From a virus: a stretch of 34,157 nucleotides of DNA. The stretch covers positions 1-34,157 of the IMG/VR virus record IMGVR_UViG_3300035633_000127; one strand, written 5' to 3'. Each line of letters starts with the position of its first letter. Position 1 is the first letter of the stretch. The notes under the pieces are model-generated. The model was not told the origin of the DNA. It did not search any database and was given only the letters and a program-made list of their open reading frames with translations. The translations under genes were made by a program, and so were the position numbers. This document shows positions 1 through 34,157 of this stretch, one piece after another.

Positions 1-270
1 GCACACGCGAACACCTCCGGAAACGACGCACACGCGAACACCTCCGGAGACGGGGCACACGCGAACACCTCCGGAAACGACGCACACGCGAACACCTCCG
101 GAGACGACGCACACGCGAACACCTCCGGATACGACGCACACGCGAACACCTCCGGATACAGGGCACACGCGAACACCTCCGGAAACGACGCACACGCGAA
201 CACCTCCGGAGACGGGGCACACGCGAACACCTCCGGAGACGACGCACACGCGAACACCTCCGGAAACGAG
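1..270 (+). repeat. 27-bp tandem repeat array, 10 copies, coding
   Basis: There are ten perfect-length 27-bp units. Each begins GCACACGCGAACACCTCCGG and ends in a variable 7-base block (AAACGAC, AGACGGG, AGACGAC, ATACGAC, ATACAGG or AAACGAG). The array is in frame with the truncated gene and encodes 9-residue repeats. Its left edge is the window edge, so the true copy number is unknown. The first 20 bases of each unit are invariant at the nucleotide level, including third codon positions. Confidence 0.97.
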
Positions 271-480
271 GCAATTTCTTGCGGAATTGGGATAAATTCC
301 AAAGTTTCGGCATTGAGAGGGTGGATTATCTTAACAGATTGGAGACAAGACGATAAATATAATTGGTATATTAACAATATATATCGCGCAAAAGTCGATA
401 AGCATGTTATTTGCGGAGAAAAGATAAAATCCGGCGTTAAATATTGGTTTGATAACGGAATTTTGAAGAGTGAATTATGA
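1..480 (+). CDS. C-terminal part of a DUF7666-like repeat protein (5' truncated by window edge)
   Basis: Frame 1 is open from the first base to the TGA at 478-480. Residues 1-90 are ten copies of a 9-residue unit AHANTSGxx, where the last two positions vary (ND, DG, DD, YD, YR, NE). About 69 residues follow, containing GWIILTDWRQ, YNWYINNIYRAKV and GEKIKSGVKYW. From memory, this order (short AxSATSG-type repeats, then a small globular end reading W-I-V-L-xx-W ... K-V-D-G-x-x-I-K-x-x-x-Y) is the C-terminal half of DUF7666-type proteins of Bacteroidota phages. The matching N-terminal half lies at the other end of the window (33790 onward), so both probably belong to one gene split by linearisation. 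The tail (271-480) has no GATC and is A/T-richer than the neighbouring genes. Function unknown; the repeats suggest a beta-solenoid or extended stalk. Confidence 0.75.
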   Translation, partial: AHANTSGNDAHANTSGDGAHANTSGNDAHANTSGDDAHANTSGYDAHANTSGYRAHANTSGNDAHANTSGDGAHANTSGDDAHANTSGNEAISCGIGINSKVSALRGWIILTDWRQDDKYNWYINNIYRAKVDKHVICGEKIKSGVKYWFDNGILKSEL

Positions 481-680
481 AACATTATAACGATTTAACA
501 GACGCCGAAAAACTCAAGATCTTTAACAATGCGATCAAGGATCCGGAGATCCGGGCGGCCCTTGACGAGTACGTCAAAAAACAACCCAAAGAAACCCAAA
601 AAACCGACTCGGTTATCCGTTGTCCGGTTTGTCTCGAGTTAATCGGGAGGGAGTCTCATAAATGCAATTTTTTAAGATAA
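477..680 (+). CDS. Small Cys-rich protein, unknown function
   Basis: 67 residues. The start overlaps the stop of the preceding gene as ATGA, indicating translational coupling. Residues 1-36 are charged and probably helical. Residues 37-47 carry the linker PKETQKTDSVI, which also occurs in two unrelated proteins nearby (1403-2119 and 4552-4881). The C-terminus has CPVC and a later HKC, a plausible small zinc-binding knuckle (C-x2-C ... H-x-C). No family recognised. Confidence 0.65.
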   Translation: MKHYNDLTDAEKLKIFNNAIKDPEIRAALDEYVKKQPKETQKTDSVIRCPVCLELIGRESHKCNFLR

Positions 681-690
681 ATCAAAGAGT

Positions 691-1323
691 ATGAATTACA
701 AATTAAAAGATTATCTCCCGAAAGTCGTCGAGTTTGCAGTCTCGACCGATGACGATAACGTCCCCGAGACGTTCGGAGAGTTTAAAGACGAAAAGGAGGC
801 CTCGGATTTTATTCATAAGAATTTGACGGGGATAAACGAGAAGATCTCGACCCTCCGTTTTATGGATAATTTCGAAAAAAAGGAGTATCGCAAAGAATAC
901 TCCGAGATCTTGGAACTAAAACTCCCGATCCTTGAAAAGGAGATCCAAGAGAAACAACGGGAGAACGAACGGACAAAAAAGGAGTTAAAAACCGCCCGGG
1001 AAAATTATACGGCCGCAATGAATGAGATTAAAGAGATCTCGAATAAAGTTCGGGACGGCCGTCTCGAGATACATCTCGACGATAAATTTACTTGGAGGGT
1101 TCCGTATAACGGAAAATATTACTTTTTTACGCTCATTTCAGGCGAAATAAAACTCGCAAAATTGAAATCGATCCCCGAACATGAAAAGGAGCAATTATTT
1201 AACGACACGGCCCGAAATGAGGATTTCTTTAAAACGAATTTCGGATCTCCCGGCGATGAGGTCGACGAGAAAACCGACGAAACCGATTTTTCGGACGTTG
1301 GCAACCTTGAGGACGTCGTTTAA
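691..1323 (+). CDS. Coiled-coil protein, unknown function
   Basis: 210 residues, acidic. Residues about 70-130 are Glu/Lys/Arg-rich with heptad-like spacing (KLPILEKEIQEKQRENERTK region) and are probably a long coiled coil. They are followed by a short globular part (FTWRVPYNGKYYFFTL) and a very acidic tail ending DVGNLEDVV. It sits 10 bases after the Cys-rich gene and 79 bases before the DUF6291-like gene, at the head of the replication block. The position suggests an early DNA-metabolism or host-interaction role, but no family is recognised. Confidence 0.75.
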   Translation: MNYKLKDYLPKVVEFAVSTDDDNVPETFGEFKDEKEASDFIHKNLTGINEKISTLRFMDNFEKKEYRKEYSEILELKLPILEKEIQEKQRENERTKKELKTARENYTAAMNEIKEISNKVRDGRLEIHLDDKFTWRVPYNGKYYFFTLISGEIKLAKLKSIPEHEKEQLFNDTARNEDFFKTNFGSPGDEVDEKTDETDFSDVGNLEDVV

Positions 1324-1383
1324 TCAAATAATTTGAGGGTTTCGTCAAAAACTCGAAACTCTCTTTTTGTTTACTATTTGTTA

Positions 1384-1402
1384 AACTGTTATTTTTACAG
1401 TT
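1384..1402 (+). promoter_or_regulatory. Inverted repeat abutting a start codon
   Basis: AACTGT and ACAGTT, separated by 7 bases (TATTTTT), form a perfect 6-bp inverted repeat ending immediately before the ATG at 1403. It could be an operator or a hairpin that covers the translation start. A TTTG lies upstream (near 1367), but there is no clean TAnnTTTG. Confidence 0.3.
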
Positions 1403-2119
1403 ATGAAAAAAGAATCTTTTATAATTTACAAGGCCTTTTATAAGCCGATCGCGGGATTATCCCTCGAGCATAAAGGCGAACTCCTCGAGGCGATCTTTAA
1501 ATTTCAAATCGAGGGAGAGGAACCCGATCCCGGATCCTCTGTTTATATTCCTTTTCAATTCTTTAAAAATCAATTCGACGTCGATAACGCCAAGTATCAA
1601 AAGATCGTCGAACGTAATCGTTTAAACGGCAAAAAGGGAGGACGGCCCAAAGGAACCGATAAAAAGGAGCCCGAAGCCAAAGAAACCCAGAAAACCGACT
1701 CGGTTATTTCGGAACCCAAAAAAGCCGATAATGATAATGATAATGATAATGATAATGATAATGTAAAGGATAAAAAGGATATAACTCCCGATCCTCCGGA
1801 TCCGGAGTTAATCGAGTTTACAAAAAAATTAATGACATACTTTCCGACCTCCGTTTTAAAAGGCGTTAAGGTCGAAAAGTGGGCCGAGATCGTCGAAAAA
1901 CTGAAAAGGATCGACGGTTTATCCGAGGACGAGATCGAGGAGATCGTCTCGTTTGGCCGTAATAACGATTTTTGGTCGAGGAACTTCCTCTCGATCGCTA
2001 AACTTCGAAAAAAGAATCCGGACGACGTTAAATATTATATCGTTTTTAAAGAGCAAATTAATATTAACAAAAGGTATAACACGGGCAAACGTCCGCACGA
2101 TACCGACTTTAACGATTAA
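1403..2119 (+). CDS. DUF6291-like phage replisome organiser-type protein
   Basis: 238 residues. The N-terminal ~80 residues (SFIIYKAFYKPI ... LLEAIFKFQIEG ... PFQFFKNQFDVDNAKYQ ... RNRLNGKKGGRPKG) match the pattern I recall for DUF6291 proteins. These are common in Bacteroidota phages and conjugative elements, lie next to DnaC-like loaders, and are thought to act at replication initiation. A low-complexity linker follows, with the shared string KETQKTDSVI and then six Asp-Asn pairs encoded by a hexanucleotide repeat. The C-terminal ~95 residues (PDPELIEFTKKLMTYFP ... FWSRNFLSIAKLRKK) resemble the loader- or DNA-binding end of such proteins. The gene directly precedes the helicase-loader ATPase (6 bases), supporting a helicase-loading role. 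Confidence 0.75.
   Translation: MKKESFIIYKAFYKPIAGLSLEHKGELLEAIFKFQIEGEEPDPGSSVYIPFQFFKNQFDVDNAKYQKIVERNRLNGKKGGRPKGTDKKEPEAKETQKTDSVISEPKKADNDNDNDNDNDNVKDKKDITPDPPDPELIEFTKKLMTYFPTSVLKGVKVEKWAEIVEKLKRIDGLSEDEIEEIVSFGRNNDFWSRNFLSIAKLRKKNPDDVKYYIVFKEQININKRYNTGKRPHDTDFND
1727..1762 (+). repeat. Hexanucleotide microsatellite (GATAAT)x6 in coding sequence
   Basis: Six uninterrupted GATAAT units in frame encode (Asp-Asn)6 in the linker of the DUF6291-like protein. Copy-number change would lengthen or shorten the linker by two residues without shifting the frame. Confidence 0.95.
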
Positions 2120-2125
2120 TCAATT

Positions 2126-2836
2126 ATGAAACAAATCTCGATCAATAAAGACGATTTAAAAAAAGACCTCAAAGAGGCCCGGCAGTTACGAGAATCCTCG
2201 CGGATTTTCGTCGATATCCCTTTCGAATTGTTTCTCGAATACATGAAAACAATCGGATCCGCGATCTTGATCCGGAGGGGAAACCGAAATACGACCTTAA
2301 ATTTTACCCCGAAACAAGTCGAACTCCTTAAATTTTTAAGGGATTATCTCGCCGGAGTCGGAGAGTTCAATCCTCATAAAGGGATATTTTTACTCGGCCG
2401 CAACGGAACGGGGAAAACGTTAATTATTATGTCTTTTATCGACCTTATCCGTCGACTTACATTCCCGAACCGGCTCGTTAAACATTATCACGCGAAAGAG
2501 ATCCTTTCCCTCCTCGAGAAAAAAAAGGAGTTAAAGAGTTATTTTAATTCCGCGAGATCCTTTTATATTGAGGATATCGGAAAGGAGGAGGAGTCCGTCA
2601 ATATTTACGGGACGATCGTTAAACCGTTCCCGGATTTTATCGATTCGATTTACGGGATCTCGACGGGATGGCATTTCCTTTGCTCAAATTACAAGATCGA
2701 CGAACCTCGTCAAGATCTGGGAGAGAAACCGTATCCCGGAGGGAAACTCTTTCAAATGTACGGGAAAACCATAACGGGCCGTATTACTGAAATGTTTAAT
2801 TTATACGTCCTCCGAGGCGAGGATATGCGAAAATAA
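2126..2836 (+). CDS. DnaC-like replicative helicase loader, AAA+ ATPase
   Basis: 236 residues. Walker A is GRNGTGKT at residues 91-98, after GIFLL. Walker B is FYIEDIG at about 146-152, and a sensor-1-like Asn lies in FLCSNYKIDE. Size and layout fit DnaC/DnaI-type loaders, which place the host or phage DnaB helicase on the origin. It starts 6 bases after the DUF6291-like gene, the usual pairing of organiser and loader. No helicase or polymerase gene is visible in this window, so host enzymes are presumably recruited. MuB, also an AAA+ ATPase, was considered, but no transposase accompanies it. Confidence 0.85.
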   Translation: MKQISINKDDLKKDLKEARQLRESSRIFVDIPFELFLEYMKTIGSAILIRRGNRNTTLNFTPKQVELLKFLRDYLAGVGEFNPHKGIFLLGRNGTGKTLIIMSFIDLIRRLTFPNRLVKHYHAKEILSLLEKKKELKSYFNSARSFYIEDIGKEEESVNIYGTIVKPFPDFIDSIYGISTGWHFLCSNYKIDEPRQDLGEKPYPGGKLFQMYGKTITGRITEMFNLYVLRGEDMRK

Positions 2837-2843
2837 TTCGACC

Positions 2844-2990
2844 ATGGACGAGAGAGAACGATTTATCGATAAATACGAGATTAACCATCTTTTCGCATGG
2901 TTGAACCAATTTCCGGGGGGATCTTCCGTTTTTGGGATCTTTCCGGCAAGCTTAACGAAAACGATCGACGTTATTTATTTCTATAACTGA
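2844..2990 (+). CDS. 48-residue protein, unknown function
   Basis: ATG at 2844 and TGA at 2988-2990. The product begins MDERERFIDKYEINHLFAWL and ends TIDVIYFYN. It fills the gap between the helicase-loader gene (7 bases upstream) and the DnaA-like gene (4 bases downstream), with codon choice like its neighbours (CGA, ATC, GGA, TCC). No family recognised. Confidence 0.55.
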   Translation: MDERERFIDKYEINHLFAWLNQFPGGSSVFGIFPASLTKTIDVIYFYN

Positions 2991-2994
2991 TATT

Positions 2995-3489
2995 ATGAAA
3001 ATCAAAACGAAAAAAGAGTTTAAAAACCGAGTTTCGAGCGAATATCGGATCCGATTGTTAAAATCCGCGATTATGGATCGATTAAATATCGAGGATCCGA
3101 ACTTGTTCGACGTTGAATTGTACCGGGGGAACCCGGGCCCGTATGCGAGGCGGCTCCTTTCATATTTTATTAAGATCTTATATCCGAGTAAAGGATTTCG
3201 GGAACTTGCCGCCCTTGTCGGATTGAATTACGGATCCGTCTATAATTCTTACCATACGTTAAAGGTTACAAAAAACCATTACGACGACGTTAAAAAGGAT
3301 ATCGAGTATATCTCTTATCGGATCGGGATCCGGAGGGCGTATAACGACCGAAAGTTAAAAAAACTCCTCTCCGATGAGGTTTTCGCGTCAAACAACGGCC
3401 CGAGAATCGCCCAATTAATAAAACAATTAACAGGGATGCAGTTAATCGAGTCTCCCGGAGTTAACATTAATCATTCACTAAACAAATAA
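2995..3489 (+). CDS. DnaA domain IV-like DNA-binding protein
   Basis: 164 residues. The segment YARRLLSYFIKILYPSKGFR ... ELAALVGLNYGSVYNSYHTLK ... VKKDIEYI (about residues 50-105) follows the pattern of the C-terminal duplex-DNA-binding domain of DnaA: a basic first helix, a helix-turn-helix, a loop before the recognition helix, and a closing helix. The DnaA signature DHTTV is replaced by NYGSVYN, so DNA specificity would differ. No AAA+ domain is present. Its place after the loader gene suggests origin recognition or transcription control. It could instead be a generic helix-turn-helix protein. Confidence 0.55.
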   Translation: MKIKTKKEFKNRVSSEYRIRLLKSAIMDRLNIEDPNLFDVELYRGNPGPYARRLLSYFIKILYPSKGFRELAALVGLNYGSVYNSYHTLKVTKNHYDDVKKDIEYISYRIGIRRAYNDRKLKKLLSDEVFASNNGPRIAQLIKQLTGMQLIESPGVNINHSLNK

Positions 3490-3493
3490 CATT

Positions 3494-3688
3494 ATGGACG
3501 AGAATTTATTCACACAAAACCGCGTATCGATCAAACAGAGAATTAAAAAAGGACTTACCGAGATTTTTTCGAACAAATTACAAGACGCCGAGGAAAAGGC
3601 GCGAAAGTTCGCCCAAAAAAGAAAGTCGTATATTTATCCAGTATTCGATGAGGAGGGATATTTCGTCGGATATGGTATTCCCAAATAA
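3494..3688 (+). CDS. 64-residue basic protein, unknown function
   Basis: Starts 4 bases after the DnaA-like gene. Residues 10-45 are basic and helical (RVSIKQRIKKGLTEIF ... EEKARKFAQKRKS) and the tail is hydrophobic/aromatic (YIYPVFDEEGYFVGYGIPK). No family recognised. Operon placement and codon usage support a real gene. Confidence 0.65.
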   Translation: MDENLFTQNRVSIKQRIKKGLTEIFSNKLQDAEEKARKFAQKRKSYIYPVFDEEGYFVGYGIPK

Positions 3689-3710
3689 TTATTAATTAAA
3701 ATCGTTACAC

Positions 3711-4550
3711 ATGAAAAAACAAGGTTTAAAGGGAGTCGGACTCTCCCTCGCAAAAAAGGCCGCCGAATCTGCAATACAACGAAAGGCCGCCGAGGATATT
3801 CTCGGGAGACCTCTCCCGGATTGGATCCTCGATCTTGGGGCCGATCTTGATTTATCCGGCCGTCAAATCAAAATGTTATTATTAAACGCGCACGGCGGCG
3901 CGGATCCAAAAACGGGGAAATACGTAACCGAGGGGAAACGTTCTCCCAAATGGGACGACGGGCCGGCCGTCCATGGTAAAAATATTTATTATGAGGGGAT
4001 CGGATCCCGGGCCTTTAATAAAGATATTCTCTTTTATTTAACCGTTCTCGCAATTCCGACGATTATCGTTAACGATACTTGGGAGGATACTCCCATCTCC
4101 TCGAAAAGATATCGAGCGTTAAAGATCCGCCGCGATGAGGTCGGAGATCTCCTCGCCTTGGAACTACATTCGAACGCCACAAAGGAAATGAAAGGAGGCG
4201 CGACGGGTTTCGAGTTTTTCACTTATCCCGGGAGATCCAAGTCGGACGATTTCGCCGAGATCCTCGGGCGAAAAATGGATCTCGTTCTCCCGGATTGGAA
4301 ACATCGACGTTTTAAACCAAAGGTCGAAAAGGAGGCACGTTTCGGGATCTTGAAAACCGATCCGATTTACGTCGAGGAGGAGGGAAATTTCCCGAACTTT
4401 ACGAAAGGGATCCCGATCGTCCTCTCGGAGTCCGGATTTATGGATAATAAAAAGGACTGTTTTAATCTCCTTATGGATCCCAAGGGCCGAGAGTTAATCG
4501 TTAAATTTCACATCCTCGGAATTGTTGAGGCGTTCCAAAAACTATTTTGA
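3711..4550 (+). CDS. N-acetylmuramoyl-L-alanine amidase (amidase_3), endolysin
   Basis: 279 residues. Cuts the amide bond between muramic acid and the peptide stem of host peptidoglycan. The amidase_3 elements are in order: LLLNAHGG with zinc-ligand His61 (family form DPGHGG), probable second ligand Glu95 (YYEGIGSRAFN), LALELHSNA with His153, and IVLSESGFMDN with catalytic Glu240. Residues 1-50 are an extra charged N-terminal stretch without a transmembrane segment or signal peptide, so release would need a holin. The endolysin is encoded here, between replication genes and terminase, with candidate spanins 1 kb downstream. This places a lysis block before the packaging genes. Confidence 0.85.
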   Translation: MKKQGLKGVGLSLAKKAAESAIQRKAAEDILGRPLPDWILDLGADLDLSGRQIKMLLLNAHGGADPKTGKYVTEGKRSPKWDDGPAVHGKNIYYEGIGSRAFNKDILFYLTVLAIPTIIVNDTWEDTPISSKRYRALKIRRDEVGDLLALELHSNATKEMKGGATGFEFFTYPGRSKSDDFAEILGRKMDLVLPDWKHRRFKPKVEKEARFGILKTDPIYVEEEGNFPNFTKGIPIVLSESGFMDNKKDCFNLLMDPKGRELIVKFHILGIVEAFQKLF

Positions 4551-4551
4551 T

Positions 4552-4881
4552 ATGAAAACGCGCCGCAAAAATAAGCAACCGAAACCCAAAAAAACCCAAA
4601 AAACCCAATCGGTTTTATTGGGTTTGCAAGGATCCGTAAATTTTGACTCGGAGATCCGGGCGGGAGATGAGGTTATTATCGAGGATACGACGTCTTTTTG
4701 TCTCGATGAGGGCCGGGAGTATTATACTCTCGGATCTTCCGGGACGGTCGTTAATTTCCTTAAAGGAGGGGCCGAGGTCGTCGTCCGAGTCGCGGCCTTT
4801 GACAGAGTCGACCCGATGAGGATCGTCGCAATCCCCGAACGTTTTTACATCTGCAAACGAGTATTTAAAAAACCTTATTAA
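4552..4881 (+). CDS. Small beta-rich protein with shared linker motif, unknown function
   Basis: 109 residues from ATG 4552, one base after the endolysin stop. A longer frame from 4522 would overlap the endolysin and was not chosen. The basic N-terminus contains PKPKKTQKTQSVL, a relative of the PKETQKTDSVI string in two other early proteins. Residues about 33-85 (AGDEVIIEDTT ... YYTLGSSGTVVNFLKGG) look like an SH3- or KOW-like beta barrel. No enzyme motif. Confidence 0.65.
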   Translation: MKTRRKNKQPKPKKTQKTQSVLLGLQGSVNFDSEIRAGDEVIIEDTTSFCLDEGREYYTLGSSGTVVNFLKGGAEVVVRVAAFDRVDPMRIVAIPERFYICKRVFKKPY

Positions 4882-4893
4882 AATTTATCAATT

Positions 4894-5268
4894 ATGAAAA
4901 ATCGCCGCGTTACGATTACAATCCTCAACGGAGTCTCGGATTTCGACGCCTTGCAAAGGATCGCCGAGGTCGTTAAACGAGGAAAGATCTCTAAGACAAA
5001 CGAGAGAGATCATTATACATTTAAAACAGTCTGGGAGGACGGCGTTTTCGTCGAAACCCGGGCGAAATACAAATCCGAATCCGATCGATTTATCGTCGGG
5101 AGAGATCTCTCAAGACTTGAGATCCTTTGTCCCGATTGCGATAAACCTCTCGTCCTCGAGGACGGGGATCGGAATTTATTCTCTTGTAGTTGCGGAAATT
5201 ACAAGATCCAAACGAATATATTAATTAAAATCGCCTCCTCCAATGAAAAAACGAAAGGTAAAAATTAA
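4894..5268 (+). CDS. Zinc-ribbon protein, unknown function
   Basis: 124 residues. The N-terminal ~75 residues are mixed alpha/beta (RVTITILNGVSDFDALQRIA). The C-terminus carries ILCPDCDKPLVL and LFSCSCGNYKI, a C-x2-C ... C-x-C zinc ribbon with about 17 residues between pairs. The 3' end overlaps the next gene by 26 bases in another frame. Role unknown. Confidence 0.65.
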   Translation: MKNRRVTITILNGVSDFDALQRIAEVVKRGKISKTNERDHYTFKTVWEDGVFVETRAKYKSESDRFIVGRDLSRLEILCPDCDKPLVLEDGDRNLFSCSCGNYKIQTNILIKIASSNEKTKGKN

Positions 5269-5542
5269 AAAACGCCTGTTTAACGGCAAACATCCGCGAA
5301 TATGGAGGAAATCTCCGTATAAAATCGCCTTTTATTGTCGTCTCTCATTAATGCAAGATCCGAGCCCTTTTATTGAGGTTTTCGAGAAAAAAATCGAGGA
5401 TCTCGGCCCGGATTTCAAAGTTACAAAAATCGTTATTCTCGTCCCTTTGATCCCTTGGGGCCGATGGAACCGAAAACATTTACTTTTATTCGGAGAAATG
5501 AAAAGGGACTTTATTATTAACCTCAAAAAGTCAAAAAAATGA
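5243..5542 (+). CDS. Basic 99-residue protein, unknown function
   Basis: Starts inside the 3' end of the zinc-ribbon gene and ends in an ATGA overlap with the next gene (5539), so it is embedded in a translationally coupled series. The product is very basic at both ends (MKKRKVKIKKRLFNGKHPR; IINLKKSKK), with a hydrophobic middle (KIVILVPLIPWGRW). No family recognised. Confidence 0.6.
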   Translation: MKKRKVKIKKRLFNGKHPRIWRKSPYKIAFYCRLSLMQDPSPFIEVFEKKIEDLGPDFKVTKIVILVPLIPWGRWNRKHLLLFGEMKRDFIINLKKSKK

Positions 5543-6156
5543 AGTTTACGACCGGACTTGTTATCGGCGTTTTAATCGCCGTCGTCGTTTGTTTTGGATC
5601 TGATTTCTTTTGTAATCCCCCGGATCCGATCCCGGAGATTATAATCGAGATCGACACGGTTCGCGATACCATTTATCGAGACTCGATCCAATACGTTGAC
5701 GCGGTCGACGGAAAACCCGATATTATTCCCGATACGGTTATCGTTTATCGGGATACGCTCCTCCTTACAGATACCGTATTCGTATACGACGATTATTTCG
5801 TTAAATACGTTTACGCGGATACACTGAAAAACGACTCCTCGGCCTTTATTTTTGTCCGAGATACCATTTATCGAAACCGTTTATTTAACAGATACGCGGA
5901 TATCGAAGTTTATAACACGCATACGACGCAAATTATCCCGAAAAACGATCGTTTTGTTACGCTTGGAGCCTTTTTTGTATCAAACCCGAATGTTAACTCG
6001 TTCGGACTCAAAACAGGCCTTGAAAACGCTAAAAACGATTTTGAGGTCGGGATCGGTACAAACAAGACCTATTTATTTACATACGGTCGCAAATTTGAAT
6101 TAAAACCCTTAAAACTGAAACCATGGTTAAAAAGATCTCGACGGGACTCATTATAA
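5539..6156 (+). CDS. Membrane-anchored periplasmic protein, candidate inner-membrane spanin
   Basis: 205 residues. Residues 5-22 (TGLVIGVLIAVVVCFG) form one N-terminal transmembrane segment. The rest is exported-looking, with regular Asp-Thr-Val repeats (IDTVRDTIYRDSI, PDTVIVYRDTLLLTDTVFVY) that suggest an extended beta or coiled rod. Its 3' end overlaps the next gene, a short lipoprotein-like product, out of frame by 34 bases. The pair follows the endolysin by about 1 kb. A membrane-anchored rod overlapping a lipoprotein gene beside an endolysin is the pattern of i-spanin/o-spanin pairs; the assignment is from architecture only. Confidence 0.5.
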   Translation: MKFTTGLVIGVLIAVVVCFGSDFFCNPPDPIPEIIIEIDTVRDTIYRDSIQYVDAVDGKPDIIPDTVIVYRDTLLLTDTVFVYDDYFVKYVYADTLKNDSSAFIFVRDTIYRNRLFNRYADIEVYNTHTTQIIPKNDRFVTLGAFFVSNPNVNSFGLKTGLENAKNDFEVGIGTNKTYLFTYGRKFELKPLKLKPWLKRSRRDSL

Positions 6157-6320
6157 TATTTTTGATCTCCCTTTTTATCTATTCGTTTACATGTCATAAA
6201 ACAACCTTTGAGCCGGATCCGGAAACCGATTCGACCAAAACAGGAAAAACACTCGACACAAACGGAACGCCTTACGAACCCGATACAACCTCGGGAGATA
6301 CCGTTTTAATCGGCGGCTAA
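6123..6320 (+). CDS. Lipoprotein-like small protein, candidate outer-membrane spanin
   Basis: 65 residues: a short basic start, hydrophobic residues 7-23 (GLIIIFLISLFIYSFTC), then a polar Pro/Thr/Asp-rich tail (KTTFEPDPETDSTKTGK ... DTTSGDTVLIGG). Cys24 sits where a lipobox Cys would be, but SFTC is not a canonical lipobox (Thr at -1). The start lies inside the preceding gene in a different frame, as in many Rz/Rz1 pairs. It could equally be a small secreted or membrane protein unrelated to lysis. Confidence 0.45.
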   Translation: MVKKISTGLIIIFLISLFIYSFTCHKTTFEPDPETDSTKTGKTLDTNGTPYEPDTTSGDTVLIGG

Positions 6321-6355
6321 AAATCCGAAATTTTCCGTTTTTCCGTTTTTCTTCT

Positions 6356-6363
6356 TAACTTTG
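6356..6363 (+). promoter_or_regulatory. Bacteroidota-type -7 element TAACTTTG
   Basis: Exact match to TAnnTTTG, preceded by a T-rich stretch (TTTTCCGTTTTTCCG) in place of a clear -33 TTTG. Predicted transcription would begin about 6368-6371, at or inside the ATG of the 54-residue ORF. It may serve as a leaderless start for that ORF, or drive the gene at 6601 and the terminase genes with a ~230-base leader. Confidence 0.4.
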
Positions 6364-6368
6364 ATTTT

Positions 6369-6533
6369 ATGAAAAATCGATGTTTTACAGATATAAACGG
6401 AAACGGATTTTTTGTCGATCGAGTCGTCGAACGCGATTATTTAAAACCTTGGGCCGTTCTGATATACGGAGTCGCATATTTGCCCGCCGAGGGTCGCCCG
6501 TTGGTCTATTATTACGAAATTTACTTAAATTGA
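6369..6533 (+). CDS. 54-residue protein, unknown function
   Basis: ATG 6369, TGA 6531-6533. The product begins MKNRCFTDINGNGFF and ends PLVYYYEIYLN, with hydrophobic LKPWAVLIYGVAYLP in the middle. Codon choice (CGA, GTC, GGA) resembles the neighbours. The start lies about 6 bases downstream of a TAACTTTG promoter element, leaving essentially no leader. The gene is therefore leaderless, served by an upstream transcript, or not translated. Confidence 0.4.
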   Translation: MKNRCFTDINGNGFFVDRVVERDYLKPWAVLIYGVAYLPAEGRPLVYYYEIYLN

Positions 6534-6600
6534 GGAGAGATCCTCTTTTTTTTACTTAGAATTACACGCGGAAAACGCGTATTAATCCAAAAACAAGAGA

Positions 6601-7062
6601 ATGAAAAGAAAAAAAACCTTTGTTATTATGGTCTCGGAGAGGTTTCCGAGATATCATCCCAGAGCCGGCGAACCGACCGGATTTATCGTCCAAGATGAGG
6701 ACGGCCAAGATAAATTAAATCCCGATAAACTGCATACAATCCGCGAAAATGCGAAACTCTGGGAGAAACGGGCCAAAAAGATAAACGCGGGAGAGGCCCG
6801 TCTCTCCGTCCGCAAATGGACGGGAAAACCTTATCGATCAAAACAAAAAGAGATCCTCTCTCTCGATAAGATCGGGACGGAGGTTATAAACGTAAAATCG
6901 GATCGAAAAGAGGATCTCCTCATCTTGGGGAAATATTTCGCCTCCGGGGACGGGCTCTCCGAGGCCGATTTTAACTCTTGGTTTGACTTTAAACTCGATG
7001 AGGTTTACGTAATTATACATTTTACAGACTTCCGGTATACCAACGCACACAAAAACAATTAA
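6601..7062 (+). CDS. PUA/ASCH-like phage protein
   Basis: 153 residues. KTFVIMVSERFPRYHPRAGE ... KLHTIRENAKLWEKRAKKINAGEARLSVRKWTGKPYRSKQ resembles small PUA/ASCH-fold proteins I recall from Bacteroidota phages, with the signature H-T-I-R followed by a 'wt/sGKPYRSKQ' segment. Such folds bind RNA or modified nucleotides. The role here is unknown. It precedes terminase by 2 bases. The start context AAAAACAAGAGAATGAAAA is repeated almost exactly at the start of the gene at 30669. Confidence 0.5.
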   Translation: MKRKKTFVIMVSERFPRYHPRAGEPTGFIVQDEDGQDKLNPDKLHTIRENAKLWEKRAKKINAGEARLSVRKWTGKPYRSKQKEILSLDKIGTEVINVKSDRKEDLLILGKYFASGDGLSEADFNSWFDFKLDEVYVIIHFTDFRYTNAHKNN

Positions 7063-7064
7063 CT

Positions 7065-7736
7065 ATGTATAAACCCGCCGATATACGTAAAGAGATCCTC
7101 TATATTATCGAAAAACATCCGATAACCAAGGCGTCGGATATTTTCAAACATGCAAGTTTCGGAAAGTCGGTTTATTATCGTAACGGGTTCGACAAGGATC
7201 CCCAGATAAAAAACCTCATCAAAGAAAAACGGAAAAATCATAAAAAGGATTTAATAAAAAAAGAGGCCGACAAGATCGAGGATCTCCGGCGGCGGGCTCT
7301 TCAAATTTTGACCGTCGAGGAGGAGATTAACGGAGAGAGATCCCGCAAAAATTCGATTATTTATCGAATTGATTTCCTTTGCGCTCGTCTCCATGTCTCG
7401 ACCGCGACGTTTTACGATTACGAATTACATAACGACCCGGATATCCGCCGAGAACTCGATAACAATAAACAGGCCGTCAAGATTGACGGATATTCCCGTT
7501 TATTGAATTCTAAACAGGCGACCGGAGTTATATCATTTTTAAAACTTATCGGATCCGAGGAGGAGAGAAAACGTCTCGCGACGACGTTCCAATCTATTGA
7601 GGGAAACGTCAACGTCCGACACTCTCTCGCCGATGAGATCAAAGAGTTAATGTCTTATGAGTACATCGAGGAAACAAGTATCTCCGAGTCGTTACCGCCC
7701 GAAAATTATCGCCGCGCCGAAAGGACAAAAGATTAA
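7065..7736 (+). CDS. Terminase small subunit-like protein
   Basis: 223 residues. Called by position directly before and overlapping the large terminase, and by a helix-turn-helix-like region (RIDFLCARLHVSTATFYDYE, about residues 100-120). A charged helical stretch (KEKRKNHKKDLIKKEADKIED) may drive oligomerisation, and the C-terminal segment is acidic. In the family, the small subunit recognises the packaging site and regulates TerL. Sequence similarity is too weak to name a Pfam family. Confidence 0.6.
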   Translation: MYKPADIRKEILYIIEKHPITKASDIFKHASFGKSVYYRNGFDKDPQIKNLIKEKRKNHKKDLIKKEADKIEDLRRRALQILTVEEEINGERSRKNSIIYRIDFLCARLHVSTATFYDYELHNDPDIRRELDNNKQAVKIDGYSRLLNSKQATGVISFLKLIGSEEERKRLATTFQSIEGNVNVRHSLADEIKELMSYEYIEETSISESLPPENYRRAERTKD

Positions 7737-9171
7737 TTTTAAACAACGAAAGGCGACTCGACTCGCGGTTCGATCCGTTCTCGGATTGGAGGATCTCGAT
7801 TTAATCCTTTTCGGAGGAGCGATTCGAGGAGGTAAATCCTTTTGGGGATTTCGTACGCTCGTTTATTTATGCGAACTCTTTCCCGGCTCCCGATGGATCG
7901 TTTTACGAAAGGATCTCCGAGTTATCCGGGATAATACGATCCCCGCGTTTAAAAAGTTTATCGGATACCATGTCGCGGGCCCGGGGATCCTCAAAGAAAA
8001 CCCGTATAATTATACACATCCGAACGGATCCGTTATTATGTTTCGAGGAGAGAATCGAGACAAGGATCCGGATCTTAATAAATTTAAAGGATTTGAGGTT
8101 AACGGGTTTCTCCTCGAGGAGGCGAACGAACTCGGGGAAAAAACACTCGACAAGGCATTCGAGAGGGCGGGATCTTGGATTATACCGGATCGGGCCCAAG
8201 ACGCGCAACCGAAACCGATAATTTTAGCAACGTGCAACCCGTCGCAAGGATGGATAAAAGATCTTATTTATACGCCTTGGAAACAAAAAACCCTCCGGCC
8301 GAATTGGTTATACATTCCCTCTTTTATCTGGGATAATCCGTTCCTCCCGCAAGTTTATCTCGATATGGTGCAAAATATGAACGAGTACGAATATCGAGTC
8401 TTTGTTCTCGGGGATTGGGACGTCGTATTAAAATCGGGAGGGGAATTCCTGAAAAAATTCGAGCTCGACGAACATCTCGGAAATACGGATCTCGATCCGG
8501 CCAAGACGTTACATATTTCCCTCGATTCGAACGTCCTCCCGTATATCGCCGTCTCCCTCTGGCAATTATACAAACGGCCCTCCGGGGGATGGAGGATCGT
8601 TCAAGTCGCGGAGCTCCCTATCGGCGAACCCAATAACTCGGCGATCAATGCCGGAAAGGCCGTCGGAAAGTTTCTCAACGATTACGAGTATAAAAACAAG
8701 ATCTATTTATACGGGGATCCGACGACAAAGGCGACAAATAACATCGATCCGAATAAAAGATCCTTTTTAAAACTGTTTACGACGGGATTAACCGAGAGCG
8801 GATTCAATCTCGAGGAGCGGTTTTTCAATCGCGCCCCGAATGTTTCTTTAACAGGGGATTTTATAAACGAGATCCTCGCCTCGGAGATATTCGGCCTCTC
8901 GATCGAGGTTAACGAACTTTGCAAAGAGTCGATAAACGATTATATTCAGACGAAAGAGGACGCGGACGGGGGGATCCTCAAAAGGAGGATAAAACATCCC
9001 GTAACCGGTCAATCGTACGAACCTCTCGGGCATTTAACCGATACAATGCGTTATTTTATTTGTAAAGCATTCGAGGAGGAGTTTTACAAGTATTCGCAAC
9101 GGTTTGTCGATTATAAACGACTCTCGGAGATCTCCGACGATCCCGAAAGTTTTTTAAAAGGAGGATTTTAA
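7657..9171 (+). CDS. Terminase large subunit (packaging ATPase/nuclease)
   Basis: 504 residues. ATPase half: Walker A FGGAIRGGKS ending at residue 61, Walker B GFLLEEANE at 150-158 with the catalytic Glu, and coupling motif ATCNPSQ at 191-197. RNase H-like nuclease half: acidic residues in HISLDSN (Asp290), YLYGDPTTKA (Asp354) and GHLTDTMRY (Asp462). Drives ATP-dependent DNA translocation into the prohead and cuts concatemers. The start overlaps the 3' end of the small-subunit gene by 80 bases. A later start is possible, but the overlap preserves all motifs and no better ATG lies near the end of the upstream gene. Confidence 0.93.
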   Translation: MSTSRKQVSPSRYRPKIIAAPKGQKINFKQRKATRLAVRSVLGLEDLDLILFGGAIRGGKSFWGFRTLVYLCELFPGSRWIVLRKDLRVIRDNTIPAFKKFIGYHVAGPGILKENPYNYTHPNGSVIMFRGENRDKDPDLNKFKGFEVNGFLLEEANELGEKTLDKAFERAGSWIIPDRAQDAQPKPIILATCNPSQGWIKDLIYTPWKQKTLRPNWLYIPSFIWDNPFLPQVYLDMVQNMNEYEYRVFVLGDWDVVLKSGGEFLKKFELDEHLGNTDLDPAKTLHISLDSNVLPYIAVSLWQLYKRPSGGWRIVQVAELPIGEPNNSAINAGKAVGKFLNDYEYKNKIYLYGDPTTKATNNIDPNKRSFLKLFTTGLTESGFNLEERFFNRAPNVSLTGDFINEILASEIFGLSIEVNELCKESINDYIQTKEDADGGILKRRIKHPVTGQSYEPLGHLTDTMRYFICKAFEEEFYKYSQRFVDYKRLSEISDDPESFLKGGF

Positions 9172-9245
9172 TTCGAAAAATTGTCTTAACTTTAGGATCT
9201 CAATCGCAATTTTGCACAAAACCCGATAAAAGAGGAGGTTTAAAC

Positions 9246-9638
9246 ATGAAAAAATTTATTTCTCTGCTCTCGATCTTGTTTCTTTTTGCGATCGCCCCGG
9301 AGGCCGTTAACGCGGATCCCGAGGTTTTGATCGATGAGGTCTCGATCGAGAAAACCGATCTTTTTTCCTCGGACGTTGTAACAAACGTTATCGTCCAAGC
9401 GTCCCCGCTCTTGATAGTTGAGACCGCGATAAACGAGGAAAGATCTCAAAAAGTCGTATCCGTGTATGCGCAAAACAAACAATTTTCCGGAATATCCGGG
9501 GATCTCTGGTCTGAATCCGAACAAATTCTCGATATTAAGACTTTAAACGAGATTTGTTATTATAAGACCGACGGAGTTAAACCGAAAAGGACGTTATTAA
9601 AGACGAAACGATTTAAACCTCCGAGATTCGGCGTTTAA
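9246..9638 (+). CDS. Secreted protein of unknown function (moron-like)
   Basis: 130 residues. A typical Sec signal peptide (MKKFISLLSILFLFAIAPEA) has a probable cleavage after VNA (residue 23). The mature part is about 107 residues, basic at the end (KPKRTLLKTKRFKPPRFGV), with no recognised domain. A strong GAGGAGG Shine-Dalgarno sits 9 bases before the ATG, unusual here. The upstream gap holds TAACTTTA, and two hairpins, one a good terminator, follow. A self-contained transcription unit between terminase and head genes, exporting a protein, fits a moron: a gene active in the lysogen or early in infection, for example in exclusion or envelope modification. This role is inference. Confidence 0.65.
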   Translation: MKKFISLLSILFLFAIAPEAVNADPEVLIDEVSIEKTDLFSSDVVTNVIVQASPLLIVETAINEERSQKVVSVYAQNKQFSGISGDLWSESEQILDIKTLNEICYYKTDGVKPKRTLLKTKRFKPPRFGV

Positions 9639-9642
9639 TTCG

Positions 9643-9658
9643 GGCCGATAACGGCCCA
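9643..9658 (+). terminator. GC-rich hairpin after the secreted-protein gene
   Basis: GGGCCG-ATAA-CGGCCC is a perfect 6-bp stem with a 4-base loop, 4 bases after the TAA. No T-run follows, so alone it is a weak terminator or a 3'-end stabilising hairpin. Confidence 0.45.
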
Positions 9659-9698
9659 ACGGTTAATATAAACTCTCATATTTCAAAAAAACGAAAAG

Positions 9699-9726
9699 AT
9701 CCTCCCGGAACCCGGGGGGATTTTTT
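9699..9726 (+). terminator. Rho-independent terminator
   Basis: ATCCTCCCGG-AAC-CCGGGGGGAT: a 10-bp stem with one G-T wobble and a 3-base loop, then TTTTTT. It closes the secreted-protein unit. Confidence 0.85.
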
Positions 9727-9772
9727 ATTATTAACAATTCTTTAAAAGGTTTTTATTAACTTGTTTTTATCA

Positions 9773-9780
9773 TAACTTTG
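9773..9780 (+). promoter_or_regulatory. Bacteroidota-type promoter -7 element TAACTTTG
   Basis: Exact TAnnTTTG match 46 bases after the previous terminator. The -33 region is only T-rich (GGTTTTTATT). Start predicted near 9786-9788. Another hairpin terminator begins only about 55 bases downstream of that, so the expected product is a short transcript. Confidence 0.5.
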
Positions 9781-9790
9781 TATCCGTAAA

Positions 9791-9808
9791 GGCGCGCCGA
9801 TCGACGCG
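9791..9808 (+). repeat. Long-distance inverted repeat, left copy (18 bp)
   Basis: GGCGCGCCGATCGACGCG is the exact reverse complement of 16735-16752. The match stops at both flanks. Both copies are intergenic. Confidence 0.95.
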
Positions 9809-9841
9809 TCGAATAATTGATAAATTCTTTTTTCATACTCT

Positions 9842-9874
9842 CGGGAGCCCTTTTCGGTTCCCGTTTGTTTTTTT
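9842..9874 (+). terminator. Rho-independent terminator before the head operon
   Basis: CGGGAGCC-CTTTTC-GGTTCCCG: an 8-bp stem with one G-T wobble, followed by TTTGTTTTTTT. It lies upstream of the next promoter element and so ends the candidate small RNA. Confidence 0.75.
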
Positions 9875-9891
9875 CCTATTTTTTTTTATCG

Positions 9892-9899
9892 TAAATTTG
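9892..9899 (+). promoter_or_regulatory. Promoter element for the head operon, TAAATTTG
   Basis: Exact TAnnTTTG match 16 bases before the ATG at 9916. A TTTG at 9864-9867 is the best -33 candidate, though its 24-base spacing is long. It would drive the series 9916-16724. Confidence 0.55.
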
Positions 9900-9915
9900 A
9901 ACAAAATCTCGAGAT

Positions 9916-10638
9916 ATGGATTACTTTTTGCGAAAAGAGGATTTTTTCTCGGTATATCCCGAGGAGAGATTCGATAAACTGATCGAGGACGATCCCTCGA
10001 TTTGGAGAAACGCGCTCCCCGGATCGATTAAACAAATCTCCGGTTATCTTTCCGCCCGATACGACGTCGCGGCGATTTTTGCTCCCCTCAAAGAATTTAA
10101 CTCCGATAATGAATATACAGAAACCGACCGGGTTTTTTGGGTTCCTTTGGATTACTCGGAAACCGAGACGTATTCCGTCGGAGATTACGTTAATCAAGAG
10201 GGAATTATTTACAAGTGTAAAACCGACGTATTAATCCCGGAGGCGTTCGACCCGGCCAAATGGGACGAGGTCGCGGAATATAACTCCCTTTGGGAATGTA
10301 TTGCAGACGCGCCCGCCGGAACTTATCCGGACGACGAGAATTATTTCAAAGAGGGAGACGCGCGGGATCCTTGGATCGTACAAATAACGGTCGACGTCCT
10401 TTTATATCATTTGCTCGGCCGATTGAATAATATCGACGTTTCCGCGAACCGTAAAGAGCGTTACGACGGGAACGACCCGAACCAAAAGGGCGGCGCGATT
10501 GGATGGTTAAAAGAGGTCGCGAACGGATCCGTTAATCCGGATCTCCCTCTCCGAGAGGTCGAGGAGGGCGATCAAACAAATCAAAAAATTATTTGGGGCG
10601 ACGCCTCCGAAACGAAAAATAAAAATAGTGTTTTTTAG
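9916..10638 (+). CDS. Mu gp36-like (DUF1320) neck protein with inserted carbohydrate-binding-like module
   Basis: 240 residues. The DUF1320/gp36 pattern is visible as KQISGYLSARYDV (residues 39-51) and DPWIVQITVDVLLYHLLGRLNN ... RKERYD (151-184). In Mu-like phages this protein sits in the head-tail connector region. Between these parts, residues about 62-150 hold an extra segment, ETYSVGDYVNQEGIIYKCK ... FDPAKWDEV ... NSLWECIADAP. It resembles chitin-binding-type-3/CBM5-12 modules (Y-x-x-G-D-x-V ... G-x-x-Y-x-C ... P-x-x-W) in roughly one and a half copies. This may make a surface-exposed, glycan-binding decoration. First gene of the head operon. Confidence 0.65.
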   Translation: MDYFLRKEDFFSVYPEERFDKLIEDDPSIWRNALPGSIKQISGYLSARYDVAAIFAPLKEFNSDNEYTETDRVFWVPLDYSETETYSVGDYVNQEGIIYKCKTDVLIPEAFDPAKWDEVAEYNSLWECIADAPAGTYPDDENYFKEGDARDPWIVQITVDVLLYHLLGRLNNIDVSANRKERYDGNDPNQKGGAIGWLKEVANGSVNPDLPLREVEEGDQTNQKIIWGDASETKNKNSVF

Positions 10639-10867
10639 ATCCCGAAAAGATAAGATCCGGAACGCGTATCGATTCGCGATCCAATCCCTCGAGGAAAATC
10701 TCGGGGCGTCCGTCTTTTGGAACCCTGTTAAAGACGTTTTTTTTATTACGTATCTCGGCCAAACATACAAGAAAACCGCCGAGGAAATGGAGAAATTTAA
10801 CGCCAAATTAAAAGATAAACTCGACGGAGATATCGAGGATCTCGTCGAAAAATTTACTTTATATTAA
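10628..10867 (+). CDS. Small protein between gp36-like and portal genes, unknown
   Basis: 79 residues from a GTG at 10628, overlapping the gp36-like gene by 11 bases. No upstream ATG is available. Sequence is charged and helical with LGASVFWNPVKDVFFITYLGQTYKKT near the middle. It probably has a virion or assembly role by position; no family recognised. Confidence 0.6.
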   Translation: MFFRSRKDKIRNAYRFAIQSLEENLGASVFWNPVKDVFFITYLGQTYKKTAEEMEKFNAKLKDKLDGDIEDLVEKFTLY

Positions 10868-10871
10868 GACT

Positions 10872-12140
10872 ATGGAGATAAAATTCAATTTACGAAACCC
10901 GTTTAAACGCCGCGAGAGAGAGATCCCTCCGGTTATCGATGAGGAGAAACCCGACGACGGGATTAATAAGAAGTTAACCGCAAATATAAACGTCCGGATC
11001 CGCAAATCTTTAAAAGATTGGGCCGAGGCGGTTAACGACGCCGAGAATCCGTTAAACGAGGACGGTGTCCGTCTGCAAGATCTTTTCGATATTTATCGTA
11101 ATATCGAACTCGATCCGCATATTACCGCCCTCGTCGAAACCATTTATAACGGCATAAGTCAAACGCCTTTTGAAATCGAAAACGACGAGGATTCGGATAT
11201 CTTTAAAAAGGCTTGGTTTCTCGACTTTATTCGTTACGTCTTAAAGTGTGAAAATTGGGGACTCGGAGCGATTAATTTTATCTTTGATCCCTTGAAAGAC
11301 TCCGTAAAGGTCGAGGATATCGATCGATGGTATTTAAGGCCCGAACAAAAGGGATTTTCTTACGAAATGGACAAAGAACAAGCGGACGAGTATTTCGATC
11401 GGGATCCCCTCCAAAAACATACGATTTTACTCGATAACGACGGACTCGGTCGTTTTAATCACATCGCAAAACGTTTTATTATGAAACGGGAGGTCGTTCA
11501 ATTCTGGGCGATCTTTAACGAACTGTTTACGACTCCGTATTTTATCGTCGAGACCGATATAAACAACGATAAACATCGTTTGAACTTGATCGAATGGCTC
11601 GAGGAGAGAAAACATTCGAGTTTCGCCGTTGTCGGCCATGGAGATAAATTAACGGCCGTCTCCGGAAATACTCGCGGTTTCGATTCGTACGAAAAATTCG
11701 AAAAGGCCTCAAATGAGGATATGAGTAAAGCATTTCTCGGGGGGACGATGGTTCTCGACGACGGATCCTCGAGATCTCAATCCGAAGTTCACGAAAGGAA
11801 TTTAAACTCGTTCGTCCAAGCGAAAAGACAGTATATCGAGTTTTTGATTAACGAAAAGGTTATCCCGATCCTTTCGTATTACGGTTTAATCAATTCGAAT
11901 GCCGTCTTTAAGTGGAATTTATCGCACCAATACGGGCCCAAAGATTGGGCCGAGATCCTCTCGAAAATCGGAGGGATCTTTAAATTTGATGAGGAGGAGA
12001 TCTCCCAAAAACTCGGAATTACGGTCGAGGAAAAACCCGCGCCGGCTCCGACGATCCCCCAAGAAAATACGAACGTTCTCGATCAAAAGACTATAAAAAA
12101 CAGAATTTCCGAACGAATTAAATCTCTTTACGATGCTTGA
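10872..12140 (+). CDS. Portal protein (Mu gp29/DUF935-like)
   Basis: 422 residues. The region LFDIYRNIELDPHITALVETIYNGI (residues 71-95) and the wing signature KAFLGGTMVLDDGSSRSQSEVHERN (286-310) match the gp29/DUF935 portal pattern, where the latter corresponds to LGQTLTT ... G-S-x-A-x-x-x-V-H. Forms the dodecameric DNA gate at the capsid vertex and binds terminase. Next to the gp36-like gene and, after an insertion, the MuF gene. The C-terminal ~35 residues are a Pro-rich tail. Confidence 0.85.
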   Translation: MEIKFNLRNPFKRREREIPPVIDEEKPDDGINKKLTANINVRIRKSLKDWAEAVNDAENPLNEDGVRLQDLFDIYRNIELDPHITALVETIYNGISQTPFEIENDEDSDIFKKAWFLDFIRYVLKCENWGLGAINFIFDPLKDSVKVEDIDRWYLRPEQKGFSYEMDKEQADEYFDRDPLQKHTILLDNDGLGRFNHIAKRFIMKREVVQFWAIFNELFTTPYFIVETDINNDKHRLNLIEWLEERKHSSFAVVGHGDKLTAVSGNTRGFDSYEKFEKASNEDMSKAFLGGTMVLDDGSSRSQSEVHERNLNSFVQAKRQYIEFLINEKVIPILSYYGLINSNAVFKWNLSHQYGPKDWAEILSKIGGIFKFDEEEISQKLGITVEEKPAPAPTIPQENTNVLDQKTIKNRISERIKSLYDA

Positions 12141-12990
12141 ATATAATCCCAGATCCGAACAAGAGATCCTCGACGATCTCGTTACGAATAAAGAATCCCG
12201 CCCGGAACTCGACGATCTCGATAATCCGTCCGGGGCGGCGGTTTGGTATAACCTTTTGGCCGTCGTCTCGACCGAAATCGCTCAACTTGAGGATAACGGA
12301 GTCTCTCTTTACAATCAAATCGAGGAGAGGGCTCAAGAGATCCCCGTCGGTACTTTGTTTTGGTACGCGGCCGAGACTCTTAATTATCAGCATGGAGACA
12401 ACCTCGAAATAATTAACGGGATCCCGCAATATGCCATAATCGACGAGTCGAAAAAAATAATAAAGGCGTCCGCCGCCGTTGAGCAATCCGGACAAATTAT
12501 AATAAAATGCGCGAAAGAGGATCTTTCGGGAGATCTTGAGCCTTTGGATCCGGCCGAACTTGCCGGAGTCGTACAATATTGGGTCGAGAAACGATTCGCG
12601 GGATCCGCGTTATCTGTTTTCTCAACAAATCCCGACCTCGTCGCGGCATACTTGAGGATCGAGATCGACGGCCAAGTTTTGAGCCTTGACGGAGAATCCC
12701 TCGCGAATCCGGGGACTTATCCGGTCGAGGATGCAATTATCCAATATTACAAGGATCTCGATTTCGGAGGACGTTTCTCCGTTATGAGTTTAATCGATGC
12801 GGTTCAATCCGTTAACGGGACGGCAAACACGGCCCCGGAGAGCGTTTTAATCACTCCTGACGGAGGATCCCGATCCCCGATCGAAGTTCTCGCCGATGAG
12901 GATCAAATTTTCGTAACCGTTGCGGGATATTGCTCCGAGGATCCGGCAAATATTTTGAGAGATACGTTAACTTATTACATACGACAATAA
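12133..12990 (+). CDS. Baseplate J-like (Mu gp47-type) protein
   Basis: 285 residues. Called from the pattern AVVSTEIAQLEDNGVSLYNQ (residues about 43-62), VGTLFWYAAETLNYQHGDNLEI and SKKIIKASAAVEQSGQIIIK, which resembles Bacteroidota versions of baseplate wedge J. Its start overlaps the portal stop by 8 bases. Baseplate genes normally follow the tape measure; here this one lies between portal and MuF, while the W-like gene at 25177 is not followed by a J gene. It is therefore probably the J homologue of this virion, relocated. The family call is moderate. Confidence 0.55.
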   Translation: MLEYNPRSEQEILDDLVTNKESRPELDDLDNPSGAAVWYNLLAVVSTEIAQLEDNGVSLYNQIEERAQEIPVGTLFWYAAETLNYQHGDNLEIINGIPQYAIIDESKKIIKASAAVEQSGQIIIKCAKEDLSGDLEPLDPAELAGVVQYWVEKRFAGSALSVFSTNPDLVAAYLRIEIDGQVLSLDGESLANPGTYPVEDAIIQYYKDLDFGGRFSVMSLIDAVQSVNGTANTAPESVLITPDGGSRSPIEVLADEDQIFVTVAGYCSEDPANILRDTLTYYIRQ

Positions 12991-12991
12991 A

Positions 12992-13519
12992 ATGAACTGT
13001 AATTTTTTTAATATAAACGTCGAGGCAATCTTTTTGCGATTGGTTCCGTATTTCTGGCTAAAAAACCCGGAGACGTTCGAAAACCGGACGCAATGGATCG
13101 AATATTTAAAGACCGTCGCGAGCGGTTTTTCCTATTATGCCGGGGATATGCTCGTCCAATGTCAAACCCTCCAAGAGTTTTTATTAAATTCCGGTCAACA
13201 TTTGGCTCTCGAGGACAAGTTAAACCGAAATTTCGATCCGATCGGAAACGGGATTTATATCGAGGAGGAAAATTTCGCATATCAAAATAAGGTTTGGTAT
13301 CTCGACCCGGAGACGGATCCGATTAATAAGGTTTGGTATATTGACGGAGAAACAAATCCCGCTCTCGAGATCTGGTATCTCGACGGAGAGGAGATCGACG
13401 CCGTTAATTTTACGGTTTACGTCCCGACGGCCGTTTATAACGTGTATCGGGATCAAATTAACGCGACTTTAAAAAATTACGTCGTAAATGGTTATACTTG
13501 GGATTTAATCCCTTTTTAA
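12992..13519 (+). CDS. Baseplate/tail protein, gpI-like by position, with internal repeats
   Basis: 175 residues, starting 1 base after the J-like gene. The N-terminus (FFNINVEAIFLRLVPYFWLK ... WIEYLKTVASGF ... LALEDKLNRNFD) is helical. The middle holds three 13-residue repeats at residues 99-137: NKVWYLDPETDPI, NKVWYIDGETNPA and LEIWYLDGEEIDA. The C-terminus (NFTVYVPTAVYNVYRDQINATLKNYVVNG) resembles the end of tail proteins of this kind. Probably links the wedge to the fibre-like product of the next gene. Confidence 0.5.
   Translation: MNCNFFNINVEAIFLRLVPYFWLKNPETFENRTQWIEYLKTVASGFSYYAGDMLVQCQTLQEFLLNSGQHLALEDKLNRNFDPIGNGIYIEEENFAYQNKVWYLDPETDPINKVWYIDGETNPALEIWYLDGEEIDAVNFTVYVPTAVYNVYRDQINATLKNYVVNGYTWDLIPF
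13286..13402 (+). repeat. 39-bp tandem repeat, 3 degenerate copies, coding
   Basis: Three 39-base units starting at 13286, 13325 and 13364 share the core (AATAAG)GTTTGGTAT. They encode W-Y-L/I-D-G/P-E repeats in the gpI-like protein. Synonymous and non-synonymous differences show the duplication is not recent. Confidence 0.8.
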
Positions 13520-13529
13520 ATACTGTATT

Positions 13530-14324
13530 ATGAATGATAAAATAACTTTTCCGGGCGGCGAACCCAATATGAAGGAAAACGATTTCCTCATTAAACAGCA
13601 AGCGAACCGAGATTTTATAAACGCATTTCTCGGGGATATGGACGGAGATCCGGCAATAATTACGGGGATCGTTGCGGATCCTTGGACTCCCGGGAATCCG
13701 TTAATAATTACGCAAGGCGGATACATCTTTTTAAACGATGAGGTTATCCAAGTCGACGCGGGAACGTATTCGAACGTCAGGAGTAACGCGTTTTGGATAT
13801 TCGTAAAAATAACAACTTACGATCCTTTCGGGGATAAGACGTTCCAAAACGGGATACCGAGACAAACCCGACCGATTTATCGAGCCGAGCCGATTAACGT
13901 CGCGAGCGTCGGATCCGGAGATCTTGACGTTTTGAACGGTTTTCGATGGAATCAAATCGGGCCTTGGGAAAATGTTAATATTAACGTCGGGATCTTTGAG
14001 GATTATCCTCTCTCTACTATGAAAATACGGCATTATAAAGGATATATTGAGTTATTCGGATATATTGACGGTCGAGGATCTCCCGGGTCGGGAAGTTGGA
14101 TCTTTGAAATCCCGGTCGGTTATCGTGATTTTTTACCGGATCCGACGATCTTTCAAATGAATTACGACTCGGGTCTCGGAACATCGGACGGAGTTATCCG
14201 CCTGTTTTATGTTGACACGGCGAATAATTACAAGGTTCGTTATTTGGATAATGACTCGATTTCCGACGTCGATTTATGGCATATTAACGTAAGGATCCCG
14301 TATTATAACAAACCCGTTTTATAA
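13530..14324 (+). CDS. Tail fibre-like virion protein
   Basis: 264 residues. The N-terminus (ITFPGGEPNMKENDFLIKQQ) and a beta-rich body with GNPLIITQGGYIFLNDEVIQVDAG resemble the baseplate-proximal parts of fibre or appendage proteins. The C-terminal half (MKIRHYKGYIELFGYIDGRG ... GSWIFEIPVGYRDFLPDP) looks like the repeating beta 'needle/tip' domain found at fibre ends. It follows the J/I-like pair, as a fibre gene would. Receptor binding is inferred, not shown. Confidence 0.55.
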   Translation: MNDKITFPGGEPNMKENDFLIKQQANRDFINAFLGDMDGDPAIITGIVADPWTPGNPLIITQGGYIFLNDEVIQVDAGTYSNVRSNAFWIFVKITTYDPFGDKTFQNGIPRQTRPIYRAEPINVASVGSGDLDVLNGFRWNQIGPWENVNINVGIFEDYPLSTMKIRHYKGYIELFGYIDGRGSPGSGSWIFEIPVGYRDFLPDPTIFQMNYDSGLGTSDGVIRLFYVDTANNYKVRYLDNDSISDVDLWHINVRIPYYNKPVL

Positions 14325-15166
14325 TGGCTAAAGACTTAACACCGACAAAATACAAGTATACGGACGAACTTATCGAGGGAGTTTATTTCGGAATTATCTC
14401 CGTTAATGATCTCCCGGAGAGTTTATTCGAGTTTACGTATCTTAATTCGATGGGAGGAGTCGTTCTCGGTTACGGGGATGTTTCGGAGGCTGTTTTCAAG
14501 GTCAAGAGATTACGCGATTATAAGTTAAATATGTCGTTTTTCTCGGGCGCGAAAACTTGGCAAGAGGTAAACGAACTCTCTTTGAATATGTTCGACGCAA
14601 ACGGCCAAAAGATCGGGTTTTCGAAGTTTAAAAAAATCGCTCTGGGAATTAACGCGAATTATAACGTTAATTTTCTGAAAACGGAATTAAATACGGGTTT
14701 CGGAGTCGCTCAAGGCGCGCGGCATTGGGACGATATCGAGGAAAACAAAGAACTCCTCCCGATGTTACAATATCAAACGATCGGAGATTCGCACGTCCGC
14801 CCCGAACATGCAAGTTTTGATAATATTATTAAACCGGTCGACTCGGATTTTTGGTCGTCTCACATGCCGCCGAACGATTGGGGCTGTCGATGTACTGTTA
14901 TACAACTTGAAAAGGGAAAGGAGACGGATCTCGACGAACATCTCAAAAAATATAACGCATCCGTCCCGGAGGATCAAAGGGTCGAGAGTCTCGAGAATAC
15001 GTCGAAGATCTTTAAACAGAATCCCGGGAAAACCGATTATATTTATCCGAGTTCGCATCCGTATTATGATATCCCGAAAGAATTCCAAAAGGCCGCCGAG
15101 GATAATTTCGGATTTACGACTCCCTCAAATGAGGAACTTTTAAAACATACGCAAAAAATTAAATAA
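14324..15166 (+). CDS. MuF-like minor head protein
   Basis: 280 residues. The signature is LPMLQYQTIGDSHVRPEHAS ... DFWSSHMPPNDWGCRCTVIQL at residues 145-195. The D-S-H/R-x-R-P-x-H and P-x-x-W-G-C-R-C elements are diagnostic of the Mu gpF/SPP1 gp7 family, minor capsid proteins associated with the portal that are ejected or help assembly. The start overlaps the previous stop (TAATG). No toxin domain is fused, and the C-terminus is short. Confidence 0.88.
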   Translation: MAKDLTPTKYKYTDELIEGVYFGIISVNDLPESLFEFTYLNSMGGVVLGYGDVSEAVFKVKRLRDYKLNMSFFSGAKTWQEVNELSLNMFDANGQKIGFSKFKKIALGINANYNVNFLKTELNTGFGVAQGARHWDDIEENKELLPMLQYQTIGDSHVRPEHASFDNIIKPVDSDFWSSHMPPNDWGCRCTVIQLEKGKETDLDEHLKKYNASVPEDQRVESLENTSKIFKQNPGKTDYIYPSSHPYYDIPKEFQKAAEDNFGFTTPSNEELLKHTQKIK

Positions 15167-15700
15167 ATGGCAAAATTAACCATCGCGGGGAAACTCCCGT
15201 CCGTTGACGATTTCCGAACGTCCGCCCCAAAAAGGGCGACTCTCCTCGGAACCGTTGTTTTTGACGATATAACATTCCCGGCGGGGACGTATATTAATAA
15301 CGACGGAGACGCGGTTAATTATGCCGAATTGATCCTCCTCTCGATACAAGTCGTCGTATCCAAACAAAAGAATATTATCGAGACTCCCGTTTCAGGAGTC
15401 GACGGAACGATCAAAGAATACATTTCGGGAGGCGATTACATGGTCTCAATATCGGGAAAGATAACACAATCCGCGTTAAACGTATTCCCGGCGGACGATA
15501 TCGATAATTTTGTCGAGATTGAGAACATCGACGACTCGATCCCGATCGATTCGAAATTATTAAACGAGTTTTTCAACGTGTTTAACGTTGTAATAAAAAA
15601 GATCTCTTTGTCAACGATCCCCGGATCAATAAACGAGGTCGATATAAATATCGAGGCGGTCTCGGACTTTGAACTCGATTTGAATAACTTTTTATTATGA
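15167..15700 (+). CDS. DUF6046-like phage protein
   Basis: 177 residues. LLGTVVFDDITFPAG ... YAELILLSIQVVVSKQKNIIETPVSGVDGTIKEYISGGDYMVSISG matches a pattern I associate with DUF6046 proteins, found in the structural block of Bacteroidota phages. Beta-rich; probably a virion or tail-attachment component. Immediately follows MuF and overlaps the morphogenesis gene by 4 bases (ATGA). Exact role unknown. Confidence 0.65.
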   Translation: MAKLTIAGKLPSVDDFRTSAPKRATLLGTVVFDDITFPAGTYINNDGDAVNYAELILLSIQVVVSKQKNIIETPVSGVDGTIKEYISGGDYMVSISGKITQSALNVFPADDIDNFVEIENIDDSIPIDSKLLNEFFNVFNVVIKKISLSTIPGSINEVDINIEAVSDFELDLNNFLL

Positions 15701-16110
15701 TAAGACGAAAAGGATCCTTTCGAATAAAGGAAAAAAAGGTAAAATTTACGAGATTTAAAAAGGAGGTTCCGATTATTCTCGCGAACGAGTCTCGTAATCA
15801 TTTCGTCGAGGGTTTCAGGAAAGGAGGAGGACAAACCGACCGATCTCGGGGCGGATGGACTCCCAGAAAATCGAGGAGACAACCCTCTCGAGCGATCCTT
15901 GTCCTCTCCGGGGCTCTCCGGAGGGATATACAAGTTTTATTCTCTCAATGGAGTAAAATAATCGTCGGATCGATTAACCTCCCGTATGCGAGGAGGCATA
16001 ACGAGGGACTCGCGGGAATGCCTCAAAGAGAATTTATCGGAGAGTCGAGATCTCTCAAGAGAAAACATTTAAAAATTATTTTACGTAACCTTGTAATCCG
16101 TTTAAAATGA
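15697..16110 (+). CDS. Phage virion morphogenesis protein (Mu gpG / Phage_tail_S-like)
   Basis: 137 residues, very basic. The core ILVLSGALRRDIQVLF ... YARRHNEGLAGMPQREFIGES (residues 67-112) is the family signature L-x-x-S-G-x-L ... Y-A-x-x-x-x-x-G-x-x-x-x-x-P-x-R-x-F-L/I-G. In P2 and Mu this protein acts at tail completion or head-tail joining. ATGA overlap with the preceding gene. Confidence 0.85.
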   Translation: MIRRKGSFRIKEKKVKFTRFKKEVPIILANESRNHFVEGFRKGGGQTDRSRGGWTPRKSRRQPSRAILVLSGALRRDIQVLFSQWSKIIVGSINLPYARRHNEGLAGMPQREFIGESRSLKRKHLKIILRNLVIRLK

Positions 16111-16724
16111 GATCGATTAAATCGCATTTATATTTATTTGTTAAAACGCTCCTCCTCGGGGGGACGTATACCGATATCGAGGAAAACGATCACGATTTCG
16201 AGGGGCTCCTCGGATCCGACGGCAAACCCGAAATTAAACATTTCGAACCGTATAACTCCGAGTTAACAAATTTTATTAACAAGGAAAATTATCCGGTTCC
16301 GGCCGTATTTTTTGAGTATCCGACCACGGATCCCGAGGTCGAATCGACTCAATTAACGACCTCCGAGACCAATTATCGCCCCAATTTTAAGGATCGAGCA
16401 ACGTTCGCCCTCCATTTAATAACGACCAGAGGAGTAACGTCCGGGAACGTCGAGGACGATTATCTCGATCTCTTGGATCTCGCCTCTCGAGTCGTTAATA
16501 AATTGCGTTTCCGGTCAATCGCCGGGATCGATAATATTATGAAAACAAACGAGACGGAGGACAACGATAACGAGGTTTTAAAAGATTGGATAATCTCATT
16601 TGAGGCCGTCGTCCTCGAATGCGGGGAAACGGATCTCGTCGACGCCAACGATCCCGAGGTTAATCCTTTGGCTCCCGTAGAACAAGAGATCGAAGTAACC
16701 ATATTGCAACCGCCGATAACATAA
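16107..16724 (+). CDS. Tail terminator/completion-like protein (Mu gp37-type by position)
   Basis: 205 residues, overlapping the morphogenesis gene by 4 bases. VPAVFFEYPTTDPEVESTQLT ... ATFALHLITTRG ... LLDLASRVVNKLRF resembles tail terminator proteins: beta strands, a central helix carrying the DLLDLAxxV segment, and an acidic tail. Last gene of the head/neck operon. Called by fold pattern and position. Confidence 0.55.
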   Translation: MRSIKSHLYLFVKTLLLGGTYTDIEENDHDFEGLLGSDGKPEIKHFEPYNSELTNFINKENYPVPAVFFEYPTTDPEVESTQLTTSETNYRPNFKDRATFALHLITTRGVTSGNVEDDYLDLLDLASRVVNKLRFRSIAGIDNIMKTNETEDNDNEVLKDWIISFEAVVLECGETDLVDANDPEVNPLAPVEQEIEVTILQPPIT

Positions 16725-16734
16725 AAACGGGATC

Positions 16735-16752
16735 CGCGTCGATCGGCGCGCC
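16735..16752 (+). repeat. Long-distance inverted repeat, right copy (18 bp)
   Basis: CGCGTCGATCGGCGCGCC is the exact reverse complement of 9791-9808. It lies 10 bases after the stop of the tail-terminator-like gene and 63 bases before the prohead protease ATG. Confidence 0.95.
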
Positions 16753-16764
16753 CTGTTAAATCTA

Positions 16765-16797
16765 AAATTTGACAAAATAAATTAAAAATTGTATTAT
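16765..16797 (+). promoter_or_regulatory. Candidate promoter for the protease-capsid-tail operon
   Basis: A TTTG followed by about 20 A/T-rich bases and TATTATTG (one mismatch to TAnnTTTG), roughly 20 bases before the ATG at 16816. It lies just downstream of the 18-bp inverted repeat copy. Confidence 0.4.
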
Positions 16798-16815
16798 TGA
16801 CCAAAACCCGGAAAA

Positions 16816-18012
16816 ATGGACTTAAAATTCACAAAAATTGTAAACGAGGACGACGGAAAAAAGGTCGTCTCGATGTATATCTTTGGGATAATCGGTTACG
16901 ATGTTATCGGAGAGGAGTTCGCCCGAGAGATTAAATATCTTTACGAGCAATTAAAAATCGATAACCTCGATATTTATATTAACTCTCCCGGAGGATCCGT
17001 TATCTCCGGTTACTCGATAATCTCCTCGATAAGGCTCGCCGAAAAATCGGGAGTCGAAATAACGATGTATAACGTCGGAGTCGCGTACTCCATGGGCGGA
17101 ATAATTCTCGTCTCGGGAAAAAATCGGATCGCTTGGGATTACTCAACGTTAATGATACACGATCCAAGTTTCGATAATAAAGACGACGAGGATCTCTCCG
17201 ATTCAGATCGCAAGTTTTTGCAAGAGATCGGAAACTCTCTCGCCGATATAATCTCCGGAAATACGGGGATCGAAATCGACGAGGTTAAAAATATGATGCG
17301 AGTCGAGACCGTGTTTTCGGCCAAAGAGGCCAAGTCTCGGAACTTTGTCGACTCGATCGAGAAAACAGGCCGTAAAGTCGACCTCGGGAATTGTAAAACG
17401 AATCTCGATAAAATGGTCGCTTTTTCAAATATTTTTTACAATCAAAATAATTTTATTAACGAAAAAATTTTAAAGATGGAAAGAATCGCGAAATTTTTAA
17501 ATCTCTCGCCGGCGGCGTCCGAGGATATGATCCTCGACGAGTTAAAACGCAAGTTTGACGAACTCGAAAAGGCTAAAACGTTGAGAGACGAAAACAAAAC
17601 CTTGACCGAAAAGGTCAAAACTTTGGAGGACAAAATCGTCAAAAACGAGGAGTCCGCCAAAAAAGAAAAGGCGATCGCTCTCGTTAACAAAGCGAAAGAG
17701 GACGGATTAATCCCCGATGAGGAGTCCGTCGTTAACGATTGGGTCGAAAACGCCGTCGAGAACTACGAAAAGACCGAAAGGATCTTGCAGAAAATGAAAC
17801 CCGTTACAACGTCGATTAACAACAAATTTGAAAAATCCGACAAGAAAATGAAAGGAAAAAAAGACGAACTCGTCAATAAATACGAGGAGTTAATCGATAA
17901 TCCCGAGGAGATGGATCGTTTTGCGACCCAGAATCCCGAGGAGTTCGAAAAAATGGAGAACGCTTGGAACGCCGCAAATGAAAAACGCTTTTCGGTCGAG
18001 TTCGAAAAGTAA
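16816..18012 (+). CDS. ClpP-type prohead protease fused to scaffold region
   Basis: 398 residues. Residues 15-185 are a ClpP-like serine protease: INSPGGSVISGYSI (oxyanion strip, about 56-68), AYSMGG with Ser92, LMIHDP with His115, and VFSAKEAKSRNFVDS near the end. The third triad residue (Asp in the family motif R-D-x-F/W-x-S/T-A) aligns with Glu164 here. Residues 210-398 are highly charged and coiled-coil (DELEKAKTLRDENKTLTEKV), ending in a basic-acidic tail, as expected for an internal scaffold released by the protease. Directly precedes the major capsid gene. Confidence 0.85.
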   Translation: MDLKFTKIVNEDDGKKVVSMYIFGIIGYDVIGEEFAREIKYLYEQLKIDNLDIYINSPGGSVISGYSIISSIRLAEKSGVEITMYNVGVAYSMGGIILVSGKNRIAWDYSTLMIHDPSFDNKDDEDLSDSDRKFLQEIGNSLADIISGNTGIEIDEVKNMMRVETVFSAKEAKSRNFVDSIEKTGRKVDLGNCKTNLDKMVAFSNIFYNQNNFINEKILKMERIAKFLNLSPAASEDMILDELKRKFDELEKAKTLRDENKTLTEKVKTLEDKIVKNEESAKKEKAIALVNKAKEDGLIPDEESVVNDWVENAVENYEKTERILQKMKPVTTSINNKFEKSDKKMKGKKDELVNKYEELIDNPEEMDRFATQNPEEFEKMENAWNAANEKRFSVEFEK

Positions 18013-18046
18013 TATTTAATTTATTAATCTTCTAATACTTTAAAAA

Positions 18047-19060
18047 ATGGCAGAAGTTAGAATATCAACTTTCGGGCGAATGCTCGAAAAGGTTTTATTT
18101 CCGGATAACTCGTTCGTTAATAAGTCGTTTAACCGTAACGAGCCGGATAAAAAACAAGTCGAGATCCCTCAATCGACGGGATCCGCGGATCCGATTATCG
18201 GAGGAGTTAACGCGGATTATTATGATCCCGCGAATAACCTCGCGAATGCCGACACCGTGGACGGCGTTCTCCGTGTAAACGATGAGAAAATTTATCCCAT
18301 GGTTATAATGAGACCTCCGAACGCGTTCGTTTTTGAAACGTTGCAAGAGGTCGAGTTATCTTACTCCAAGGCCTCGGAGATCGCAACCGAGGAGGGCGAA
18401 AACATGTTAACAGGGGCGGCAAATTACATGCTGACCGTCTGGGCTCCGACCTTACCGGCGAGGATTATTCCGACGACCGGACTCGACAAGGCCGGAACCG
18501 AGCAAAAAAGAGACACGACCGGGACGACCGGATCCGTCGGAGGATATTCGGGTCTCGTTAAGCGTTTCGCTTATAACGATTTACTCGAATTGAGTAAACA
18601 GATCCGTAAACAAAACATTAAGCGCGGCACGTGGTATGTTATGATGACGGTCGAGATCTGGGACGATATTAAACACATCGACCAAGTTATCGACTTTGAG
18701 AAAACGGGCCAAACGACCAAAATCGAGGAGGGCTTAATCGGCAAATGGGGAAAACTTTATTTCTTAGATCCCCGACAAAACGATCGTTGGGAGGCGAACG
18801 TATTATACGATATAACCGTCCCCGCGACTCCGGTTCCCGTTGCTTACGATGGCGCGTTAAATGCGAATTGCGTCTCGGCGTTAATCGCTTGGAACGATAA
18901 ATACGTCGAGAGAAACCTCGGAGCCCTGAAATTTTTCTCGAGAAAGGGAGATCCTCTTTACATGGGAGATATTTCGAATTGGGGCCGCAGACTCGGCGGA
19001 TCGTCGAAAAGACTCGACGAAAAGGGAGTTATCGCGTTTTACGAGGCTCCGACGACCTAA
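18047..19060 (+). CDS. Major capsid protein
   Basis: 337 residues. Follows the protease/scaffold gene by 34 bases. Contains elements I recall from Bacteroidota Mu-like capsid proteins: YPMVIMRPPNAFVFETLQEV, YSGLVKRFAYNDLLELSKQI, GTWYVMMTVEIWDDIKHID and a C-terminal FFSRKGDPLYMGDISNWGRR. Size fits an HK97-fold subunit. A stem-loop follows in the gap before the next gene, which may partly end transcription and keep capsid mRNA high. Confidence 0.8.
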   Translation: MAEVRISTFGRMLEKVLFPDNSFVNKSFNRNEPDKKQVEIPQSTGSADPIIGGVNADYYDPANNLANADTVDGVLRVNDEKIYPMVIMRPPNAFVFETLQEVELSYSKASEIATEEGENMLTGAANYMLTVWAPTLPARIIPTTGLDKAGTEQKRDTTGTTGSVGGYSGLVKRFAYNDLLELSKQIRKQNIKRGTWYVMMTVEIWDDIKHIDQVIDFEKTGQTTKIEEGLIGKWGKLYFLDPRQNDRWEANVLYDITVPATPVPVAYDGALNANCVSALIAWNDKYVERNLGALKFFSRKGDPLYMGDISNWGRRLGGSSKRLDEKGVIAFYEAPTT

Positions 19061-19089
19061 ACGTCTAAAAACTATTAACCAAGGGAGGG

Positions 19090-19124
19090 AAATCGCGTTA
19101 AAGAGGGCAAAAGCGGGGCGATTT
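19090..19124 (+). terminator. Stem-loop after the capsid gene, possible attenuator
   Basis: AAATCGC pairs perfectly with GCGATTT across a 21-base loop. The downstream sequence is T-rich but not a clean T-run (AATTTATTTATTC). Weak terminator or mRNA processing hairpin. Confidence 0.35.
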
Positions 19125-19157
19125 AATTTATTTATTCATTCTTAAAAATTTTTCAAG

Positions 19158-19481
19158 ATGGAAAGATCATCACAAACCGAATTAAAAAAACGAGCAAAGG
19201 CCTTGTATTTTGGAGAAAACTCCAAGATTAAAAAAATCTTTGTCGACGAGTTCGGTCGTTTTTCTTATACAAAAGAGAATCTCGTCGCAATAAATAAAGG
19301 AAAGGACGTTAAAGTCATTCCCTTAACTCCCGAGGATTGCGCCAAAGTAAGCGCGGGAGATGTAAAAAACCTCTCTAAAGAGATGGCAAAATTACGCGCC
19401 GAAAAGGCCGGAAAATTGCCTCCCAAAACAGAGGACAACAAAAACGAGGGAAAGGGGCCGGACGACAAACCGCCCAAATAA
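19158..19481 (+). CDS. Small head-associated protein, unknown
   Basis: 107 residues. Basic N-terminus, a short globular part (VDEFGRFSYTKENLVAINKG) and a Lys/Pro/Asp-rich disordered tail ending DDKPPK. Lies between the capsid and tail sheath genes, where head-completion or decoration proteins usually sit. No family recognised. Confidence 0.6.
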   Translation: MERSSQTELKKRAKALYFGENSKIKKIFVDEFGRFSYTKENLVAINKGKDVKVIPLTPEDCAKVSAGDVKNLSKEMAKLRAEKAGKLPPKTEDNKNEGKGPDDKPPK

Positions 19482-19528
19482 ACGCCGATTAATTTAACTT
19501 TTATTTTTCACGTTAAAAACTGTTAAAC

Positions 19529-20728
19529 ATGGCATTACAACAAGATATCCGCGTTTATATCGTTGACGGCGGCCTCGGGAGAGAGGCCTCCGGCCGCGAT
19601 TGGTATACGGGGATAATATTTCAAAATTCGGCCCTCCCGAGCGGTTTTACAGCCCTCGAGAGGATTAAACGAATATACTCTCTTGCGTATGCTGAAAGTT
19701 TGGGAATAACCGAGGATCTTTTCCCCGTTGAACATTACCACTTATCCGAGTTTTTCCGATTATCCGACAAGTTCGATAATTCGGTTTGGATTGACGTCGG
19801 TATTTATGATATCGGGACGGGATTATTTGACGGATCCGAAATTCAGTTAATGCAAGATAACGCGAGAGGCGAACTCCGTCAAGTCGGAGTATTTTTACAA
19901 GATCCTTTCGCGACGAGTTTCGTTACCGGGGCCGATACGGTCGCGGAATCATTGAACGCCGACGGTTATCCGACCTCGGTATATTTGGCCGCCGATTTTG
20001 CATCCTTGGCGACGCCGACGGATCTCCGATCGCTTAATAAAAAATGGGTCTCGACGATTATCGCTCAAGACGGAAACGGGGACGGAAACGCCCTCTTTGT
20101 ATCCGAGGGATATTCGATAACGGCTCTTGGGGCGGTGTTGGCCGGAACGGCATTCGCAAAAGTGCATGAGAGAATCGGTTATGTCGGAAAGATTGACTTT
20201 TCAGGAGTTACGGAATTGCAAACGCTTGCGATTTGCGACGGAACTCTCGTCGAGGATCTCGAGGACGTCCAAATCGACCAATTTAATAACTACGGTTATA
20301 CGTTAATGGTCTATCGCAGACGCGACGGATCGTATATTTATACGGATGCGGTTACGGCCTCCGACGGAAATTCCGATTTCAAGGAGCAAAGGTTTAATCG
20401 TACGATGGGAAAATCAAAACGGAGGATCCTCGAGGAATTGGCTCCCTTGCAAAACGCGCCCCTTTACGTTAACGCGAAAACGGGGCAATTAACGGAGCAA
20501 ACGATCCAAGTATTTGACGCGGAAGTCCGAGCGGCCCTCGGTACTCTCGCAACAAATCAAGAGATCTCAATCGATCCCGATACGGGACGGATCCCGAAAA
20601 AATCCGTTTCGATTGATCCGAACCAAAACGTTTTATCTACTAACAAAGTTAACATCGGCGCGAAAATCGTTCCCGTCGGATCGGCGGGCGAAATCGATGT
20701 CGATTTATCATTTGCATTAGCAATTTAA
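19529..20728 (+). CDS. Contractile tail sheath protein (DUF2586-like)
   Basis: 399 residues. VYIVDGGLGREASGRDWYTGIIF at the N-terminus, FRLSDKFDNSVWIDVGIYDI, and a C-terminal NRTMGKSKRRILEELAPLQNAPL ... VNIGAKIVPVGSAGEIDVDLSFAL match the DUF2586 sheath type I recall from Bacteroidota phages and contractile systems. The conserved C-terminal beta strands interlock neighbouring subunits. The following tube gene supports the call, and so the myovirus morphology of the particle. Confidence 0.8.
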   Translation: MALQQDIRVYIVDGGLGREASGRDWYTGIIFQNSALPSGFTALERIKRIYSLAYAESLGITEDLFPVEHYHLSEFFRLSDKFDNSVWIDVGIYDIGTGLFDGSEIQLMQDNARGELRQVGVFLQDPFATSFVTGADTVAESLNADGYPTSVYLAADFASLATPTDLRSLNKKWVSTIIAQDGNGDGNALFVSEGYSITALGAVLAGTAFAKVHERIGYVGKIDFSGVTELQTLAICDGTLVEDLEDVQIDQFNNYGYTLMVYRRRDGSYIYTDAVTASDGNSDFKEQRFNRTMGKSKRRILEELAPLQNAPLYVNAKTGQLTEQTIQVFDAEVRAALGTLATNQEISIDPDTGRIPKKSVSIDPNQNVLSTNKVNIGAKIVPVGSAGEIDVDLSFALAI

Positions 20729-20741
20729 AAACTGTTTAATT

Positions 20742-21173
20742 ATGTCAAAACAAAAAGCTTTAATATTAGGAAAGGCGTACAGTTACAGCGATGCAAAGTT
20801 AACTTTGTATGGTATTGAGATTTTTTCATGTACGCAGATAACCGCAACGGTTACGCAAGAAAAACGGAATAATCCCGGGATGGGAGACAAGGCGGCCTCG
20901 AGAGGTCGAGGGATCAAAAATTACGAGGTCTCGTTCGACTTGTCCGAAAAGGACGTCGAGAGACTCGCGGCCCAATCTCCGACCGAGGATTTAACCGACT
21001 TACCGATGACGACGGGAATTATCCTCCTCGATAACGGGACGGATAAAGTCTCCTTTCAGTTAGTCGCGTTCGAATTCGGTTCGGACGGACTCGAGGGAGC
21101 CGTCGAGGATACGGAATTTAAACGCTCTTTCGGCGGGATTTGCGCCGATATTATTCGAACGAAATTAACTTAA
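20742..21173 (+). CDS. Tail tube protein
   Basis: 143 residues. The gpFII/Hcp-like pattern is a beta barrel with KLTLYGIEIFSCTQITATVTQE, then NNPGMGDKAASRGRGIKNYEVSFDL and a C-terminal strand FGGICADIIRTKL. Follows the sheath gene by 13 bases, the standard sheath-tube order. Confidence 0.75.
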   Translation: MSKQKALILGKAYSYSDAKLTLYGIEIFSCTQITATVTQEKRNNPGMGDKAASRGRGIKNYEVSFDLSEKDVERLAAQSPTEDLTDLPMTTGIILLDNGTDKVSFQLVAFEFGSDGLEGAVEDTEFKRSFGGICADIIRTKLT

Positions 21174-21189
21174 TTTAAAACCCTTTCAA

Positions 21190-21768
21190 ATGGACGAAAA
21201 ACAATTAAATGACAAGAGAGAACAAAAAACGAGTTTATTCGAGACGTTTTTCGAGGAGTTTGTCTCCAAGGACGACAATCTCGCAAAATTCATACTCGAC
21301 GATCGGGCCGAGGATCTTTTAAATAACGCGACTTTTAAAGACGCAAAAAAGGATCCTTTGTTCGATCAATTAATCGAGGATCCGAATTATAAAAAGATCT
21401 CTCATAATATCACGGACGGAGACGGAATCGAGGAGGATCTCGATCTCTCGGATCTTATCCGGGATTTTTACGGAGAGATGAGGTTCGGAGAAAGTAAGAA
21501 AAAATACGATTCGTTTGTCTTTACATGTACCGACGGCGAGCAATGTTTAATCCAACAACCGGACCCGGACGAGATCGACGATTTAATGCAATTCGTTGAA
21601 ATGGTTACGCAAAAAGTCCGCGCGGTTCCGTTTGGGGATTATCTCGTTACTCAGTGTTGGTTATCCGGGGACGATGAGATCCGCAAGGATAAAAAATTAT
21701 ATCATCAAATCGGCATGTCGGGAATGAGGATCGTTAACGTTGCATTTGCACACGTAAAAAAAAATTAA
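21190..21768 (+). CDS. Tail assembly chaperone, short form
   Basis: 192 residues, mostly acidic and helical, between tube and tape measure where the gpG/gpE-type tail chaperone lies. FVFTCTDGEQCLIQQPDPDEIDDLMQFVEMVTQ is the compact core. The reading frame ends at TAA 21766-21768, two codons after an A-AAA-AAA heptamer. The -1 frame stays open for another ~69 codons, giving a longer product. The chaperone coats the tape measure during tail assembly. Confidence 0.75.
   Translation: MDEKQLNDKREQKTSLFETFFEEFVSKDDNLAKFILDDRAEDLLNNATFKDAKKDPLFDQLIEDPNYKKISHNITDGDGIEEDLDLSDLIRDFYGEMRFGESKKKYDSFVFTCTDGEQCLIQQPDPDEIDDLMQFVEMVTQKVRAVPFGDYLVTQCWLSGDDEIRKDKKLYHQIGMSGMRIVNVAFAHVKKN
21756..21762 (+). promoter_or_regulatory. 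Programmed -1 ribosomal frameshift site A AAA AAA
   Basis: Within a run of nine A (21756-21764), the zero frame reads GTA AAA AAA AAT TAA, so the heptamer A-AAA-AAA is in the canonical register. A -1 slip bypasses the TAA and enters a frame open to TAA 21969-21971. Confidence 0.8.
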
Positions 21769-21971
21769 ACGAGGCCGAGTTAAAAAAATACGACGCCAAA
21801 AAACCGGAGGGATTGAGTATTCCGCAATTAAACGCTCTCCTCCGGTTTTATTTTAACATAGATCCCAAAGAGTTAACATTCGAGCAATGGATCCGGGAGG
21901 TCGCTCGATTGGATTTCGCCCTCGATTTTAACGGGCAATATCGCCGCGCAACCGGGCAAATTATAATATAA
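21756..21971 (+). CDS. -1 frameshift extension of the tail assembly chaperone
   Basis: This frame has no ATG but encodes a coherent ~70-residue domain: KKKLNEAELKKYDAKKPEGL, SIPQLNALLRFYFNIDPKEL, TFEQWIREVARLDFALDFNG, ending GQIII. It ends 6 bases before the tape measure start. With the upstream frame it gives a ~260-residue fusion, like gpGT of lambda or E+E' of P2. The composition and codons match the genome (GAG-, TTA-, CGG-rich), so this is translated sequence, not a spacer. Confidence 0.75.
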   Translation, partial: KKKLNEAELKKYDAKKPEGLSIPQLNALLRFYFNIDPKELTFEQWIREVARLDFALDFNGQYRRATGQIII

Positions 21972-21977
21972 AACGTT

Positions 21978-23657
21978 ATGAGTCAAACAACCGTTGTTAA
22001 ATATATCGTTTTAATGCAAGACCAATTATCCCCGGGCTTGCAGAAACAAAGCGCGGCCCTCTCGGGAGTTAACGCGAAACTCGCGCAAACAAACGCGCAA
22101 ATGACAAAAGCGAACATGAAAACCCGAAATCTCGCGAAAGGTTTCGGAGGACTTCAAAAGGCGTTCGCGGGAGTCGTCGCCGTTGCGGGAACGTTCCGTC
22201 TTTTGGGCGAATCCGTCAAGGCATGGGATAAACAAGAGAGATCGATCGCTCAAGTAAAGGCGGGAATCGAGGCGACAAATTTCGCCGCAAATAAAACCCT
22301 CGCCCAACTTAAAAAGGAGGCCTCGGATCTTCAAAATAATACATTATTCGGAGATGAGGAGATCCTCGCCGGGGCGACCGCTCAATTATTAACCTTTACA
22401 AATATCGCGAACGAGGAGTTTTCGAGAACTCAAAAAGTAATCCTCGACGTCGCGACAAGACTCGCGGCCGCCTCTGACGGGGCCGTCGACCTGAAATCGG
22501 TCTCGATACAACTCGGAAAGGCGTTAAACGATCCCGTTAAAAATCTTTCGGCCCTCTCGAGATCCGGGATCCAATTTACAGACCAACAAAAACAAATGAT
22601 AAAATCCCTTTGGGAGGCCGGGGAACAAGCCGAGGCGCAAAGGTTAATCCTTGCGGAACTCGAAAAACAATACGGAGGATCGGCCGAGGCGGCGGCGGCG
22701 GCCGGGATTGGGCCTTTTAAACAATTAAAAAACACTTTGGGAGACTTGACCGAACTCGCCGGGAGATCCGTCGGAGGCATATTAAACAAGGCCTCGAAAG
22801 GTTTAAAAACTTGGATCGACGATAACGCGATCCGAATAAAGGCGTTTTTCGATAAGATTACTCGATTTTTCGATAATATCGCAAAACACGGACACCACAT
22901 TAAAAACGCGATGAAACCTTTAATAGATGCACAAAAAGAGGTTTTTAAAGGATTCGGAGACGTATTCAGAGCATTAACCGAGACAAAAGGAGCCGGAGAT
23001 CAAACGGCCTCAACTTTTGAGAAAATCGGAAAGGCGATTAAATTCGTTACAATGCCTATGAAAGTAATGTTTCAAGTTATGGGATTTTTTCTCAAAATCG
23101 CGGCCAAGGTTATACGATGGTTACGCGAAATGTACGACCGATTCGAGGGATTTCGAAAGGTCGTTAATGCGATCCTTTGGCCCCTGAAACAAGTTATAAA
23201 GGGTTTTCAATGGGTATCGAGACAAGTCTCATCGACTCCCGAGTTTTCGGACGCCGAGAAACTTCAATACGTTGTTAACCAATACAAGAAAATAAACGAC
23301 CTCAAGGCCGCCGGAGTTACGTTAAACGATAAACAAATTTGGTTCCTGAAAAATTACAAGGCTCTTTTTGAGAAATTCGGAGGACAAGCGGACGATTTCG
23401 GGGGGATGCAAGATCCTTTCGGAGGAGCGGGAGGCCTCGGAGGAGCGGGAGCGGTTCCCGGGGTTCCGGATACGACCGTAACGAACCAAACATCGATAAC
23501 GGGAGCGGCCCCGAAAGTCTATAATATACGCGTCGATCGATTGGTCGAGCAAATAATCATTAAAACCGAGCAGTTTAAAGAGTCTAAAGAGGAGGTTCGA
23601 CAAACCATTGTCGAGGCATTAACCGAGGGACTCGCGGATATTGTATTAACCGAATAA
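21978..23657 (+). CDS. Tape measure protein
   Basis: 559 residues. The N-terminus is Ala/Gln-rich and helical (LQKQSAALSGVNAKLAQTNA). A tape-measure core follows (ATAQLLTFTNIANEEFSRTQ ... ALNDPVKNLSALSRSGIQFT ... LGDLTELAGRSVGG), then hydrophobic segments (MKVMFQVMGFFLKIAAKVI, VNAILWPLKQVIKGF). Near the C-terminus lies a Gly-rich stretch (FGGMQDPFGGAGGLGGAGAVPG). Sets tail length. At 559 residues it predicts a short contractile tail, about 80 nm by the usual rule of ~0.15 nm per residue. Confidence 0.9.
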   Translation: MSQTTVVKYIVLMQDQLSPGLQKQSAALSGVNAKLAQTNAQMTKANMKTRNLAKGFGGLQKAFAGVVAVAGTFRLLGESVKAWDKQERSIAQVKAGIEATNFAANKTLAQLKKEASDLQNNTLFGDEEILAGATAQLLTFTNIANEEFSRTQKVILDVATRLAAASDGAVDLKSVSIQLGKALNDPVKNLSALSRSGIQFTDQQKQMIKSLWEAGEQAEAQRLILAELEKQYGGSAEAAAAAGIGPFKQLKNTLGDLTELAGRSVGGILNKASKGLKTWIDDNAIRIKAFFDKITRFFDNIAKHGHHIKNAMKPLIDAQKEVFKGFGDVFRALTETKGAGDQTASTFEKIGKAIKFVTMPMKVMFQVMGFFLKIAAKVIRWLREMYDRFEGFRKVVNAILWPLKQVIKGFQWVSRQVSSTPEFSDAEKLQYVVNQYKKINDLKAAGVTLNDKQIWFLKNYKALFEKFGGQADDFGGMQDPFGGAGGLGGAGAVPGVPDTTVTNQTSITGAAPKVYNIRVDRLVEQIIIKTEQFKESKEEVRQTIVEALTEGLADIVLTE

Positions 23658-23660
23658 AGT

Positions 23661-24668
23661 ATGTTTAAATTAGAACATTATATCGTAATATCTGACAAGA
23701 CGACCGGGAGAGACAAAATTTTCCTCCCTTTCGTTAATGCGGTCGATATCTCCTCGGCCCGGAAAGATATAACCGAGACGGCCGAGATCCGTTTCCCGCA
23801 AAAGGTATATTTACAAAATCGACTCGTAACGGATTACATTCAGGTTAACGACGGCGTCAAAATCTATCTTGGATATAAAAAATATTCGCTCTCTCTTGAG
23901 TTCTCCGGATTTATTAAGTCAGTATCGCCCGGAACCGAAACGGTCTTAAAATGCGAAAATTCGGCCTTTAAATTGAAAAAAATCCCTCTCGAGAAAAAAA
24001 CTTTTAAGGATACGACGTTATCGGAGATCCTTTCATATTATTATACGGATCCGATTAACCTCGTCGACGCCGATATCGGGACTTGGATTATAAACAAAAA
24101 CGTAACCTTTATTAAACTACTTGACGAACTCAAAAAGAAATTTTCATTTTTCGCGTACTTCCAAGGGGACGAGTTATTCGTTAATTACGACCTCATCAAG
24201 GAACCGCAATCGACAATAATCGCAGACGTCGAACAAAACGTCGTATTAAACGGGATCAAGATTAAATCTCTCGAGAAAACCGATTTTTCGCCTTTCGTCC
24301 ATGGGATAAGCGAACAACCGGACGGAGAGACGATCGAGTTATACGCGAAATATAACGATTTGGGAGACGTTATCGTCCAAAAAAACGAGCCGGAGGGAAC
24401 CGAGAATCTTTTCGAGATCCCCGGGCTCTCGGAGGCGGCCCTCTCGGATCTGATTAAAACAAGGTTAAAAAATTTATATCAAACCGGAGGATCCGGGACG
24501 GTCTTAACGTTTGGTTATCCGTCTGTTTTACACGGAGACCGAATCGAGATCCGAAACTCGAGGATCCTCGACGATAACGGTTTGTATCAAATAACGGGAG
24601 TTAAAAAGACGTTTCGCGTCTCGGATGGTTATAAACAAACGATTTCGATCGGTCAAAAGTTAAGCTAA
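23661..24668 (+). CDS. Baseplate hub protein (gpD / Mu gp44-like)
   Basis: 335 residues, 3 bases after the tape measure. Beta-rich with ISSARKDITETAEIRFPQ, KIYLGYKKYSLSLEFSGFI, TLSEILSYYYTDPINLVD and FIKLLDELKKKFSFFAYFQG, the layout of late-control-gene-D hub proteins. It forms the trimeric hub that holds the spike encoded next (1-base overlap). Confidence 0.75.
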   Translation: MFKLEHYIVISDKTTGRDKIFLPFVNAVDISSARKDITETAEIRFPQKVYLQNRLVTDYIQVNDGVKIYLGYKKYSLSLEFSGFIKSVSPGTETVLKCENSAFKLKKIPLEKKTFKDTTLSEILSYYYTDPINLVDADIGTWIINKNVTFIKLLDELKKKFSFFAYFQGDELFVNYDLIKEPQSTIIADVEQNVVLNGIKIKSLEKTDFSPFVHGISEQPDGETIELYAKYNDLGDVIVQKNEPEGTENLFEIPGLSEAALSDLIKTRLKNLYQTGGSGTVLTFGYPSVLHGDRIEIRNSRILDDNGLYQITGVKKTFRVSDGYKQTISIGQKLS

Positions 24669-25177
24669 TGAAAGATAACGAAAAAAATATCTCGGACGTA
24701 ATATTCCAATATATCGACCTTTGGTATCAAACAAAGAACTTTTATACTCGTCTCGGGACGTTTACGGATGTTAACTCGGGAGATTTGACCGCGACGTTTA
24801 CTCCGTCGAACGGGGATCCGGAGATCGAGATCTCGTTATCTTTGCAGACGACCGAAAAGGCCTTTAAATTGATCCCGAAAGAGGGATCCGTCGGATTTGT
24901 CTTTTTTATTAACGACGTGGACGGTTATATCCTCGCGGCCTCCGAGGTCGACGAAATAAATATCGATTCGGAGTTAATAAAATACAACGGGGGGAACCTT
25001 GGAGGTTTAATAAATATTTCGGATCTTACGACTAAATTAAACGGACTTGTTTCCGATATAAATACGGAACTCGGCAAGATTGCGACCGCGATAACGTCCC
25101 TCGGGGGAACGTACACGCCGAGCCCCGTTTCAAGTTTTAATAAAAATGATTACGAGGACGATAAAATTTTACACTAA
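24668..25177 (+). CDS. Baseplate spike protein (gpV / Mu gp45-like)
   Basis: 169 residues. The N-terminal OB-like part (RLGTFTDVNSGDLTATFTPS ... LIPKEGSVGFVFFINDVDGYIL) is followed by ELIKYNGGNLGGLINISDLTTKLNGL, a hallmark of Mu gp45-type membrane-piercing spikes in Bacteroidota. A helical C-terminus ends in a short tail. Flanked by hub and wedge genes, as in P2 and Mu. Confidence 0.75.
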   Translation: MKDNEKNISDVIFQYIDLWYQTKNFYTRLGTFTDVNSGDLTATFTPSNGDPEIEISLSLQTTEKAFKLIPKEGSVGFVFFINDVDGYILAASEVDEINIDSELIKYNGGNLGGLINISDLTTKLNGLVSDINTELGKIATAITSLGGTYTPSPVSSFNKNDYEDDKILH

Positions 25178-25512
25178 TGATTGACGAAAGGGATATATTA
25201 ATCGAGCCGGAGGACGTTAAAATCGTTAACGGCGATTTCGCGATCGTGGACGCGAATAATCAGAACATAAAACATTTATGTATCGCGAACCCGGGAGATT
25301 TTAAAGTTTTTCCCGGAGTCGGAGCGGGCCTTTATAACATGCAAAACAACCCGATTAATAATTTTCAGGAGGTTTTATCGAAAATCCGATCGGAACTTAT
25401 TAACGACGGTTATAAAAACCCGGTTATTACGGGAACGCAAACCGATATCGAATCGACCGAACTCGAAATCTCGGCGGTTCGCAAAAAGAAACCAAACCGT
25501 AAAATTATTTAA
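25177..25512 (+). CDS. Baseplate wedge protein (gp25 / gpW / Mu gp46-like)
   Basis: 111 residues, 1-base overlap with the spike gene. DILIEPEDVKIVNGDFAIVD ... NIKHLCIANPGDFKVFPGVGAGL fits the gp25-like/DUF2634 wedge pattern. In other Mu-like phages the J gene follows immediately; here it does not (see 12133). Confidence 0.75.
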   Translation: MIDERDILIEPEDVKIVNGDFAIVDANNQNIKHLCIANPGDFKVFPGVGAGLYNMQNNPINNFQEVLSKIRSELINDGYKNPVITGTQTDIESTELEISAVRKKKPNRKII

Positions 25513-25515
25513 GTT

Positions 25516-25794
25516 ATGGGAAAAGTAATCGCAGTTAAAAATCAATCCGTTTACGATGCGTGCTTATGGGTATACGGCACGATCACAAAGTTAAACGATT
25601 TCCTCCTCGAGAACGGTTTCAAGGCCGACGAGGAGATCTCCCAAGGTCAAGAGATCCAATTCACGGACGGCCAAGGGAACGAACGCATAAAATCAAAGTA
25701 TACGAGAGAAAAATTAATCCCGATCACTCCCGCGCCGGTCAACGTTTGCGGCATTGGATGTATGGAGATCGGATCGACTTTTATAGTTTCATAA
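25516..25794 (+). CDS. LysM / tail protein X-like
   Basis: 92 residues. KVIAVKNQSVYDACLWVYGTITKLNDFLLENGFKADEEISQGQEI is a LysM-type repeat (short strand, helix around the Y-G-x-I/T pair, L-x-x-x-N-G, then strand with G-Q). In phage tails this domain (gpX) anchors the hub or spike near peptidoglycan. Confidence 0.7.
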   Translation: MGKVIAVKNQSVYDACLWVYGTITKLNDFLLENGFKADEEISQGQEIQFTDGQGNERIKSKYTREKLIPITPAPVNVCGIGCMEIGSTFIVS

Positions 25795-25806
25795 AAAAAT
25801 TTAATT

Positions 25807-27690
25807 ATGTCAACATTAACCAGAGCCGAATTAAAGGCATTTTTCGAGACGGGCGACCAACCAACGGAGGCCCAATTCGCCGCGTTTATTGACGGCGTTT
25901 TAAACTTGGAGGACGACGCGAATCTCCTCGGATCTTTTTTCGAGAGCAATCCGGGAACGTACGGGGATATATTATCGACGATCGCCGCGATTAAAGAGTT
26001 TCATATTAATAACGACGGTCAAGGATTAACGACGATCAAAGTCAAAAACGAGGATAACGCGGAAAATTACGCGGGCGCGATTTTTGTATGTAAGGGATCC
26101 GGCCCGGCATTTACGAGAAATATTTATCTCGCATTTTACGGGGATTCGTTTTATATTACATCTTGGCAAGGAAAAGGAGTCCTCGCCTCCGATTCGGGGA
26201 TGCGGATCGCGAACGTCGGATCCGAAACGATCTTGTTTCAAGGCGGCGCGGATTACAATAATTTAAAGGATCTTTTCGAGTTAAACCAAGACGGAACCCT
26301 CCTCATAAAAACGCCGAATTACGAGGATCTCGTAACCTTGGATAACCACGTCCCAAATAAAAAATACGTCGATTTCGAGGAGATCTCCGAACCTCCGGAA
26401 CTTGCGGCGATCAAGGAAAACAAATTTTATATCGATACGACGAATAACAAAGTTTATTTAAAAAAAGGAGGGGATTCGTTTACTTTTAATCTTAATCCGT
26501 ACGCGGGGCCGCCGATTAACATAACAGGGGACGACGTCGGAGGAGAGATCCCGGACGACGCGCCCTCGACGATTGTTAATTTTACTCTCGATCCCGTTTT
26601 AACAGGATCCGAGGGTATAAAAGCACACATCGACCCGGCTCCCGGCCAATTACCGGATATAAACTCGGCCAATTATAACGGATCCGGAGGAGTCGTCGTC
26701 GATTTCGGAACTACGAGTCCGGGATCAAATCCGGGAATATTCGGAGTTTATTTCACGATCGACGGGCAAAATACAAATACTTATCTTATGCAGATAACCG
26801 CCTCGTCGCGAACCATAACAGGGGACAACGTCGGAGGCGATATCCCGGACGAAACATTGCAAACCGATGTTAATTTTACCATCAGTCCGCCGTTATCGGG
26901 AGGAGAATCCCTCTCGGGTCGAATTGAGAACGCGGCTCCCGGAGTTAACGTTATTATCGAGGCGGTTTCATACAACGGGGGCGCGGCCCTTGTATCCTTT
27001 AATACGGCTCCTCCTAATGAGGGACACGGATCGTTTGAAATCGTTTTAACGATCGACGGCCAAGACACGAATTTTTATCCGATGGAAGTTCTCGAGGGAG
27101 AGCCTTATTTCAAGATTGACGTCGTCGGATCGAGTGCTCAATCTGTCGACGGATGGGACGGTATAGAGAACTGGGATAAAAACGCGCAACCGATGATATA
27201 TTTACGAGTAACCTCGGGGGGAGGTTCTCCGGAGTACGAAATTTATACAAACGCGGCCGATCGAGACGCCGAGATCCCCGGATCCCGCCTCGCGCATATT
27301 AACTCCTCGGGAATTGTAACCGAGTTAAACGGTTCCGGATGGGGCGGATCTGTTAATATAATCGGCCCGGCTAACTTGGACGATACGTTCAACGTTACGA
27401 CCGGCTGGACTATAACGAACGCGAATCCTCAACAAATGGATTATAATCCGGCGGACGTTGACGTCGAATATTCAATGTCTCCTTTTGTTAACAACGGGAA
27501 CGCATTCAGCGCGATAATACAAAACGCGGATCCGGGAGTCGACGCCTCGATTAATTCGATTCAATATTATTCTTTGGGGAACATCCAAATTAATTACGAT
27601 CCGGGAACGGGTCTCGGATTCTTTGAGGTCGTTATTACGATCGACGGTTTCGAATGCGATCCGTTTACGATGGAGGTCGTCGGCGGATAA
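25807..27690 (+). CDS. Tail fibre with three Ig-like repeats
   Basis: 627 residues. The N-terminus (LTRAELKAFFETGDQPTEAQ ... FIDGVLNL) and VPNKKYVDFEE at 183-192 are typical of baseplate-attached fibre proteins. Residues about 237-330 and 335-432 are two diverged copies of an Ig-like beta module, each with TGDxVGGxIPD at its start and F-x-x-TIDGQ-x-T-N-x-Y near its end. A different beta domain follows (PYFKIDVVGSSAQSVDGWDG ... LRVTSGGGSPEYEIYT). A third Ig-like copy (about 540-627) ends VVITIDGFECDPFTMEVVGG. Probably a host-surface adhesin. A terminator follows. Confidence 0.7.
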   Translation: MSTLTRAELKAFFETGDQPTEAQFAAFIDGVLNLEDDANLLGSFFESNPGTYGDILSTIAAIKEFHINNDGQGLTTIKVKNEDNAENYAGAIFVCKGSGPAFTRNIYLAFYGDSFYITSWQGKGVLASDSGMRIANVGSETILFQGGADYNNLKDLFELNQDGTLLIKTPNYEDLVTLDNHVPNKKYVDFEEISEPPELAAIKENKFYIDTTNNKVYLKKGGDSFTFNLNPYAGPPINITGDDVGGEIPDDAPSTIVNFTLDPVLTGSEGIKAHIDPAPGQLPDINSANYNGSGGVVVDFGTTSPGSNPGIFGVYFTIDGQNTNTYLMQITASSRTITGDNVGGDIPDETLQTDVNFTISPPLSGGESLSGRIENAAPGVNVIIEAVSYNGGAALVSFNTAPPNEGHGSFEIVLTIDGQDTNFYPMEVLEGEPYFKIDVVGSSAQSVDGWDGIENWDKNAQPMIYLRVTSGGGSPEYEIYTNAADRDAEIPGSRLAHINSSGIVTELNGSGWGGSVNIIGPANLDDTFNVTTGWTITNANPQQMDYNPADVDVEYSMSPFVNNGNAFSAIIQNADPGVDASINSIQYYSLGNIQINYDPGTGLGFFEVVITIDGFECDPFTMEVVGG

Positions 27691-27692
27691 AT

Positions 27693-27726
27693 TAATCCCT
27701 CCTCCGGGAGGGGATTTTTTAATTTT
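27693..27726 (+). terminator. Rho-independent terminator after the fibre gene
   Basis: AATCCCTCC-TCC-GGAGGGGATT with one bulged G, followed by TTTTTTAATTTTTT. Ends or attenuates the tail operon. Confidence 0.75.
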
Positions 27727-27739
27727 TTAAATTTCAGTT

Positions 27740-28510
27740 ATGCAAGTTGAATATTTTCCAAGAAAAAACGATCCTCTCGAGATTGCTCGAGGGTTTCAGC
27801 CCGATATAATTACGGCCTTTATTGCCGCGTATCAATACGATTTCGATCAGGTTTATAATACTCTTTGGGATATCAAGGCGGATTATACCTTTTCGGATAC
27901 TGCAAATATTAATACTCTGGTCGGATCCGATAACGCGGACGCCGGGAAAGTTTTCCGAATTATCGGCCTTAATGAGAATTGGGAGAGAGTAACTCGTTTC
28001 GTCGGTTGCGCCGGGACGACTCCGGTTAACTTTGATCCCTTGTTAAGGGTCGAGAGCGTTCGCCAAGTCGTCGGAGCGGCGAAAAATGTCGGAACGATCG
28101 CGGTTTATATCGACGGAGGAGATCCGGGAGAGGATGAGGATTTACGCGCCTTTATTATTGAGGGTTACGGACGTACGCAAATGGGAGTCTTTTCAATCCC
28201 GGCCGGATGGGAGGGATATTTTAATCAGTTCGTCGGACGAGTCCGTCGGAGAAATACGACCGGAGACGTTTCGGTCGATATTTGGGCCGAGGTTCGTTTG
28301 TTCGGAGGAGATTTCGTTCGCGAAATGCCTCTCGTAATGCACAACGAGGGAGGACAGCAAGGCGTCGCGGCGGATAATTATTTCAAGATCCCGGAAAAAT
28401 CCGATATTCGGATCCAAGTCGTTAGCGAGGTGCAAAATAACGCCACGATCGGCGCGGATCTAAGCGGATATATCGCAAAAATTAATCCTTTAGTTAATCA
28501 ATTTTTATAA
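27740..28510 (+). CDS. Virion protein after the fibre gene, unknown role
   Basis: 256 residues. The N-terminal half is helical/aromatic (FAIAAYQYDFDQVYN-type segment) and the C-terminal half is a beta sandwich (GTIAVYIDGGDPGED ... FSIPAGWEGYFNQFVGRVRRRN ... VDIWAEVRLFGGDFVREMP ... IPEKSDIRIQVVSEVQNNAT). The IPEKSDIRI-type segment and the AVYID/PAGWEGYF pattern recall phage receptor-binding or capsid-cement 'jelly-roll' proteins. It lies between the fibre gene and the membrane protein genes. Not assigned to a family. Confidence 0.5.
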   Translation: MQVEYFPRKNDPLEIARGFQPDIITAFIAAYQYDFDQVYNTLWDIKADYTFSDTANINTLVGSDNADAGKVFRIIGLNENWERVTRFVGCAGTTPVNFDPLLRVESVRQVVGAAKNVGTIAVYIDGGDPGEDEDLRAFIIEGYGRTQMGVFSIPAGWEGYFNQFVGRVRRRNTTGDVSVDIWAEVRLFGGDFVREMPLVMHNEGGQQGVAADNYFKIPEKSDIRIQVVSEVQNNATIGADLSGYIAKINPLVNQFL

Positions 28511-28522
28511 ACATCAAATATT

Positions 28523-29062
28523 ATGAAATTATATTTTAAACCTATCGCGTTTCTCGCCGCCGTCGCTCTTTTTATGGTTTGCGCTCCCGTTGCTCTTGTT
28601 TTTAATATTTCGACGATTATAAAGTATAAACAAAACCTCTTTGTTATTCTCGGTCGCTTGTTCTGGGAGATCTTTAAAATCGTCCTCGATTTCTTGTTAA
28701 TTATTGCGGTTTATATCGACCGTCTCGGAAATATTATCCTCGGCCCGTTGTTTATTGCGATCTTGAGTAAAAAGACGCCTCGCGGAAAATGTCGGGATAT
28801 GAAAAAAGAGATAATTATTATCGATACGGACAAGGATAAACACGTAATAACCGATAACGCTCCTTTTAATACGTTTGGTCTCAACAATTGGACGATCTCG
28901 GCCTCGATCGGTCGCCTCCAAGAGTACAATCGTTTAAACGCCTTTGGAGTCAAATTTGCGGCCCTTTTGGATCGTGTATTCGGCCCCGCCCATTGCAAAA
29001 GATCCTTTGAATTTCACTTAATTAAAACCGCCTTTTTTAAATCGACGGCGGGGATATCATAA
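28523..29062 (+). CDS. Membrane protein, unknown function
   Basis: 179 residues. Hydrophobic segments lie at about 6-29 and 42-80, the latter long enough for two spans (LFWEIFKIVLDFLLIIAVYI, LGNIILGPLFIAIL). The C-terminal ~90 residues are polar with KEIIIIDTDKDKHVITDNAP. Lies 10 bases before a second membrane protein. Candidate roles are holin-like pore, superinfection exclusion or injection factor; the sequence does not decide. Confidence 0.55.
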   Translation: MKLYFKPIAFLAAVALFMVCAPVALVFNISTIIKYKQNLFVILGRLFWEIFKIVLDFLLIIAVYIDRLGNIILGPLFIAILSKKTPRGKCRDMKKEIIIIDTDKDKHVITDNAPFNTFGLNNWTISASIGRLQEYNRLNAFGVKFAALLDRVFGPAHCKRSFEFHLIKTAFFKSTAGIS

Positions 29063-29072
29063 CTTTTAAACT

Positions 29073-29474
29073 ATGTTACAAATCATTTTATTTAATCTTG
29101 GTTTCTTGTTATTACAAGCCGGAGAGACGGACGTCCCGGACAAGATCTCCGAATTTTTAATCTTAAAATACGGCCTCGCGGGAATTGTAATCCTCGCGCT
29201 CGGTTACGTCGTTGTTTATCTGGTCAAGAGATCCAATAAACAGGCGGACAAAGAAAAAGAGAGGATCCTCAAGGAAAAGGACGACGCGATCGATAAAAAC
29301 GATATCCTCCATACCGAGTTAAAAACGTTCCAATCGGGAGAGATCGCGAAATATTACGCGCTCCAAGAGAATACGAATGAGATTAATAAACAAGTCGCGG
29401 ACGCCTTGAATAAATTCGCGGGATCAAACGACAACGTCGCGAGGATCCTCGATAAGATAATCGACAAGATTTAA
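29073..29474 (+). CDS. Membrane-anchored coiled-coil protein, holin candidate
   Basis: 133 residues. A short hydrophobic N-terminus (LQIILFNLGFLLLQAG) is followed by one clear transmembrane span (YGLAGIVILALGYVVVYLV, about 33-51), then a long Glu/Lys coiled coil (KQADKEKERILKEKDDAIDK) and a helical tail. Small size, N-terminal span and charged cytoplasmic tail are compatible with a holin or a tail-associated anchor. The endolysin lies far upstream (3711), so this would be a split lysis module. Low certainty. Confidence 0.45.
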   Translation: MLQIILFNLGFLLLQAGETDVPDKISEFLILKYGLAGIVILALGYVVVYLVKRSNKQADKEKERILKEKDDAIDKNDILHTELKTFQSGEIAKYYALQENTNEINKQVADALNKFAGSNDNVARILDKIIDKI

Positions 29475-29512
29475 AAATACTCTTGTTTTTTAATTGGATT
29501 AAGTTAAAAAAC

Positions 29513-29543
29513 GAAACCCTCCTTTAATCGGGAGGGTTTTTTG
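29513..29543. terminator. Bidirectional terminator between convergent operons
   Basis: AAACCCTCC pairs perfectly with GGAGGGTTT around an 8-base loop (TTTAATCG). On the plus strand it is followed by TTTTTT. On the minus strand it is followed by CGTTTTTTAAC. It separates the plus-strand virion operon from the minus-strand operon ending at 29565. Confidence 0.85.
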
Positions 29544-29564
29544 TTGTCCGGATCCGGGAGATCC

Positions 29565-29810
29565 TCAATCGAATTTAATCGATCCTTGGTTAATCGAGGC
29601 CCGTTTCTCCTCAAGGCGTTTTTTTTCGCCATCAAGGGCTTTTATCAGATCTTTAGTATTGTTTATCAAAAAATCGAGGGTTTGGCTCTCTGTATAGTGA
29701 TAAAACTCTTTAGAGGGCAAAATTACGGCCTTGCGAACGTAAACTCCTCCGTTTCTGAAATAGTATTTTTGTTGTATTTCCCTCTCGGGGATTCTCTGTT
29801 TTTTACTCAT
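29565..29810 (-). CDS. Small protein, last gene of the minus operon, unknown
   Basis: 81 residues. N-terminal REIQQKYYFRNGGVYVRKAVIL may be a short beta part. The C-terminal ~35 residues are a charged helix (LINNTKDLIKALDGEKKRLEE) that could dimerise. Eleven bases separate it from the gene at 29822. The opposing plus-strand frame (29541-29864) has no ATG start and spans two genes of this operon, so it was not called. Confidence 0.6.
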   Translation of the reverse strand: MSKKQRIPEREIQQKYYFRNGGVYVRKAVILPSKEFYHYTESQTLDFLINNTKDLIKALDGEKKRLEEKRASINQGSIKFD

Positions 29811-29821
29811 AATATCGGGGA

Positions 29822-30031
29822 TTATTGGTTCGAATCTGTCTCGAGGCTCAAGGCCTCAAGATAAGTTTTTTGCATCTCGATGAGGTCAAGATCTAAATAA
29901 TACGCTCCGAGTATTTCGGGCGGGAGATCCTCGGACTCTTTTTTCGCGAGGACTTTATCGATAACCTCTTTTTTGAATTCGAGGTCTTTGTATTGCTCAA
30001 TAATGTAAGCGGCGGAGACTTTTATTTTCAT
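29822..30031 (-). CDS. Small helical protein, unknown function
   Basis: 69 residues from the ATG at 30031, chosen over an upstream ATG at 30079. The chosen start makes a 4-base ATGA overlap with the previous stop and has a full AAGGAGG Shine-Dalgarno 7 bases upstream. The product begins MKIKVSAAYIIEQYKDLEFK and ends ALSLETDSNQ; acidic and helical. No family recognised. Confidence 0.65.
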   Translation of the reverse strand: MKIKVSAAYIIEQYKDLEFKKEVIDKVLAKKESEDLPPEILGAYYLDLDLIEMQKTYLEALSLETDSNQ

Positions 30032-30246
30032 TTTTCGCCCTCCTTTCCTTTTAACCAGATATCGCGCCTCGATCGGCACTCTTTCAAGGTCGACGCAACG
30101 GTCGAGAATAACGTCCCGTCCGTATGTCTGTAATCGTATTGATATCTCGTTTGTTTACGATGCGTAAACTTTTCGTAATTCTCGGATCCGAGTTCGGTCG
30201 TTGTCGAGATACCGTTTTCCGTTAATTTTTTGCTCTTTTTTGCCAT
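30028..30246 (-). CDS. DUF3873-like small protein
   Basis: 72 residues. NGISTTTELGSENYEKFTHRKQTRYQYDYRHTDGTLFSTVASTLKECRSRRDIWL closely follows the pattern I recall for DUF3873 (NGVST ... G-x-E-x-Y-E ... Y-Q-Y-D-Y-R-x-x-x-G-x-L-F-S-T-V-A-x-T-L-x-x-C-R-x-x-R-D-x-W-L). That family is found in Bacteroidota mobile elements and has no known function. Only 4 bases separate it from the gene upstream. Confidence 0.75.
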   Translation of the reverse strand: MAKKSKKLTENGISTTTELGSENYEKFTHRKQTRYQYDYRHTDGTLFSTVASTLKECRSRRDIWLKGKEGEK

Positions 30247-30250
30247 CTGT

Positions 30251-30520
30251 TTAATGTTTGAATTTGTTAATAATTTTGATAATGTCGAGTTTCGTCGTTT
30301 TCGAATTAATACTCGAGAGCTCGTCTCTCAAGTTTAGAGCGTTCGCGATATCCCTCGCGACGTTTTCCGCGGAAGTGTATTTTGATTTATATTTATCCGT
30401 GCGAATAACTCCTCCGTGAACCGTAACGATTTCCGCATCCTTGTTAAACTCGTCGTTTAATACGACCTTACAATAAGTTTTCGGACTTGGACTCGATTTC
30501 AAGATACTAAATTTTTTCAT
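30251..30520 (-). CDS. First gene of the minus-strand operon, unknown function
   Basis: 89 residues. KTYCKVVLNDEFNKDAEIVTVHGGVIR at residues 14-40 suggests a small beta unit; the C-terminus is helical (ENVARDIANALNLRDELSSI, LDIIKIINKFKH). Start at 30520 with a short A/T-rich leader behind a good minus-strand promoter. The divergent position opposite an XRE-containing operon makes a regulatory or lysogeny-type role plausible, but no DNA-binding motif is evident. Confidence 0.6.
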   Translation of the reverse strand: MKKFSILKSSPSPKTYCKVVLNDEFNKDAEIVTVHGGVIRTDKYKSKYTSAENVARDIANALNLRDELSSINSKTTKLDIIKIINKFKH

Positions 30521-30544
30521 AATTGATAAATTTTAAATTCGAAA

Positions 30545-30577
30545 CAAAGTTAAACGTTTTTTGTTAAAAAACAACAA
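30545..30577 (-). promoter_or_regulatory. Minus-strand promoter of the small-gene operon
   Basis: Read on the minus strand: TTGTTG at 30577-30572, about 19 bases, then TAACTTTG at 30552-30545. This is one of the best Bacteroidota-type promoter matches in the window. Confidence 0.65.
30556..30572. promoter_or_regulatory. Inverted repeat inside the minus promoter, operator candidate
   Basis: GTTTTTT-GTT-AAAAAAC is a perfect 7-bp dyad with a 3-base centre, lying in the spacer of the minus-strand promoter. Position and symmetry suit a small repressor such as the XRE protein at 31212. Confidence 0.4.
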
Positions 30578-30602
30578 TAAGGCGAAAAAAAATAACGATA
30601 TA

Positions 30603-30635
30603 TTGATAAAATAATTTTTTTGTTTAGTAAATTTA
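30603..30635 (+). promoter_or_regulatory. Plus-strand early promoter
   Basis: TTG at 30603-30605, 22 bases, then TAAATTTA at 30628-30635 (one mismatch to TAnnTTTG). It would drive the series from 30669. Confidence 0.45.
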
Positions 30636-30668
30636 GCTTAATTTTACATCGAATTTAAAAACAAGAGA

Positions 30669-30992
30669 ATGAAAAAAGAATTACAGACCGTCAAGGGGAA
30701 ACCCTTACGCAAGGCCCGGAGATTTCACGCCACGGGCCAAATTTTGACGATCTCGGACGATTTCCGATCGTTTGGGATTGAATGCTCCCGGGAGGATATT
30801 AAAGGCCTCTTAACGCCTAAAACCGACAAAATCAAACTATCGATTAATGTCAGTTATGAAAATTCGATCTTGTTACGTCATTGGATCAAGGTCGGAGATA
30901 CCGTTTATCTCGATCTCGTTTATCTTGTATTTTATGAGGGGAACGGAGACGAGACAAGTTCAAAGATCTATTTTAAAAACTTCTTAAAATGA
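30669..30992 (+). CDS. First gene of the right early operon, unknown function
   Basis: 107 residues. Probable OB-like or other beta barrel: RRFHATGQILTISDDFRSFGI, KIKLSINVSYENSI, GDTVYLDLVYLVFYEG. No catalytic motif. The leader AAAAACAAGAGAATGAAAA matches that of the gene at 6601. Overlaps the next gene by 4 bases (ATGA). Confidence 0.6.
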   Translation: MKKELQTVKGKPLRKARRFHATGQILTISDDFRSFGIECSREDIKGLLTPKTDKIKLSINVSYENSILLRHWIKVGDTVYLDLVYLVFYEGNGDETSSKIYFKNFLK

Positions 30993-31228
30993 AAAAAAAA
31001 GAGTTAAAGGACTTAACTCCGAAAGATCTCTCATTCGAGGAACTCGTTTTGTTAAAAATTAAGATCCGGAGGAACCGCCCCAAGTTAAAGAAAAAACTAA
31101 AAATGGAGGCGGATCTCCTTATCGAAATGATTAACGACGAACTCGAGGAGAGGGGATTCGGGAAAGAGGCCGAATTAAAACAGTCTATTACAAACCCAAA
31201 ACCGCGACAAGATGAGAGAAAAAATTAA
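30989..31228 (+). CDS. Small basic helical protein, unknown function
   Basis: 79 residues. Lys/Glu-rich: LTPKDLSFEELVLLKIKIRR, LKKKLKMEADLLIEMINDEL. The 3' end overlaps the XRE gene by 17 bases. No family recognised. Confidence 0.55.
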   Translation: MKKKELKDLTPKDLSFEELVLLKIKIRRNRPKLKKKLKMEADLLIEMINDELEERGFGKEAELKQSITNPKPRQDERKN

Positions 31229-31394
31229 AATCGCAATGATTAAACAAGAGATCTCGTTCCTTGAGCTCGCCGAGGCGACCGGGATACGTTATCAAACGTT
31301 AACCGCATTTATTAACGGAGGGAAAAATACGTTTTTTTCAAACTTTGAAAAAATATGTAATATCTTAGATCTCGAATTATGCGAAAGGAATTAA
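31212..31394 (+). CDS. XRE/Cro-type helix-turn-helix regulator
   Basis: 60 residues, a bare HTH domain: KIAMIKQEISFLELAEATGIRYQTLTAFING, with the helix-turn-helix at about 16-36 and a closing helix FEKICNILDLEL. Likely a dimeric repressor acting on the divergent promoters 0.6 kb upstream; the dyads at 30556-30572 and the 30531/30649 pair are candidate targets. No integrase is seen, so whether it controls lysogeny or only early gene timing is open. Confidence 0.8.
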   Translation: MREKIKIAMIKQEISFLELAEATGIRYQTLTAFINGGKNTFFSNFEKICNILDLELCERN

Positions 31395-31423
31395 TCAATT
31401 ATTCACATTAAAAACTTAAAAAA

Positions 31424-32221
31424 ATGAGTTATTCAAACAGAGAAAAGGATTTTATCAAAAACCCCGCGACGCGTTTCATTGAGTGGAACGGGGACGAGGG
31501 TTTCTTTTATTTTTATGACAAGGAGGCCAAACAGCGTTACACGCTCGACGACTTTCGATTTATTATTCTCGATCAATTATCGACGATCCGAGGATTTAAC
31601 GAACCGACCGACTCGGGGATCTATGCGAACGAGGTTCGACACCTAAAAAAGGATAATTTACACGTTAAGACCTTTAAAGGCGATCACATCGCGAGCGGCC
31701 TTTATGAGACCATAAAAGACACGATCACGGCCAAAGGCGGCAAATTTACCAGATCGTTATACGTCCTCCTTTTCGATGAGGATCAAACGTCTTTTGAATT
31801 GGTTTGTATACAATTATACGGATCCGCGTTCTCGGCATGGCTCGACCTCATCAAAAAGGATATTAAAAAACCGATATACGAGTATATTTTCGCGTATGCC
31901 GGAGGATCCTCCGAGCATAAAAAAGGAAAGATCGTTTATAAAAAACCCGTTATCGTTGTCGACGATATAATCGAGATCTCGGAGGAGGTCGATAAACAGG
32001 CGACGCGATTCGATCAACAATTCCAAGACTATTTAAAGAGTAAAAACGGGGCCGGGGCTTCAATGCACGAGGAAAAGGATCAAAAACAACAAATTATCGA
32101 CGGGCTCCCGGAGGAGGTTAAAGATACTTTCGTCCAAAATTTCGAGAGCCAAAAGAAAACCGGAGAGTTTTCGAACGGGCCCGAACTAACCGAGGACGAT
32201 ATCCCCCCGGAATACAGATAA
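31424..32221 (+). CDS. Probable ssDNA-binding-type early protein
   Basis: 265 residues. Pattern TRFIEWNGDEGFFYFYDKEA ... FRFIILDQLSTIRGFNEPTDSGIYANEVRHLKK ... ASGLYETIKDTI ... GGKFTRSLYVLLFDEDQ ... LYGSAFSAWLDLIKK ... GKIVYKKPVIVVDDI ... QFQDYLK. I recall this family in many Bacteroidota phages, usually hypothetical. Domain order (beta-barrel core, polar linker, acidic C-terminus ELTEDDIPPEYR) is like phage ssDNA-binding proteins such as T7 gp2.5. Location in the early operon agrees. The function is inference. A terminator follows. Confidence 0.5.
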   Translation: MSYSNREKDFIKNPATRFIEWNGDEGFFYFYDKEAKQRYTLDDFRFIILDQLSTIRGFNEPTDSGIYANEVRHLKKDNLHVKTFKGDHIASGLYETIKDTITAKGGKFTRSLYVLLFDEDQTSFELVCIQLYGSAFSAWLDLIKKDIKKPIYEYIFAYAGGSSEHKKGKIVYKKPVIVVDDIIEISEEVDKQATRFDQQFQDYLKSKNGAGASMHEEKDQKQQIIDGLPEEVKDTFVQNFESQKKTGEFSNGPELTEDDIPPEYR

Positions 32222-32222
32222 C

Positions 32223-32249
32223 GAGAGGGGGATCCTCCCTCTCTTTTTT
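32223..32249 (+). terminator. Rho-independent terminator
   Basis: GAGAGGG pairs with CCCTCTC around a loop containing GGATCC, followed by TTTTTT. It limits read-through from the ssDNA-binding-like gene to the next genes. Confidence 0.8.
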
Positions 32250-32269
32250 ATTCACTTAATTTTTTTATT

Positions 32270-32623
32270 ATGTCGAAATACGTTATTTCATTAAAACATA
32301 CACATAAAGAGGACGCGTTTTTCGTCCTTTGGAGGCCCGATCTTTGCGGATATACTTATTTTAAGGAGGCCGCCGGGGCTTATAGTAATAAAACAATCAA
32401 GGCGAACGATCTCAATAACAGAGACTCGACGATCGCAGTCGACGAGAGAACGATCGCGGATCTCTGGGAGGAGTCGCCGTTCGACGGAATATTCGCCGGA
32501 GGAACTATTCTCCCGAATCTCCCGAAAACGAGAAAGGCTCTCAGGATCCTTAAATCTCAATTAAAAAGGAAATATCCCGGGGATTGCCCGAGCGTTAAAG
32601 ATTATAAACATTTTAAGTTTTGA
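32270..32623 (+). CDS. Conserved Bacteroidota phage protein, unknown function
   Basis: 117 residues. KYVISLKHTHKEDAFFVLWRPDLCGYTYFKEAAGAY (residues 3-38) matches a small conserved family I recall only as hypothetical phage proteins of Bacteroidota. The N-terminal S-L-K/R-H-T-H-K motif and W-R-P-x-x-x-G-Y are characteristic. Ends 3 bases before the DUF5131-like gene; the two may act together. Confidence 0.6.
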   Translation: MSKYVISLKHTHKEDAFFVLWRPDLCGYTYFKEAAGAYSNKTIKANDLNNRDSTIAVDERTIADLWEESPFDGIFAGGTILPNLPKTRKALRILKSQLKRKYPGDCPSVKDYKHFKF

Positions 32624-32626
32624 TTT

Positions 32627-33343
32627 ATGGGATTAAACAAACAATCGGGAAACATGTATACTTTTGTCTCCCATACTTGGAACCCTCTCGGGGGACGTTG
32701 TCCGCATAATTGCGGATATTGTTCGACCGGTTCGTTACGGAACCGGTTTCCCAATTTAAAAGATAAATATTCGGGCCCGCCTCGGATAATTGAGTCCGAG
32801 TTAATCTCCCTCGGATCCGGAAAGTTTATCTTTGTTTGCGCTCAAAATGATCTATTCGCGGAAAACATCCCGGCGGAAATTATCGAGAGGATCCTCTCTC
32901 ATTGCCGAGAATTCCCCGAAAACCGTTATTTATTGCAGACCAAAAACCCGGAAAGGATCCTCGATTATCTCGAGGAGATCCCGGACGGATCCGTTATCGC
33001 GACGACGATCGAATCCTCGCGACAATATCTCGAAATTATGGACGATTGCCCGCCTCCGATTAATCGCGCGGTCGCTTGTCATAAGATCGCGAATTATTTC
33101 TCGGTTATGGTTACGGTCGAACCCGTTCTCGATTTTAATCTCGAGTTATTCTCGGAGATTTTGAGACTCTCTCGAGCGTATCAAATTAACATCGGGGCGG
33201 ATTCGGGAAATAATAACCTCCCGGAACCGAACAAAGAGAAACTCGCGAGGTTAATCGAGAGGATCCCCGAGTTTGCAAGCGTAAATTTAAAATCGAATTT
33301 ACGTCGAATTACTTATCCGAACTATAATAAACGTTATGAATAA
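32627..33343 (+). CDS. DUF5131-like (phage Gp37/Gp68) radical SAM-type protein
   Basis: 238 residues. HTWNPLGGRCPHNCGYCSTG contains C-x3-C-x2-C (Cys25, Cys29, Cys32), the iron-sulfur motif of radical SAM enzymes, preceded by the H-T-W-N-P element typical of the DUF5131/Gp37Gp68 family. Later elements fit the half-barrel: GKFIFVCAQNDLFAENIPAE, RYLLQTKNPERIL, GSVIATTIESS, FSVMVTVEPVLDFN. The short length equals the compact members. Substrate unknown; RNA or nucleotide modification is a guess from its place among early genes. Confidence 0.8.
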   Translation: MGLNKQSGNMYTFVSHTWNPLGGRCPHNCGYCSTGSLRNRFPNLKDKYSGPPRIIESELISLGSGKFIFVCAQNDLFAENIPAEIIERILSHCREFPENRYLLQTKNPERILDYLEEIPDGSVIATTIESSRQYLEIMDDCPPPINRAVACHKIANYFSVMVTVEPVLDFNLELFSEILRLSRAYQINIGADSGNNNLPEPNKEKLARLIERIPEFASVNLKSNLRRITYPNYNKRYE

Positions 33344-33629
33344 TAAAAGAAATCAAACCCTCGAGATAATCGAAAAGGGTCTCGAGAAATGGATCCCCGT
33401 CGATGAGAATCGCGTTAAAATCAGTTATATTTTAAAGGCTCTCGAGGATCGCAGATTAACGAAAGAGGTCGAGATTATGACTTTTAACCATATTTTGAAA
33501 CTCTTATCGATCCCGGATCCGGAAAATCGAGTCCTCAAAATTATAATGTTATTCCAATCAGTTTTAATCGATATGTATTCCCCGGAATCGAGAAAACACC
33601 ATCTCGAGACCTTGGAGTCCTTAAATTAA
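33336..33629 (+). CDS. Small helical protein, unknown function
   Basis: 97 residues, overlapping the DUF5131-like gene by 8 bases. Helical throughout (NQTLEIIEKGLEKWIPVDEN, KISYILKALEDRRLTKEVEI, NRVLKIIMLFQSVLIDMYS). It may be a partner of the radical SAM-like protein, since the genes are coupled. No family recognised. Confidence 0.6.
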   Translation: MNNKRNQTLEIIEKGLEKWIPVDENRVKISYILKALEDRRLTKEVEIMTFNHILKLLSIPDPENRVLKIIMLFQSVLIDMYSPESRKHHLETLESLN

Positions 33630-33630
33630 T

Positions 33631-33661
33631 TTTGATATTACGATAATTTATTCGAACTTTG
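33631..33661 (+). promoter_or_regulatory. Promoter of the DUF7666-like cassette
   Basis: TTTG (33631-33634), 19 bases, then GAACTTTG (33654-33661; consensus TAnnTTTG with one mismatch). Predicted start about 33668, giving a ~120-base leader before the ATG at 33790. Confidence 0.5.
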
Positions 33662-33672
33662 TTAACAGAAAA

Positions 33673-33770
33673 TCCGCCGCAAATGTCATATTTTAGAATT
33701 AATAAAGATTTTAACCGAATCGGGACTCGTCAATCAGCGGCGGAGGAAACGTTGTCCCTTTTCGGTTTCC
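33673..33770 (+). promoter_or_regulatory. Structured leader RNA candidate
   Basis: TCCGCCGC (33673-33680) pairs perfectly with GCGGCGGA (33737-33744), closing a 56-base loop. Immediately after, GGAAAC (33745-33750) pairs with GTTTCC (33765-33770), and TTATTT follows. GGGAC (33722-33726) can pair with GTCCC (33754-33758), linking the two elements as a pseudoknot or as an alternative fold. The layout (promoter, 5' element, hairpin with a U-rich follow-up, ATG 20 bases later) is that of a cis-acting leader. A 31-codon ORF (33683-33778, MSYFRINKDF...) lies in the same stretch and is an alternative or a leader peptide. Confidence 0.4.
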
Positions 33771-33789
33771 TTATTTAAAATATTACAGT

Positions 33790-34157
33790 ATGAAAAACAA
33801 AATTTTAGGAGTAAAGGGATTTAACAAAGACTTTACTTGCAGAAAAAAACAATATCAAGAAAACTCAATCTTTACAGAAGATTTAAAACCGGTTCTTTGT
33901 AAAACCGGGATACATTTCTGTAAAATTCCGCTTGATGTATTTAAGTATTATCCCCCTGTTGTCGGGGCTATTTATGCAGAATGTGAATCTTTAGGGGATA
34001 CAATAATAGGCGAAGATAAGGCTTCAACAAATAAGATAAAAGTGAAATCAAAAATCTCTATTAGTAAAATATTTAAACTTCATTTTAATTCGATCTTTGA
34101 TTTCACTTTTATCTTATTTGTTGAAGCCTTATCTTCGCCTATTATTGTATCCCCTAA
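33790..34157 (+). CDS. N-terminal part of a DUF7666-like protein (runs off window end)
   Basis: Open from ATG 33790 to the window end. LGVKGFNKDFTCRKKQYQEN ... KTGIHFCKIPLDVFKYYPPV ... IYAECESLGDTIIGEDKAST ... ISKIFKLHFNSIFD matches the N-terminal domain I associate with DUF7666: K-G-F-x-K-D-x-x-C-R-x-x-Q-x, G-x-H-F-C-x-x-P-x-D-V-F-x-Y-Y, A-x-x-x-x-x-G. In that family the domain is followed by ATSG-type repeats, which is what the window starts with. The last 62 bases are a fold-back, so residues after about 102 (position 34095) are probably not real. Its GATC-poor, A-rich codons differ from the rest of the genome, suggesting a recently acquired cassette. Confidence 0.7.
   Translation, partial: MKNKILGVKGFNKDFTCRKKQYQENSIFTEDLKPVLCKTGIHFCKIPLDVFKYYPPVVGAIYAECESLGDTIIGEDKASTNKIKVKSKISISKIFKLHFNSIFDFTFILFVEALSSPIIVSP
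33991..34157. repeat. Terminal fold-back inverted repeat, 62-base arms
   Basis: 33991-34052 is the perfect reverse complement of 34096-34157, separated by 43 bases. The outer arm ends exactly at the window end. Being inside a coding sequence and at a contig edge, it is most simply a template-switch or assembly chimera. Confidence 0.95.

Follow-up and report, generated by a model that had tools for sequence, protein, structure and literature searches.

A candidate small RNA gene in the gap preceding the head genes of a Bacteroidota phage

The gap ahead of the head genes

The virus record considered here, all 34,157 bases of which were analysed and are referred to as ‘the window’, is from a phage of Bacteroidota bacteria. 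Its gene order runs from the terminase large subunit through a small ORF, a Mu-gp36-like adaptor, a Mu-like portal and a Clp-type head protease to the capsid, and then to the tail sheath and tape measure. The same order is found in the Winoviridae-like phages FPSV-S1 and lotta8-2, protein identity to these being 23–29%. Intergenic DNA makes up 5.5% of the window and its longest stretch, 277 bases (9639–9915), lies between the DNA-packaging and the head genes. Elsewhere, positions 1–270 are a 27-bp tandem repeat (beginning CACACGCGAACACCTCCGGA) that encodes a HANTSG-type repeat protein cut at the record start, and the right end carries a long inverted repeat, or hairpin (about 34000–34060 versus 34098–34157), that is probably an assembly artefact. 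A Radical-SAM / DUF5131-like phage gene occupies 32627–33343, and a DUF3873 protein is encoded in the leftward operon (30028–30246, minus strand). Palindromic words are strongly over-represented in the window as a whole, with GGATCC present 82 times versus 6 expected from base composition, and CTCGAG and CGATCG 41 and 44 times versus 6 expected for each.

Reading along the plus strand of the gap, the elements are a terminator (T1), a promoter (P1), an 18-mer, an A/T-rich linker (9809–9841), a second terminator (T2) and a second promoter (P2), after which the gp36 gene starts at 9916. T1 (9700–9726), 3′ of the 130-aa ORF 9246–9638, is the hairpin TCCTCCCGGAACCCGGGGGGA with TTTTTT, for which the predicted fold is −22.5 kcal/mol; its minus strand likewise reads as a hairpin with a T-rich tail. 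P1, TAACTTTG (9773–9780), matches the Bacteroidota −7 element and is without the TTTG −33 motif; both the −7 consensus and the absence of the −33 motif in F. johnsoniae have been described (PMC7366714). P2, TAAATTTG (9892–9899), is by motif match and by comparison with relatives the predicted promoter of the head operon, with the Mu-gp36-like gene at 9916. On the plus strand of all the intergenic DNA in the window TAnnTTTG occurs three times; two of these sites are P1 and P2, the sole ones in the gap, and the two are 74% alike across 31 bases. Taken by itself, a promoter match of 8 bases would turn up between T1 and T2 with a chance of about 9%.

A transcript from P1 would start at about 9786–9788, and the stem of T2 (9842–9875; hairpin CGGGAGCCCTTTTCGGTTCCCG at 9842–9863, tail TTTGTTTTTTT) opens 54–56 bases further on. 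The first-pass annotation, which had described a promoter-like element followed within ~55 bases by a hairpin and T-run and enclosing an ~85-base segment that encodes no protein, is borne out on both counts, as the predicted RNA (9786–9874, plus strand) is about 85–90 nt in length and 9786–9872 contains no ATG. On sequence alone, then, this is an intergenic unit with its own promoter and intrinsic terminator, and the predicted fold, a 5′ hairpin, a mostly open linker and the terminator, has the anatomy of an sRNA. A search of Rfam gave no match over the gathering threshold, with the best sub-threshold scores far under the cut-off, and a tRNA and tmRNA search found none. That a discrete RNA is made from this interval is what we infer, and we hold it to be probable.

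How does the same junction look in related phages? The terminase/gp36 junctions of the Winoviridae-like FPSV-S1, lotta8-2 and relatives L110–L112 have, as here, a terminator that is followed, ahead of the gp36-like gene, by a TAnnTTTG promoter. In lotta8-2, L110, L111 and L112 the terminase gene gives way to a small ORF, then to a single terminator with one TATATTTG promoter in its T tail, and then to gp36, the gap ahead of gp36 being 77–106 nt as against the 277 nt here, and the relative L039 has at this junction a single terminator and a single TAAATTTG promoter. Because the relatives carry only the counterpart of T2 and P2, the T1–P1–RNA segment is an extra unit, one that is lacking from the junctions of FPSV-S1, lotta8-2 and L110–L112. 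FPSV-S1 is without the small ORF; between its terminase and gp36 (L025:15900–16040) come TATATTTG, some 50 nt that hold no ORF, a terminator and then another promoter, and a further short non-coding transcript may be made there. A nucleotide search with the region against phages and plasmids gave no match, and single-sequence searches with gp36, portal, terminase and sheath against IMG/VR and GTDB genomes brought up no relatives. The best relatives from profile searches, at most 46% identical in terminase and 31% in portal, are so distant that covariation analysis is out of reach.

Complementary sequences elsewhere in the genome

The 5′ hairpin of the predicted RNA is the 18-mer GGCGCGCCGATCGACGCG (9791–9808), which is the near-palindrome CGCGcCGATCGaCGCG. 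The exact 18-base complement that had been claimed to exist elsewhere in the genome does so, at 16735–16752, where this inverted copy, the sole other one in the window, has a predicted hairpin of −16.2 kcal/mol 10 nt past the stop codon of ORF 16107–16724. It is upstream of the promoter of the Clp-like head protease gene at 16816, TTGACA-17-TATTAT (16769–16799; 11 of 12 positions, and containing TATTATTG), a near-consensus promoter and the best in the stretch scanned. Upstream of the Clp-protease gene FPSV-S1 and lotta8-2 have in common an operator-like direct repeat, ACTATAAAGACAAA[AT]TAAAGAC (L025 about 21665–21695 and L024 about 19125–19145, respectively). Among 60 genomes generated with an order-4 Markov model, inverted pairs of at least 18 bases occurred at 0.12 per genome and none was equally GC-rich, and the complement at 16735–16752 is not chance-like. 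The 18-mer is also present in 20 IMG/VR contigs. As it is there confined to long open frames in DNA of 61–70% GC, these occurrences are chance ones, and the notion of a shared mobile or spreading motif was rejected.

As complementary RNA hairpins the two copies would form a duplex of −44.7 kcal/mol. However, the 18-mer being near-palindromic, two readings of it remain, complementary RNA hairpins or a DNA operator, and so its earlier use as evidence for an RNA holds in so far as the complement is exact but is weakened in that a DNA-binding site could be involved instead. Two other features to which attention had been drawn, GGCGCGCC (9791–9798) and the 12-base palindrome TCGACGCGTCGA (9801–9812), are present, but neither is informative. 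With 28 palindromes of 12 bases in the window, versus about 8 expected at random, TCGACGCGTCGA carries no weight and was rejected as a signal.

What of the linker between the two hairpins? Within 9813–9837 it is complementary, exactly and over 14 nt each time, to sequence around the start codons of four phage genes. Segment A (9813–9826), the complement of AATTTATCAATTAT, corresponds to −12 to +2 of genes 4894 (plus strand; predicted site 4882–4895) and 30520 (minus strand; 30519–30532). Segment B (9823–9837) is the complement of the start codon and the codons just after it in gene 1403 (site 1402–1415, matched by 9824–9837) and gene 30669 (site 30669–30682, matched by 9823–9836), the last being the strongest predicted start-site duplex. 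Gene 1403–2119, an O/DnaD-like replication gene, resembles DnaD-like helicase loaders and replisome organizers, and gene 4894–5268 has a weak zinc-ribbon match. The other two, 30520–30251 and 30669–30992, are the first leftward and first rightward genes diverging from 30521–30668, which from its layout is a putative immunity region; the gene at 31212–31394 codes for an HTH protein of Cro/CI type, 60 aa long.

When all 49-nt windows on both strands were scanned for exact start-region complements, only 9791–9839 reached four start regions, at 13 nt as well as at 14 nt or more. None of 20,000 dinucleotide shuffles of the 34-nt linker (9809–9842) reached four, and among 100,000 random 34-mers with intergenic statistics 0.34% matched one start at 14 nt, 0.005% (5 × 10⁻⁵) two or more and none four, exact-match figures that are to be read with the anti-start hypothesis having been framed after inspection of the data. 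The four targets amount to two independent motifs, since one 24-nt leader is common to genes 4894 and 30520, and ATGAAAAAAGAAT to genes 1403 and 30669; even counted as two, the adjacent matches are still improbable. The shared leader with its start, TTAAAATTTATCAATTATGAAAAA, is identical at 4878–4901 and 30513–30536, before the plus-strand gene 4894 and the minus-strand gene 30520, and is the longest inverted repeat in the window. Both of the two longest, at 24 and 18 nt, involve sequences complementary to the predicted RNA. The 24-mer of the linker is absent from IMG/VR. At the corresponding junctions in FPSV-S1 and lotta8 there are no anti-start matches of 13 nt or more, nor in FPSV-S1 any of 12 nt or more, and no homologous anti-start RNA was found in either.

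Beyond-chance complementarity to the start regions of mRNAs encoded elsewhere is thus present by exact match and is weaker by energy. By energy, 11% of shuffles did as well as the whole RNA and 1–3% as well as the linker by itself, and among GC-matched genome windows the share was 4–27%, depending on the measure: the duplex energies are only moderately unusual, and those of the whole RNA are not unusual. The co-fold gain with gene 30669, −20.1 kcal/mol, is the best among all start regions, and the gains with 4894, 30520 and 1403 fall inside the range of other genes. Ranking of targets by duplex energy, being only weakly discriminating, was set aside. A/U-rich pairing is weak, and that is the energetic limit of reading the linker as antisense.

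Candidate regulator and its competitors

The explanation we favour, at somewhat under even odds (a probability of roughly 45%), is that the interval specifies an 85–90-nt trans-acting sRNA which would block the start codons of early, immunity and replication genes. The interval would be a self-contained sRNA gene, transcribed from P1 at about 9786 and stopped by T2 at about 9872, and its predicted product a non-coding RNA in which a GC hairpin at the 5′ end is followed by an open linker rich in A/U and by the terminator hairpin with its U tail. The linker would pair in vivo around the start codons of four or more phage mRNAs (including 30669, 30520 on the minus strand, 1403 and 4894), and with the start codon covered translation initiation would be blocked. 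Early and immunity functions would in this way be lowered after late transcription turns on, the timing being a guess from adjacency to the head operon. In addition, an 18-bp duplex may form between the 5′ hairpin and the hairpin at the 3′ end of the mRNA of the first head operon, by which the sRNA would be sequestered or the head-operon hairpin altered. The full scheme, in which a multi-target sRNA silences the phage’s own immunity, early and replication starts as early expression gives way to late and the exactly complementary 3′ hairpin of the head operon in turn titrates the sRNA, is speculative and we regard it as unlikely. The original proposal of a phage small RNA is partly supported: the extra T1–P1–RNA unit, the sRNA-like fold and the unique anti-start linker, none of which it drew on, strengthen it, and what falls away is the part that leaned on GGCGCGCC and the palindrome.

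A DNA operator is an unlikely alternative. A dimeric protein would bind the near-palindrome CGCGYCGATCGRCGCG and regulate P1, with the short transcript a by-product. The two near-palindrome copies are intergenic, in opposite orientation and each adjoins a promoter, one being just downstream of P1 and the other some 61 bp upstream of where the protease gene starts, and the Cro/CI-type HTH protein of 60 aa encoded at 31212–31394 would be a candidate to bind them. However, the region where such a protein would be expected to bind, 30521–30668, has no copy within 3 mismatches, so that a set of CI/Cro-type operators is not what is found and this reading is lowered; further, the second copy folds as a 3′ hairpin, and the anti-start linker is left unexplained. 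Ordinary tandem terminator and promoter clutter, in which T2 would serve as a reserve terminator, P1 would match by chance and the linker matches would be coincidences of A/T-rich DNA, is improbable. The roughly 9% chance of a −7 match in the T1–T2 interval and the only moderately unusual duplex energies speak for it, but the exact-match statistics, the P1–P2 similarity and the 18-mer all count against it.

In phage lambda the pR′ promoter, the short untranslated 6S RNA and the tR′ terminator lie just before the late genes, and promoter, short RNA and terminator have the same layout immediately before the head genes here. Could the interval be such a late leader, its transcription stopping at T2 until antitermination, possibly at the 18-mer, allows readthrough into the head operon? 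Here, in contrast to lambda, a separate promoter for the late operon, P2, lies past T2 and would suffice for it as in the relatives, and in the genes scanned no Q-like protein or other antiterminator could be recognised; we consider the leader improbable. Slightly less probable still is a minus-strand ORF of 26 codons (ATG at 9838, MKKEFINYSTRRSARLYGYKVMIKTS), or what is left of a former gene start, in which case the antisense matches would be its start-like sequence. On that strand ATGAAAAAAGAATT is of the kind usual for gene starts in this genome, and T1 reads as a terminator there as well. But no promoter is seen there, the ORF overlaps P1, tblastn against phages gave no match at E 10, and AATTTATCAATTAT follows the ATG in this ORF, whereas in 4894 and 30520 it precedes it. 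Real start regions have a 14-mer in common with at most one other and never match four, which argues against the linker being the antisense of a real gene start.

Phage small RNAs and Bacteroidota translation

Phage trans-acting sRNAs are already known, and the trans-acting sRNA favoured here would be a new candidate, from a Bacteroidota phage. The P22 sar RNA, of 68/69 nt, pairs with a phage mRNA and hinders translation initiation of a regulatory gene (PMC12197685), a role like that predicted here, though sar controls one mRNA, ant, whereas the present RNA matches four start sites in other parts of the genome. VpdS of phage VP882 and PreS of lambda are Hfq-dependent trans-acting sRNAs of gammaproteobacterial phages (PMC12197685); PreS, at about 88 nt, is similar in size to the predicted RNA but acts on a host gene, whereas the targets predicted here are phage genes. 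Also similar in size is RteR, a 90-nt trans-encoded Bacteroides sRNA (PMC7366714) with a role in element transfer, though it affects a conjugation operon, tra, and the predicted targets here are phage start codons. A 2025 review of phage-derived sRNAs (PMC12197685) contains no Bacteroid- or Flavobacter- names, and literature searches, with incomplete journal coverage, found no sRNA of a Bacteroidota phage.

Four predicted self-targets together with a complementary head-operon hairpin would, if confirmed, be unusual. Bacteroidota mRNAs are without Shine-Dalgarno sites and have A-rich starts (PMC7366714), and so an A/U-rich sRNA that targets starts would show how riboregulation can work there. 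If the reading is true, it would provide a testable RNA-level switch for the temperate or early/late decision in Bacteroidota phages.

Follow-up and report, generated by a model that had tools for sequence, protein, structure and literature searches.

The window analysed here, a 34,157-nt stretch of DNA from a probable Bacteroidota phage, carries GGCGCGCCGATCGACGCG at positions 9791-9808 and the exact reverse complement of this sequence at positions 16735-16752. A preliminary description of this DNA had called the two arms perfect reverse complements and placed both between genes; the match was confirmed as exact over 18 nt, and the arms fall in gaps 9639-9915 and 16725-16815, as defined by a hand-chosen set of 52 ORFs. 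The only two occurrences of GGCGCGCC in the whole window are these arms, and beyond the 18 nt the complementarity stops sharply on both flanks. The features of the two sites are as follows.

9700-9719, plus strand: T-tailed terminator-like hairpin at the end of the terminase operon (terminator scan, sequence)
9773-9780, plus strand: candidate promoter P1, TAACTTTG, of the Bacteroidota -7 type TAnnTTTG
9786-9872, plus strand: candidate small RNA of about 87 nt, with 5' hairpin, AU-rich linker and terminator; both ends inferred
9791-9808, plus strand: arm 1 of the inverted repeat, RNA stem GGCGCG/CGCGUC, loop CCGAUCGA
9842-9863, plus strand: putative intrinsic terminator at the end of the candidate small RNA, a stem of 8 pairs (6 GC) followed by TTTGTTTTTT
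9892-9899, plus strand: promoter-like box P2, TAAATTTG, 24 nt ahead of the head gene
9916-10638, plus strand: gene that opens the head/neck operon, matched weakly to a head-tail adaptor PHROG (4.6e-05)
16107-16724, plus strand: last gene of the head/neck operon, PHROG match to a family of unknown function
16729-16753, plus strand: intercistronic mRNA hairpin holding arm 2, outer GGG/CCC, inner CGCGUC/GGCGCG
16735-16752, minus strand: arm 2 of the inverted repeat, equal to arm 1 when read on this strand
16769-16799, plus strand: protease promoter-like site, TTGACA-17-TATTAT, 11/12
16792-16799, plus strand: TATTATTG, one mismatch from TAnnTTTG, within the protease promoter-like site
16816-18012, plus strand: head maturation protease, PHROG match

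The element is a GC-rich quasi-palindrome whose 16-nt core, CGCGnCGATCGnCGCG, is symmetric at seven of eight pairs, and both arms consequently fold into hairpins with complementary loops (8 nt at site 1 vs 4 nt at site 2). The arms are identical also at the asymmetric positions and at 2 nt past the dyad on one side. The chance expectation of about 0.01 given in the preliminary description proved too optimistic, since Markov simulations (60 per order, on the window without its ends) yielded on average 0.03 (order 1) to 0.25 (order 5) inverted pairs of at least 18 nt anywhere. The window also contains a longer inverted pair, AT-rich and exact over 24 nt, at translation starts (4878-4901/30513-30536), and a 62-nt hairpin at the contig end. 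When the simulations were restricted to pairs between two different gaps (17 gaps, 2,088 bases, a restriction chosen after the pair had been seen), 18-nt pairs of any composition arose in 5 of 9,000 runs (0-2 of 1,500 per model), whereas pairs with a GC content of at least 60% reached 18 nt in none of the 9,000 and 16 nt in two. A GC-rich 18-nt pair between gaps is no easy accident. IMG/VR has twenty exact matches to the 18-mer, and the GC content of their loci, 61-70% throughout, differs from that of the window; they were provisionally taken as coincidence and dropped as a lead.

At site 1, the candidate small RNA unit is flanked by two terminator-like hairpins, the second of which (9842-9863) has the most GC pairs among the 17 terminator-like sites found in 9600-17000, against 12.4 +/- 3.9 in shuffled sequences. 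The sRNA-like locus of the preliminary description can thus be credited, as judged from sequence, with a promoter-like box (9773) and a terminator-like hairpin (9842) of its own. A -33 box (TTTG/TTG 18-22 nt upstream) is absent for P1 and, at that spacing, for P2 as well. The folding energy of 9786-9875 is -24.8 kcal/mol (z -2.07), and Rfam 15 returned no match at gathering score in the window. No ORF in the unit reaches 60 codons. Among the shorter ones that overlap the unit (23-26 codons), the one with an ATG (minus strand, 26 codons, 9756-9836) covers arm 1, so that the stretch around this arm could have a coding history. At site 2, arm 2 begins 10 nt past the stop codon of the last head-operon gene and lies 64 nt ahead of the next start codon, within a 131-nt mRNA region no more stable than its shuffles (z -0.43). 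This site was ruled out as a plus-strand terminator because no T-run follows the hairpin, and the terminator scan listed none on that strand at the junction to the protease operon. Read on the minus strand, the hairpin is followed by GTTTTT and could conceivably act as a terminator there, but the chosen ORFs on both sides are all on the plus strand.

The search for relatives relied on a single-protein scan of viral contigs with the capsid, which gave one contig (L023), and on capsid, TerL and portal alignments, which brought the set to 13 distinct syntenic contigs, the nearest capsid being 65% identical. Neither portal nor sheath, used singly to scan viral contigs, yielded a relative, nor did two genome scans; phage records contained only distant matches to the portal, sheath and capsid proteins, and none to the protease or to the DNA of 9600-17000. 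Of the 10 phages compared, 9 have an exact TAnnTTTG box before the head gene (in eight of the nine relatives, near the place of P2) and 6 have one before the protease; the window's own protease box is one mismatch off. The operon borders that the preliminary description had proposed as the setting of the repeat are therefore marked by promoter-like boxes kept in relatives. In the same scan of the window that listed the terminator-like hairpins, promoter-like sites numbered 25, against 11.2 +/- 3.9 in shuffles, with the protease site at 16769-16799 scoring highest. The inverted-repeat element itself was found in none of the 13 relatives in the stretches examined; four of these relatives (L032, L033, L037 and L038) end before the protease and could not have shown site 2. 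Complements between the two gaps, compared in five relatives, reached at most 5-10 nt, and there was no sign of a like complementary pair. Two relatives, L023 and L025, hold other ORFs between terL and the head gene, which indicates that this stretch gains and loses cargo; the portal/neck genes keep their order and strand in the relatives over the part that those contigs cover.

The explanation that we consider best, and propose tentatively, is that a phage small RNA pairs with the intercistronic hairpin between the head and capsid genes. The exact complementarity, an orientation compatible with transcription, the promoter-like box, the terminator-like hairpin and the boxes at both operon starts can be read directly from the DNA; that the RNA is produced, that it pairs and that the pairing has an effect is what we infer. 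An RNA initiated from P1 would have its 5' end about 5 nt ahead of arm 1 and its 3' end at the terminator at 9842-9863; it would measure about 87 nt and display CCGAUCGA as the loop of its 5' hairpin. The head-operon mRNA would offer the exact complement in a hairpin just past its last stop codon, such that a loop-to-loop contact could grow into a duplex of 18 bp where the head/neck message meets the protease-capsid-tail message. This duplex might invite cleavage at the junction or stop read-through, thereby separating or timing the two messages.

In a duplex scan of the 5' hairpin (26 nt) over both strands of the window outside 9780-9880, site 2 was the best partner at -43.0 kcal/mol, the next best place reaching -34.8, whereas the best duplexes of 25 shuffled hairpins averaged -32.5 +/- 1.8 (lowest -37.4). 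With the folds of both partners counted, site 2 (-21.9) was the best of 222 places, the 221 sampled plus-strand pieces having a best value of -18.7 and a mean of -6.1. These rankings favor the RNA, as do the rarity of GC-rich gap-to-gap pairs in the simulations, the position of the unit between two terminator-like hairpins, and the exact boxes kept before the head gene and the protease. The identity of the arms at asymmetric positions and 2 nt past the dyad argues in the same direction, being required by complementarity and not by a palindromic operator. Several observations weaken the RNA reading: both arms are locked in hairpins rather than exposed, the self-complementary loop would make the RNA pair with itself as well (-14.4, folding counted), the complementarity ends at 18 nt, and P1 lacks a -33 box. 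The absence of the element from the relatives and their short gap complements, the unremarkable stability of the junction and the minus-strand ORF over arm 1 weigh likewise, and in a whole-RNA duplex scan made without accessibility, site 2 ranked only fifth (-52.8 vs a best of -57.4). The AU-rich linker has complements of 14 nt at 4882-4895 and 30669-30682 and of 27 nt at 85% at 31378-31404; a second target through this linker was rejected, as its best duplex (-24.3 kcal/mol) compares with -21.9 +/- 1.6 in shuffles (lowest -25.8, n=25), and inverted pairs of at least 14 nt and any composition are expected 0.76-0.90 times in the gaps.

The strongest rival, which we regard as unlikely though well worth weighing, takes the arms as paired DNA operators at which a dimeric regulator binds CGCGnCGATCGnCGCG at both operon borders, the inverted orientation being meaningless. 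Bound at about +13 of P1, such a regulator would block this promoter; at site 2, about 60 bp ahead of the inferred start of protease transcription, it could activate. The palindromic character of the element, of a kind held by about 0.4% of random 18-mers of the window, accords with this, as do the near centering of the identity on the dyad and a Cro/C1-type HTH protein encoded at 31212-31394. The symmetric pattern has nine matches with up to three mismatches, against 3.1 +/- 1.6 in shuffles, none of 100 reaching nine; however, exact matches are limited to the two arms, as are matches in gaps, and the remaining seven (1-3 mismatches, nearest at 28441) are within genes. No match within three mismatches occurs in any other gap, including 30521-30668 (18% GC), which likely holds the promoters of divergent genes. 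The geometry relative to the promoters differs between the two sites, the arms agree even where the dyad is asymmetric, and dyads of this kind are common in the window in any case (44 vs 26-34 simulated). The preliminary description had offered antisense pairing and paired operators side by side; both stand as candidates, and the anatomy of the sites leans slightly toward the RNA.

Somewhat less probable still is that a GC-rich palindromic scrap was copied or captured at two gaps in this lineage alone and has no present function, or serves only in RNA-stabilizing 5' and 3' hairpins. The restriction of the element to this window among the phages examined and the turnover of cargo between terL and the head gene would suit such an origin, together with an excess of 10-14 nt palindromes over simulation and the fact that an 18-nt pair is not very rare window-wide. 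A copied segment would, however, likely show some homology past the 18 nt, and none is seen at either end; moreover, both copies lie in promoter regions.

A further and rather improbable reading dispenses with pairing between the sites. Because of the near-palindromic sequence, the plus-strand RNAs of the two sites have almost the same hairpin, CGCGyCGAUCGrCGCG (14 of 16 positions identical), which a phage or host protein might recognize, for instance letting RNA polymerase pass the 9842 terminator to enter the head operon and read on again at the junction, or using the hairpin as a processing site. In HK022 put and lambda nut, an RNA hairpin likewise lies near the transcript start ahead of a terminator; those elements are defined by sequence and proven antitermination, whereas the likeness here is one of hairpin position. 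Both arms fold as hairpins, site 1 at the inferred transcript start and directly before a terminator-like hairpin, site 2 at the junction to the next operon, where no plus-strand terminator is listed. The loops nevertheless differ in size, the head operon could already be transcribed from P2, which lies past the terminator, no antiterminator was recognized among the 28 of 52 genes scanned (PHROGs or Pfam), and the exact 18-nt complementarity would be unnecessary.

It is very unlikely, in our estimation, that P1 transcripts passing the terminator at 9842 form a head-operon mRNA of about 7 kb that joins its own two ends through an 18-bp GC-rich duplex, arm 1 lying about 5 nt from the 5' end and arm 2 about 10 nt past the last stop codon. 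Such a duplex might protect the message or mark complete copies, with terminated copies as a competing small RNA, and would mean one operon mRNA closed on itself as a panhandle in a double-stranded DNA phage. The preliminary description's remaining suggestion, a site for inversion or packaging proteins, is suggested by the inverted orientation alone and is extremely unlikely, since an inversion would turn around the portal/neck operon, in which gene order and strand agree with those of the relatives over the extent of their contigs, no Pfam recombinase was matched among the 20 of 52 proteins scanned, and both arms lie downstream of terL, packaging sites usually being at or before the small terminase gene.

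Known phage RNAs offer partial parallels to the proposed small RNA, as described in the passages of PMC12197685 drawn on here. The antisense RNA c4 of phages P1 and P7 targets the ant mRNA of its own phage, with complementary sequences likely in RNA loops, but it pairs around the ant ribosome binding site and serves immunity (PMC12197685), whereas here the complement lies past a stop codon between structural operons. The sar RNA of P22 (68/69 nt) base-pairs in trans with a phage mRNA; it hinders the start of antirepressor translation and has no intercistronic target (PMC12197685). Lambda OOP RNA, 77 nt and antisense to a phage mRNA that is degraded via RNase III, acts in cis (PMC12197685), in contrast to a unit that lies 6.9 kb from its complement and would pair with it over just 18 nt. 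STnc6030 of prophage BTP1 is an antisense RNA against a structural (tailspike) mRNA, yet it measures 786 nt, acts in cis, pairs inside the gene and serves superinfection exclusion (PMC12197685).

The phage antisense RNAs described in those passages concern mostly immunity, lysis and superinfection genes, with STnc6030 targeting the tailspike mRNA (PMC12197685). If the small RNA reading is true, a phage RNA would be aimed at the place where the phage's own head and capsid messages meet, and this probable Bacteroidota phage would use RNA to control how its structural proteins are supplied. The TAnnTTTG boxes that recur ahead of the two late operons are of use in annotating this group of phages.

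The two 18-nt sites singled out in the preliminary description, arm 1 (9791-9808, plus strand) and arm 2 (16735-16752), were found to be exact reverse complements at these coordinates, and both are intergenic as it had claimed, lying in gaps of the set of 52 ORFs that we took to be genes. The sequence GGCGCGCC occurs in the window at these two sites and nowhere else. The rarity attributed to such a match proved overstated, as simulations under Markov models of several orders (60 per order) yielded 0.03 to 0.25 expected exact inverted pairs of at least 18 nt over the whole window, varying with the Markov order; the length by itself is thus only moderately surprising. Their location makes the pair more striking. 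Inverted matches between two different gaps, a restriction picked after the pair had been seen and which makes these figures somewhat flattering, reached 18 nt at any composition in 0-2 of 1,500 simulations per model (5/9,000 in total), and with a GC content of at least 60% they reached 18 nt in 0/9,000 simulations and 16 nt in 2/9,000. When other gap boundaries and within-gap pairs were allowed, matches of any composition extended up to 20-24 nt (400 simulations per order).

Other repeats were also present. A 24-nt exact inverted repeat (4878-4901/30513-30536) covers the translation starts of two opposite-strand genes (4894, plus; 30520, minus), and a 19-nt direct repeat (6589/30657) coincides with where 6601 and 30669 start. 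Translation-start sequences seem to be used more than once by this phage. At the very contig end, 33991-34157 holds a 62-nt exact inverted repeat with 43 nt between arms, stemming either from fold-back during assembly or from a real hairpin end. Perfect palindromes exceeded simulated numbers at 10-14 nt (94 vs 59-81 at 10 nt; 11 vs 4.5-6.8 at 14 nt), with no excess at 6-8 nt, and those of 6-12 nt were fewer than simulated in the relative L023.

Arm 1 falls within a candidate small RNA unit of about 87 nt (9786-9872, plus strand), located upstream of the first gene of the head/neck operon (head gene, 9916-10638).

Features surrounding arm 1
9700-9719, terminator-like hairpin ending the terminase operon
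9773-9780, TAACTTTG box (P1), preceding arm 1
9791-9808 (+), arm 1, then an AU-rich linker, between P1 and the 9842 hairpin
9842-9863, terminator-like hairpin with T-tail, closing the unit; most GC pairs of those scanned
9892-9899, second box TAAATTTG (P2), preceding the head gene at 9916

By number, the terminator-like sites are no evidence, since the scan returned 17 vs 12.4 +/- 3.9 in shuffles. ORFs of at least 60 codons are absent from the unit, but three shorter ones (23-26 codons) overlap it; one of these has an ATG (9756-9836, minus strand, 26 codons), is rich in basic residues, spans arm 1 and exits through P1. The window gave no Rfam match. Both boxes follow TAnnTTTG, a Bacteroidetes promoter sequence according to a passage of PMC6414381, and an exact copy stands 11-30 nt upstream of the head gene in 9/10 phages, the window included (the miss being L032), and upstream of the protease in 6/10 (L023, L025, L027, L028, L035, and L040). 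The remaining four, among them the window, have only a one-mismatch protease box, which is weak evidence because such boxes are common in AT-rich stretches and had no control. Whole-sequence rates predict ~0.04-0.09 exact boxes per 80 nt, somewhat more in AT-rich gaps. Start positions were approximate in L027, L028, and L033 (head) and in L039 and L040 (protease); L031, L035, L037, and L038 were left out of the head-gene comparison, where the alignment stops short of the gene start, and L032, L033, L037, and L038 out of that for the protease, upstream of which their contigs end. Given these recurring boxes, the operon borders proposed earlier resemble late promoters that are conserved, the first of which has an extra unit opened by arm 1.

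The window, which is 34,157 bases long and comes from an IMG/VR virus record, encodes a tail sheath with 32-34% identity to that of Flavobacterium phages, and its late genes matched PHROGs for terminase, head-tail adaptor, portal, head morphogenesis, protease, and sheath, together with a weak match (4.8e-4) for the major head protein. Hence, it represents a contractile-tailed phage whose host probably belongs to the Bacteroidota. Between terL and the small-RNA unit lies a 130-aa protein (9246-9638) whose start is signal-peptide-like by eye and which had no match in PHROG and Pfam scans. The phage protein at 32627-33343 matched DUF5131 over that family's cut-off and Radical_SAM under its own. 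Ten 27-nt tandem repeats (1-480) lie in an ORF that is open where the contig begins and can be read as a protein repeat of nine residues, seven of them AHANTSG and the other two variable.

The gene order is common to thirteen distinct contigs over whatever length each one covers (L023, L024, L025, L027, L028, L031, L032, L033, L035, L037, L038, L039, and L040), L026, L029, L030, L034, and L036 being further stretches of them. The nearest capsids show 61-65% identity; no capsid gene is seen at five of these loci (L028, L032, L033, L037, and L038), where TerL identity is 40-52%. The 18-mer was absent from 5/5 whole relative records at up to 3 mismatches, and from 6/6 relative loci and 8/8 further loci (L035 and L039 being parts of longer contigs) at up to 4, four of the thirteen relatives ending before the protease and being incapable of showing arm 2. 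Different ORFs occupy the terL-to-head-gene stretch in the L023 and L025 contigs, and in L024, L027, and L028 this stretch is small or missing. In three relatives, a small ORF fills the gap before the protease (16816-18012 in the window), the gap that contains arm 2 in the window.

Small ORFs in the pre-protease gap of relatives
L027, 18010-18174
L028, 9078-9230
L025, 8595-8738

Those of L027 and L028 are mutually similar. In five relatives, complementarity between the two gaps extended over 5-10 nt at most, vs 18 in the window, which, with the absence of the 18-mer, suggests that the inverted pair is particular to the window's lineage as far as seen. L023 has a far longer inverted repeat of its own (101 nt, 95%; 1422-1522/20295-20395), tying a stretch upstream of the head gene to a place ~18.8 kb downstream.

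The element is a quasi-palindrome, CGCG-C-CGATCG-A-CGCG, with an extra GG on one side. As RNA, arm 1 folds into a 6-bp stem with loop CCGAUCGA (90 nt folded, z -2.07) and arm 2 into a hairpin at 16729-16753 (z -0.43 for the region); the two loops complement each other, as they do in loop-loop antisense pairs. Against the window, the 5' hairpin found its best partner in arm 2 by a wide margin (-43.0 vs next -34.8; shuffled hairpins, n=25, gave -32.5 +/- 1.8, lowest -37.4). With the partners' own structures counted, the margin was smaller (-21.9 vs -18.7 for the strongest binder among 221 other pieces), and the whole 87-nt RNA without accessibility ranked arm 2 fifth (-52.8 vs -57.4 for top place). 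Antisense RNA pairing, which we tentatively favor, would call for two sites that face opposite ways, are both transcribed, and agree at each position, the asymmetric ones included. The opposite orientation and the full agreement are both seen, and gene order makes transcription of the two sites likely.

A palindromic DNA operator at both sites would account for the dyad, and with up to 3 mismatches allowed its symmetric pattern is matched 9 times vs 3.1 +/- 1.6 in shuffles; all those other than the two sites lie within genes, however, leaving no further copy within a gap, and agreement at asymmetric positions and the two extra bases go unexplained, so that we consider an operator rather unlikely. 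Slightly less credit goes to a recent copy without function, which fits the absence from relatives but would likely show flanking homology, and none was found at the two sites. The near-palindrome also fits a same-sense RNA hairpin for antitermination or processing, to our minds improbable, whereas end-to-end pairing of the operon mRNA is very improbable and an inversion or packaging site can practically be set aside.

Phage antisense RNAs acting on phage mRNA include OOP, sar, c4, and STnc6030, the last targeting a tailspike mRNA, according to passages of PMC12197685; within a narrow literature search, none aimed at a head/capsid junction was met. Neither the STnc6030 example nor the short minus-strand ORF over arm 1 shifted our weighing. 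Together, these observations describe a real, lineage-specific 18-nt element in a conserved setting, which is probably non-random and for which an RNA mechanism is slightly favored.
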